64,000 bases of DNA, from positions 36,484,321-36,548,320 of the forward strand of contig NC_134851.1 of NCBI RefSeq assembly GCF_965363235.1, given 5' to 3'. The position numbers and the translations under genes were made by a program. Source of the DNA: Mytilus galloprovincialis (taxonomy: Eukaryota > Mollusca > Bivalvia > Mytilida > Mytilidae). The notes under the pieces are model-generated. The model was not told the origin of the DNA. It was given only the letters and a program-made list of their open reading frames with translations, and made no database searches. Numbering within the stretch: position 1 is the first letter of the stretch; each line of letters starts with the position of its first letter. Below are positions 1 through 64,000 of the stretch, piece by piece.

Positions 1-1008
1 TAGCCGGACGAATAGTGCCAGGGCTATTTGTCCGGCCATTGTAATGCGCATGTCATATAATGTGCGTTCGGAAGTGCGTGTAACATTATCTTCAGTAGCA
101 CCAAGGGGGCGCGTGTAATCTGATCACTGATTTTCACTGATAATGGCTGAAATATTTGTGATAAATTTTGCAGTTTTCGGAATTTGACAATGGAACACGA
201 TATTATGAACTTCCAAGAATGGTTTAATCTTATGAAAAGGACTATACAAAATTGAAATCACAAGGAAAATGGGATATAAAAGATAATTATAAATTATATA
301 ATTGATCGGAGAATTAGTTTTACAAAATTATTCGATTCGCTACAGCTTTGTACAGGTGGAAAAGATGTTCAAAGCAAGTGTAGTTGAAAAAGGCCTTTAC
401 AATTGCAGGTCTAACTGAATGAAATTTAGCTTAGTTATAATCCAAAAATGAGTCTTGCAAGACAAGAAAAGAAAAGAGAAATTTGGGAAAAGGAGCACAC
501 TATGACACCCGACCCCCTCACGTAAATAAAATAAAAAACAGTGTTTTTACTCTTTGGGGCATTATAGAAAAATCTCTCACCTTTCACTCAAAATATGGAT
601 AACTTTCTGTCAAGAGGTCTATAATTCTCTTTGACAGCTCAGTACAGACATAATAATTTTGTACCTTTTTCAGCTAGACAAAATCCTTTACGTTAACTTA
701 AAATGCACGAGTCAAACACTACCCAAGTTTGTTTTACAAGTAAATTCTTCTCTCTTCTTATATAAAAAATATGGGATATATATGATTTTATTCTAATTAT
801 TCGTTATCCACATTGGACTATATACTAGTATGAAGAAAACAACAATTTCAATTAGCAGTAACAAGATTAGGCCCTAACACTAAAAGATTTCAAAGATGTG
901 CTACCCCCTGGTGATGCTGAAGATAATATTACACGCACACACAAATATTATAGTGACATGCGCATTGTATTGGCCGGACAAATAGTCCTGGTACTATTCG
1001 TCCGGCTA
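1..1008. mobile_element. 1 kb non-autonomous DNA element with long terminal inverted repeats
   Basis: The first ~55 bases (beginning TAGCCGGACGAATAGT) recur as the reverse complement ending at 1008, with only a few mismatches, and the similarity continues inward to about base 115 and 895. The end is itself palindromic: CCGGACGAATAG faces CTATTTGTCCGG about 12 bases later. No transposase frame lies between the ends, so this is a MITE-like, non-autonomous element. The left flank is outside the window; a TA duplication is possible at 1007-1008. The bases just after the right end (1007-1021) again read like the start of the terminal repeat, as if the target were another copy. The superfamily is not recognised. 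Confidence 0.75.
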
Positions 1009-1029
1009 GCCGGACAAATAGCAACTGCC

Positions 1030-1460
1030 TAGAAGATTCCGTTCGGTTCTTTAATCAAGATGATGACGAAATTGTAGAGTCGTTACTTGGAAGTATGAAT
1101 CATACCATGAAAACTTTAAATGCTGATGTATGGAGCCTCTTGATGTGCCACATAGCAGATTATATGTATAAACTATATCAGGTCTTCAATTATGATCTTT
1201 ATCGTCTCATATTTGATCTTAACTAATATTGTTCTTGTATGAAATTGGTGAATTATAGACGTTTTGTTTTCGACTCTATTTCATATAATTATGTAACTAC
1301 CTATGGATTTTTTTTTATTGCTGTTTATATACTTTGATGTTGTTTAGAATATGTAAATATGTTAGTGTTATGTTCTTGGATCTGTTCTTATAATATAAAT
1401 TGTAAAATCTTCAAATATATAGAGGAAATAAAGATAATCAATCAATCAATCAATAAATTC
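1030..1460 (+). mobile_element. 3' tail of a non-LTR retrotransposon (truncated)
   Basis: This AT-rich non-coding stretch ends in AATAAAG followed by a run of (AATC)n at about 1434-1455. Short tandem repeats of this kind in place of poly(A) are typical of the 3' end of several LINE clades. No reverse transcriptase frame is present upstream, so it would be a strongly 5'-truncated copy. The clade cannot be named from the tail alone. Confidence 0.4.
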
Positions 1461-2424
1461 GACTCCACAAAAAAGAGCCTCATAGTCATATCCAAAAGGG
1501 GGGAATTGGAGGCCCGGCACCCCATTAGTGGGAAAGTTTTTGTTGATTATACAGGGAATCAATGAGGCATGACTGGTGCCCCTTAGGGCCCCCATCCCCT
1601 TTTATGAAATGTTCTGGATCCACCACTAAGCCGGTTGTGAAGCCAAATTACTTGTTTGAACAATTGTAGGATATGACTGAATAACTCGAATCCAAATATT
1701 TTGGATTGGAATAGTTCAGGGTAACGATTTGTATAGTAGTATGAACATCCTTGAGTCAGTCCAGCGTAGGACAACCAGATACGTTGAAAAAAAAAACACC
1801 ACAACAGACACCACAACACCTTATCTGTCACATGCTATAGCAGGAATAAGGGACATGAATATGAGGGTGTGGATGGGATTTACAGACTAGATAATAAATG
1901 GAGGGGGGGGGGGGGGTAAGAAAAATGAAAGATTGACCAAAAAATAAACATATCAAAATATTGAAAAGCAAAATATAAAGAATTGAGAATTATGGGCAAA
2001 AGGTATAAAGTATAGAGTAACAATTAAAAGAAGAACAGAAATTATGGTCCCATCCATACCTTCGTATATTAAAAAAAAAAAAAAAAAGAAGAAAAAAAAA
2101 AAAAGAACGGGATATGCAAATCAATATCAAGAAGTAGGAGAACAAATTAAAACATATTAATTATCAAACAGTGTAGGACTCTAAAGTGCGATGGGGACGC
2201 TAAAGTACGATGGTCACGCTAAAGTGCGATGGTCTACGCTAAAGTGCGATGCTTCCATACGCTAAAGTGCGATGTTCCGCGAAAATATGGACGTAATATT
2301 AACGTACTATGGATTATGACGTGAACAATCTTTTATACAAACTAAAAAATGAACATGCCGAAAGTTAAATGTAGAATATTTGATTAACAACGTTTAACCA
2401 AGTGTCCATGACTTATATTTTTTA

Positions 2425-2505
2425 TTTGAGCGTCACTGATGAGTCTTATGTAGACGAAACGCGCGTCTGGCGTACTAAATTATAATCCTGGTACCTTTGA
2501 TAACT
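2425..2505 (+). repeat. Dispersed 'ACGCGCGTCTGGCGTA' repeat, copy 1
   Basis: An 80-base module (GCGTCACTGATGAGTC, then ACGAAACGCGCGTCTGGCG, then CCTGGTACC) that recurs with divergence at 27985-28060 (reverse), 34345-34440 (forward), around 43090-43200, 50435-50490, 60060-60130 and 60215-60315. It has no coding frame. I recognise it as a very common mussel repeat; its class is not clear from the sequence. Confidence 0.6.
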
Positions 2506-2620
2506 ATTTACACAATTTTTAAAAAGGCAGCTGAGGTGGGTTTTTTTCGGATGCTAGAAGAAGCTAGGACTTTTGTCCTGTAGTCGACCATCTTACTTTA
2601 CAAATACAAAACTTAAGTGT

Positions 2621-2789
2621 ATACGCAGTGGCGGATGCAGGTATTTTCGAAAGGGGGGGGTGCTAGCCCAGGGCAAAGGGGGGTGCAGGGGGGTGCAAAC
2701 ATATGTCCCGATTCAAATGCATTGATCGGCCAAAATAAAGGGGGGGTGCGGACCCCCGGAACCCCCCCTCTGGATCCGCCACTGCGTAT
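2621..2789. mobile_element. MITE with CAGTGGCGGATCCAG-type ends
   Basis: The ends ATACGCAGTGGCGGAT and their reverse complement enclose about 140 bases of G-runs on one side and C-runs on the other, so the whole element can fold into a hairpin. Ends of the form CAGTGGCGGATCCAG occur on MITEs in many invertebrates. Overlapping open frames on both strands (2613-2865) come from the palindrome and are not genes. A diverged relative (GTGGATCCAGAAC end) lies at about 1494-1631. Confidence 0.65.
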
Positions 2790-3539
2790 CATAAGTATCA
2801 TTTATCATGTTGGCTGTTTGAAGTTTACTTTGCGGTTCCCGTTAAAATATTGTCGATTTAAATGAAAATTAAAGCCAGTAAGATAAAAGTTCGTCATGTT
2901 TTTATGAGTAAATCATAAATTCTCTGCTAGAAAAATGAAACAAATTAATGTTTCACAATGAACACATTTTGTATTTGTAATTTACAATGACATCACATAA
3001 GTGATATACTGTGTGAACGGCAAGCAACACCAATTATTCAAATATTTGATACCAGCCCGAACTAAAACAAAATTATATGCTGGATATGTAGATTTTTGTC
3101 ACATCTAATTTACCATCTTAGCAATTATTACGTGGTCGTTCTTCTGAATTTAGAATCAATCACTTTAAGTCTTAATCCTATCGGTAATTATAAAGCCTAA
3201 CCCATATGTTATAAAACCTTGTGCTAGATTTGCAAAAAGACTTTTTTTACATCTGTGTTTTAAGCCCTGAACATTACCCTTTTGGTCCATCGCACTTTAA
3301 ATAGCGTGATGAACCATCGTACTTTAGCGAACAAACAGCCATCGCACTTTGGCGTAGACCATCGCACCGTTTAGCGTGATCATCGCACTTTAGAGTCCTG
3401 CTAATATATGCTTTGTTGTAGAATACGTATAAATGTCATCCACAAGTATCTTACCATAGTCTACTAACACAACACAGTACAAAGTTTCACAAGGATTTTA
3501 TAAATCATGTCTGAAGATATTAGTATCAAGATCTAATAA

Positions 3540-4200
3540 GGTCTAAAACGATACCACCAGATTAGTTTTGATCAGCTTAGGTTCTTTTGAGAATATTTAT
3601 CGGATTCAAGAGGGGCGAATGTTACCAGAGATAGGAAATAAACTGAAAACACCATGGCTAGCAAAGAAAAAGACAGAAAAATAATAGCACACAAGACACA
3701 ATATAGAAAACTAAAGACTGAGCGACACGAACCCCACCAAAAATCTGTGGGTGATCTCGGGTGCTCCAGAAGGGTAAGCAGATTCTGCTCCACATGTGAC
3801 ACCCGTAGTGTTCCTCATAATAATATCACAATCCTTGTAAATAGTCTAATTAACCTGATCACATTCATGAAAAGGGAAGAGGACTGTAGTTACGACATAA
3901 GGAATATATCCCATATCATCTGTGAAAGAGTTACCATAACAGTCAAACAACTTGTGATGGCGTCAATAAATTAACGAAGGAATGATTTCAACATCACCAT
4001 TTGAAACTCTTAGTTTGATAGCTTCCTTGTGAGCAGCAACCCTTTATCAACATGATCAAGGAAATCATGATAGAAAATACAAGCCTGGGAATATTGTATG
4101 AATTGGGAGACATTAATCCGTACTCAAAAGACACCACCCAGATCAGTTTTGATCACCTTATAGGTTCTGTACAGAGACTTTTATTCAGACTTAAAAGACA
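3540..4200. repeat. Dispersed repeat interrupted by the hAT-like element
   Basis: The stretch carries a partly matching direct repeat (CAGATTAGTTTTGATCA-like at about 3553, and CAGATCAGTTTTGATCACC at about 4140), and a module near 4010-4090 (GATAGCTTCCTTGTGAGCAG) that I recognise as recurrent in mussel genomes. It continues on the far side of the inserted hAT-like element at 6272. Open frames on both strands here (3572-3802 minus, 3654-3974 plus) have no recognisable domain and probably reflect the repeat. Confidence 0.4.
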
Positions 4201-4208
4201 CCAGCCAG

Positions 4209-6263
4209 CAGGGATGGGGTAATTAAAAATGTAATGGTAATTGAGTGTAATGCATTACAATTTTCCATGTAATTGAATGTAATGTGTAATTGAGCATTTT
4301 TTTAATTACATGTAATGGTAATTTAATTAATTACAATGAAAAAAGCATGTAATGCTCAATTACTTTTGAATTACATTTCAATTACATGTACCTTTATGGT
4401 GTTAAAGATTAGGATTTGTATTAGACAATATAAACTTAAATTATATGTATTTTTTCAAATATTGATATCACATGCTTTTTTAATGTATGAAGTCTGTAAT
4501 TTATTCTGGAGTTTTTATATCATTTATTTGACCTACAGATTATTTTTTTAATAGTTTTATAATTTAAAAAATGTGACAATATATAGGGGTTGTTCAGTTT
4601 TTAAGAAAGTTCTTTTAACTATATAGATTAATAAGTAATTAATCACGTGACCTTGTTTAACAAAAACAAAAAAATGTGTCACTGTGTAACATCTTTCTTA
4701 GACAGTTCATTTAGAATTTAAAATCACTGCATACAATAATTTTGTCAAATTAGTATACACAAAAGGATTATAGAAATAAAAATTAACAGCTGTAAAAACA
4801 AACAGCAATTAATCAGATTAAAATGTCCAGGGGCAATGCCACTATTACATGTATTTTATCTAATTAGCAAAATATTTAGACATTATATATGTTCCAGACC
4901 ATATGAGTATTTGGACCGTACGTGTACGGGCCGGACCGTATACGTATACTCGTACGGTCCGACCATACGCGTACGGTCCGGTACGAGCTGACCACACATG
5001 TTATTTGATCATATGGGTAATAAATTAAATAAAAACTAGCATTTATCACAATCTTTATTTTACTAGTAATTTTAAGTTTTACAAATTGTTATTGATAAGT
5101 TATTACAATTAGATAAAATGAACAAACGAACAATTGAAATTAAGTATTTGTTTAATGGTATATCTGCATCCTATGTTGGTACTATCGCCCAAGATGACAC
5201 AATTCAAGTAACGTAATATTTTTTTACATTTTCATGTATGCAGTTCATGCATGTTCTTTGCATTTGTATTTTGTGGTAAAGTGGCTAAATATTCCAAAAC
5301 AATTGACCTCCCACATGATATTTACTTCCGATATCTTCAATTTCAGTTATTATAATTCAATTAATGTATTACTGATCGGCATGATAGATACAAGAGATTA
5401 ACATATTTAATTAGCGTGAATTTAAAAAAAAAGTTAAAATATAAAGTTTTGGTTTAAATTACAATTGAACTTTTTTATATTAATTTGATAGTTAAGTTAT
5501 GTTGATCTCTGCTATATGCATTTGTATCTAATAAACCTGACCATCTTTTTTAATATTAGTCAGACTGTACGCGTACAGTCCGACCGTATGAGTATTTTGA
5601 AAAAGTACGCATATGGTCCAGACCGTACGCGTACGGTCTGGAACATATACATTGTTTGTGCTAAAAATTATTTTCAATATTGTGACAATCACACTTTTTA
5701 ATATTTTTAAAGTAAAATAAAAAAATATTTTTAATTCCTTTATACATGTATTTTTTTATTCTTATGTTTAATTCAAATGAGTTCATTTCTGAGATGTCAA
5801 AATACACCTTGATGTATTGGCAAGTTAATAGGAACAAATATCCTCTCCTATCAACATGACGATTTTCTAATCATAAAACTTCCATTTTTTGTTGAGCAAT
5901 ATCTAGCACATTTATAAGCCCCTGTCGAAAGACTAATTAACAATTGCTGTTTTCAGACCAAACAGATTCAGACTAAATGACAAAACATTAAAATAACTAA
6001 ATTAAATAATTATCAAATGCAACGCTTAAACTATGCTTACATGAATATTTTACACATGCAATATATATACATGTAAAATTTTGTTAAAAAATATCATGAT
6101 CAAATGTAATGTGTAATTTAATTTATTACATTAGTAAAGTAATTGTAATTTAATTAATTACATTTCAAAAACTGTGTAATGTGTAATTGATGTAATTGAT
6201 CATTTTTGCAATGTAATGTGTAATTTAATTAATTACATTCCAATGTAATTGACCCCAAGTCTG
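4209..6263. mobile_element. Non-autonomous hAT-like element with perfect 8-bp target duplication
   Basis: The element starts CAGGGATGGGGTAATTA and ends with the complementary form of CAGACTTGGGGTCAATTAC, and both ends carry about 150 bases of TAATTACATGTAATT-type sequence. It is flanked on each side by CCAGCCAG (4201-4208 and 6264-6271), an exact 8-bp direct repeat. An 8-bp duplication with CAG...CTG ends is diagnostic of the hAT superfamily. No transposase frame is present in the 2,055 bp, so it depends on a partner elsewhere. The middle holds a palindrome cluster at 4885-5652. Confidence 0.85.
4885..5652. repeat. Nested palindrome cluster inside the hAT-like element
   Basis: Two clusters of GC-rich palindromes, at about 4908-4987 and 5565-5645, are built from variants of GACCGTACGCGTACGGTC. 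They are themselves enclosed by an inverted repeat (TATATGTTCCAGACC at about 4886, GGTCTGGAACATATA at about 5636). The blocks stand out against the surrounding AT-rich sequence. They may be a foldback element inserted into the hAT-like element, or its protein-binding sites. Confidence 0.6.
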
Positions 6264-6271
6264 CCAGCCAG

Positions 6272-8990
6272 ATTGTTACTAATTACCTATGGTTCTATTT
6301 AGAAAGGCTAACTGCAGTATAAAACAATGCAAATTCTTTGTAATTTTTTAATTTACATAATTCACTGGGACAAATACTGAAAATAATTAGACAATAGTAA
6401 AAAAAATAATTAAAAATCATCAGTTTTAAATATATTATAAACTTTGTAAAGCAAACAAATGTTTTATAAAATAAAAAAGCCTACAAAAACAGATTATCAC
6501 AAAATCACATCTGCAATTCATTAAAATTCAATTATATAAAATATATCTTGCCTTAAATAAGAGTGGCTGGATGGGGATTTTCACTCTAGTATATGCTATT
6601 TGTTTCTACATTTTTTATAGTACCTTATTCTCTATTCTTTTTTTGTTATAATATTTTTCTCTATACTAAAAACTCCTCCAAGACCCCTATAAATGCAGTT
6701 AGGATGGATGTATATGTGGATGAATTAATCATTTTCTAGACTAGTTTTTAGGCTAGAGGGGTTCACAACTTTAAAATAAGAGGGCAGATCAGCCCAATTT
6801 TTTTGTCAGAAATGGGACACATATATCATGTCTTAAAATAAGAATTAATGAATTAATTCAATAAATTAATGTACTTTTGCTGGGTTTAAGGAATTTGTGG
6901 ACACTGGTTGTAAATAACTTTTTGCAGGAGTCAAAATTAAATTTTATGCACTCAAAAGTTTATATTTTCCTTCAGAAACTTAATGGTCGAAATTATAAAG
7001 TGAAAATTCGATTAATTGGCTGGTGTTTAAAGCTGATTTGAAAACTATTGTGTTATTTCATGGAAGGAAGTTTTTATTGGTGGAGGAAGCCTAAGTACCC
7101 CAGGAAAACCACTGACATTTGGTAGGAAAATTGACAATCTTAATGAATTAAAATGGAGTCAAGTGCACCTGCCACTTTGAACTCAATTCCTTAGTTTGGA
7201 CAGGCTATTGATGCAGTTGTTTAACTACTTAGACCACTCTGCCACAGAGGTCCCTAAAGGGTAAGTGAAAATATTGACAGCAGAAAATAATTTAAAAATA
7301 TCAAATCACTGAGCTGATTATTGTGTGTGAAAAAAATGGTGCACGGTGCAATTTTACACCATGGTAACCAATTATTCTTATGGATTTAAGACAAAATGTA
7401 ATGTGTAGCCTAGTGATAACAATCATGTTTTCTAAAATTGTAATTTCACTAAATATTGTCTCTTTTTTATTACTTTACAAAAGGTAAAAGTGTAGAGAAT
7501 GGTGGTTTAATCTAATATCATTACACCTATTACATGTATTAAAAACATGACAAGTCTAAATGAGAACATTAAAAGCATACATTATTGATCAACTAAATGC
7601 AAAAGGTATATAAAAGCATGACATTAAACTCTAAAAAAAACAACATTTTTTTAATATAACAATAGTAAAAAAACTAACATTTTTTGCTATAATAATGATT
7701 GTCTATTTAATCATTGTATAAAAATGATTATAGTCGATTTACTTTTATCACAGAATTAATAAATGACCAACGCATGAATAAATATGACCTACAAAATAAT
7801 TGTATAGAACTGTAAACCACAGTGTTATTGCCTATTTATAAACTAGTCTACATGTATAGAACTGCCAACAACCAATAGGCTAAATTTTATATATCTGTTT
7901 CATCGAAATGAAAGTACAATTAAAAATATATACATGTAATACATTTACTTTATCTTAAAATGCATGCATTGACCTAATTCAAAAACAAATTGTAAAGCTA
8001 TGTTTACCACAGAAAATAAATTACATATAATATATAAACAGCACAATTTTTACAAAAAATGCATAAAAGTATGTAGTCTTTGAAATATCACAGCTGTAGC
8101 TTGAAGTTATAAGATGCATATGATGTCAATTCTTCATAAATTCAAAAAAAATGCTGAATTTATAGTACAAGTTTTCTGTACAACTAAAGATTCCAATCTA
8201 ATAGGTGGCCTTTGCTTAACATATACAGTATCGTCAGCTGGGCTTGTTAACTAATTTATAACTATCAAATCATAGATTGTTGCTGGCAAATTTGAAAATA
8301 CAACAATGTTGTCCCCCATTCAAATGCATTTGTGAAAAAGAAACAATCACAAAAAATATGTTTCACCGGAATTTAAATGCAGTTTTCATCAATGATATCA
8401 GCGCATGAAATTTTATCCAATTAAAATTTATGTAACAAATACATGTAAATGCATTAGAAAAAGGAACAAAACTGTAAAAAAAAAATGCAAAATTGCAAAA
8501 ATTGGTTCAAATGCTGTAAGTTTGTTTACCTGAATCATAAAAATAAAATTATTGTAAATAAATAATGACTGTATTAATTGATGAATAAGTATGGAGTTTG
8601 CAAATGGGGAATTTAAATGCATATTTGTGGTTAACTTTTAACACAAATATTTTCTCTAACTAGCATACAACAAAAACCAAATCTGTGACAAACAAGAGGA
8701 AACTATTAAATCTAAGTCAATTTGGACATTTGAAAAATTCCAATTGCATAAAATGAACAACAAAACAACTAAATCAAGGGAAATAACTCACTTAATTTCA
8801 TGTAATTTGCAATGGAATGTTTAAAAAAATAAAAAATTATCAATCATAATAAGTTAGCCACTCGACATACACACTTTATGGTTAATTCAATGGGTTATTT
8901 AAGAATCAGGATATGCCATCATGTTATGATGTCTATCAAAGATTTTTTTACTAAAGAAATATACACAATGTAGTCTGATGTCTTAGATGT
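6272..8990. other. AT-rich intergenic stretch without recognisable genes
   Basis: Apart from the continuation of the interrupted repeat (6272-6310), I see only AT-rich, low-complexity sequence with short chance frames. The end nearest DRC2 must contain that gene's 3' UTR, but no clear AATAAA is visible on the minus strand just below the stop codon. Confidence 0.5.
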
Positions 8991-9087
8991 CTATGATGGT
9001 AAAACATGTCTGACCACATGTGCTGCCTCCACAACTGTTTGTGCTACTGGTCTCTGTACACGAGGATCTGTTACTGGAACATTTAAT
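8991..9087 (-). CDS. DRC2: DRC2 coding exon 9 (terminal)
   Basis: Encodes residues 471-502 and the TAG stop at 8993-8991. It begins [14 protein letters not shown], which continues the family's C-terminal consensus; the last 20 residues are less conserved. Confidence 0.88.
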
Positions 9088-9589
9088 CTGAAAAAAAGGA
9101 AATTTAAAGTTTCTATACACTGACATTTAAATTCCTATAAATTTAAAAGTAAGGCAATTCCTATAAATTTAGAAGTAAGGTGATGTGGTATATTTGAAAA
9201 TCCACCAAATTTGAAATTTGAAATGACATGGATTTTCAGCTAAAACTAGTCTCTGAATAGCATTCAACAATGAGAAAAAAACACAGTATTCTATAGTCAG
9301 CTATAAAATAATCCTACATGACAAACTTTGAACCAATTCCAACAAGAAAAACTAAAGATGATTTTTTTGGTGATTTTGCATACATTAAATGAATGTTAAA
9401 AAATAATTGATGTCAAAAAATAAAACTTCCATTTCGACCCTCCTGCATACATTTTTAATGGATTAACCCAAATCTATAATGACAATTGTTACACACTTTA
9501 CTTTTTGTTGTCTGCTAAGATATCAACTAATTATGTTTTTAGCTCACCTGGCCTAAAAGGCCATGTGAGCTTTTCTCATCACTTGGCGT

Positions 9590-9620
<31 letters not shown>

Positions 9621-12600
9621 TAACAATTTTTCAAACATCTTCTCCTCTGAAACTACTGAATGGATTTGAATGAAACTTAAAATGATTGTTCCTTAGATTA
9701 TCCTGCACAAAGTGTGTGCTTCGATTTTTGATCCGTCAAAAAACATGGCCGCCGTTACTTAAAATAGAACATAGGGGTCAAATGCAGTTTTTGGCTTATA
9801 TCTCAAAAACGGAAGCATTTAGAGCAAATCTGACATGGGGTAAAAATGTTCATTAGGTCAAGATCTATCAGCCCAGAAATTTTCAGATGAATCAAACAAA
9901 CCATCGTTGGGTTGCTGCCACTTAATTGGTAATTTTAAGGAAATTTTGCAGTTTTTGGTCATTATCTTGAATATTATTATAGATGAAGATAAACTGTAAA
10001 CAGCAAAAATGATCAGCAAAGTAAGACTACAAATAGGTTAATATGACCAAAATTATAAATTGACCCCTTAAGGGGTAAATGTCCTTTAATGACAATTTTT
10101 CACAATTTGTTCATCATATTTGCTAACTTTAAAAAATCTTCTCCTCTGAAACTACTGAATGGATTTGGATGAAACTTAGCATGATAGTTCCTTAGATTAT
10201 CCTGCACAAAGTGTGTGCTTCGATTTTTGATCCGTCAAAAAACATGGCCGCCCTTACTTTAAATAGAACATAGGGGTCACATGCAGTTTTTGGCTTATAT
10301 CTCAAAAACGAAAGCATTTAGAGCAAATCTGACACGGGGTAAAAATGTTCATTAGGTCAAGATCTATCAGCCCTGAAATTTTCAGACGAATCAAACAAAC
10401 CATTGTTGGGTTGCTGCCACTTAATTGGTAATTTTAAGGAAATTTTGCAGTTTTTGGTCATTATCTTGAAATCATTATAGATAAAGATAAACTGTAAACA
10501 GCAAAAATGATCAGCAAAGTAAGATCTACAAATACATGTAGGTTAATATGACCAAAATTGTCAATTGACCCCTTAAGGGGTAAATGTCCTTTAATGACAA
10601 TTTTTCACAATTTGTTCATCATATTTGCTAACTTTAAAAATTCTTCTCCTCTGAAACTACTGAATGGATTTGGATGAAACTTAGCATGATAGTTCCTTAG
10701 ATTATCCTGCACAAAGTGTGTGCTTCGATTTTTGATCCGTCAAAAAACATGGCCGCCCTTACTTTAAATAGAACATAGGGGTCAAATGCAGTTTTTGGCT
10801 TATATCTCAAAAACGAAAGCATTTAGAGCAAATCTGACACGGGGTAAAAATGTTCATTAGGTCAAGATCTATCAGCCCTGAAATTTTCAGACGAATCAAA
10901 CAAACCATTGTTGGGTTGCTGCCACTTAATTGGTAATTGTAAGGAAATTTTGCAGTTTTTGGTCATTATCTTGAATATCATTATAGATAAAGATAAACTG
11001 TAAACAGCAAAAATGATCAGCAAAGTAAGATCTACAAATAAGTTAAATATGACCAAAATTGTCAATTGACCCCTTAAGGGGTTATTGTCCTTTAATGACA
11101 ATTTTTTCACAATTTGTTCATCATATTTGCTAACTTTAAAAAATCTTCTCCTCTAAAACTACTCAACCAAATTCAACCAAACTTCAACTGAATGATCAGT
11201 AGGGTGTATAAAATAAAGTTTGTGTTTTATTTTCTATTTTGTCTAAAAACATGGCCGTCATGGCTAAAAATAGAACACAGGGTAAAATGCAGTTTTTGGC
11301 TTATATCTAAAAAACTCCAGCATTTAGAGCAAATAAGACTAGAAGTTAAAATATTTATTAGGTCAAGGTCTACCTGTCCTGAAATTTTCAATTTGCAATT
11401 TGCAAAAAAAATAATTTGTTGTGCTACTTCCAAAAAATAGAAAATATTCTGACCAGAAAAAAAACCATGTCCCCCTACAAGTTAAATGGTCCATGCCTAA
11501 CTGTTATTAATGAAATCATTTAACTGTTTTGCTGTTATTGGAGCCCCTTGCCCCTTCTCAGCAGTGGACTCGAAAAATCAATATGGGAGGGGATGAGAAT
11601 TGAGGATTTTTTAGTGTGGCCATATTTTAACACACTAATACTATGGTACTGAGGTAATCTTCATAGTCAATGTTTCTTAGTTAAGGGGTTCAAAGTTTAA
11701 CAATGTCCAACATAATCTACCTACCTATTCTCTACCTAGCAGGGTAAAATTTTATTTTAGAAAAAGATGTATAGTAAGTACATGTATGCAAGTTTTTTCT
11801 CTTAATAAATGATTAGTTAAAAAAATTGTCTTGATCATTTTTGTCGAGCCTGCAACTTTCGTTGCAGTTAGCTTGATATAGGGATAGTGATCCGGCGGCA
11901 GAATTGAATAACTATATTTGGTACGTGCGTTCCTTGCAAGGTCCTCATGCCTGTCGGACAGTTTTCACTTGACCTCGACCTCATTTCATGGATCAGTGAA
12001 CAATGTTAAACTTTCGTGGTCAAGTCCATATCTCAGATACTATAAGCAATAAGTCTAGTAGATTTGGTGTATAGAAGAACTGTAAAGTGTACATGTCCAA
12101 CTGGCAAGTGTCATCTCACCTTGACCTCATTTTCATGGTTCAGTGGTTATAGTTAAGTTTTTGTGTTTTGGTCTGTTTTTCTTATACTATATGCAATAGG
12201 TCTACTAAAATTGGTGTATAGAATGATTGTAAGGTGTACATGTCTAGCTGACAGGTGTCATCTAACCTTGACCTCATTTTCATAATTCAGTGGTCAAAGT
12301 TAACTTTTTTAGTTTTGGTCTATTTTTTTAATACTTTATGCATTAGGTCAACTATATTTGGTGTATGAAAATATTTTATGATCTATATGTCGGTTACGCA
12401 GGTTTTATTTGAACTTGACCTCATTTTCACAGTCCATTGCTAAGTTTTAAGTGTTTGTGTTTTGGTCTCATTTTCTTTATTTATAAACAGTAAGTCATAT
12501 ATATTTGTAATATTGAAGAATTGTTAGCTGTACATGTTTGCCTGGCATGGTTCAATATGTTCAATAAGGCATTGTTTACCAGGTGAGCGATTCAGGCTCT

Positions 12601-15600
12601 TGAGAGCCTCTTGTTTCTTCTTCATATTTTGTATGTACATAATTTTTTTTGTTTATTTTTGGTGCAATTTACATAATTCACTTGTGTTTTATGTCCTCAA
12701 ATTTGGTTTTCAAAATTTTGTCTCAAGATAACAAGACAAAATTTGGTCAATAAACATATAATGTGCAGTATATAATAAGTTTTCACTTACTTGACATTTG
12801 TTTTATTGTTAACAATAAATAATGGATTGACTTGGCTGATGATTTCATCATTAACAGAGATTCCATCCAGGTACTGTTTCAGTAAGGTTCGCAGCTGTTG
12901 GTTTTCTTGGACTAGACCCATCTTCTCTTTATCTAGTGCTAACTTGTCTAAGAATACTTTGTTGAATCTCTTCCAGAAGTTCTCCATTGAAGAATATTCA
13001 TGCATAATCTGAAAGTAAATGTGAAAACCAACCATGTTGAAAAATAACTATCATGACTTTTCAAAGTATTTTGTGTTACATGTATTTCCTTTTTGTGATT
13101 TTTCATAATTAAAATAATAAAAACTATAACTTAAGAATTATAGCTGATATAGGAATAATCAACATGAGATAAACTAGATGATAGTGGGGGAAGTCATCAC
13201 TGAGCCAAACAGCATTCAAATAAGTTAACACTAAGGGTTATTCCATATGAAGGCACAGAGGTGTCAAAGTTTAAATTTTAGACCATGACTTTCAATTTAG
13301 TTTTCTTTCCTTCTTTTTATATAACACAACTTCTGGTAGCTTATTATACTATGTCTGTCACCAATTAGAGTTTTTTTTACATATTGTAAATCAATTATGA
13401 TGCTAGGTCAAGGTTGGTTAGCAACAATAGGTCAATCAATAACCTATTACAATGAGCAACTTACAACTTTAAAACTTTTACATAATTTAAAAAAAGAAAT
13501 CATAATTCAACTAATTTTTCCTACCGGAGCCAGGGGTTCATAACCTTGTTCTAACATGGCTGTTTGTTAAGTTTTTACGTATACATTACAGAGAATTTTG
13601 CGTGTATTAAAGAGGAAAGCATTAATTCAATTTTTAAAAAAATCAACATTTATTCCACTCTTACAATTTTTCCTACCTGAGCCAGGGGTTCATAACCTTT
13701 TTCTAACATGGCTGTTTGGACATCATCCTGTTCCTCCTGAGTTAGGGAGGAGGCATAGAATGGAAGCACCTTCTCCTCCTCTGTCTCCAGCTTACGACAC
13801 ATTTCTGCTAGTTTCAATATCACAGTGACCTGAAATACAAAAAGTAACTGCATGACTATGGTAACTGAAGAGGGAAATTGAAGAGAATTATTTTCTTGAT
13901 CAACCGTTGAATTATAGCCCCTTGGATGCTCTATATCGATCACTAATTTATACATTAACTGCCTTAATTACTCATGTTTTTATTAAAAAAAAATTATTCT
14001 TATTGTTTTGGTTGTTTATTTATCTATTTTTTTTTTTTTTTTTTTTTATTTGGGGGGGGGGGGGGGGGTTTATATACAGCAGACAGCAGTAGATATATGG
14101 ATTGACTACTAGAATACTTATCATATTGTCCTATATTCTAGGATTCTTGAAATTCTGTCAAATAATAGTACAAATGGATTAATTTTGTCCTGCCTTATTT
14201 TTATAATTGTGATCTCTGTCCTGCCTTTTTATTTTTTCACTATATTCGGTCCTGCTTTTTTTTTAGTTTAATCTGACTTTTTATATTTGAATTGTCATCC
14301 TGCCTTTTTTTGGAAAAGTGTCTCATCTTGCCTTTTTTTACTCATAACTCCTTTCCTGTTCTTTTTCAAAGGAGTAGGTTCAGTAAAGGACCGATTTTGG
14401 CCCCAAATTTCAGGTTCATCTGACGAAAGATTTTGACCACTTTTTAAACACTTAAGTGTCTATTTCATTTGAATCAATTAGTTTATGTAGAAAATTTTAA
14501 CTGATTTAGTCATTAAAAACGATCCGATTCAAGCTCTAATAGGAAAAATCTACCAAATTTACTGAAAAATGTCATTTTTCAGATGGTTTTTGTCAAAAAT
14601 GAAAGTGGCCCCATCTGTGTTCATCCTCAACTTTTATATACAGTACGCCCAGAGAGTATGTAATCGCGAACTCTAATCACCGATTTCCGAGTGTAGCGGT
14701 GTGACACCGCGAATCACGGATTATACTCCCAATTTCCTCCAAAGATTCTCTCCCAACACCGCGTGGCTGTTAATTGGTTTATTGCCCATCGGATGTTCTG
14801 AAAATTAATGACGCGTGACAACATCATCGGATTAGCCAGATTTATTACCTTTGTACATTTAATCGATCTTGATTGCACCTGTGTGCTTTAAAATACGTTA
14901 TTTAAATGTCCTTTCATTGTCAGATAAAAGTGTGACATTTCTATTTAAAATAAGATTATTATTCTTGTATGTATATGCCCATGTCATTGTCATATGACAT
15001 ACAGCGTACAGACGTATAAAAATACGAATAAAACAATTATTTTGTATTTTCATTATAGTCCGATCAGGTCATAATTTTTGTTTTTTTCAACAAAGACGAT
15101 TTTACCACAATTAGAACCTTTTATGACCTACTCAGTGAGCAATATTCGGTTCATTAATAGTTCAATATTATAAAATTAATATCAACTGGCTTAAAACAAA
15201 ATGATGTTTTTATGGTAATTTGTCCAATCTAAATTAAACCCAAGAGTTAATTTATCGGATCAACAAGTGAACTCTGTTACTTTCAATTTATTTTGAAATG
15301 TAAAATATTATGTTTCACTACCTCGGTAGAATAAAATTTCCGACTTGAAATATTTGAATTTTAAAAAGAAACTGTAAAGTGACAAATAGTTTTGTATGCA
15401 ATGTGGCAGCCCTATATTCATAAATACTGAGAAGACACAACACAATAATCACAACCTTATTTAATTATATGGAGAAAAGAAATCATGTGTTTTTAATCTG
15501 TTATTGATCTTTAATTATTTAAAATAAAATTGGATTGGCGCAATCCGTAGTTTACTGCTCGTTAAAACTCCTTGCGAAATATAAAAACAAGTAGTTCAAC

Positions 15601-18600
15601 AATTTATACAATAGAATATTAAAATGAAATTATATCGTGTTCTACAAGAAAGAAATATGTAAAAAAAAAATTAGATCGGATTTTAACGCTCGACAAATTT
15701 TCACAGAGGTCTCTACCAAAGCCCATCATGAACATGCATCCTGTTTTCATATACCATTAATATATAGTGTTGACTATAGACATATAAATAATGTCCGGTT
15801 TTATGTCCTCTGTTGACTGAGAAACGTAAAAATAAAAGGCTGATGTTGGTTTATTCAGAAAAGGAATATAATTTAGAATCTGGTTAATCAATTGTAAAAG
15901 GACCTTCTAGAGCCTCAATCTTAACGCACACAAATTTATGTCAATCATTACAAAGCAAGTTTAAACCTTGAATGAATTTTCCCACGGTTATCCAGAAAGG
16001 TCACCTGAGTTAACTGTTACATGATACTATTTCCCGCCAAATAAAAATCTCGTGGATAAAATTGATGTCACTATTTTTAGCATTCAATATTGTGAGCAAA
16101 GTCAAGTTCAAGTTCAACCACGCACTGTTCATCACTGAGTTGCGTATCGTCTTCCCACGGCAATTTATTGGTTTAGAAATATTTAAAGATTACTGTTCTA
16201 AATACAACACAAAAGTTTACATTCATTGTGCGTAAATGAATATTATGCAACGACGATTTGATGCAGCTATAGAAGTATTCCTGTTGTAGCCGAAATGTAT
16301 TATATATTTATCCTAAAGTAATGCTAACAAATCGTGAAGAGAAAATGCCGTAGACTTATTAAGCATAGCGAATTGTGAATAGTATTTTCTTTTTTTCTTG
16401 CATATACAAGTTTAAAGACACGTAATTTTCTTTTTTTCTCACATTTTATAACTTCAGCGTTAATTTCGGTCTATTTTCGCAAGTTATATAAATTACCGAT
16501 AAAAAGAACAAGAGATCATAATCAAGTATAGATTTTTTTTTATAAAACTTTACTGCAATTGAAAGCATTAACAACAATCTTTTGCTTTTTAAAACTTTTA
16601 TTTTGTAATCGTAAAAAGGAAATGGAAACTTATTAGCATAACAGATAGTGAATAATATTTTCTTTTTTACTTGTATAAAAAACTTTGAGACGTGTAATTT
16701 TTCTTTAAACTGTCCTAATTTATTCAACGTTAGTCTCCGTTTATTGTTACACAATTATATCTCTTTTAGTAAATTAAATATTTATTTACTGATAAAAAAC
16801 GGAAGTCAAAATCAAATATAGTTTTTTTTTAACTTGATTTAAATGTACAGTGTAATTGAAAGAATTAACAACAACGTTTTCACTTTTATTTTAATCTTTC
16901 ATTTGTTTCAAGCAATCAGATATAACCTGATAATCAATAGACAGGAAATACAATTGTTTAATTACATTAGAAATCTCGCATACCTTGACTGTCGAGTGCC
17001 GGCATAGATCAGAAGGATTAGGGCAATTAATTACCTGGTGTGACACCGCGTCACTCCAGACTGGGAGAGATGTCGCTAATACAATAAACAAAAGGTATGG
17101 ATTTACGCGGAAGTCGGAGGGAATACTCCCAAATTTCTCCGACAATTTAGGGAGTGATGTCGGAGTTTCCTGGTGTCACACCAGTAAAAAACTCGGTGTT
17201 TGGAGTTTGGGATGGCTTTCGCGAAAATTGAACTGTATGTTATGTATTATCATCAAATACAACTAACATTTTAATATTAAGGATGAACACGAATGCGGCC
17301 ACTTTCGTTTTACACGAAAACCGTCTAAAATTTAACTAAGATGCTAGAATAGTGAAGATTTCAGTAATTTAGCATGACTTAACGGTGCTAGTACCCGATA
17401 TTTTTGCATTGTATTGTCAAAAACAGGCCATATTTATGTATCAGAAGCATTCTACTGTCCAATAAATAACTAAAAGTTTACATTTTAACAATTTTGTAAA
17501 ACTGCTATATTTTGGGGCCAAAAAGAGGTCTTACTGGACCTACCGTACTCCTTTCATTTTACCTCCTACCCCACCTCAATACAAATCCAATGGTAGCTCC
17601 CTAACATACCTTCTCATTTTGTCTTTTCAATTCTTTCATAGCCGAATTGCTTTCTAATGTCATTTTTGTTAGCTTGTCCCTCTCTCGCTCTCGTAACTTA
17701 TTCATCTGTGCTTTCAAATCTTGAAAGTGGGCTAACATCTTTTCTCTTTCCTGTAAAATATATTTTTTTCATAAATCTCTTTCAACATCTTTTTTTATGG
17801 GAAAAAATGTTACCATAAAGTTGGTTTTTTTTTCTTTCTTTTTTTAAAGTTTTGACAAAGTCTTTTACTTTTAAGGGTTCAAATATATCTGCAAAACTTC
17901 AGATGAATGTTCTCCCTATTCACAAAGATTTTAGACTGATGTAATGAATGTAATCTATAAGGGATGCCCTATACTTCATTTAGACACCTCTTTCAAAAAA
18001 TTTCCATTCAATTAACTGAAGTCCTTTTTACATAGCGAAAAAATATTCCAAGGTAACAAGAATGTGTCCATAGTACACGGATGCCCCACTCCCATTATCA
18101 TTTTCTATGTTCAGTGGACCGTGAAATTGGGATGAAAAATATAATTTTGCAATTAAATTAGAAAGATCTTATCATAGGGAACGTGTGTACTAAGTTTGAA
18201 GTTGATTGGACTTCAACTTTATCAAAAACTACCATGACCAAAAACTTTAACCTGAAACTCCCACTTTCATTTTCTATGTTCAGTGGACCATGAAATTGGG
18301 GTCAAAAGTGTAATTGAGCTTTAAAATTAGAAAGATCATATCATAAGCAACTATGGTACTAAGTTTCAAATTGATTGGACTTCAGCTTCATCAAAAACTA
18401 CCTTGACCAAAAACTTTAACCTGAAACTCCCATTTTCATTTTCTATGTTCAGTGGACCGTGAAATTGGTGTCAAAAGTGTAATTGGGCTTTAAAATTAGA
18501 AAGATCATATCATAAGCAACAAGTGTACTAAGTTTCAATTTGATTGGACTTCAGCTTCATCAAAAACTACCTTGACCAAAAACTTTAACCTGAAACTTCC

Positions 18601-21600
18601 ATTTTCATTTTCTATGTTCAGTGGACCGTGAAATTGGTGTCAAAAGTGTAATTGGGCTTTAAAATTAGAAAGATCATATCATAAGCAACTATGGTACTAA
18701 GTTTCAAGTTGATTGGACTTCAGCTTCATCAAAAACTACCTTGACCAAAAACTTTAACCTGAAACTCCCATTTTCATTTTCTATGTTCAGTGGACCGTGA
18801 AATTGGGGTCAAAAGTCTAATTTGGCTTTTCAATTAGAAAGATCATATCATAAGCAACAAGTGTACTAAGTTTCAAGTTGATTGGACCTCAGCTTCATCA
18901 AAAACTACCTTGACCAAAAACTTTAACCTGAAGTCGGACGAACGAACGAACGAACGGACGAACGAACGGAGCCACAGACCAGAAAACATAATGCCCCTCT
19001 ACTATCGTAGGTGGGGCATAAAAATGACAATTTCATTACAGCAATGAAACTCCTTTTAAAGGGACATGTATAACAGACCTGTACACTCTATTTGAAGTGA
19101 TATATGCACCAAGATTTATTGAGTATAAAGTGAGTTATTCCACCTTCATGACCTTGAACATACCTATACACGTGCACTGAACTTACCTCTTTAAGTTGTT
19201 TATTTCTTTCTTCACATTCTTTTGCATTGGCCATCATTTTATTTTTTAATTGTGAAATATTGTCCTAGAAAATACATGTAAATTTATTCTGTAATAATTA
19301 TTGTAGTGATTAAACGATAGTTTCAGAAGTTTGACCTATTTTAATCTTCTACTGATTCTGTTTTTTGTCTCAACTAAATGGTAAATAAGTCACTTTTCAA
19401 AAAATCATTTTGAAATAGTTAGCTTCCTCTTCTAAAGGTCATGAAATCACCCCTGGATTTTTGATGAGGCTTTGTTGCAGTCTTTAATTTTCAAGTTTGT
19501 GTCATGTATACTGTTGTTTTTGTATTTGCCATTTTCATTATCATTATCATTTTGATTTTAGTTTTGTTTTTGTTTATATGAGTTCAAATATCCCTTTGGT
19601 CTCTCTTTCACCTTTATTAAGACCTTTGACCATAGGAAAAATGTCTATAAAAATGTTAAAACACAAAATATTTTAAAATTTATTCTATTTCCCAATTTCA
19701 TGTTTGCAAAATTCCATTTAAGAAATACTGACTTTTCCAGCACCATGATAGGCAACTTCGCTAGCTAAGAGTTACGATCCACTTCGCTAGCAAAGATTCA
19801 TGATAGGAAAACCTGTATCCTTACCTTAAAAACCCACAAATTTCTTATGTTGCAAAAATCAGCTGTTTTTTATATAATTTATTCATAAAAACAATCAAAG
19901 TTATCATATATTAAAATAGCTATCAGAATTAAAAGTTATTGTTGCCCAATTATGACATCTTACCGATAACTTATTAATTCTTCTCATCTGTGAATCTATT
20001 TCCTGTGCTGCATGATCATCTTTGCGTTTATATTCCTCAAATTCATTCTTCCTACTTTTCGTTGAATTTAGATAGGCATCCAGAGCCTGCTCAAACTGTC
20101 TCATTAATTCTTTCTGTTTTTCAAACAGGAGGACCTTTAACCCATGTTTCTCTTCTGTATCCTGAAAATCAAGTGATTAAATCATTTTTCAATGCATATC
20201 TCTTGGTCCCCTTCTTGTAACTACATATGAGCTGTGTCTGATAGAAATCAATTTTATGCAAGTGTAAGTAAATATGTACAGTGAAACCTGACTAAACCGA
20301 ACCCTTTCGGGACTTGAGGTTTATTCGGTTTTGGCAGGTATTTGGTTTCATCAGGTTCACAATGCATAAAATGTGATATGATTGGTCTTCAAAACAAGTT
20401 TGGATTAGACAGGTTTCAGGTTTATTCAGGGTTCGGTTTAATCAGGTTTCACTGTACATGTATTAGATTCTGATTGATTTTAGCATTCAGATATGAAATA
20501 CAATGCAACAAAAGATGACGTTTGTTCCATTTTGTAGCATTCCATTAACAATTCACCTAGCATGAAACAGTCCCAGACTTTTCATTCATTTATTTTCAAA
20601 ACCAAAGTAGGTTAACAGATGCATTGATGTAGATTGGCATAAAATCTATTTCTATGCAACGCCGCTCGTATATTAAAATGCAAATACTTTTTGCTAGTAT
20701 CACACAAAACATTGACTTATACCTATCAAAAATCTTCTAAGATTAAATAATTCCATTGATAGATTTGAACTTTAATTTGTTGGATAGTTATAAAATAATT
20801 TATAACATATATACTCTACAGCTCTTTTTATTCATTTTAATATATTTTAGGAGACATTATACCCTTACAAAACTCAAATAAACAAGACTTAGTGGATGAA
20901 ACAGTTTAAGGTGGTACATAGCACTACAGGGAGATAAATATGCAAAATCAGCTGAATGTTTTAATCACATTCTATTGTTAAGAAAATATGAAGCTTCTCA
21001 TGCAATGACAAAAATTAGTGATTGTTAAACTCTTATATATCCAACCAATTGTTTCCGATAATGTGTCTGATTCAATTTTTTTTGGAATTTTTATATTTTT
21101 GTCAAATCAAATATTTGTCAAATAAACTCATCATAGATACCAGATACCAAAAGTATTTCAAAATTAAATGAGCTGAATTAATTTTAGTCAACCTGTTTGG
21201 TTCCACCTTAAGCAGGCTTAATCATTAAAATATGGAGCATATTTGTTACCTAAGAAACAGTTAACTTATAATTCAATAATACTTAACTATGGATTCATTT
21301 ATTTTTCGTAGATATGAATTTTCATGGATTGAGGAAAAATTGAGTTTTCCAGGATATTTGATTTTTTATACACCATTTTTTGAAAGCCTGAATACAAGCA
21401 TGTATAATTTAATTTTGGATGTAACGCGTCTTCTTATTGGCTGACGTTATTTTGTTATGATCCCATAGACATAATTTAGTCATGTGACCGTGACGTCATC
21501 AACCTTTTTTTATGGTTTTCTACGGTTTAAAATGGAATTTAGAATTAAATTATAAGAAATGACTGTAATATTTTTTCTGTCTATTCGAAATAACATAAAA

Positions 21601-23894
21601 AATGTGGTGCACACTGAATAACGCCCTTAGCGGGTTATTTAACTGTGTGCACCACATTTTTTATGTTATTTCTTCATAGACAGAAAAAATATTACAGTCA
21701 TTCCTTAAATAAAATATACAGTTCCTTGAACATTTAAATTTTTCGGTGACTTTAACCCCTGAAATCAATGAAAGTTAGAATATATTCCCAAATAATGATG
21801 AATCTTTGAAGTAACTGATTTTGTTGTGTGTATAAAGTAGAAAATGATTTTGGTCCTTTAAAACATTAAAAGTCATTATAATACAGGTACCTTGTTTTTA
21901 ATTTCATCACAAAAACTTTCAAATTCAGCTCGAGCCTCATTTTCACGATCTTGGAAGTTTTGATCCATAGCAAACAAAATGTCAGCTATATCATTCATTT
22001 CAATCCCATGCTGTTCAATCATTAAGGCTCTTTCCGTGTCAAATTCTTCCTGGATAAGGGCTAACTCATCTTCATAATATATCTGTAATTTGTTTAACCT
22101 TTCTTCTTGTATGTCTATAAAATAAGAATAAAATGTACTAAAATTGAGATAATTTCAGATTTAATTGCAGAATCTATTGGTTTATGGATTTTGAGCAGCA
22201 GTATGTTTTTGCCATAACTTGTGCAAAGTCATCATGTAAACAACAGACATCAAAGTCTTTCTTTTTGCTCTATCATCCCACAGTATATGTTATTTTTTAA
22301 CATACATGTAGGTTAATTCCTTTTAGGAACCTATTAATATATACTTGGGTGTACATTTACAATTTTCAGAAATCAAAGGTTTAGCAATAATAAACTAGAG
22401 GCTCTAAAGAGCCTGTGTTGCTCACCTTGGTCTATGTGCATATCATAAACGAAGGACACAGATGGATTCATAACAGAATTGTGTTTTTTGCATATGGTGA
22501 TGTGTTTGTAGAGCTTACTTTACTGAACATTCGTGCTGCTTACAATTATCTCTATCTACATGTATAATAATAAACTTGGCCCATAGTTAAAATATTTTGT
22601 AAAAATTTACTAAATTTATGAAAATTGACTATGAAGGGCAATAACTCCTTAAGTGGTCAATTGACCATTTTGATCATGTGACTTATTTGCAGGTCTTACT
22701 TTGCTGTACATTATTGCTGTTTACAGTTTATCTCTATCTATAATAATATTCAAGATAATAACCAAAAACTGCAAAATTTCCTTAAAATTACCAATTTAGG
22801 GGCAGCAACCCACAACCTGTTGTCTGATTGATTTGAAAATTTCAGGGGGTAGATAGATGTTGAACTGATAAACAATTTTTCTCCATGTCAGATTTGCTCT
22901 AAATGCTTCCATTTCACAGATATAAGCCAAAATCTACATTTTAACCCTATGTTCTATTTTTAGCCATGGAGGCCATCTTGGTTGGGTTACCGGACACATT
23001 TTTTAAACTAGATACCCCAATGATGATTGTGGCCAAGTTTGGTTAAATTTGAACAGGTGAGCTAAAAATCACAACTGTAATTTCAGTAGCAAATTTCATT
23101 CTTAAAATTTTGATATTGCTTTAAAAAGATTTCACATGTTTGCCACTGGTCAAGGAATTGCAATTATATAAAGCATGCATTAATTTCTGAATTAATAGTA
23201 GTTACCAAATAAACTATCCACAGCCTGTAAATGACTACGGAGAGCCATAGCATATTGTTCCTCTGCTTCCTGTAAATCTTTGGCGAGAGATTTAATCGTT
23301 GCATCTTTTCTGTCCACGATTCTTTCAAATGTCTGACTGAGAATTTCTATTTCTTTGCGTAGTTCTTTAGATTTAGCCTCTCTCATTATGTTTCTCCATT
23401 GATGATTCAGTTTGTTTAGATTGTATTTGGTTGCTCGTTCTTCTTTTGATAGTTTGTCCTGTAATATAGAATGATTTTTATAGGTGTACATGTACATGTT
23501 TGTAAGTTGCAGTACTGTGAACTAAATTTGGTTTGACTTTTTTCCTGTGTCAGTGCTGTGCAAAACCTTAAGTGTTGCATGGAAATGAGATCTGTCTTTT
23601 GAGTCATTGTACAAATGTAATTGTAGTTTGACTGTGTTTTGTTGCCATAACCATTTATTGTTAATGTGTTAGTGCTAAAACATTATCTTATCTTTAATCG
23701 CCAGCAATTACCTTTAAGAACTGTGTTAACATATCTTCTTTCTTCTTTTTCATTTCCTCTTCTCCAAGTCTTTTCTGTTCTTCATAAGCCAATCTTTCTT
23801 CTTCTGTCATTTTAGACAGTTTTCCACCAGACTTCTTTCCTCCTTTTTTCTTAGGCATCTTGATTCAGTATGTAATGAATCAATTAAGGGAAAT
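8991..23894 (-). CDS. DRC2: Dynein regulatory complex subunit 2 (CCDC65), complete, nine coding exons
   Basis: Coding exons in transcript order are 23858-23712, 23458-23206, 22114-21891, 20161-19964, 19264-19187, 17750-17610, 13829-13677, 13008-12791 and 9087-8991, all with GT-AG borders and matching phases (1,509 bases, 502 aa; human CCDC65 is about 484 aa). The start is the ATG at 23858-23856, giving a lysine-rich N-terminus [12 protein letters not shown] as in the family. The product is almost entirely predicted coiled coil; recognisable family blocks are [17 protein letters not shown] (exon 2), [15 protein letters not shown] (exon 7) and [13 protein letters not shown] with NPLFIVN (exon 8). 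DRC2 pairs with DRC1 in the baseplate of the nexin-dynein regulatory complex and links axonemal doublets in motile cilia and flagella; loss of the human gene causes primary ciliary dyskinesia. The 5' UTR begins after a splice acceptor at 23895-23897, so a non-coding first exon lies further upstream and was not found. Confidence 0.95.
9540..12613 (+). repeat. Composite dispersed repeat: ~500-bp tandem array plus ~130-bp array (DRC2 intron 8)
   Basis: It opens with a hairpin (AGCTCACCTGGCC facing GGCCATGTGAGCT), a (GTC)n run at about 9590-9619, then a unit starting TCTCCTCTGAAACTACT that recurs at 9641, 10140, 10645 and 11147, a period of about 500. From about 11840 a second array of roughly 130-base units (GACCTCATTTTCATGGTTCA, CTATATTTGGTGTATAGAA) follows. 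The end is CAGGTGAGCGA...GGCTCTTGAGAGCC near 12575-12613. Copies with the same ends lie at 22395-23069 and 56341-57740 in the opposite orientation. It carries no coding capacity. Confidence 0.75.
12791..13008 (-). CDS. DRC2: DRC2 coding exon 8
   Basis: Encodes residues 399-470, with [11 protein letters not shown] and [10 protein letters not shown]. It leaves two bases of a split Lys codon. Confidence 0.94.
13515..13570 (-). repeat. Partial tandem copy of the DRC2 exon 7 end and its splice donor
   Basis: About 48 bases here match 13667-13715 closely, covering the last ~40 bases of exon 7 plus the donor. In the copy the exon end reads CCG/GTAGGA rather than CAG/GTAGGA. It sits about 155 bases downstream of the real donor in the transcript, inside intron 7, and has no acceptor of its own, so it is a duplicated fragment, not a further exon. 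Confidence 0.75.
13677..13829 (-). CDS. DRC2: DRC2 coding exon 7
   Basis: Encodes residues 348-398, with the family block [20 protein letters not shown]. The end of this exon and its donor are duplicated in the next intron at about 13515-13570. Confidence 0.94.
14024..14070 (+). repeat. Poly(T)-poly(G) low-complexity run
   Basis: About 25 T residues are followed by a G run of about 18. The exact length is unreliable in any assembly. Confidence 0.8.
14368..17554. mobile_element. 3.2 kb terminal-inverted-repeat element, no transposase seen (DRC2 intron 6)
   Basis: The left end reads AAAGGAGTAGGTTCAGTAA...TTTTGGCCCCAAA and the right end reads TTTGGGGCCAAAA...CCTACCGTACTCCTTT, an imperfect ~45-base inverted repeat. 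A further inverted match joins ATCTGTGTTCATCCT (about 14618) to GGATGAACACGAATG (about 17280). Inside are a diverged ~280-base tandem pair (about 16380-16860) and palindromes of the type GGTGTGACACC. The left end recurs at 63143-63415. No open frame resembles a transposase, so it is non-autonomous or decayed; the superfamily is unknown. Confidence 0.65.
17610..17750 (-). CDS. DRC2: DRC2 coding exon 6
   Basis: Encodes residues 301-347, a highly charged helix containing [18 protein letters not shown]; phase 0 borders. Confidence 0.92.
18060..19020 (+). repeat. 169-bp tandem array, five units (DRC2 intron 5)
   Basis: The phrase TCAGTGGACC recurs at 18111, 18280, 18449, 18618 and 18787, an exact period of 169 bases. 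The array ends in a (CGAA)n-rich stretch (ACGAACGAACGAACGGACG) and a tail CATAATGCCCCTCTACT, GTAGGTGGGGCATA. A one-unit copy of the same family with the same tail lies at 38235-38420. Confidence 0.85.
19187..19264 (-). CDS. DRC2: DRC2 coding exon 5
   Basis: Encodes residues 275-300 ([20 protein letters not shown]); a short 26-codon exon with phase 0 borders. It was too short to appear as a free-standing open frame and was found from its splice sites and frame. Confidence 0.9.
19964..20161 (-). CDS. DRC2: DRC2 coding exon 4
   Basis: Encodes residues 209-274, starting DTEEKHGLK; 66 whole codons, phase 0 on both sides. Confidence 0.92.
20279..20454. mobile_element. 176-bp MITE with TA target duplication
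   Basis: The ends CAGTGAAACCTGACTAAACC and GGTTTAATCAGGTTTCACTG are inverted over about 26 bases and are flanked by TA on each side. Short size, TA duplication and no coding capacity fit a Tc1/mariner-type MITE; that class is inferred. It lies in DRC2 intron 3. Confidence 0.8.
21408..21710. mobile_element. Foldback element with ~70-base hairpin arms
   Basis: AAATGACTGTAATATTTTTT at about 21557 and its complement at about 21706 enclose two long arms (both containing TGTGGTGCACAC-type sequence) around a short centre near 21625. The left shoulder (GATGTAACGCGTCTTC, GTGACGTCATCAAC) is part of the same family, because a reversed copy with the same shoulder lies at 42440-42690. Confidence 0.75.
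21891..22114 (-). CDS. DRC2: DRC2 coding exon 3
   Basis: Encodes residues 134-208 (Gln/Glu-rich coiled coil, including [12 protein letters not shown]). It enters with two bases completing the split Asp codon and ends in phase 0. Confidence 0.93.
22395..23069 (-). repeat. AGCTCACC / GAGGCTCT dispersed repeat, copy 2 (DRC2 intron 2)
   Basis: Starts CTAGAGGCTCTAAAGAGCC and ends ACAGGTGAGCTAAAAA, the reverse orientation of the 9540-12613 family. It contains one copy of the ~500-base unit (for example GCATTTAGAGCAAATC in complement) and lacks the GTC run. Confidence 0.75.
23206..23458 (-). CDS. DRC2: DRC2 coding exon 2
   Basis: Encodes residues 50-133, beginning [20 protein letters not shown], the most conserved part of the family. 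It leaves one base of a split Asp codon at the donor. Confidence 0.94.
23712..23894 (-). CDS. DRC2: DRC2 coding exon 1 with 36 bases of 5' UTR
   Basis: Encodes residues 1-49. The ATG is preceded by 36 untranslated bases and a TTTACAG acceptor; the exon ends in phase 0 at a GTAATT donor. Confidence 0.92.
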
Positions 23895-24189
23895 CTGTAA
23901 AGTAAAATGAAAATATAGGAAATGAATGCAGGCATCATTAAGTTGAGATATATTTATTTATTATAAATATTATATTAAATTATAAAGTTATATATATATA
24001 ATATATATATATAGTTAGCTTAAAAGAAGTAAAAACCTTGAAGATTTCAAATTAAAAAAAATGAAAGATAAATTAATTAATTCTTATTTTACAGTTACAA
24101 TGTAGTGACAAGTTTTAAAGCGGTTTGAGTTTTCTATCTCTGTTTTACATATCTTTCAGACAAATGACTTAGTCTTTGATTACATGTTG

Positions 24190-24285
24190 TACAGTGACTT
24201 ATAGTTGTTAATTCCTGTGTCATTTTGGTCTCTTCTGGAGAGTTTTCTCATTGGCAATCATACCACATCTTCTATTTTTATATCA
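24190..24285 (+). repeat. Retrotransposon 3'-tail fragment (GAGAGTTTTCTCATTGGC type)
   Basis: The sequence TCATTTTGGTCTCTTCTGG...GAGTTTTCTCATTGGCAATC is one of several related tails in the window (47225-47410, 53885-54050, 55440-55500). I recognise this as a common mussel interspersed repeat; no coding part is attached. Confidence 0.45.
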
Positions 24286-24529
24286 GGACAATATTTATTA
24301 AATTCATTTACGTCAAATTTGAAATAAGTCACAAAAAAGATAACCTGTATATGTTTTAAGAATGTTACTCTATTTCCAAATAAAGATTTTTTTTTTTAAT
24401 TTTAATAGCATCACACTTACTAAAGCATATTATAATTAAAAACTTATTCAACACAAAACCTTTATAAAAATGGGTGCAAACCAATCCAGGGTGCAAACAT
24501 TAAAGGGACAAAGGAGAATGGGAACAACA

Positions 24530-25475
24530 TGATTTTGGGTTAACAACATTATTTGTTCTATACATAAACAACTTGCCTGATTGGGTGACATCGGATACCT
24601 ACTTATTTGTCGTCGAGACACAAAAAGCTTCAGAATTATTGAAAATAGATCAGATTAAATTATACTTTAAAAGGACTTAAAAAATCTTGAGCAATGGAGT
24701 GATACATTGCTCTTGAAGTTCCTACCAGAAAAATGTAAACACATAAATATCAGTAGAGGGGTAAGAGATGACAACAGAAGTTATAAGCTATTAGGTCATG
24801 ATATTATCAAATGCAAAGAAGAATAGGATATTAGAGTAGTTATAGATGAAGATTTAACCTTTGAAAGACACATATGCGAAAAAGTGAACAAAGGTAACTT
24901 AATCATGTTAATCTTTGGGGCAATCAGAAGGACATTTAAAAACTTAAATGCAAAGATCTTCATACCACTTTAATATATAATACATTAGTAAGAACACACT
25001 TAGACTATGCTAGTTCAGTATGGGCACCTTTCATATAGAAATCCATTGACAAAATCGAAAATGTACAAAAAAGGGCAACACGCAAGATACCTGGATTCAA
25101 TAAATTAATTATATATATAAGCTACCAGGAAAGATTGAAAAAACTTAAGCTGCCAACATTGTCATATAGAAGGATCCGAAGGGATTTTATTGAGACATAC
25201 AAGATACTTAACGCTAAATATGATCAAGAAACTACCTCATTTCTTTAATTAATTTCAAACACGGAAAAAAGGCATAGCACAAGAGATAATAGCAATATGA
25301 TCATTCACCAACGTTTTAAAGCAAGTCTGAGGAAAAACAGCTTTGCAGTAAGAATTGCAAAATTATAGAACAAGTTACCAGATAAAGTAACAAAAGCGCC
25401 ATCTATAATCACATTTAAAAATAGATTTGATAAGTACTGGGAATACAAAGAAATCTATTATTCTGATTAACAAGC
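24530..25475 (+). pseudogene. Degenerate non-LTR reverse transcriptase (LINE) fragment
   Basis: Reading with frame changes, the stretch encodes the C-terminal half of a LINE reverse transcriptase: LFVLYINNLPDWV (about 24555), LEQWSDTLLLKF (about 24690), YNTLVRTHLDYASSVWAPF (about 24975), IENVQKRATRKIPGF (about 25055) and YQERLKKLKLPTLSYRR (about 25120). The catalytic FADD box is destroyed (VVE, with a shifted frame, near 24612), and stops occur at about 25037, 25247 and 25366. It is 5'-truncated and dead. The closest recalled type is CR1/Jockey-like; that clade call is uncertain. Confidence 0.85.
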
Positions 25476-25598
25476 AGATATAAACGGAAGCATCAATAGA
25501 TAATAATCAAACAAATGAGTCTGGTGAAGAGAAACCTTGAGAATCCTGTACCGGAAAACATCATTAAGACAAGTATCATTATTTTAAGTAAGTACACA

Positions 25599-25876
25599 AC
25601 AGCCCGTGTGAATTTTGCTTTTTCCACCTGCCCACTGTGGGCAGCCCACCCGTGCACACTCTAGCTATAATCTCTTTTTCTGTCAAAATATTGATTAAAA
25701 ATGCTTATCTGCTTTTTTCAAATGATTGTACTTGCAAGTGTTTTAATAGATTAAACAAAAGAAATTGCATGCCCACTCCTATGGGTGGGCAGAGTGGACA
25801 AGGTAGAAATTTTGTCCACCCGGTGCCCACTCCCATGGTGGGCCGATGGACAAAGCAAAATCCACCCGAGCTGTAG
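25599..25876. mobile_element. MITE with GC-rich 'CCCAC' ends
   Basis: CAGCCCGTGTGAATTTTGCT on the left pairs with AGCAAAATCCACCCGAGCTG-type sequence on the right (about 45-base imperfect inverted repeat, including CCCACTGTGGG / CCCATGGTGGG). Internal GTGGGCA blocks continue the palindromic pattern. No coding capacity; the open frames crossing it are not genes. Confidence 0.55.
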
Positions 25877-26189
25877 TGTATTATGTCTACCCTAAAATTG
25901 GTCTGAATAATTATGATCGACCTTGTGTCAAATACGCTGAAGCATTAACTATGTGTATTATCATTATTTTGAGGATTAACAAAAATTTTGATATGGAAAA
26001 GTATTGCAATACAATGGACAGTTATACTCTAATGAGCACAAAGAGTAATAAGTTTAGTTTGTCAACAAACCAGATGATGATCGTAAAACACCCGGGTATT
26101 GTCACGGGTAACGGAAGTAAACAATCCAAACTAAAACGAAAAATTAGACCGGACACACACATACTAGGTGCTCTCAGCGAGGTCCGCTT

Positions 26190-26325
26190 TGATTAAAATG
26201 CGATGCTAGTTTAACTCGGCCTAAAATAAACTCGGCCTACATCAATCTCGGACTTAAACAAAATCGGACAATCACAAACTCGGCCTACCCTTATTTAGAA
26301 AAAGAATTGAGTGAACTCGGCCTTT
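26190..26325 (+). repeat. AACTCGGCCTA motif array
   Basis: Five to six copies of AACTCGGCCTA or close variants occur at irregular spacing (about 26212, 26229, 26250, 26276 and 26313). The motif contrasts with its AT-rich surroundings. It resembles the subterminal motif arrays of the CTAAAGTGCGATGG family in style, not in sequence. Confidence 0.6.
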
Positions 26326-26744
26326 ATTATATAGTTTGTTTTAACATGTTATATTTACTAATTTCTATTTTCTTCCCTCATTTTTAACAACTTTTTATCA
26401 TCTTACAGAGTAATGACTACGGTTAAAGAAAGTACATCGCTGATAAACATTTTTTTTAAATTCAATTTAAATATCTAAAGATTGTCGATGTGTTATTGCC
26501 TTATAATTCTTTTGAGCTTGAGGGGTATGTGTGTGAGGAAAGGGGGAGAAACTTTGTGATGCCGGTGAGAACAGATAGCGTTTATTCATAGCATCAAAAT
26601 CTTTTTTGCAATTCTTTTATACCTAAGATAATTGTGATTTTGGGTTAGTAACCTACGTTTTCCTTTTCAAAATATCGATGTTGCAATACTCAGTCTTTTC
26701 TTTGCTTATATAATGAAGCAAAGTATAAGATTCTTTTTGCTAAT

Positions 26745-27280
26745 GTTCAAGCGGACAATTTATGATTTTTGCATGAAAACGTGTACCTTTATTTTACAAA
26801 ATTTAATTTTCAATAACATCGACAATATTTTAATGGGGACTGCAAAGTAAAATGCAACATAAACAATGATTTCAATGTGTCCATTAGCTTCTAATAGAGA
26901 CAAGATAAAGGATACGTATGCGGATTCTTTTGTATCTGTATAATAAGATGGTCGATTGCAGGACACACGTCCTTTTTCCAGCACCCTAAAAAAACGCATT
27001 TTCCTCAGCCGACAAAGCACGGTTATGTTTAAATAGAGTAAGTCATGGACATTTCGTTTTAAGTTGGTAATCAAATATTCTACATTTATCTTTCTGCATG
27101 TTCATTTTATTTTTGTAGAAAAGACTGTTCACGTCATAATTTATAGTATGTTTATTACGTCTATACTTTGTTTACCATCGCACTTTGGCGTGTGTAGGCA
27201 TCGCACTTTAACGTAGACCATCGCACTTTAGCGTGACCATCGTACTTTGGCGTCCCAATCGCACTTTAGAGTCCTACACA
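26745..27280. mobile_element. CTAAAGTGCGATGG element, copy 2 (one end found)
   Basis: The end at 27175-27280 carries five motif copies in complement and terminates TTTAGAGTCCTAC. The sequence inward from it (for example TTCACGTCATAATTTATAGT) is the reverse complement of that next to the left end of copy 1, so this copy is inverted. The other end was not found; the copy is truncated or its end has diverged. Confidence 0.65.
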
Positions 27281-27361
27281 TATATACATCAAATTGAAAT
27301 CTGCATCCACTCCTAGACTAGTAGAAATAAATAAAGTTCAAAATGCTCTTAAAGTCCCTTA

Positions 27362-27670
27362 GGCAGCAACCATTTGATTTTCTGGGGGGGGGGGGGGGGG
27401 GGGCGGGGGCTATGGTTTTTTTTTCTGTGCAAACTTTTTTTTTCGCCTGCGGCGAAAAACAATCTATTTTTTTCGCAACAAGTCGAAAACAATTTTTTTC
27501 TTTCAATTTTAGCATTACATATAGTGGCAGCTGAGGGTGAAACAAACAATTTTTTTTTCTCAGAATCAAAAACAAATTATTTTTTTCTCCAAAAACTGGA
27601 AACAAACTTTTTTTTCCAAAAAAAACCATAGCCCCCCCCCCCCCTCCCAGAAAATCAAATGGTTGCTGCC
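27362..27670. mobile_element. MITE with G-run terminal inverted repeats
   Basis: GGCAGCAACCATTTGATTTT at 27362 is mirrored by AAAATCAAATGGTTGCTGCC ending at 27670, and each arm continues with a G or C run and GCTATGGTTTTTTT, giving ~55-base arms. The flanks are TTA on the left and TTAA on the right, which points to a TTAA-type target as used by piggyBac or Kolobok elements (inference). Four overlapping open frames here result from the inverted repeat. Confidence 0.75.
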
Positions 27671-27760
27671 TTAATTAACAACATTTTCCCTCAATCAGCT
27701 GGAGAAACATTGAGTGAATGGACTATTCTAATTATCAGCACAACAGAAAAGTTCTGTTCT

Positions 27761-27862
27761 TCTATGACCGGGATTCGAACTCATGTTCTTGTGATACTGA
27801 GGCAACACCTCCTTCACTGTGGTAAGCGGTCCATACCAACTCGACCAACTAGACTGAACTTA
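27761..27862 (-). mobile_element. tRNA-derived SINE head (diverged)
   Basis: In complement the sequence has a B-box-like GTTCGAATCCCGG and an A-box-like TCTAGTTGGTCGAGTTGG in the right order and spacing for a tRNA head. The cloverleaf is too damaged for a functional tRNA. It differs from the SINE pair at 40621-41400. Confidence 0.6.
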
Positions 27863-27984
27863 ATATTCAGCTTGTTTAATACTGTCAATAGATTAGGATC
27901 AAACTAATTGCTGTTATGTACCACATAAAAATGATAAAAAGCCATTAAAATGTAATTCATATTACATACATGTAAGTACTTATA

Positions 27985-28060
27985 TATCAATAGTTGTCAA
28001 AGGTACCAGGATTATAATTTAATACGCCAGACGCGCTTTACGTTTACATAAGACTCATAT
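27985..28060 (-). repeat. Dispersed 'ACGCGCGTCTGGCGTA' repeat, reverse copy
   Basis: Contains GTACCAGGATTATAATTTAA and ACGCCAGACGCGC, the complement of the copy at 2425-2505. Confidence 0.6.
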
Positions 28061-28179
28061 CATTGCAATCATGATACAAATAGGGTTAAAGAATTTTATC
28101 ATATGTTTAGTAGTAAATACAGTAGTTTTGCATATGTGATAAATAGCCTGCTGTTTAATCCATATCGCGCAACTTTGAT

Positions 28180-28268
28180 GCGCACCCTTTATCGCATACC
28201 CTTTATCACACCCCTACCCTTTATCGCATACCCTTTATCACACCCCTACCCTTTATCGCACCCCTACT
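28180..28268 (+). repeat. Minisatellite of CCCTTTATCGCATACC units
   Basis: A 33-base unit (CCCTTTATCGCATACC plus CTTTATCACACCCCTAC) is repeated twice with a further partial copy, followed by a poly(T) run of about 19. Confidence 0.75.
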
Positions 28269-28357
28269 TTTTTTTTTTTTTTTTTTTTTACATAAAGTCA
28301 GTTTTGGTTTTTTTTTGCTTAAGAAAAATTTTCCTCAAAATAGGTAAATTTTTTGAA

Positions 28358-28436
28358 TGACGTCATTGTTTGGTATGTGACGTCACGAACGTCGAGTTTT
28401 CATATTGTATGTGACGTCACGAACGTCAAGTTTTCA
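28358..28436 (+). promoter_or_regulatory. Cluster of three TGACGTCA (CRE-like) octamers
   Basis: TGACGTCA occurs at about 28358, 28378 and 28410, the last two inside a 34-base direct repeat (GTGACGTCACGAACGTC followed by GAGTTTTCATATTG). The octamer is the consensus CREB/ATF site. No gene start is recognised nearby, so regulatory use is not shown. Confidence 0.4.
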
Positions 28437-28683
28437 TATTTTTTGGCACACTAAATACAACTATGAAAAATACAAAACACACAAATTAATACAATAATAA
28501 ACAAAATATTTTTAAAACAACAAGTAAGGTAACCCAGGTTCTTCGGATAAGTAATTGAGCAGTTCCGTCTTTTAAGGCCTTTGAAACAAGACAAAAGTAG
28601 AACTGAAGGTAACCCAGTGCTATGGATCAGAAAACAGTTCATATAATATAATACTCTTATGTTGAAATATATGATAAAGTGTA

Positions 28684-28819
28684 TAATACATGGCAAAATC
28701 CGTATCACATGCCGTATATCACCCTCGACCAATATCATCCCTCGGGCCTAAAGGCCCTTGGGCTGATATTGATGTCTCGGGATGATACGACATATGATAC
28801 GGATTTTGCCATGTATTAT
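28684..28819. mobile_element. Foldback element, ~65-base arms
   Basis: TAATACATGGCAAAATCCGT is mirrored by ACGGATTTTGCCATGTATTA, with a GGGCCTAAAGGCCC centre near 28750. The arms contain ATATCATCCCTCGGG and CTCGGGATGATA. A related hairpin with the same CGAGGGATGATA core lies at 44471-44600. Confidence 0.7.
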
Positions 28820-31800
28820 TCTCTATGTATCAACTGGGAGATATAGCAAAATGTAATTTTGATAGCTTCTTCGAAATGGAAAGATCATAACGCGAAAACT
28901 TAAAGTAAAACATACTCCCAAAAAAAATGCAACGTCTTTCAGTCTTTGAAAACATGATTGATGTTAGTTGCAAAAAACATGAAGATGAAAGAACCAAAGA
29001 CATAAAAATGAATATATGTATCATGCATCACATGTACAAGCACTGGCTCTAGCCTCTTAATTTGTTTCCATATATTCCTTAATACAATATAAGATATATG
29101 GGTAATTGCATTTTTTTTCAGAGAAAAGTGTCATTGTGTAATTGTGAAATTTTTCTAATTTTTAAAAGCAAATAAACAATCGTTGTTTCGCAAACACAGA
29201 TAAATGTTGCATGTTCTTTATGATCTACTTTAGCATTTAGCACGGTGGGTATGGTTGTCCTGCGAGAGAACGTTCTGTGCTGGTGATTTGGTCCTGTCAG
29301 GTGCTGGTGGGTCCTGATTCTGTGCTGGTGGGTTTGTTTACATTGTATCAGAACGGCAATAAAACGACTGTTTTGTTGCTTAATTTTTCTCTGATGCGTC
29401 ATAAGAACCATGCAAAGTATATTACAACAATATTATATTGCAAAAGTCGTGCAAGTTCATTAAACGGAATTGTCCTGACGCTGTGCTGGTAATAAGAAAA
29501 ACGGTCCTGGTTCTGTGCTCCTATGTCCTGGTTCTGTGCCTTTATATTTTAGTTAAAAGTGGCATATATTCAAGATCATTGATGCTGTACTGTTATTGAC
29601 TAATTAACTGTTGTCTGCTTTCTTGAAATTGACATTGTTGTGAATCTGTTTACTGTTATTATGAGAGAAAAAATACCCCTGTTTTTTTTATTTTTTTTAA
29701 CATTAACTGTAATCTTATTTATTGGCCTGTTAATGAACCCTTCTTGCCCCCTTTTAAGATAAGAAAATATGTTTACGATTTTCGGGATTACGATCATTTT
29801 GCAAGATCACCAAAATACGTTGTAATTTATACAAATTAGAATACTTATTTAAAGTAAATGATGTGGTATGTTTGTTGTCAATGGACAAATTTCCATAAGA
29901 AACCAAAGGAATTATGTGTTAACAACCATACGTCGTCATCGTACGACCTTCAACAATAACCCATAAAATAAAAATGTAACAGGTTTTGCATAAAAATGGA
30001 AAGCAAAAATATAGAACAAAGGACTTTCTGAGCGTTTGAATCATATGTCTTTAGCAGCTTAAAACACATTTGTTTGTGAATTTGAGTGCTGACTATAAGA
30101 ATGACAATAGTATTGCGGGTTTGTTTGTTTGGGGTTTTTTTTTTGGGGGGGGGGGGGCGATGGGGGATACGTTAGAGCGAGGTTACAGTGAAAGTTTTAA
30201 GCTTGGAACAGTTTCCCGTAAGATTTAAAAGTTGTATTTTAAAAGAAAAATGTATCTTATAGCTATTAAGAATCACTTGCTGTATCTGTAAGATTTTTTC
30301 AACATAATTTTTTTGTCTGAACGGTTATCAGGTATTTTTTATCGAAAGTTCGATAGAACACTAAAAAAAAATCACTATTTTATGAAAGGGCAGACTAGAA
30401 TATGTCAGAGAATGAAGACGAGATAACCTAGAGAACACTAACAAAACTAAGATGTCTTCGCTTTTTCATTTCAAAATTCCAAAATAAATAAATATTTTTG
30501 ATAAAGAATTACGGGGGAGGAAGTGAACAATGTGTCCTACTTTTCTATATTTAAATATTTTTATGAATAAAAATCAAATGTGCCTTAATTATAATTGAAA
30601 ATGAGTAAATGGAAAAAATACCCAACTAAAATACACTTTTATTTTAATATTGATAATATCACTAAGCTTTTAAGTTTTGTGTGTCAAACACACCATCTCT
30701 GTAGTAATGACTCCTTACTAAGATATTTCACTTCATCCATTTTTTTTTCTGCATTTTTTTATTGTGAATTCTAAGTATTATTATATTAAAATGTAGCCTT
30801 AATTTATATTTAAAAAAACTGAATCTAAAGCCAGATATATCAAACATTTTTGTTTCCATCTATCCGTTTTCAGGACTTTAACAATCAACGAAAACACGCC
30901 TGGAAAGTAAAATGCATACTCGGCTGTCTGTAATCGACCATTTTTAGACACTGACACAACTAAGTTTTCTGTGTAGTTATTGTGTGGGTAGAGCGAGCAG
31001 GGTGATGAAATATTCGGTGAGCTTACTTTCGGGTGCTGCGTGCTTCTTAAAGAAAGCTGACACAATTGTCTTTGGCAGGCCTGAAAATAGTCAAAACCAA
31101 GGATTCAATAAAAAAGAGTCTTTATTTCTTGATAGCGTATGGCAGAGTGACGCTAATCAAGAAAAAAAGTGAATCCATGGAATTAAACAAATTTTCAGGT
31201 TTTGAGCCAATCAAAATTTATTTTACAAAATTTTCAGTGTAAAAGTGGCAGATTATCGTACCACGTGCAAAACCACTCATTGTCAATGTGGCTATTTCTA
31301 TTTCCTTCTTTGTCACTTAACTTGTCAAAAGACGTCTAATTACATAAAGTATTTATTTGTTAACCCTTACAAAAGAACTAATGGACATTACATAATTTAA
31401 TCTGTCGCCTTGCTTTTTTTTCATAGACAAGATAAATACCTACAAGATAACTTGAAAATAATCTCTCTTTGTTTAGCAGATTTACACCTTATATTTCTGT
31501 ATTAAGATAGATAATAAAGTGAAAGAAAACTTGTGAACCAAACTTCAAAATGTTTAAGCCAAATATAAAATTAAATTTCCAAAATGTCTAAAATATTGAA
31601 CATAAAAATAAGAATATTCCCTATAAAAATCTAAAGGAAATTTAATGCAATTTCTAACTATGACAACACCCTCCTAAAAAACAAGCCGGGGATGGGGGTT
31701 CAGAGATGTAAATTAAGTACTTAGATAAGGCAGCACTCGCATCCGCCAAGTGGAAAGGGATTAATATAAGTTGCAAAACTTGTTTCCCAATCCACTATAA

Positions 31801-31956
31801 ATAAATATGTTTAAACTAATATGTTATCTTTTCGTGTATGGTTTATGACCCCTTCTGTGGCCTGAACAGTTTAAAACAACACAAATCTACACACACAAAA
31901 AACTGGCTTAATTTCAACTGGTTATCAACCCCAATCGCTATAAGATCATATATAAG

Positions 31957-32070
31957 CTCACCTGTGTCGAGGGGTCGTGTGAGGTTCATTTATTGTCTTG
32001 GCGTCCGCAATTACAAAAAGATCTTTTCTGAAATTACTTGACCAAATGTTACCAAAGGATTTATCAAGAG
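31957..32070 (+). repeat. Degenerate fragment of the AGCTCACC repeat
   Basis: AAGCTCACCTGTGTCGAGGG, then CTTGGCGTCCGC and CTTTTCTGAAATTACTTGAC, follow the order of the 9540 repeat start but lack the GTC run and are diverged. Confidence 0.45.
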
Positions 32071-32145
32071 TGAATCTAGGAAATACAATATTCATCAACA
32101 AACATGACCACTGTCTGTTAAAATGTATTCGAGTTTTTAGTTACA

Positions 32146-32412
32146 GCCGATTCCATTGAGTATGTAGGCAAAGGTAATATCTTTGGTTAGCTTGCTTGTT
32201 AGCTAAACCGTGAAGTCATCGTTAGGTAAGGTATACTACCCTCCTTTCGAAGTAGCCTGGTCCTACAGCTAGACAGAAAGATGTGTCATTTGTCGGACTA
32301 GTCTACTCTTAAAGTAGGGTAGTTTACATAACCTAACAATGACTTTTCTGTTCAGCAAGCAAGATAACCAAAGATATTCCCTTTGTCTTCACACTCATTG
32401 AAATCGGCTTTA
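32146..32412. mobile_element. Foldback element with ~120-base arms
   Basis: AGCCGATTCCATTGAGT and AATATCTTTGGTTAGCTTGC on the left are mirrored by CAAGCAAGATAACCAAAGAT and ACTCATTGAAATCGGCT on the right; the arms also share GTTAGGT and ACTACCCT blocks around a centre near 32280. No coding capacity. Confidence 0.7.
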
Positions 32413-34344
32413 ATATTGCAAAAGTTCAAGCAATTAGGGCAAAACTTACCGAGTAAAAAAAATCAAAATGTCTATCTACCTTGCACATTTCAGAAAATTC
32501 AGATCAGATAACGAAACTGGGTCCAGCAACATTTATAAGCAATTTAAGATTTTGACCCTCACAGTTTCCATTCACCACAAATATTCTCGTTACAACGCAT
32601 CATTTTTTAAAAATACAAAAATACCAGTTGCAGCCTTTTGTTTATCTATTAATATTTGTATACGGATAAAGTTATGAAAGGCAGCAGGGTCACTAGGGTG
32701 AGGAGTCCATGTCATCTGAAATAAATGCTAAGCATAGATATAGAAAGCGACTGATAATCATGACATTAAAAAAACTCTCTTCTTTTCGACTTTGTTCGAA
32801 CAAATTGACACATAAAATGAATTATATAGTATTGTGGAATTTTTAACTTGTGTTCAATTCATTGTGTTGAAAATGCGGCTTTGAACTAGCTTTCAGTACC
32901 TGCGAGCATTCGTTGTTCAATAATGTGTGTCTTTGTGTTATTATTTTACGTGACAAATTGTTATGTTAGTACACCACTGTAACAATGAAGGAGGAAATGA
33001 GAAGGGTTGGTTGGGTAGAAGTGGGGAGGGGTATGCGGAGCGCTAACAAACATGTCTATGCGGCATGGGCTTTGATCATTGTTGAAGCATCAATGTAAGG
33101 GGCATTTAATATCTTAATAAAACTATTCTTATTTTAGATACTATTATATTGTTATCTGATATTGGACGAAAGATGTTGGCCTTTTATGTAATTATGTAAT
33201 ACAAGTTACGATCATTTGAAAACACATATTAAACAGCCAAATGGATGCACAAGAGCTAAAATAGGAGTCGTAGATCCTATTGACAACAATTATCTGCCCA
33301 ATTTTATTGATTTTGTAACATTTGTTTCAAATATGACCAACTTCTTATCCAAAATCACCAGCACCGTATCAGGACCCACCAGCACAATGACAGGACCCAC
33401 CAGCACAGTATCAGGACATGAATAAATTGAGAAAATGCTAAATTTTAATAAATTGCAATGTTTTTTCACAAAATAGTTTTGTCGTGTGGATTGCGGTATA
33501 GAAAGCGGACTCTATGAGCATTTTTGTTTATTTTTTTCAGTTCGAGATTTTCTGAAAATGAGCATTTTTGTGTTACGCTTACTGAAACAGTTTAGAGGGT
33601 CAACTTTTTAATGGTTTACATAAGAACCCATAAGAAACAAAATTAAAAAATCTCAAAAGTTTTCTTCCATTTTTAATGAGTGAAAACGTCAAATATCATC
33701 ATTTTCGTCTTTGTTTACATTTTTTCATTGATCACCAGCACCCGTCAGGACCGAATCACTAGCACAGAACGTTCTCTCGCAGGACAACCATACCCACCGT
33801 GATTTAGTGTATATGAACGATGAATAAGTTTCAAACACTCAATGCTATGAAAGCGAAATCAAATTTTAGTATTGACTAATTGTGTGAACACATTTTACAA
33901 AATCAATTTTTATCATCGATGTTTTCATACCATGTGCAGTTAAAAGAATGGAAGACACTCAAGTGAATAAATCAATATGTTGGTGTATTTTAAAGACAAT
34001 GTCATCTATATAGATTAGGAATCACGTGGCCAAAATAATCCTTTAAAACTGATTTTATTGTGTTGTGCTGTAACACTGCTTTCCAAAGTTAGGGGGAAAG
34101 TTTGAGCCCTCGAAACTACGTTTCGTCCGCGAGGGCATTACCAGCCCAGTAGGCAGCACTTCGGTGTTGACATGAATATCAATTATAAAGTCATTTTTAT
34201 AAATTTCCTGTTTACCAAAAAATAAGTTTTTCGAAAAAGTAAAGATTTTCTTATCCCAGACATAGATTACCGTACCCGTTTTTGGCACAGCATTTAGGAA
34301 TTTTGGGTCCTCGTTGTTCTTCAACTTTGTACTTGTTTGCCTTT

Positions 34345-34440
34345 ATAACTATTTTAATTTAAGCGTCACTGATGGGTCTTGTGAAGACACAACGCGCGTC
34401 TAGCGTATTGAATTATAAGACTTCTACCTCTGATAACTAA
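34345..34440 (+). repeat. Dispersed 'ACGCGCGTCTGGCGTA' repeat, forward copy
   Basis: Carries GCGTCACTGATGGGTCTTGT and ACAACGCGCGTCTAGCGTA, a diverged form of the 2425-2505 module. Confidence 0.6.
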
Positions 34441-34978
34441 TGAACCTTGGTGAAAAGTTGTCTTTTTGGGCATATTACATGTCTTTAATTTCACATTAGA
34501 ATTGTTTTACATTTTTTCCATTTTGGAAGCATTTGCAGCTTAATTAAAGGAATATGATTTGCTCATCATAGACTGTCATACAGTGTCTTGTAGCTGCTTA
34601 TGGGCCTTTTTCAAAAAAATGTGGATTTTCTTGTACAATCAATATTTCTAAAAAAGTATAAATATTTTTATCCAATTTTTAGATACACCATTGAGTTTTT
34701 GGTGTGTGTAACAAGTTCCAGCAAATTCAATATGAAATTTAGCTACAGAAATTGCTTCCAGTGGGTTTCAAAGGGTCCAAAAACCCCAAAATTGCTTGTA
34801 CGAAATTGAAAAACTAGTCTTTTTTAAATGCTGGTTTTAGTACCCAGCGGAAATTATTATTTTTCTTTTGTTATTATAAATATATAGGTATCACTGCAGG
34901 TACGTATACACAAATACAGGGAATTATTAGATTTTATTAGCATTTTTTTTTTACTTTTCATTTCGTACTTAAAAAAAT

Positions 34979-35557
34979 GTCAACTACATAACACAAATGA
35001 AATAATGTTGCCAATAAACAACTGATTATATCCCTTGTAACTAAGGAAGTGCTCTCTACTTACTCTTCATCCTCTGATGACGTGCTTAAAGTTACAGGAT
35101 GACATCATTGATTCATTTCATTATAGATTAGTTTTGGTGAGTACAAATTACTCCGTAATTTTATTCTATGTCAACTTTGTAACGGCAAAAACATTGATAA
35201 ATTTTGGCATAAATATTATTTTTTACATAAATCATTCAAAGTCTATAATACTGACTCTAATTCAATAAAAACCATTTATCTGGTAGTATTAGGGTCAAGA
35301 AAAACATCCAAAAACCACAAATAGGTCAACTACATAACGGTCAACTACATAACGTTATGTAGTTGACAAAAAGCGTTATGTAGTTGACAATGCTGAATTA
35401 AATTCACTTTAAAATATGTTTCTAAAAAGTGTTATTTTAACCATGTTAACTGTTTTGAAAAAAGTGTGATGATTTTTATGGAAATATATATCAAGCAAAA
35501 TGTAAATATTATTAAAAAAAAATTAGGGACCGAAACTAAATCCGTTATGTAGTTGAC
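34979..35557. mobile_element. Inverted-repeat element built on GTCAACTACATAACG
   Basis: The 15-base motif occurs directly at 34979, 35325 and 35340 and inverted at about 35353, 35373 and 35543. The copies at 35340-35367 abut to make a perfect 28-base palindrome. The outermost copies are inverted to each other and may be the element's ends. No coding capacity and no clear target duplication. Confidence 0.6.
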
Positions 35558-36271
35558 ATATGTCCCATACTTGTTTCTATGTTATTTTTTAAAATATTTT
35601 TGTAGTAGCATTTAAGATTGCAAATTTTTATTTCAGGTTGTATTGTTGTTAAACTATTCAATTTCATATATTAAAGTTGAAAATTGAATATTTTTTTGTA
35701 TTGTTATTTCACAACTGAAATATCCACATTTTTTGAAAATGACCCTTATAATCCTTTGTTTCGGACTCTTTAACAACCACATCCAACCTCCGTATAGTTA
35801 TACCATTAAAGATATTGAAATTTCTCTTTTTGTTTTCCTAAACAGTTTCGTGATTGTTTTGTTTATATTATTTCTCAGTGACAACAAACTGCTTCTAGTT
35901 GTTATACAGTCTCTACTAAGTGGTTATCCGATTGGAAATCATGTGATTGTAACGTGTAAGAAGTAATAAATACAGTGCACCGGTTTCTATTGTTAAAATA
36001 CTTGGTTAACATGCAACAGAGATAATAAAATTAACGGTACCAATTTTCTTGCACCAGATGCGCATTTCGACAATACATATAAACCACTCCGGGATTTGCG
36101 TCTATTTTTGTTATTGTTTATGTATACGACTGATATAAAGTTATTTGTCCATATTGCATTTTTCAGGTACTTGTCCTATTTTACATGTATTGTTGGATCA
36201 ACAATAATAATTGTAGTAACGTGAAGTTTTCATGCATACCGACAAAGACATAATGAAATAAACAATTACTC

Positions 36272-36277
36272 TTTAAT
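36272..36277 (-). terminator. Candidate poly(A) signal ATTAAA
   Basis: ATTAAA occurs 25 bases after the stop of the six-cysteine exon. It is the commonest variant signal, but a hexamer is weak evidence in AT-rich DNA. Confidence 0.35.
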
Positions 36278-36302
36278 TCATAACATAACATCAGAGACGG
36301 TA

Positions 36303-36427
36303 CTAGCACATATTCACAAGACAGTTCTGCACACATTTAACTGTAGAAATTCTGCAGGCATAGGCACATCTTGACATGCAGACAGTTGACCCCCTTTTAC
36401 CGAAGGTCTTCGAGATTGAAATGCCAC
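36303..36427 (-). CDS. Secreted-peptide exon 6: dibasic site and six-cysteine tail
   Basis: Enters with two bases that complete the Gly codon left by exon 5 and stays open to the TAG at 36305-36303 (41 codons with stop). GKR at residues 140-142 is followed by 29 residues with six cysteines. It lies 2.6 kb from exon 5, with a retrotransposon fragment between them, so this junction is the least certain of the gene. Confidence 0.65.
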
Positions 36428-39400
36428 CTACAACATAAGGTAATTGTTAGTTTAAGAAATACATAGCTCAATTCACTTCATTTTAAAAACAAGTGACGAT
36501 ACTTTGTCACCATCTTATAGTGTTTATATATCTCAACTTGTACGATTCGCTCGTGCATGTAACAACGTTTCAGATTCTAGCGAGAAAAATTTATGTATTA
36601 CTGAAAAATTATTACACCAGGGTTTTCGATATCACAAAATAGTCAAAACATTTACTAAATTTTATCATCGGTATAAGGAAATCATTCGTAAATATAACTC
36701 AACATGCAGACATCTTATACGTTCAGGTATTTCACATCCAATCTTTTATGGTAATATTCTTTACAAAGCACAAAAATGTCAGCATTCACCCCAAAAGCTA
36801 ACAAAACCTTTAAACAGACTTTTGTTAGAAGGGATATACTTACGATACTGTTGTCAGGTCATTAAAGATTGCATATGTTGGCTTTAATATTGATTCACTT
36901 ATAAGGTATTTGCATCGGAATTAAGCACATTTATTCTAAAACCAGTTGCTGGCATGTCACGGGTTATGTTCTTTTCATATATTTCATGATGGTATAATAC
37001 TGAACCCCTAACAGGAGGAATTGTGCCCGATATTCATATGATGACGACATAATCTATTAATCAGTTTATTTGAGGTCTGGAGCTGGCATGTCAGTTAACT
37101 GCTAGTAGTCTGTTGTTATTTATGTATTATTGTCATTTTGTTTGTTTTCTTTTGTCTCATATTCTGACATCAGACTCGGACTTCTCTTGAACTGAGTTTT
37201 ACTAGGCGTATCGTTGTGCGTTTTTTTTTTACATTGGCTAGAGGTATAGGGGGAAGGGTTGAGATATAAAAAAAAAAAACATTTCTAACCCCTCTGCAAT
37301 TTTGCAATGTCCCAAGTCAGGGGCCTCTAGTCTTTTCTTGTCTTGTATGATTTTTAATTTAAGTTTCTTGTGTATAATTCGGGGTTAAGTATGACGTCCA
37401 TTACCACTGAACTAATATACATATTTATTTAGTGGCTAAATGAAGGACGCCTCCAGATGCGGGAGTTTCTCGCTACATTAAATACCCATTGGTGGCCTTT
37501 GGCTGTTGTCTGCTCTATGGTCTGGTTGCTGTCACTTTGACACATTCCCCATTTCCATCCTCAACTTTATTCACTTCGATGTTTTTTCATTGTACGCATG
37601 TTTCTTGGTGTTAATTCCAAGACCAATTACTCTGGGTTGTTTTACGAAATTTTAAGTGTTTGTATTTTACTGTGGCAGTGTTAATATTATACAAGCTTTT
37701 CATTATATTTCTAATACGACTGTTTCATTATGATTTATATATTATACAACAATTTAGTGTGCTTATTATTGATCGTTTCAGTGTGTTAGTTTATACAAAA
37801 AGACCGGTTTTTGCATCATTATCATGTTTGTAAGAGGGTTTATGTATTGTTTTGATTTTCTTGATTTTAGGTTTTTCTATACTGGTTCGTATCACTCAAC
37901 CTTTTTTCTCAATGTTACACTGTCATCATTTTTATTATGGCACTACTACGGTGATTGGTATGTGTGTCCGTTATCTACAGATGATTTAATTATGCCCCTT
38001 TGTTTCTTACATAACTTGGATACAATAAAGTAAAATGTAAAACAAAGCTTGCCAAATCGAAAGCATAAATATCAGATTTACAAACAGAAAATTATTAACA
38101 GTCGTTTTCTGGTCGTAATCTACCGGTGATTTCGTTTTGCCCTTTGTCTGATATACAAGGAAGAAAAATGTAAAACAAAAACAATGCCAAATCACACGAG
38201 TAAAATATCAGATATACAAAATTAACATGCACTATCATAGGGAACATGTGTGCTAAGTTTCAAGTTGATGTGACTTCAACTTCATCAAAAACCACGTACC
38301 TTGACCAAAAACTTTAACCTGAACGGACGCACGGACGAACGGACAGACGGACGATCAGACGCACGAACGGAGCACATACCAGAAAAACATAATGCCCCTC
38401 TACTGTCGTAGGTAGGGCATAAAAAATAATTCATAAAAAAAAAACAATTCATGAAAATGCACGTTATACAATGCGGTGTTTATATTTCTATGGCATATTA
38501 AAATAACTTAGCGAAAATTCTTAAAGTCAGGAAACATCACTTATGAAATTAAGTTTAATTATGTGTTACAGGTGTTGATCCCATCTTCAACATTGTTAAC
38601 GACTATTCATTGAATGGAACAACATATTTAATTATTTTGATAATAACAACAGATGACACAATTCATAATTTAACATGACTCTTTGGGTCCTTGATAGATA
38701 TTGTACATACATTGTATCTTAATCAATTGAAAAATGAAGATTTTTATAATTTTTCATCGTACCTCTTATACTGTGAATTCATTCATATTGAATTTCGTGG
38801 GTATCAACTTTCGTGGATTGAGAAAACTATCATGCTCGTGGATATTCATTTTCGTAATTTTGCGAAAGTCTGTATACATGCGTATGGGAATTTGACATTC
38901 AGTCAACTTTCAATTTCGTGGTTCATCTATACCCACAAAAGGTACGAAAATTGGTATCTAACGAAAAATCATGAATCCCCAGTTTATTGAATTTCTATAT
39001 ATCTTACCTCCTGTTCCGCTGTTGGGTCCCCATCGATGATTAATATGACCACCGAAACGCCATCCCTTTCCTAGATTATATGTACCTTTGAGACCAGCAG
39101 CTTTAACACAAAAATCACGAAATAAATAGCAAATCTATGAATTAACTTATTTTGAGGAAGAATAATGGAAAAGAGACAACTCGTATCAATAGAGCATCCA
39201 CCGTAATAAGTGCGTTTTTTCCATTTTCTTTGAGTGTTATGTATATTTTTCTCATATATCGAAACAACAGAATAATATAGTTAACAATTTTTCATTTATA
39301 TAAAAATATATACTATTAATTTCTCTCGTACAAAAGTGGTTGATAAAGTTTGAATTGCTGAAACGTTTCTTTCTGTGGGATATTTAGGAAAAGATTCGTC

Positions 39401-42400
39401 TCTTTCATTTTGACACTGACATGGGTGTTGTCTGTCAACATTTCTCCATTTGTGTCTATCACGTGATATATCAGATCAAAACCATCTTGACAATTATTTT
39501 CTCGAATGAATATGTTTCGACATGTGTGTTCCTGTTAAAAAACAAATAACCTATCTCTTCCGATAATAATAACGATTTTTTTTTATCAGTGATGTATTTA
39601 TTATAATACTAAGCACTTATAATCAGATAAACCGTAACGATTATTGCATATTAATGAAATTGATTCCAAAAATCAAAAATGCATTTAATCATCAGATAAT
39701 ACATCTCATGATACAGTACAAGTTTGAAGGTGTAGGTCAAGCATTTTTACTATCAAAATTTCAAAGAAATCAAAATCAAGCTGCATTTTGTGAATGATGA
39801 AATCAGGATAGTCAGAAACCTAATTTTCAGTGGTTGTTGTTTGTTGACGTGATTCATATGTGTTTCTCGTTTCTCGTTTTTCATATTGGTTAAACAGTTG
39901 GTTTTTCTGTTTTAATGGTTTTACAATAGTCATTTTTGGACCGAGTGTTAATATCTTTTGTAATGTCGTAGTACAAACGACTAGTCTTTTCTAATTTTGC
40001 ATGTTAAGGAATTTGGGCCTCCTAAATTCAACTGTAATCTTTGACTATCTTACATCCGCCGCGGTTGGATCCCCATCCTTGATTGATATTACCATGTAGA
40101 CGCCAATTCTTTTTACCAACACTACCGTTAAGACCAACACCTTAAATAAATACTCAGAAATAAACAAATCTCTCACACATCTTTAGATATATTGATAAAT
40201 TGATTTTAACTACACTTTCAAAAAAAACTGTTCTATTTTGTGGTGGTCAGTTTTTATGGATGGAGGCAGCCGAAGCTTTAGTCATCTAATATTGGAGTTT
40301 ACCTAACATGCAGAATTTAAACTCATGAGATCATGAAGTGTTGAAAGGCAAGTGATATATTTGTAGACTTCTTAGAACTCTCGGCCCCCGAGACACCATC
40401 CACAAATATAAGACACAATATAATTATTCCTATAAAGTGGTTCATATTTTCCACATCTATTTGTAAAAGAGACCCGATAATAAAAACAATTATCAAATAT
40501 ATAAAACTGATTTACATTCCTTCATAAAAAACATTTGACGATATTTGCTTTGAAAGTCGATATTAATTTGAACGATAAGGCTTTCTATACGGCTATATAT
40601 ATACAACTCGTCTAAATATCAACCCAACAATGTTAGATCTGTAAATTTGCTTTCGCAAATTTTTTGTTCTTCCCTCGCCGGGATTCGAACCCATGTTACT
40701 GAGATATCGTGACACCTAATCGCCTGCACTGTAGCCGCCCCGCTAGACCACACGGCCACCTTGGCTTCACAAAAATAAAGCTGTCAGTGGTAGTGTGTTA
40801 CCTTTCCTCGTCAGTTTTAATCTAGCGTCGTACTACAGTACATGATATATAAGGCATTGAGATGTTATTGTTACAGATCAGCTCAATTATCTATAGTAAA
40901 GGATCCTACAAATTAATGCAAGATACAGTCAAAGAAAATAATTATATTTATAAGTACGTCTGAGTCAGTGACAACTCTACAACAGATTTATCCATCGGAT
41001 CACCAGCAATGATGGTGATACATGGTTGTGTACATTATGTATATACAACTCGTCTAGACATCAACCCAACAATGTTAGATCTGTAAATTTGCTTTCGCAA
41101 ATTTTGTTCTTCCCTCGCCGGGATTCGAACCCATGTTACTGAGATATCGTGACACCTAATCGCCTGCACTGTAGCCGTCCCACTAGACCACACGACCACC
41201 TGGGATTCACAAAAATAAAGCTTTCAGTGGTCGTGTGTTACCTTTCCTCGTCAGTTTTAATCTAGCGTCGTACCACAGTACATGATATATAAGACAAGGA
41301 GATGTTATTGTTACAGATCAGCTCAATTATCTATAGTAAAGGATCCTACAAATTAATACAGTCACAGAAAATAATTATATTTATAAGTACGTCTGAGTCA
41401 GTGACAACTATATATACGATATATACGTCAGTAGTTTATTTAAGAAATATCCATTTCTTTTTGAGAATACTTAGGGTGCATAAACGTGGACCACATCACA
41501 TTTTTAATAAAAATTGACGTGTGATTAACACTTACAATCTTGAAATAAAATAAATAAGCACTCACTAACATGTTTTTTTTTGCTACAATTATAAATTAAC
41601 GACTAAACTAAAAAAAAAACCAAGATGCTTTAGTGCATTGGTGTCGCGATGACATAAGAAATACATGTTTTCAATTTCATTATGTATAGCATACTCATTA
41701 TTCTACTCCTCTGTACTTGTACATACCGTTTATTAACCCTGGGCTTTTTAAGTTTCCGTGAATGTGTCCGCCGAGACTATTACCATTGTTAAATTTGTAA
41801 TTTGCTCCAAGATTTCCAGAAAGACCACCTGTGTACTTAAAAGTTGGCTTCACTGAAATACATCATATATTGGCATTCGGCTAGGTTTATATTTTATTTA
41901 TCAACAGGCAGTTAACGTAAATAGCTATTTGAATATATTTTCACTCGAAAAACAACATTACATATGCATGAAATAATAAGGATTTGTAAACAAGCGAAGA
42001 AGCTTTTAAAAATTTGCTTCCTATAATACCAATAACGATCTTACATGGGGTCTTACATGGTTATAATTACTTGTTAAATATGGCATTCTCTGCAGTAACT
42101 ATATAACATTTTTGAAATGTGATAAACTCAATGTAACATGATAGCCAAAATATGTGATAAAGAAAAACCATAGCATGCATTTATTTACAAAAGCGCAGAC
42201 AAAAACATTTATGTGGTGATTATTTTGTATCGCTTCCTTTAGACATGTTCGAACTATTGGCTTCTTTTTTAAATATGTTAAAATAATTGAGGGCAGATAC
42301 CTTATTGTAACATGGTTATTGAATATTGCAATATTAATTGCTCACTTTAAACACTGTTTGGTTGTGTTTTTTTTTGCTGTTTATTGTTTGATGACAATAA

Positions 42401-43645
42401 AATGGAATTGAATTTAGTTTAAATGGCATTATCCACGATTATTAATTTAGGAATGGCTGTAATAAATTTTTCTGTCTATGGAGTAATAACATAAAAAAAT
42501 GTGGTGTTATGTTATTTCGAATAGACCGGAAAAAAATTAAGTCATTTCTTATAATCTTATTCTTAGTCCCATTTTAAACCAGAGTAAATCATGAAAAACG
42601 TTGATGACGCCACGGTCACATGATGTCTATGATCTAATAAACAAAACGACGTCAGCCAATCAGAAGATGTGTTACATCCAAAATTAAATTATCGAGTAAT
42701 AAAATATTATGTTCCTTTCCAACAATTAATTACTTACGTGGACCTCTGAAGAAGTTCCCAAACTGTGACTGTACTTGTACACTAGCAAGTAAAACAATAC
42801 AAAGCAACGGAATGGTGGACATTTCGACTTCCTATAAATACTACTGTAGCTCCATAAATAAAAAGAGAAATAATAACGCCAGTAATATAGATAACTTAGA
42901 ACTCAAGGTCAACATATATGATTTGAGAATTTTTATTTAAACAAAACAAAGTCATGATAGTATAACAGACATTTATAAATGTCGACAAGAAGCTTAAGAA
43001 AGCATGCATACACCGTATAATTTAACAAATTAGATATAAAAATCAGTTTATTACTCAATGACTAACGCCCAACCCTTAGATTCTTGAGTAGTCAAGACTG
43101 TTAAAATGTTATAATTTACAACTCATTTTAGTTACCCGGATTATTGTTTTGTTCTTTAAAAACGCGTTTCGTCAAAAGTCTCATCAGTCATGCTGGAATA
43201 ACAAATCTTAATAAAGCAAAATAAAAAGTACGAAGTGGAAGATCATTGAGGACCTCAAATTCCAATAGAAAATTGTAATGACTTATTTTCAACAAAATAT
43301 GGTCTTATAATTGGGTTTCTCCTGCAATGCAAATAAAAATGTGTCTCATCTTCATTTGTATTAATGAACTACCAATACGACTTTCTTCCCAACGTATTTA
43401 GTTTTCTTCAGTTTTAGGTTTAGTGGTAAAGTGTCTTTAAAAAATACTTAAAGATATGTTATTAGATTTCCATGGTATATATGTAAATATATATAATGAA
43501 TACTTTCAATAGGTTAAAAGGATAAAATAAATTAATGTTGTATAACGCAAATAAAAAACATATCTAAATCCTTTTGAAACATAGTTTCTTTTATTTGAAT
43601 TTCATACATACCGACTGACGATTCTGGTGTATCTGAACTGTATGT
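36303..43645 (-). CDS. Secreted glycine-rich / six-cysteine peptide precursor, antimicrobial-like (unrecognised family)
   Basis: Coding exons in transcript order are 42822-42738, 41852-41727, 40140-40054, 39100-39008 and 36427-36303; 516 bases, 171 aa. A non-coding first exon is placed at about 43645-43612. Residues 1-19 are a signal peptide (LLCIVLLASVQVQS). Residues 29-130 are three glycine-rich units of about 30 residues, each with GL-x-G early and a GHI-N / HGNI-N segment later; the last two share W-R...G-x-I-N...WG-x-N. Residues 131-171 hold FGKR (139-142) and six cysteines at 147, 151, 155, 162, 166 and 171 (CX3CX3CX6CX3CX4C). All internal introns are phase 1. Glycine-rich secreted peptides (attacin-like) and cysteine-stabilised peptides are both classical antimicrobial types; their combination in one precursor is not one I know. 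Function is inferred. The chain of five exons with GT-AG borders and unbroken frame is the main evidence. Confidence 0.75.
36495..37580 (+). mobile_element. Retrotransposon 3' part: reverse-transcriptase C-terminus plus 3' UTR
   Basis: The frame ending at 36887 contains PSYSVYISQLVRFARACNN, LLHQGFRYHKIVKTFTKFYH and SGISHPIFYGNILYKAQK, a block I recognise at the C-terminus of reverse transcriptases that are abundant in bivalve genomes. It is followed by a ~690-base non-coding tail (GGTTATGTTCTTTTCATATA, CATTGGCTAGAGGTATAGGG, GTTGTCTGCTCTATGGTC) ending near 37580; part of this tail recurs at 54345-54660. The copy is 5'-truncated and inserted in the last intron of the secreted-peptide gene, on the opposite strand. 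Confidence 0.75.
38235..38420 (+). repeat. Single-unit copy of the 169-bp array family
   Basis: Carries one unit end (CTAAGTTTCAAGTTGAT), then a GGACGCACGGACGAACGG run and the family tail CATAATGCCCCTCTACT, GTAGGTAGGGCATA. Confidence 0.7.
38770..38983. mobile_element. MITE with ACTGTGAATTCAT / ATGAATCCCCAGT ends
   Basis: The left end ACTGTGAATTCATTCATATT and right end ACGAAAAATCATGAATCCCC pair as an imperfect inverted repeat, with TTTCGTGGGTATCAA and TACCCACAAAAGGTACGAAA inside. A partial relative lies at about 21280-21360. The open frame across it is not a gene. Confidence 0.6.
39008..39100 (-). CDS. Secreted-peptide exon 5: glycine-rich unit 3
   Basis: Encodes residues 100-130, with AGLKGTYNLGKGWRFGGHIN and RWGPNSGTGG; aligns well with exon 4 and has phase 1 borders. 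Confidence 0.8.
39316..39531 (-). CDS. Orphan exon-like open frame in the secreted-peptide gene's last intron
   Basis: After a strong acceptor (TTTTTTAACAG, 39532-39534) the frame stays open for 71 codons to a TAA at 39318-39316. The inferred peptide is protein-like (CRNIFIRENNCQDGFDLIYH, VIDTNGEMLTDNTHVSVKMK) and ends LLYERN. It starts in phase 0, so it cannot follow the phase-1 exons of the surrounding gene in frame. It may be the last exon of another gene, a relic, or chance; I do not recognise it. Confidence 0.3.
   Translation of the reverse strand, partial: EHTCRNIFIRENNCQDGFDLIYHVIDTNGEMLTDNTHVSVKMKETNLFLNIPQKETFQQFKLYQPLLYERN
39830..39965 (+). repeat. Retrotransposon 3'-tail fragment
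   Basis: Shares TGTGTTTCTCGTTTCTCGTT and GGTTTTACAATAGT with the longer tail at 47085-47410. Confidence 0.5.
40054..40140 (-). CDS. Secreted-peptide exon 4: glycine-rich unit 2
   Basis: Encodes residues 71-99, with VGLNGSVGKKNWRLHGNINQ and GWGSNRGG; phase 1 at both borders. Confidence 0.8.
40600..40980 (-). mobile_element. tRNA-derived SINE, copy 1 of a tandem duplicate
   Basis: In complement a tRNA-like head reads GGCCGTGTGGTCTAGCGGGG (A-box side) and GGGTTCGAATCCCGGCG (B box), followed by a body with ACAGATCTAACATTGTTGGG. The adjacent sequence (GTAAAGGATCCTACAAATT, TAAGTACGTCTGAGTCAGTG) is duplicated with it. The head is close to a real tRNA but lies in a repeat, so it is not called a tRNA gene. 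Confidence 0.75.
41036..41410 (-). mobile_element. tRNA-derived SINE, copy 2 of a tandem duplicate
   Basis: Matches 40600-40980 almost base for base over about 370 bases (the differences include AGCCGTCCCACTAG for AGCCGCCCCGCTAG and a small deletion near 41356). The repeat unit is about 435 bases, so the two arose by tandem duplication after SINE insertion. Confidence 0.8.
41727..41852 (-). CDS. Secreted-peptide exon 3: glycine-rich unit 1
   Basis: Encodes residues 29-70, with YTGGLSGNLGANYKF and GGHIHGNLKSPG. Phase 1 at both borders (TTTCAG acceptor, GTATGT donor), so it could be gained or lost without breaking the frame. Confidence 0.8.
42440..42690. mobile_element. Foldback element, reversed copy of the 21408-21710 family
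   Basis: A short hairpin (TGTAATAAATTTTTCTGTCT against AGACCGGAAAAAAATTAAGT) is followed by the shared shoulder with GTTGATGACGCCACGGTCAC and GACGTCAGCCAATCAGAAGA. Confidence 0.65.
42738..42831 (-). CDS. Secreted-peptide exon 2: signal peptide
   Basis: Begins after a TTTATAG acceptor with nine untranslated bases, then ATG at 42822. Encodes residues 1-28: a hydrophobic leader with a likely cut after Ser19, so the mature chain would start with Gln20. Ends with one base of a split Leu codon. Confidence 0.8.
43090..43205. repeat. Diverged 'ACGCGCGTCTGGCGTA'-family fragment
   Basis: TTATAATTTACAACTC and AACGCGTTTCGTCAAAAGTC with CTCATCAGTCATGC follow the family's order in complement, but are strongly diverged. 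Confidence 0.35.
43612..43645 (-). other. Putative non-coding first exon of the secreted-peptide gene
   Basis: A good donor (CAGTCG/GTATGT) lies at 43611, and a TATA-like run sits about 30 bases upstream of 43645. The start point is an estimate from that spacing, not observed. Confidence 0.45.
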
Positions 43646-43670
43646 CTTCTGTCTAGAATTTACACAATCA

Positions 43671-43680
43671 TATATATATA
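43671..43680 (-). promoter_or_regulatory. TATA-like box of the secreted-peptide gene
   Basis: TATATATATA precedes the putative first exon. CACGTG (E-box) lies just upstream at 43690-43695. No convincing NF-kB consensus was seen in the few hundred bases further upstream. Confidence 0.4.
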
Positions 43681-43699
43681 TTGTAAATCACGTGTTCAC

Positions 43700-46600
43700 A
43701 TTCTTTGTATGATGAACACGTTTTGTTCAGAGAAAATAACTAATTTTATTATAATTCCATGAAGTCAACGAGCGTAATTTAGAAATCCGATATATCATAC
43801 CAAATATCGATCACATTTATGGACGGAATTTTTAATACAGCAAATAGAACATATATATTTAAAATGTGATCATGTACATTAAACTCCAAGAAAGGGGATG
43901 ACTCTGTTTAATTTCCTTTTTATAACCAAGTACCTTCCGTGATGGACAAAGCAATATGTTTTTGAAAAGCGGTGCCAAAACAATTGTATCAACATCGAAA
44001 TTGGAAGTTAAAAATGGGAAACAATAGATATATGTTTATCATATCTTTTGTTATAAAGTTTATAGTTGTCGACCAATCATCGATGTGATATTTGGTATGT
44101 AATTATGCGAGAGTCAGACGGTTTTCTACAAATTTCCATATGATATTATTACTGTATCAATAGTAATATATAGATATTATGTGCATTGGAAATCCTTTTT
44201 ATATCAAAAGTTGATAACATTGTGCATGTTCTTTTGCACAAATTACTATCTACTATATCATATAACCACATTTAATTTATCGTTATAATGAATCAATGTG
44301 CATGTTATAGTCTACAAAATAAAATCAAATCATCGATATTTTCAAAGAATGGATACCAAAAATAAATTTTAATATTAAAAATTTTACAGCTATCCATAAC
44401 AAGGTCGATATAATAAACAAATATGCTGTTACTTTTTTTATATCTGATATAGAAGTGAATATGTATATATTATAGCATGTCCTTTTCCATATTGGGCATT
44501 GTATCATCCCGAGACTTTTATATCGGCACAAGGCTTTAGCCAATGTCAGATTAAATCGAGGGATGATACCAAGGCCAATATGGAAAAGACATGTTATAGT
44601 AATCTATTTATCATGTACTGCATACACATTTATTGTAACATTACCCTTATTTTGCAATATGGTACTACTACACAAAACCAGTACTTTGGTATAACTGAGG
44701 CTAAATCAATTAAAGTTAGTCACACATTGTTAATAGTACCTATTGTAGCAAAATTCCCATAATTTTCAATACAAACACTCTCATTGTTGGCCATTGTCGT
44801 TAAGGACGCTATGACGTCACGTCATTTGGAATCAGGGCACAATAACCCATAACCTCATTTTTGACCCGGGGAATTTTGAGATTATTACATAGTCAAAACC
44901 CAACGTATTCGTAACAAATATGTGATAAAATCATTTATTAGTAATTAGTAATGTGTTCACTTCGTCCTAAAACTTAGTGCTACTAATATTCAGAATATGG
45001 AAAGGTCATGATATCTGAAGATAATGATCTCAGGCAACAATTCAGCCAAGTCACGATGTTGTGGTTCATCCGTGTCAATTTATCAATGCATTGCACGCGA
45101 TTTCATTCATAATGTCATTCATACAACCGATCGAACAGTGTTGCAATGATTTGTAAGCTAAAAATACTTTATTAAATATTTCGTGGTGTAATATATTCTA
45201 AACCAAACACATAGAGTTAAAACGGATTGCCGATTAATAAAAATACATTATATTTTGATGATACTGACTTAGCATCTCTCATGATATTTTCGACGACACA
45301 GTTACATTTTAATGTTGTATCGTTGTTCTCCTCTTATATTTAATGCGTTTCCCTCAGTTTTGGTTTGTTAACCCGATTTCTTTGTTTGTCCATATCTTTA
45401 CGAGTTTACTATACGGTATACTACTGTTGCCTTTATTAATCTCAAAAGAAATAATTAGTACATTTTCTTTATATATCTAGTGTATTTCAACGACAAAACA
45501 CGTTTACCTAAAACTGTCATAAAAAGGTTTCCATATTATCCTTGTAGTTGAGTTATTGTTATGCATAATTGAACGCCATTCTTAAACAAAATGCATCCAT
45601 ATTGACATTAAAATTTGGCAATGTGTAATATATTGGTTTCATTGTTGCTTATTGAAGATTCAGTTAAAAATGGATATCAAGGTTTAATATCGGCAATCCA
45701 AAATTATGAAAGTTAAATAATACAAAAAAAAAATAACAACACGGAGTTTCCGTATTTGTTTTATTGTAAGCTTTAATTATCCCATAAATCACCCAATCAG
45801 TGTTATTATTCAAATATAGATTCTGTATGTTCGAATACTAGTATTAATCATTTTTGTATACTGTGAATGAAACATATCTTAGTTTGGAAAATTCTTGACG
45901 GCAAAAGATGAATGATACAAAATATTGATTAGATAATAAGACACGCTAAGCAAAGGATAAGAGATCATTTGATGTAATTTGAAAATGCAGGTCTAGGAAT
46001 TCTATATATATATTTTTTTTTCATTTCGAAATTCCAAGAAATGTTTCAACCTAGAAATTCTGTTGAAAATTCAAAGGTGTCACTTCAATCGATTCTTTAA
46101 ATTCACAAATGTCATAGCGGTATACTACTGTTGACTTTATAAAATAGATCATGTTACGAAACAGCTTGACAAAATCATAATGAATTTGGCATGACGACCG
46201 TGTAGTTATTATTACCACACGTCAGAAAATTAGAAAAAGGTCATTAGTATTTTAAAGAGAATAAACAGTGTTAGATTTGAAACGATATGTGATTTAATCT
46301 ATTTATAATATATTTCCACCCTACACAGAGAAACGATGATGACTATGTCTGTTTTTGTAAGATCGTGGTAAAGATTGTATTTCACTAGACATTTTGAATT
46401 AAATCGTATATACCCTTTGATTTCAATCTTTATCAGAATTTTTAAGAATTCCTTGTCAAATATGGGCAACTTTACATGTTGCATTGTTTCCAGAATTTAG
46501 TTTTTTGTTTGTTCTTTGTTGTATTTTGTTTGCTGTATTTTGTCATTTGTTATCTGGGTATTAAGTAAGGACAGTTTTCCTTTTGTTTTTCGCACAGGTA

Positions 46601-47080
46601 CTTTTCATGTTTAGAAAATATTGATATCATGCCTTTCTCCCATTTTTAGGAATTGACAATCGGTCGCTAACTTTCGATTTTTTCCGTTTTTAAAGATTCT
46701 CCCATACTTGTTTTGTCTAAATAGACATTTTTACACAATTGTGTATGACACGTTCATTGTAGTTGCCGGAACTCATTCAGAGGAGGGCTTCCAAGAAAGT
46801 AAACAAAAATATGTGCACGCATTTGTCAGTAAATTGGCTATGCTAAATAGAGGATAACCGCGGGATAGTTTTCTGACTACAACTATAGGTTGGACAATTT
46901 GATCTATTTATATCCCAGTACAAATTAGAAATTCAGCGAAATACGCTGATTGCAATAATTTTTTAACCTATATACTATTCAGATGGAAAATTACAAACGC
47001 AAGGTTATCAGGAAATATCTTTTTTAAATATTTTTCTATGTTGTGATAGTACCATTAAAACGTTTAATCCCGCTGCCAAT
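43700..47080. other. AT-rich intergenic stretch
   Basis: Apart from the hairpin element at 44471-44600 and a tail-like fragment at 45300-45445 (TTTAATGCGTTTCCCTCAG, ACTATACGGTATACTACTGT; reversed copy at 62600-62790), I see no gene, exon chain or repeat that can be supported. Confidence 0.5.
44471..44600. mobile_element. Foldback element, CGAGGGATGATA type
   Basis: TATAGCATGTCCTTTTCCAT is mirrored by ATGGAAAAGACATGTTATAG, and the arms include GTATCATCCCGAG and CGAGGGATGATAC. It shares this core with the hairpin at 28684-28819. Confidence 0.65.
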
Positions 47081-47084
47081 GTTT

Positions 47085-47410
47085 GCACCTATCCTAAGTC
47101 AGGAATCTGATGTACAGCAGTTGTCGTTTATTCATGTAATTTATACGTGTTTCTCGTTTCTCGTTTTTTTTTCATATAGACAAGGATTTGTATAGTTACA
47201 AATCCTTGATATAGATAAGACCGTTGGTTTTCCCGTTGGAATGGTTTTGCACTAGTAATTTAGGGCTCTTTATAGCTTGTTGTTCGGTATGAGCCAATGC
47301 TCCGTGTTGAAGGCCGTACATTGACCTTGTAATGTTTTACTTTTCTAAATTGTTATTTGGATGGAGAGTTGTCTCATTGGCACTCAAACTACATCTTCCT
47401 ATATCTTTTC
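47085..47410 (+). repeat. Retrotransposon 3'-tail fragment with internal perfect hairpin
   Basis: Ordered blocks include AAGTCAGGAATCTGATG, GTGTTTCTCGTTTCTCGTT, TTGTTCGGTATGAGCC and GATGGAGAGTTGTCTCATTG, shared with 39830-39965 and 53885-54050. A perfect 12-base hairpin (CAAGGATTTGTA / TACAAATCCTTG) sits at about 47181-47208 and is missing from the 39830 copy. Confidence 0.6.
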
Positions 47411-47884
47411 ACTGCGCTCCGAAATTACCAATTAACCGAGAGATGATAATTTGACTAGTGGTTGATCAACTTGTAAGGCCATGTAAAATGTTTCATACAC
47501 AATTTTAAAGATACATTAATGTATGTAGATTATCGATGTGATAGTTTTAGTGGAATAGACATGCTGATTGTTTTGCTATGGGGGTTTGGTTTTATTCCCA
47601 AGGACTACAATAGCTTCCTAGAATACAATCTGTTCCATATAAACTGTGCAGCTATATACTATACTAGTATTACTCGTAATACTACATACGGTTTATTTAT
47701 CTGCCATCATTCAAAATGATTGCTGATATATTTTTTTTTTAATTTTATGCCGTGAAAGAACTTTAATTATTGTAAAAATAACTACGGTTTAAAAACTTGC
47801 AATCAATGTTAACCAATTCAAGTGCTATCTGTTCGTAATCACATCGTTGTCGATATATTGTAATTTTGTGCGACTATTACAATG

Positions 47885-48030
47885 CATGTACCAAGTCAGG
47901 AATATGACAGTTGTTGTTCATTCGTTTGATGTGTATAGGCGTTTGATTTTGCCATTTAGTTAGGGACGTCCGTTTCGTGTTTTCCCTCGGAGCTCAGTAT
48001 TTTGGGATTTTACCTTTTACTGAAACCTGT
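47885..48030 (+). repeat. Dispersed repeat (AAGTCAGGAATATGACAGTT type)
   Basis: Shares CAAGTCAGGAATATGACAGT, CATTCGTTTGATGTG and GATTTTGCCATTTAG with 63045-63140; typical of retrotransposon tails, with no coding part. Confidence 0.55.
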
Positions 48031-48559
48031 ATGACAAAGAGAATGTGGATATATAGTATCAATCCCTGCTACAATCATACAAGGGATTCATAAAAAGAAG
48101 CAAACGATTATTCAAACAGTTTGGTAAACACCATAAATGGGTCACGGTTGTATGTATGTTGGCGTTTGTTTTTGTTTTAGTACATTGTTTCTGTTGTTCT
48201 GTTATTTTTACTTTATGATTATGTGTTTGTGACCCTGATTTTGTTTTGCCTAATCGATTCATGACTAGTGTTGCCTTTATTTATCTACTTCTGCCTATAA
48301 ATGGAATAATCTTGACTCGAAATTCACCACGCAAACATGCACTGCAGATTGTGGAATAATACATATAAGTTATATTTTAGATGAACATGGGTTAATGTAG
48401 AAATAACAAATATCTTTTTACATAAATTTCATTAATCAATTCTGAAATGTCAGTGTATCTGTATATATATATGAAATGGGAATTTGATTAGAAATGCATT
48501 TTATGAATCATGCTAATCATAAGTTATAGGAAAACCAGATTATTATTTCTCAGTCTTTA

Positions 48560-48700
48560 GTTTCTATGTTATGTTTTGTGTACAATTGTTTGTCTGTTGG
48601 TCTTTTCATTTTTAGCCATGGCGTTATCAGTTTATTTTTCGACGTATGAGTTTGAATGTCCCTCTGATATCTGTTGCTTCTCTTTTCCATTATGAGGTTA
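48560..48700 (+). repeat. Dispersed repeat (TTTTTAGCCATGGCGTTATC type)
   Basis: Shares TTGTTTGTCTGTTGGTC, TTTAGCCATGGCGTTATC and TGTCCCTCTGATATCT with a copy at 59235-59365; another retrotransposon-tail-like family. Confidence 0.5.
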
Positions 48701-48888
48701 ACCTTTTCAACATGCAATTGTTATCTCTTCTTAATATAGCTACTTTCAGTCAACTCAACCGATTTATTGTTTAATTTGTGTTTGTCCATCATATGTTTAT
48801 TTATACCTAAACAATATATGAGACTAGACTCCGAACAGGTCAACCACTGTAAGGAATATAAAAAAAATACTTTCTATATAAAACATAA

Positions 48889-48894
48889 TTTATT
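48889..48894 (-). terminator. Candidate poly(A) signal AATAAA of the membrane-protein gene
   Basis: AATAAA sits about 80 bases after the TAG of the probable last exon. Confidence 0.4.
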
Positions 48895-48974
48895 GTACAA
48901 TTAACATTCTTGATTTTTCCATTTCAGATATGTTTTTGTATTTAAAACATAAATCAATGTATCAGATAAATTAA

Positions 48975-49121
48975 CTACAAATGACAAACTTTTCTTGTAC
49001 ATAACTTTGGTAAACTAGCATCATGATGGACATAAGAAGAAGAGCCATTCTTCGGTATAATTTTGCGCACTGATGTAATAGGAATATAACTACCTGTACA
49101 TGAATTAGATTCAGCGTATCT
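48975..49121 (-). CDS. Membrane-protein probable terminal exon
   Basis: After an ATTCACAG acceptor, 48 codons run to a TAG (RYAESNSCTGSYIPITSVRK... ending LCTRKVCHL). Composition fits a Ser/Lys-rich tail, the phase matches exon h, and AATAAA lies 80 bases beyond the stop. An alternative, much shorter last exon at 51751-51766 also fits. Confidence 0.5.
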   Translation of the reverse strand, partial: RYAESNSCTGSYIPITSVRKIIPKNGSSSYVHHDASLPKLCTRKVCHL

Positions 49122-52100
49122 CTGTGAATGCTTATTAATATGTATAAATATAAATATATAGAAAAGGAAAGTAAATGAGTAGAAGTTCATGAAGAAACAA
49201 TGCCGTGATATAAGTAATATCAAAATGTCTTAAGTCAACATTTTTTTCAAACCTATAGAAATAGTCATATGTATTCTCAAAACATATATATAAACTGAGA
49301 ATGATGAATATGAGAAGATAGACGTTTACATATTAAGACGAATTCACTTATTACAATGCAACAGTTTTCTAAAGCAAATTCATTGAAAATGTCATCAAAA
49401 ATACAAGGTTCACAATATCATACGACAGAGGCCGTTTGATCAACATATATCTAATCAGTGGAGCTCGCTTCAAAATGGTTTGCAAGCCAGTTTTATATAT
49501 AGTTATTATCCTAAAATTTAGAAAAGTTTTGCAAAATGCAGTTTGGATGTCTATGCCTGTGACTTGGGAAACATTAGTTTTAAAAATATATCACCATTTT
49601 TTTAAACAGTCGATTTATAGGAAATTAACATGACAAGTGTTGAATACTAGGCTTGTTATCATCCGTTACAGTACTTCTTGTGACATACTAACAGTGCTGT
49701 GCGTGTACTGTATACCAATTAAGATAGGACATTTGGAAAAATTATGTAATGAATATTCAACGCAAAAAATAAATGCATCAGTAGTATACTGCTGTTTAAA
49801 AGTTATTAATTGATTGAGAGAAAACAAATCCGGGCTACAAACTTTCGTGCGTCTAGAACGTTCAACCCCAATCACTAGAAAGCTAGGAAGGTATATATCA
49901 GATTCATGATGTTTATTTTAGCGTCTTCGATCAGTTAATGAAGAATATGTGAGGCAATTGAGACATCTATGGATGTTTTTGATGACAATTTATTATTAAC
50001 GTGTGGTCTGAACGGGTTTCGATAAAACAAAGTTTTTGATACAAAAATTAATGAAATAAAAATCGGTGTTTGGGTTTATTTGAAGAAGATTTTGTAAAAA
50101 GTTAAGGACTGCTTAGGACAGGGGACTGACGTTTATACTATAATGCAAACTTTGCAATTCGTTTACTAAAAGTATCTCTTTAAAAATGTTCGAACATGTA
50201 TCAATTATTAATTCTATGTAGTGTAAATAGTGTAAATAGATCATGGACCACAGTCCAACTACTAGAAATAAGTTGAGATACAATATGTAAAAAAACACCA
50301 TATATAAAATGTGCTTATCAGCGTCGAGTTTTTTTTTCCTTTGCCACATTCTATACAAAAAAATAGATTCAATATACTGTAAAATACGAGGAAAATGTCT
50401 TTAAGAGGTTATACAACAATTGAAAACAAATAATAACAAATAAACTCATCATTAATACCAGGATTACAGTGACCCAGGCATTTATTCCGATATCAAAAGT
50501 ATGATGTGTGCTAATGATATGTAAAACAACATAAATTTACATCTAACAATATGAAAATGTATTCAAAGTCCATCCGAATATGAAAATCAAAAATAAATTA
50601 CATTTCAGGGAATATGTCTCAAAATATTCTGTTCGAAATATAAAACAATATACAAAGTAAAACAAAATATTATAAAGTATGTGATCGGTAAATCACATAA
50701 GATAAATGATAAAACTGTAAATAAAAAATATTCATGAATGAGTTTAGTTTCCGTAAAAATATATTATATAGTAATGCTGAATGCACTCTCAAGATTCAAT
50801 GACAGAGATTGACTTAGCTCATTACTATACGGGTAGACATATATATTGACTACACAAAGAAATCACAAGCTGTGTTCTTTCATAATTTCATTGAATTATC
50901 ATTAAATATTGATATGTTTTCTAATACCTGCCATTGTTCTTCAACCACAACAATTATATTGTTTATATTATAATTGTCATTCCTTACAGAATTGTTTAAT
51001 TGGCCGTATATCTTGAAACTAAAATGTTTAAAATATTATTTTTTTTCAATATTCAAATTATGTTTAACGTGTTCTTAATCCATACAAAATGTCATCAGTA
51101 TCTGAAATATCGCCTTCAAAATATAAAGTGCTAAATGTTGGCTCCATTTCCCGCAATGATATTTTTAGCAATTATCTCTTTAAATAAACTAAATGGAAAA
51201 ACTGCTGATGTCTAATTGAAGCTCGATATCTTGGTGCTTGCATGAAACTTTATTCTGAATGCTTTCCAAAAAACAAAATAGAAAAAAAACATTCATACAT
51301 AGCCAGCTATTTTTATCTCTATGTCATGTTCTCTTAACAAATTACTGCGCCCATGTAATTTTATTTGGTACATTGTAACCTCTAGTCTTTTTAAAATATG
51401 TGTTCCTACAATTGCCATTTTGTCTGTCAATTGCTATTACACACTTATATAAGTATGTAAATACATCACGGACGATATCAAATGTAAACAAAATCAACTA
51501 AACAGATCTAGACAATGAAAAGTTAAACAGCATGACTTGACAAATAATGCATAATATCAGATCAATTAGAATTATAACATACGTTGTTCTCGTTATTGCA
51601 TTTTGAATATAAAAATAAACTTCAATCTATAGGAAACTGCAAAGTATGGTCATTATGACGGAAGACCAAATAGTTTAAACAAATCTAATAAACAATATTA
51701 TAATTAACAATATTGTTCTCTCCATATTATGGCTGCTGTAGTATTCTAAAATCCTGTTGTTGCCTGTAAATCAGAAATAAATAAATATTAATTCTCTGAT
51801 TTTTATATAAAATGATTAAGATGCAGTATTAATGTCAACTCTCCATCAGTATATTATGTTTATAAAAATGTTTTTCAACTTGAGGTAGCAGCAATTTACA
51901 AAAACAGGAGATATAGATGTAATTTGAGAATAAAATTTTAATTTTTGTAAAAATGTAACCATTGTAGAAAAATGAAATACAGCTCAATTTAGATACTTTC
52001 TACATTTTGTTACTTCTATATTCTGTTTTAATAAAAAGACAGGAATTAAATCTAAAACATATTAGATTCTGGTAAAACATGTATCTGATAAAATAAGTGG

Positions 52101-55100
52101 AGTAAATGAAAGAACTAAAATGAATTTAAGTAAGATCAGGATTCTAAACATTTAAAGCATTGTCTTGCCAGTAATTCTATAACTACAATTGCTATATAAC
52201 ATCTATCTTTCACTATTACAACAAATACTTAACGCTTACACAAACGATCCCATGGATGGTTAATTATATTTGATCACATTATATAAAAGGCAGAAGGAGT
52301 AATAAAACCATAACTTCCACTCAAAACATTGAGTTAATCTAAGGTGAATTCTACTAAAGTTAACTGTTTATACCTTGGCTGTATTTATATCAAAAAGTAA
52401 AATCACAAAAATTCCGAGTAAAATTCAAAACAGAAAGTCCCTAATCAAATGGCAAAATCAATTGATAAAACACGTCAAACGAAAGGATAACAACTAATAT
52501 AGAAAATATGACATAGAAATAAAGAATAAAAATGTCTTAAAACAATAAACAAAGAAGAATGAATTGAAGGACCCTCCCCAAATATATATTCTCATTAATG
52601 TGCAAAAAGAAAACTAGATAAAACAAATCAAGAAAAATACTACCACTGCATTTTATTAAAAATTATTACCCGTCCTTTCGGATATGACTAAATTAAAAAA
52701 AAAAGCATTAAACAACATTTCAGCTTGCAGTGAATTTTTCTATAGGTTTTGAAAATTAATTTCATATAATACATGTACATTTGTTTGTTCTTATTACGAA
52801 AGCTCTTCTCATATGCATTTCATTGATAAACAATTTATCGTTGTAGAAATGTGTTTTAAAAAGTAATAAAGAATATCCGGGGGTACTTGCTCAATTTTGC
52901 AGCAATATCAGTAAAACCATCTACAAAAAAGCTTATGGTTTTAATGATATTGATATGTCTAGTGTTTAAAATGTATATCTATAATAAACAACCATCATAT
53001 AAGCAAATGTATATTTACCTCCGCGCTTGAATTCTGTCGTATACTTCCAGATACTTGTGGTCTTTTTATCTATAACACAAAGACTTATCTATAGTACTGA
53101 AGAGTGGTTTATTTCAATTGATTTTAAATTTGAGTATTTCTTAGACAACCTAATAAGCAATTTTTTATAATTAGGTATTTTTACTCTGACTTTAGACGGT
53201 CATCATAAGTATGTCAGTGTCTGAACTCACAAGCGACATTGTTGATCGGTCTTTGATATTCAAAGAATAATAATATAGGGGTCTAATATGTAATTTAACC
53301 GACTGTCTCCCTTTACCGATTATGAAATTATGATTAAGTGTGAATTGGCATGACTGGTGGTGCATGTAAAGCCTTAAATTCATACCCTATCGACGCACCT
53401 GGTCTTTTTTATACACACCTGGTCGTTTTTATACGCACTCGGTCCTTTTTGTTTAAGACGCATTCGGTCGTCTTTTAGACGCACCTGTCTTTCTGCTTGT
53501 TGAGCTCATGCGATTCCCTCAAGGTTTGTTGGTTACCTTAGTTTGTCTCTATTGATCGATTTGCGAGATTTGTACTTCAGTAAACTACTGTCGCCTTTAT
53601 TTACAATAAACAATGCAATATAAGTTTAAGTTGTCTTCTAAATTACTTTACAATTTTTAAGCCGAAACTTCTGTGTTAATACAAAACAAATTTGATGTAA
53701 TTTTCTGTATACACAATATTAATTTTGAATCATTCAAAATACAAAAATTTGTTCGACCTGTGTACAAATTAAATCTCCTTCATTTTTGTACTAGTAATAA
53801 TTATTTGGACCAAATTAACAGACCAACGAAAATAATTTTCGTGTTATGGTTTATTTCGATAAATTTTAGTTGTACTGTTTGAATGATTTTTCACTAGTTA
53901 TTCTTTTTGGGCCTATTAAAGCTTGTTGTTCGGTATGACTCCGTACTGAAGGTCATATTTTACCTATAATCATGATAATGATTTACTTTAAAATAAAAGT
54001 TGACTTTGATGGAGAGTTGTCCTCTTGGTACTCATATCGCAAATACTTATATATGTAATAGTAAAACTGAAATAAATCAATAAGAGCTATAAAGGTCTAC
54101 CTCAAAACGTTTTTCTTGATCTAACTGTTCAGTAATTTTTGCATAAGTATCTTTGCTATCTTCAGGATTCCAAGATTGTCCGTTTGGGGGCCTGGCTTGG
54201 CTAGGATCACTATAGTCACTATATTTATCATCATCATAACCTAAATTTGTAAATCCCTAAAAAACAAAAAAAATACATTTATTGCAATATATTTGGTATA
54301 TCAGATCATGCTGAGCATTTACAATGAAAAATATCAATATCAATATAGTTTCTTTATTCTACATTTGCTAGAGGTATAGGGGAGGGTTGATATATCACAA
54401 AACATGTTTAACTCTGTCGCCTGTCCAAAGTCAAGAGCTTCTGGCCTTTGTTAGTCTTATATGTGTTTTAATTTTAGTTCATTTATATGTTTTAGTGTGA
54501 TGTCCATTTTCACTGAACTAGTACACAATGTTATTTATGAGCCAGCTGAGGACCACCTCAGAGTGCGGGATTTACCTGCTGCGCTTAATACCCATTAGTG
54601 GCATTCGGTTGTTGTCTGCCCATTAGTCGGGTGTTCCTATTGACGGACATTTACATTTTCATGGAAAAACTATGCCTTCATACAATGTACCAAATCCAGC
54701 AAATCATTGTATTTGCAACAGTTTGAAATTTATTTCAATGGCTAGCAGGTAGAGTATATGTTGGGATGTTATTTGCTTTTTCGACTTATTTGTAATATCG
54801 ACACATACACTCACCGGTTGTTGATTTTTAGAATCATTTCTATAATACGCAGGTCCAGATCTTCCTATTACATCTGACATTGGTTCATAGCTGTGTCTTC
54901 TATCATATCTACATTTAACAATAACAAAAAGTGTGTTAATACTTACTGTTATATTTATATATACTTCATTTTAAAACGACATATTTTAATTGGTTAATAC
55001 GAGGAATACTTTACCCCATGGCTCAGTGAGAGAAAATATTAAAAATGTAACCCTCTCGGCCAGATCAATCAAAAAACGATAATTTAAATTAATGGACAAT

Positions 55101-58100
55101 GATTAGTATCAGTAATTTTAAGGACATTTTATTATACGTTTCTGTCTCATGCCATTGTCAAAGATTGCTAACATAAAAATAATTAATCTGGCGTTACTTT
55201 TGTTAATTCTATAATGACTATAAAACTGCTTTTTGCATGAATTCATAGTCTTTTTTTCAATTTAATATAACATTCAATACAATGAACTTAATAATGTATA
55301 CCGATTTCTTTAATGAACTTTGTCATCTACAAAAGCCGAACAAGACTATACAGTATTAAAATGAAAAATACATACATTCGGTATCTGACTATGTACAATG
55401 TAGTATGGGGTTTGCTCATTGATTAAGTGTGAATTTCAACCTATAGTTGTTAACTTATATGTCATTTGATCTCGGGTGGTGCGTTGTCTCATTGGCAATG
55501 AGTTTAATTTTATCATACGGAGAAGTGCTCTTTTACTATTTTATTAAAACAAAAAACTCGTATATATTGAAAATGTACATAGAAGTTTTAAAATTAAGGA
55601 TCAATGATTTTAAACAACTTATTTTGAACATACCCATACTTGTCTCCTTTATTTTTACAGCAACAGCAAATTATCAGAACAAAAACTAAGATTAAAATAA
55701 CTGCTCCCCCTGATCCGGCTGCTATGGCAACAGCTAATTCCCATTTCATTCTTTTGTCTTCGCAGTTGTCTCCCTCATATTTATAATATTCTTCAGTGTC
55801 ACACCTGTTTTCAAAAAGGAACAAAAATGTATTGCAAAATCGTGATTCGTGGTAAAACTCAATTTTTAAACTTATGGCAGTTTACTTTTGCAAACTTTAA
55901 AAGATGTTTCTTCTATTTCTCTTCTTATTTACACCATCTGTCCATGCAATTTGGTTTGATGGTCAATAGAGTGTTATATATTCGACTTCAGAACCCTTTA
56001 GTCTCCAGTTTACTTAAAGAATATTATTTCAGACTCAAGTGATATGGGTTAGTATACAAATCTCTATATTGATTAAAAATTGACAAATAGAATGGTGTAT
56101 TTTGAAAGTTGCAAAAGAATGTTGAATGTTGAATGCTTAAATAGAGTTTTTAATGTTATGAATCATTGATTTTTGTATGTTGAAAACCAAATATTGTGTG
56201 GTGATCAGGAATGTTGATTTTGACATCAAGTGTTGGATGTTCAAAAAGAATTTTCTGCTTTAAATTTCGAGTTTGCATGCTAATATTATTTTCATCCGTC
56301 TGTTTTTGCCATGACAAAGACTGATTTGAAAATCTAAACTAGAGGCTCTAAAGAGCCTGTGTCGCTCACCTTGGTCTATGTGCATATTAAACAAAGGACA
56401 CAGATGGATTCATGACAAAAATTGTGTTTTGGTGGTGGTGATGTGTTTGAAGTTCTTACTTTACTGAACGTTCTTGCTACTTACAATTATATCTAAAATG
56501 AACTTTGCCAATTAGTAACAGACAAAAAATTACAAAATTAATGAAAATTGATAAAAATTGACTATAAAAGGCAATAACTTCTTAAGGGGTCAACTGACCA
56601 TTTTGGTCATTTGACTTATTTGTAGATCTTACTTTGCTGAACATTATTGCTGTTTACAGTTTATCTCAGAAAGCCAGAATCTACATTTTACTCCTATGTT
56701 CTATTTTTAGCCATGGCGGCCATTTGGTTGGTTGGCCGGGTCACCGGACACATTTTTTAAACTAGTGCCATGGCGGTCGAGTTACATCAAACTTTCTGGT
56801 CAGGCCGGGTATATTGAAATCACAGATTGTTGTTAAAGAAAAACACAAGTAAATTCACTAATCTATTTATTTAAAACTCCATTCCAGGACACAATTTACA
56901 TTATATACAGTTTACAAAATGCATAGTTCATATATTCATTGGCACATTACTTTCACACATCACAAATGGATTTCATTACAATTCCGCATCAAAATCGGCA
57001 ACAGTGTCCAATACTGTGCACCCCAAAGAAAAACGCCACAGGCAAAGTGTTCTAAACCACGCAACAGTCTGAGCGGACAAAATATCAAAAATGCATACAG
57101 TTGAATAGTAATGACACAACTTTCTAAGAATCTATAAATTCTCCCAAAATCGGCTAAAAACTGACCACAATAATAAATTCTTTTTAACGTTTCATAATGT
57201 ATATTTAGTTCCTTTCTCAACTTCAATTTCATAAACACTAAAACTTCTAAGGGCTCTTATATACCTATGATCTCTAAATATTCTCCAAATATTCTCCAAC
57301 TGACCTAAATATTCTCCAAATATTCTCCAACTGACCTAAATAATCTCCAAATATTCTCCAACTCTTTGTTTACAAAAATAAAACATACAAATCAAATAAA
57401 AGTATTTACTGCGTGACCTTGGATTAACATGCTATGTTAATCTCTTATAGAAGGATAGCCATTTGACTTAATGACTTCAACAGACAATAATCAAAACGTT
57501 AATATGACAAAATTAATTACAGTGGACATAAAATAACACTTGTACACTAGATACCCCAATGATGATTGTGGCCAAGTTTGGTTAAATCTGGCCCAGTAGT
57601 TTCAGAGGAGAAAATTTTTGTAAAAGTTAACGACGGACGATGGACGCAGGACGACGACGGACGACGACGGACGACGACGGATGCCGAATGCTAAGTAATG
57701 AGAAAAGCTCACTTGGCCCTTCGGGCCAGGTGAGCTAAAAATGAAATTTCATTATTGACTGGGAATATAAATTTAAAAATGGTTGTACATGCTGCACATC
57801 GCATTGCACTTTTCCAACTAGTCCCACAAATGACTCTCTTGATGCAAGAAAAAACCTGATGATTATACAAGTACTTCATCTCTTTTATCAGTTTGCCATT
57901 TTATCCAGTCGACAATTTCAAAGATGGCAGCCAAATCAAATTAAAATACGGATGAAGTATTCAATAAACACTATGTGAAATAAATGAAAAAGAAAAAATA
58001 TGTATACAGTAATTCGTCAGAAGTATATTTAAGATATATGTCCTAAATAATTTTAAAAACAAAAGTGGTAAAAATGTTAAGGTAATGTTTAAAAAAAAGT

Positions 58101-61100
58101 ATTTCAAAAAGGGGAAGTCCATACAACGACAAATTCAAACGTTACACTATATCAACCAACGGGACGATTGAAAAACATATTCCCGCCTTCTTATAAATAT
58201 TATAACATGATAAGCATATAAATTATACACTTACGAACAACGATGTCCAAAAACGTTACTATCTGTTACTATGGTACTGCAGGTTCCATGGTTCGAACAA
58301 TCCACTTTTTTACATCTACTTGTGCACTTGGCCTCTGTTTTATTTATTTGTTGACAAGAGTATCCATAATATTTATCACAAATATCAGATTTGCATACAT
58401 TGTTAAATGTATTTCGAACTGAAAAGAAAAACATAATTTTACCAAAATTAGAAGAAAGAATTCTTCAAAGAAGTTAAGGCAATAACAGTTTCCCGATTTT
58501 GCGAATAAAGAACACTAACAAAGGTAAAAACATATGCGTCATTATTGATACAATGGAGTTGATGTTTCAATAAAAGATCAAGAAAGTAAATTGTAAGGTG
58601 TATGGAAAGCTGGCACATTCGTATTACTTAATGAGTTAAAATGAGATTGGAATTAAATTCACTGTTTGTGATGTCGGTGGTCTATAAAAAGCATTGAATA
58701 TTTATGTGCATTGAGTTAACCTGGAAACAATACAATTCACTTTAAATTTTTAATTATTTTATAGCTATTTTGAAGTTGTCAAATAATTGATGTTTATATT
58801 GTGAGAAGGTCTTTATTGTGTGGCATAAATCGTACAACTGTAATTCAAGGAAAACTTAAAGTTTTAATGTGTACAATTTTTTCTTAAATATCTATTCGAC
58901 AGTGCTGAGTCAGAAGTTTTACGTATTTGATCTTTCACCATTATAAATTTTCAGAATACAATTAAATTACATGTATTTTGCGTACTTATTTAAACTTGAT
59001 CAATTGATAATTGGACAAAACTCAATTTGAGGGGCAAATGCACATCAAGACAAAACGACTGGTTCTCTGTACTTTCTCTGGGTTTTTTTCTAACAGATAT
59101 ATAAGACACCGTATGTTGGGTGGGCGATAACTAGCCTAACACAACGACGTGTCCTTTCAGTTGCATGGTGTTTTTTTTTTACATTAAAATGTATATTAAC
59201 AATTTCCCCAAGTTTTTTGCGGGTTTCGTGTTGCTGAAACTTTAGTTTTTTATGTTGTGTCAGGTGTACTGTTGTTTGTTTGTTTGTCTAATCATTTTTA
59301 GCCATGACGTTGTCAGTTTATTTTCGATCTATGAGTCTGACTGTCCCTCTGGTATCTTGCGTCCCGCTTCCATGGAACATCAAGTGTTGCTCAATGTAAT
59401 TGTTGACCGTCAACACTATCACTAATGAATATTTGCGATCATATTTTTCATATCTATATTGATAAGCTCACCTGTATCATTAAAAGTGTCAATATTGGTG
59501 ATATTAATTTTGCTATTATTTTTTAAAGCGCCTATAATGTCATTTGCGACGACAACAGGATTGTTTGTGGCCGCATTGGCATAGACACCAATATCAAACT
59601 GTGACGGCAGATAATCATCGACTGCACTGCAATAAAAATTAAATTACATTCTCAATAAGAGAGGACTCTGTCAAAAGCAATAAATTGGGATTAAAACGAG
59701 TGTTCTTGTCATTTAAATAAATCCTTACTATCTTCTTGACAAAAAAGCATTGTTTTCATATGTATATATAAATCAATTGCCTTATTTTTAATCTTCAAAC
59801 AACATTTTTACTAAATATGTGTTGAATGTTTCAACAAAGATTCTTCTTGAAGACTTTGGATTATCCCTGAAATAATGATTTAAGCAAACTATAATCATGG
59901 GTTTTTATGAAGGTGTATCATATTTACTTAAGCATCCTGTGAATAGTCATATTTAACTTATTCATTCCTTTGACAAGCAAGTTTCATTACAAAACTGTAT
60001 GTAAGTCAATATCATCATTTAAAGGCAATGGCTTCTTAAATCATCTGACAATTTTGGTCATAAATAAACTCATCATTATTACCAGGATTTGATTTTTGAA
60101 CGCCACATGCGCATTTCATCACTAATATTTCATGTCAACACAGACGTATTAACCATTGAGCTGGTGATAATCTCGGTGAGAAAACCTCCCCCACTTTGGC
60201 ATCGACCCAATGGTTGTTAATAAACTTATCATTCATACCAGGATTAATTTTTGTACACCAGTCGCGCGTTTTGTCTACAAAGGACTCTACACTGACGCTC
60301 GTATATAAACAGTTCAAATTTCCAAATATAGTACGAAGTTGAAGAACACAAGAGACTTAAATTCTAAACCTTATTGCCAAATACAGATAAGTTGATCGAT
60401 TTTTGGAGTAAAAATCCTTATTATTTCAAAAATCTTAAGTTTAGTAAACAGTTAATTTATTAATATGACCATGTTATACTAATTCATGATAACACAAAAG
60501 TGCCCACCTTTATAAAAGAAAGTATGTAGACCTTGATATATTGAACATTCAAGCTTCCAATAGATATAATTTATTTACGGTTGTAAATATATAAAAAGTA
60601 AATTCACAAAAATACTGAACCCAAGGGAAAATTCAAAAGGGAAAGTCACTAATCAACGGTCACATTCCTAACTTGGTAAAGGCATTTCTTATGCCGAAAA
60701 TGGTGGTTTATATGCGCTTATTCGCATCGTACCACTATGTTCCTTTTTAGCTAGATTTGTAGATAAGCAAATTCATAGGACAAAATTATAAACCGGACAC
60801 CACAAAAATGATCTACACTTAACGTGGTTTCAATCGGCCTAGAGCTTTCATAATTTTGTTTTTGTAAAAGTGAAAGGACAACGAACGTCAAGTGGTGGTT
60901 ATAGCTCACACTGTTTTTTGGTTTTGATAAGTTAAGCTAAACAGCAGCTTGTAGTTTTGTCAACGATAAACTCTATAAAGACGACTCGATATATTTATAT
61001 AGATAGTTTAAACAATTGATAATATTTGCTCGTGTTATACTCTTTTTCATGTAATTTTCAACGAAGCTACTTGTAATAAATCAATTGCATGAGTTTTGGT

Positions 61101-62233
61101 GTTCAACATTCTTCAACATTCTCTATATAAATTGTCTTTTATTAGTTGTTTCATATTTTGTTTTAACTTTTATAACGTTATAGTTTCCTACACGATATGG
61201 GTGTTGTTTCTTTTTGGAAGCTGCAAATATAGTTAGCTGTATCTGTTAAACAAGAACGTCTCCTTATTTTATATTAGCCTCTACACCCAACAAATTATCA
61301 AATATGGTGTGATCATTCTTTTTTAAACAAAACGACAAATTCCTATAGTGATATAAGTGATATTCTGACCAAATATCCAGTATCTATACCAGGATTATGA
61401 TATATAAAATATTTTTTATGAAGTAATTAAAAATTGAATTTGTATGGCGGTCAGTTTGTATTGGTTGGGGAAGCTGTGTTGTGTTGACAGAACCATCAAA
61501 CTTCAGCAAGCGAACTGGCAATTCTGGTCAATTAAGAATAAAGTCGAACACAAGTGGCAGGAGATATGGGTTCAAACTAACAACCTCAAAGTTGACATTC
61601 TAACAATCACTGTATATGTACTACTTCGACCACTTGGCCACACAAACCCCTCTTTATTCAGATGTACATAGAGTACAATTTGTTAAGATATGCAAAATTT
61701 ACTTCTTTTTTTCATTATACTTTCAAATAATACATTTATGCTTACATACCGTTTTCTCCTTCTATCTTTTTTACACCTGAAAAAAGGATCGCATTATCAT
61801 CATTAATAATAATAAAGGTATATAGATGTAATTTCGTAGTATAACTCAAGGTCAATTTTGCAATAAAAAATTAAGTGTTTATCTGAATGTTTTGAAGAAA
61901 AAAAATACTAATACGATATGCATTACCTGTGAACACATTGCTGATAATCGAACAAGGGCAATGAGTATATATTTATCTTTTTATGAATTTAAATACACGA
62001 ATAGTTAAAGAAATTAAATTATTTGTTAGACTTTTTTTATCATTCAGCATGTTCAGGTAAGTATAAACATTTCTTTATTCAAAATTGTGTATTCTCTGAT
62101 CTAAACATACATTATATTTACATTGAAAACAACTTTCGAACCTATGATATATACATTGTATATATACGTACCCATTCTTAATTACAACAACCTTTCGCAC
62201 AGCTTTCACGCCTGTAAGTACCTCATTTTGTAT
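48975..62233 (-). CDS. Single-pass membrane protein with EGF domain, 3' part (unrecognised)
   Basis: Visible exons in transcript order are 62233-62172, 61776-61750, 59626-59472, 58418-58235, 55804-55634, 54908-54815, 54256-54101, 53069-53019 and 49121-48975. They join with GT-AG borders and consistent phases into 348 residues plus stop; the N-terminus is beyond the window. Residues 1-81 may be a SEA-like segment (VKAVRKVVVIKNG, then DDYLPSQFDIGVYANAATNN). An EGF domain follows, spanning two exons, with spacing CX4CX5CX13CXCX12C. Residues ~165-189 are the transmembrane helix (AVAIAAGSGGAVILILVFVL), followed by CCCCKNK, a likely stop-transfer and palmitoylation region. The cytoplasmic tail is Tyr/Asp/Ser-rich (SYEPMSD, DDKYSDYSDPSQ, DTYAKI). 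A surface receptor or mucin-like adhesion protein is plausible; no ligand or pathway can be read from it. The choice of last exon is the weakest part. Confidence 0.75.
49240..51740. other. AT-rich intron without recognisable features
   Basis: Only chance open frames and a short fragment of a dispersed repeat (about 50435-50490, AAACTCATCATTAATACCAG) are seen. Confidence 0.4.
53019..53069 (-). CDS. Membrane-protein exon h (cytoplasmic, 17 codons)
   Basis: Encodes IKRPQVSGSIRQNSSAE between TTATAG and GTAAAT; phase 0 borders. Short, but in frame with both neighbours. Confidence 0.6.
53395..53480 (+). repeat. Minisatellite of GACGCACCTGGTC units
   Basis: About four copies of ACGCACCTGGTCGTTTTTAT or variants with period of roughly 25 bases, directly beside a fragment of the 45300 / 62600 repeat family (53500-53605). 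Confidence 0.65.
53885..54050 (+). repeat. Retrotransposon 3'-tail fragment
   Basis: Contains GCTTGTTGTTCGGTATGACT and TGATGGAGAGTTGTCCTCTT, matching 47225-47400. Confidence 0.55.
54101..54256 (-). CDS. Membrane-protein exon g (cytoplasmic)
   Basis: Encodes 52 residues starting GFTNLGYDDDKYSDYSDPSQ and containing DTYAKITEQLDQEKRFE; phase 0 borders. Confidence 0.75.
54345..54660 (+). repeat. 3'-UTR fragment of the 36495-37580 retrotransposon family
   Basis: Shares TACATTTGCTAGAGGTATAG, AATACCCATTAGTGGCATTC and GTTGTCTGCCCATTAGTC in the same order as 37220-37540. Confidence 0.65.
54815..54908 (-). CDS. Membrane-protein exon f (cytoplasmic)
   Basis: Encodes YDRRHSYEPMSDVIGRSGPA and YYRNDSKNQQP; enters with one base completing a Gly codon and ends in phase 0. 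Confidence 0.75.
55634..55804 (-). CDS. Membrane-protein exon e (end of EGF, transmembrane helix)
   Basis: Encodes CDTEEYYKYEGDNCE, completing the EGF domain, then a charged linker, the hydrophobic helix and CCCCKNKGDKY. Confidence 0.85.
56766..57546. mobile_element. Solo-LTR-like insertion with CTAG target duplication
   Basis: The insertion splits AAACTAG/ATACCCC of the surrounding repeat, as shown by comparison with the uninterrupted copy at 22395-23069. It starts TG, ends CA and is flanked by CTAG on both sides (56762-56765 and 57547-57550). TG...CA ends and a 4-bp duplication are the marks of an LTR; no internal coding region remains, so a solo LTR is the simplest reading. It includes a minisatellite at 57268-57365. 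Open frames inside it are not genes. Confidence 0.65.
57268..57365 (+). repeat. Minisatellite of AATATTCTCCAA units
   Basis: A unit of about 38 bases (AATATTCTCCAAATATTCTC plus CAACTGACCTA) is repeated two and a half times, with a shorter CTCCAAATATT sub-repeat. Confidence 0.75.
58235..58418 (-). CDS. Membrane-protein exon d (Cys-rich, first part of EGF)
   Basis: Encodes NVCKSDICDKYYGYSCQQ, then the EGF start CKKVDCSNHGTC. Four further cysteines precede the EGF proper and may form a second small Cys-rich module. An NKT sequon is present. Confidence 0.8.
59235..59365 (+). repeat. Dispersed repeat, second copy of the 48560 family
   Basis: Contains TTTTTAGCCATGACGTTGTC and TGTCCCTCTGGTATCTTGCG in the same order. 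Confidence 0.5.
59472..59626 (-). CDS. Membrane-protein exon c (SEA-like part)
   Basis: Encodes AVDDYLPSQFDIGVYANAAT and IINITNIDTFND-like sequence (SKINITNIDTFNDT). The acceptor is doubled (TTGCAGTGCAG), five bases apart; the first one fits the upstream frame. Confidence 0.7.
60060..60315 (-). repeat. Two fragments of the 'ACGCGCGTCTGGCGTA' family
   Basis: AAACTCATCATTATTACCAG (60067) and AAACTTATCATTCATACCAG (60221) each start a diverged reverse copy; the second contains CCAGTCGCGCGTTTTGTCTA. Confidence 0.5.
61750..61776 (-). CDS. Membrane-protein 27-base microexon
   Basis: A 27-base exon between TTTCAG and GTATGT. In the frame fixed by its neighbours it encodes CKKDRRRKR, ending in a furin-type basic run. 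Its length is a multiple of three, so including or skipping it keeps the frame. Confidence 0.45.
62172..62233 (-). CDS. Membrane-protein exon a (extracellular)
   Basis: Encodes IQNEVLTGVKAVRKVVVIKN; only this frame is open. It leaves GG of a split Gly codon at a GTACGT donor. Upstream exons lie beyond the window or were not found. Confidence 0.6.
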
Positions 62234-62599
62234 CTAAAATAATTATAAAAAGTCATAAATTATTATCATTGGATGTCTTAAATTTGTGAAACATGAAATA
62301 AAGCAATGTGATAATGAGAATCTGGCTATTCCTCACAGACACCAAATTTAAAGTTCATGCTGCACATTGTTGTTTACTCAATGTAACGAAACTTATCTGC
62401 GCTCGGCATTTTAAAGATGTGTATTTTCAGCAAAGAAGAAATACATGAAGAACATTGATAGTACTTATATTGATGGTATGGCTTTACCATATATCTATTT
62501 AAATATTATGACTTGTAGTTGCTGAGCAAAATGCAACTAAATTTACCTTAACCTTGGTGACTCATTAAAGATACACTTGTTCCTCAACATGTTCAAACC

Positions 62600-62790
62600 G
62601 AAACAAGAATATCGTTTAACTTTAAGTAAAGGCAACAGTAGTATACCGCTGTTCAAAACTCATAAATCCATGGACAAAAAACAAAATCAGGGTAACAAAC
62701 TAAAACCGAGGGAAACGCATTAAATATGAGAGGAGAAGAACGACACAACACTAAAATGTAACACACACAGAAACAGACCAAGCATCAGAC
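62600..62790 (-). repeat. Dispersed repeat, reversed copy of the 45300 family
   Basis: Contains AAAGGCAACAGTAGTATACC and CGAGGGAAACGCATTAAATA, the complement of 45355-45440 and of a 53500-53605 fragment. Confidence 0.55.
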
Positions 62791-63044
62791 AAAATCCCAC
62801 GAAAATAACAAATATATAACATTAAACGTGTCCCACAGTGTGGCATCATGTTGACGGAGCATGGTGTCATATGCATGAATTTATGACATGTCACGGCTTG
62901 TGTATACGTTTACTATAATGTAGAGTGAAAAAGACAAAGAAAATGACACGTGTAGTTCTCATACCAGTGGTTTGTCTTTTGATGTTCGTTTTTAAAATGT
63001 TATTAGATTAAATCAGTTCAATCAACCATTTTCTACTTTAGAAC

Positions 63045-63140
63045 ATACCTGTTCCAAGTCAGGAATATGACAGTTGTTATCCATTTTTTTGATGCATTTG
63101 AGCTTTTGATTTTGTCATTTGAATAGGGACTTTACTTTTT
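63045..63140 (+). repeat. Dispersed repeat (AAGTCAGGAATATGACAGTT type), second copy
   Basis: Matches 47885-47985 closely and is cut off by the element that starts at about 63143. Confidence 0.55.
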
Positions 63141-63142
63141 GA

Positions 63143-63415
63143 AAGGAGTAGGTCCGGTATGGGCCGATTTTGGCCTCAAATTTCATGTTCATCTTACGAA
63201 AGATTTTGGACACTTTTTAAACACTTAAGTGTCTATTTCAATTGATTCAATTAGTTTATGTGAAAGATTTTAACTGATTTAGTCATTAAAAACGCTCCGA
63301 TTCAAGCTTAAATATGGAAAATCTATCAAATATGCCAAAAAACGTCACTTTTCAGATAGTTTTTGTCAAAACTGAAAGTGGACACATCCGTGTTCATCCT
63401 CAACCTTTATATATG
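63143..63415. mobile_element. Left end of the 14368-17554 element family
   Basis: AAAGGAGTAGGTCCGGTATG and some 260 following bases match 14368-14640, ending at CAACCTTTATATA, which is also where the match to the larger copy stops at the junction with a second element. Confidence 0.7.
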
Positions 63416-64000
63416 TAGGACTCTAAAGTGTGATGGTCACGCTAAAGTGCGATGGTGTGCGCTAAAGTACGATGGTTGTGTGTTTGCTAAAGTGCGATGT
63501 TATAGCACACTAAAGTGCGATGGAACAAAAGAGAAAGGACTTAGATTCAAGGGCACTAATTTTAAAAACAAGTCATTTTGCAAAATCTAGTTTGCTATGA
63601 TATAACATTTAATGCGATAGGCTTTTACTTTACCGATAGTCTTATGTGACTGTTTCTAAATTTAGAAGATGACCTAGTAATAATTGCTTAAAAGATAATT
63701 TAGGTGTCACAAAATACTATATTTCGGTCGTATTGGATAGATTACTGGTTGATTAACGTCCAGTGATAAATATTTCATGCATGTTCAGGATGAGGGGCTT
63801 TAATTCAAATGCGAGAGAAAGGGGTTGTTGTTCGAGCTTTCCCCTTTTTCGTAGCGAGTGTATTTTACTACAATATACACACTGATTTTTTAATGGACAA
63901 TTTATGATTTACGCTGGTAAATGTGAACCTTAAGCCTCGGTCACACCTTACCGGATAAGACGAACGAACGCCTAACGGATGAAAATAAAAGTTGTCCGTT
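63416..64000. mobile_element. CTAAAGTGCGATGG element, copy 3, running off the window
   Basis: GTAGGACTCTAAAGTGTGATGG-type end with five motif copies to 63525, followed by sequence matching the reverse complement of 3100-3287 of copy 1 (for example ACCGATAGTCTTATG, AATAATTGCTTAA). It is thus inverted relative to copy 1; its other end is not in the window. It abuts the 63143-63415 element exactly. Confidence 0.7.

Follow-up and report, generated by a model that had tools for sequence, protein, structure and literature searches.

A glycine-rich, six-cysteine secreted precursor gene in Mytilus galloprovincialis and its distant sister gene suggest an undescribed family

Introduction

Does a single mussel gene encode a secreted precursor in which glycine-rich repeats are joined to a six-cysteine tail and, if so, does this precursor belong to any family already described? 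A sequence-only reading of the locus had proposed that the precursor exists and that its family cannot be placed. The window, i.e. the whole stretch of DNA that was analysed, is 64,000 nucleotides long and corresponds to C14:36484321-36548320 in a genome of 1.385 Gb and 331 contigs. According to the accessible part of a 2025 paper, mussels and other bivalves are without known glycine-rich peptides (PMC12294457). A precursor of two modules whose processing site is conserved would close this gap, and one gene would supply two testable peptides. Moreover, a helical-hairpin cysteine scaffold would be placed in an animal defence setting, and phase-1 exons offer a simple picture of how a precursor grows.

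The gene at the window locus

On the minus strand, between positions 42822 and 36303, splicing and translation of five coding exons give an uninterrupted frame of 171 amino acids with no internal stop, and all four coding junctions are GT-AG in phase 1 (Table 1). The single unbroken frame claimed earlier is thus present. The product begins with a signal peptide (residues 1-19, cut VQS/Q, assigned by inspection according to the -3,-1 rule), continues with three Gly-rich units and ends in a CX3CX3CX6CX3CX4C tail. The number of Gly-rich units, one in each of exons 3, 4 and 5, and the cysteine spacing of 3-3-6-3-4 are both as first reported. The window gene looks real and the original observation is confirmed.

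All five donors, that of the non-coding exon included, fall within the top 0.5-4% of the GT sites of the strand when scored with a simple consensus. The acceptors, scored in this way too, are mixed: that of exon 6 ranks in the top 3%, that of exon 5 in the top 17%, and those of exons 3 and 4 in the top 32% and 35%, respectively. A TATA-like promoter had also been claimed. The stretch is there and its position is promoter-like, but it is weak evidence for a promoter because the surrounding DNA is AT-rich.

Exons 4 and 5 appear to have arisen by duplication, as none of 2000 shuffles matches their alignment score. Exon 3 has a weak likeness to exon 5 (score reached in 66 of 2000 shuffles) and no significant likeness to exon 4 (1259 of 2000). 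Homology of exon 6 to the Gly units was considered and rejected as not significant, the score being reached by 142, 969 and 1373 of 2000 shuffles for exons 4, 3 and 5, respectively.

Table 1. Positions of features of the window gene (numbered within the window) and of the coding exons of its paralog (numbered on C3)
Feature	Position	Strand	Remarks
TATA-like stretch	43671..43680	-	~30 nt ahead of presumed start; read from sequence, weak
Likely non-coding exon 1	43612..43659 (5' end uncertain, about 43645)	-	donor GTATGT, top 2.9% of GT sites
Exon 2, coding part	42738..42822	-	signal peptide and beginning of mature part
Exon 3	41727..41852	-	Gly-rich unit 1, 126 nt, phase 1-1
Exon 4	40054..40140	-	Gly-rich unit 2, 87 nt, phase 1-1
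Exon 5	39008..39100	-	Gly-rich unit 3, 93 nt, phase 1-1, resembles exon 4
Exon 6	36303..36427	-	end of Gly-rich module, processing site, six-Cys tail, stop TAG
G-K-R, predicted amidation donor and dibasic proprotein-convertase site	36393..36401	-	from sequence; G-R-R in C3 paralog
CX3CX3CX6CX3CX4C block	36306..36380	-	Cys spacing
ATTAAA, possible polyadenylation signal	36272..36277	-	downstream of stop, read from sequence
C3 signal exon	19279694-19279766		
C3 first Gly exon	19281074-19281199		126 nt, length equal to window exon 3
C3 second Gly exon	19282718-19282825		
C3 tail exon	19284629-19284783		

Several other features were noticed in and near the gene. Intron 4 holds a 71-aa open frame on the minus strand (39531-39316; EHTCRNIFIREN...) with an acceptor-like site in the top 0.6%. 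It was rejected as an alternative last exon because its fusion to exon 4, read by hand, leads to an immediate stop; a genome search with it at E up to 10 gave no relative, and it is possibly a lost or alternative exon. In intron 3, a short minus-strand frame with a signal-peptide-like start (40445-40323; MNHFIGIIILCLIFVDGVSG) may be the relic of another secreted gene; the sole nearby donor-like site with a positive score falls after its stop. The same intron carries a tandem duplicate (40594-41429, spacing ~440 bp) with a tRNA-like promoter element (GGTTCGAATCC) inside. This is perhaps a tRNA-derived SINE, and ARAGORN gives no tRNA in it. Upstream on the same strand, at about 58420-54100, an EGF-like exon rich in Cys was recognised by eye, together with a transmembrane exon (LAVAIAAGSGGAVILILVFVLIICCCC) and a tail that contains Tyr; they look like parts of a mucin-type membrane protein.

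A distant sister gene on C3

When the 171-aa protein was searched against the genome, it matched its own five exons and one other place, C3:19281085-19281204 (E=0.0013), which is 43% identical to window exon 3. The C3 paralog is complete: its four coding exons are joined by three GT-AG phase-1 junctions, with no internal stop. The cysteine spacing of its tail is 3-3-5-3-4, i.e. one loop has 5 residues where the window tail has 6. Both genes share a K-x-F-G-[KR]-R boundary between the modules, KKFGRRRR in C3 and KTFGKR in the window gene. In the reciprocal search, the spliced C3 protein hit window exon 3 (E=1.8e-5) besides the four exons of its own gene.

BLASTP of the two spliced products gives E=1e-15 with 50 of 173 columns identical, a value that is partly circular because the C3 exons were picked with the window gene in view. 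More independent support comes from the exon 3 match (38.5 bits), whose score none of 200 shuffled versions of the C3 region attains, from the tail match there (22.3 bits, reached by one of 200) and from the Cys array described below. Taken alone, the matches of exons 4-5 (97 of 200) and of the signal exon (44 of 200) in the C3 region are not significant. Specifically, 17 of 40 aligned amino acids are identical in the exon 3 pair, and none of 20000 shuffles reaches the score whether C and G are fixed or free. The tails are identical at 13 of 39 positions (33%). Their score is reached by none of 20000 free shuffles, by 8 of 20000 if C and G are kept in place, and by 11 of 5000 when each such shuffle is realigned. 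A loosened array, C-X3-C-X3-C-X4..8-C-X3-C-X3..5-C, occurs once in the six frames of the window, in none of 200 versions of the window shuffled in 3-base blocks, and once in the C3 region; in both regions it is located at the tail. Over the 98 codons compared, third positions differ at 0.63 and first and second positions at 0.39, as expected if both genes were under selection at the protein level; dS over these codons is saturated or not computable.

On sequence comparison, the C3 paralog is the strongest support for the window gene model. It bears on the possibility that the Gly-rich exons come from one gene and the Cys-rich exon from another, or that the window holds a dead gene copy, to which the long last intron (2580 nt) and the weak acceptors of exons 3-5 lend some weight. 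We consider this very improbable: exon order, phases, boundary motif and cysteine spacing are all repeated in the paralog, which also backs the doubtful junction 39008/36427, and the frames are intact in both genes. The window gene and its distant C3 sister of like layout suggest an undescribed family, whose products are probably defence peptides.

Two genes of this family are detectable in the genome. More diverged members may be missed, because the genome search works without profiles and scores only the best first-look candidates. Searches with the tail alone returned self-matches and no paralog at E 0.001 and E 10, and a search with the C3 counterpart of exon 3 gave a self-match plus the window gene only. 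This small number counts against our main reading (below) when set against the 17 genome places above cut-off for the Pfam myticin model. The latter lie on C10 and C1 and none on C14, and the model matches in 0 of 14 control genomes, as would suit a mussel. The 17 matches are grouped, and several have internal stops. To our knowledge, myticins are restricted to Mytilus. A 345-bp tandem array (~10 copies, 98% matches; positions 6369-9801 of the C3 stretch L008), which starts ~2.8 kb downstream of the paralog, shows weak likeness to it and was set down as a satellite. Among the viral contigs 12 stretches fit a pattern, none of them coding for a relative.

The glycine-rich module and the processing site

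The Gly module of the window protein (residues 21-142) has a net charge of +16 and 26% Gly, and contains no D or E. It is important to note that the C3 Gly module is only +5 and has eight acidic residues, which counts against our main reading. By eye, the mature N-termini of both proteins start with Gln. F-G-K-R and F-G-R-R are classical sites of cleavage with amidation. Since F-G-[KR]-R is kept at the module boundary in both paralogs, the two modules are probably separated; the predicted products are a Gly-rich peptide in amidated form and the six-Cys peptide on its own.

Such a site would also suit a peptide-hormone or neuropeptide precursor with an amidated or six-Cys product acting on a receptor. 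This seems improbable to us, as the amidated product would be ~120 aa long and repetitive, and a tail identity of 33% is low for a hormone. The protein might instead be non-immune and form part of mucus, byssus, gill or shell matrix, as a basic, Gly-rich material whose end is stabilised by disulfides; Gly-rich repeats are indeed common among secreted structural proteins. We find this doubtful, because just two or three short units, a dibasic site preceded by Gly and a small six-Cys tail would be atypical for most such materials, and the tail is conserved in a diverged paralog.

A defence-related precursor has parallels in mussels. In many myticalins a Gly ahead of the dibasic site is taken to signal amidation through the successive action of a convertase, a carboxypeptidase and PAM, and the accessible text, which names a convertase site for big defensins and CRP-I as well, presents this route as proposed and unproven there too (PMC12294457). 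The precursors of defensins, mytilins, myticins and myticalins have an anionic C-terminal region, as far as the available part of PMC5577615 describes them. The C-terminal piece of the present precursor is basic and not anionic, which counts against an antimicrobial precursor.

The six-cysteine tail

The net charge of the tail is +3 in the window protein and +7 in the C3 paralog. A structure prediction by AlphaFold had been suggested by the sequence-only reading; run on the tail exon alone and from one sequence, AlphaFold2 places helices at 15-24 and 30-40 with a mean pLDDT of 74 and a pTM of 0.46. Because two helices are predicted, the tail would be closer to the plant six-cysteine alpha-hairpinins, which have two helices (PMC11591084), than to defensins, mytilins or knottins. 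C2X3C3X6C4X3C5 of the tail fits the published 4C core CX3CX4-20CX3C. The strict 6C motif CX3CX3CX4-20CX3CX3C is absent from the tails of both paralogs, where the last loop alone departs, with 4 residues instead of 3 (PMC11591084). In the predicted model the tail matches a known kind of scaffold, i.e. two helices together with the 4C core of alpha-hairpinins. The sequence-only interpretation is partly supported. Its claim of one two-module secreted precursor from an unplaceable family is borne out, as the layout recurs in the paralog and no match was found to Pfam, to PDB sequences or to the cysteine arrays of mytilins and CRP-I, with the refinement that the predicted tail fits a known kind of scaffold. 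The role of immune effector, also proposed there, is inferred.

Proposed processing and function

Our main reading, to which we give a probability of about one half, is that the product of the window gene is a prepropeptide belonging to a so far undescribed mussel family of secreted effectors with at least two members, and that it yields two antimicrobial peptides. In the secretory pathway the signal peptide would be removed before Gln, which could become pyroglutamate. A proprotein convertase would cleave after Lys-Arg at the module boundary, and a carboxypeptidase and PAM would then leave an amidated Gly-rich peptide of ~120 aa, strongly basic and without acidic residues. The other product would be a free basic peptide of 29 aa, a helical hairpin with three disulfides, probably nested as 1-6, 2-5 and 3-4. 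In haemolymph or mucus, each of these products would attach to the surfaces or membranes of microbes, so that one precursor would give two antimicrobial peptides. The effectors are probably antimicrobial, as judged from charge, composition and the parallels with myticalins, CRP-I and hyastatin; microbial binding or killing is the least certain step. If all this is true, the precursor might represent a new animal family, combining the first amidated Gly-rich antimicrobial peptide of bivalves with a plant-type six-cysteine, three-disulfide alpha-hairpin peptide, having arisen independently in mussels and diversified as phase-1 Gly exons were duplicated. We put this wider proposal forward tentatively.

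Comparison with known families

The 171-aa product matches no Pfam model at E up to 10, Myticin-prepro (PF10690) included; no Pfam model passes its cut-off, and among PDB sequences no relative passed. Exon 6 as DUF5496 (E 0.045) and the paralog tail as NMD_SH3 (E 0.036) were rejected, both falling under the curated cut-off. An attacin-like character, raised earlier as a comparison, was not borne out, as the full products have no Pfam attacin match at E up to 10; an Attacin_C search of the mussel genome found none, which is weak evidence because no control genome matched either. Mytilins were rejected on their canonical eight-Cys array CX3CX3CX4CX11CXCXCX2C, as against six cysteines here, myticins on PF10690, and CRP-I on the knottin array C(X3-6)C(X1-7)CC(X3-4)C(X3-5)C, whose CC pair the tail lacks. 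For mytilins and CRP-I, these results agree with the earlier claim that the cysteine spacing differs from that of known mussel families. A literature search, with subscription papers outside its reach, did not reveal such a family. Six literal peptide strings did not occur in paper texts, which has little weight since sequences are seldom printed there. Transcripts of both genes may already be deposited unnamed.

Among mussel families, CRP-I resembles the present gene in its prepropeptide, the dibasic site (KR/RR), a Cys-rich mature part in the last exon and a non-coding exon 1, but it has the knottin array C-C-CC-C-C and many clustered genes, and the accessible text describes no Gly-rich module (PMC10138031). 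Myticalins share a non-coding exon 1, an intron right before the ATG and a phase-1 intron (PMC5577615, available part), as well as a basic mature peptide and, in many, Gly before the dibasic site (PMC12294457, available part). Unlike the present precursor, they are described in the accessible texts as Cys-free, compositionally biased (Pro/Arg and others) and provided with an anionic extension after the dibasic site (PMC5577615, PMC12294457). Canonical mytilins start with CX3CX3C as the tail does, but according to the available part of PMC7168163 they have eight cysteines in a CS-alpha-beta fold, and their mature peptide directly follows the signal peptide and is itself followed by an anionic extension.

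Outside mussels, plant alpha-hairpinins differ from the present precursor in origin and are without a Gly-rich module; the likeness lies in the array and the predicted helices alone. Among animals, scorpion kappa-KTx peptides exemplify a hairpin of two helices linked by disulfides. They are venom peptides with two disulfides, and are likened to the tail by description only.

The closest analogue in layout is crab hyastatin. As far as the accessible descriptions go, hyastatin, penaeidins and type II crustins are secreted and have a Gly-rich (or Pro-rich) N-terminal and a Cys-rich C-terminal domain, with six cysteines in the latter in hyastatin and penaeidins, as in the tail. The mussel protein shares with hyastatin the Gly-rich N-terminal and six-Cys C-terminal parts. 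The N-terminal region of hyastatin mediates binding to chitin, and a form lacking the Cys domain is described in the accessible text once as severely reduced in activity (against Gram-positives) and once as not bactericidal (PMC2866484). By this analogy, the mussel product could be an uncleaved two-domain effector, in which the six-Cys domain kills and the Gly-rich domain binds a polymer such as chitin. We regard this as unlikely, since G-[KR]-R is retained at the boundary in both paralogs and no Pro/Arg-rich stretch like that of hyastatin is seen in the window protein. The accessible accounts of the hyastatin group name no cut between modules, unlike our prediction. Hyastatin is a crustacean protein with a Pro/Arg region and a penaeidin-like domain, likened to ours by description and not by sequence. 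Thus, a secreted precursor with a Gly-rich and a Cys-rich module is known in crustaceans; here it is found in a bivalve, with a scaffold and a processing site of its own.
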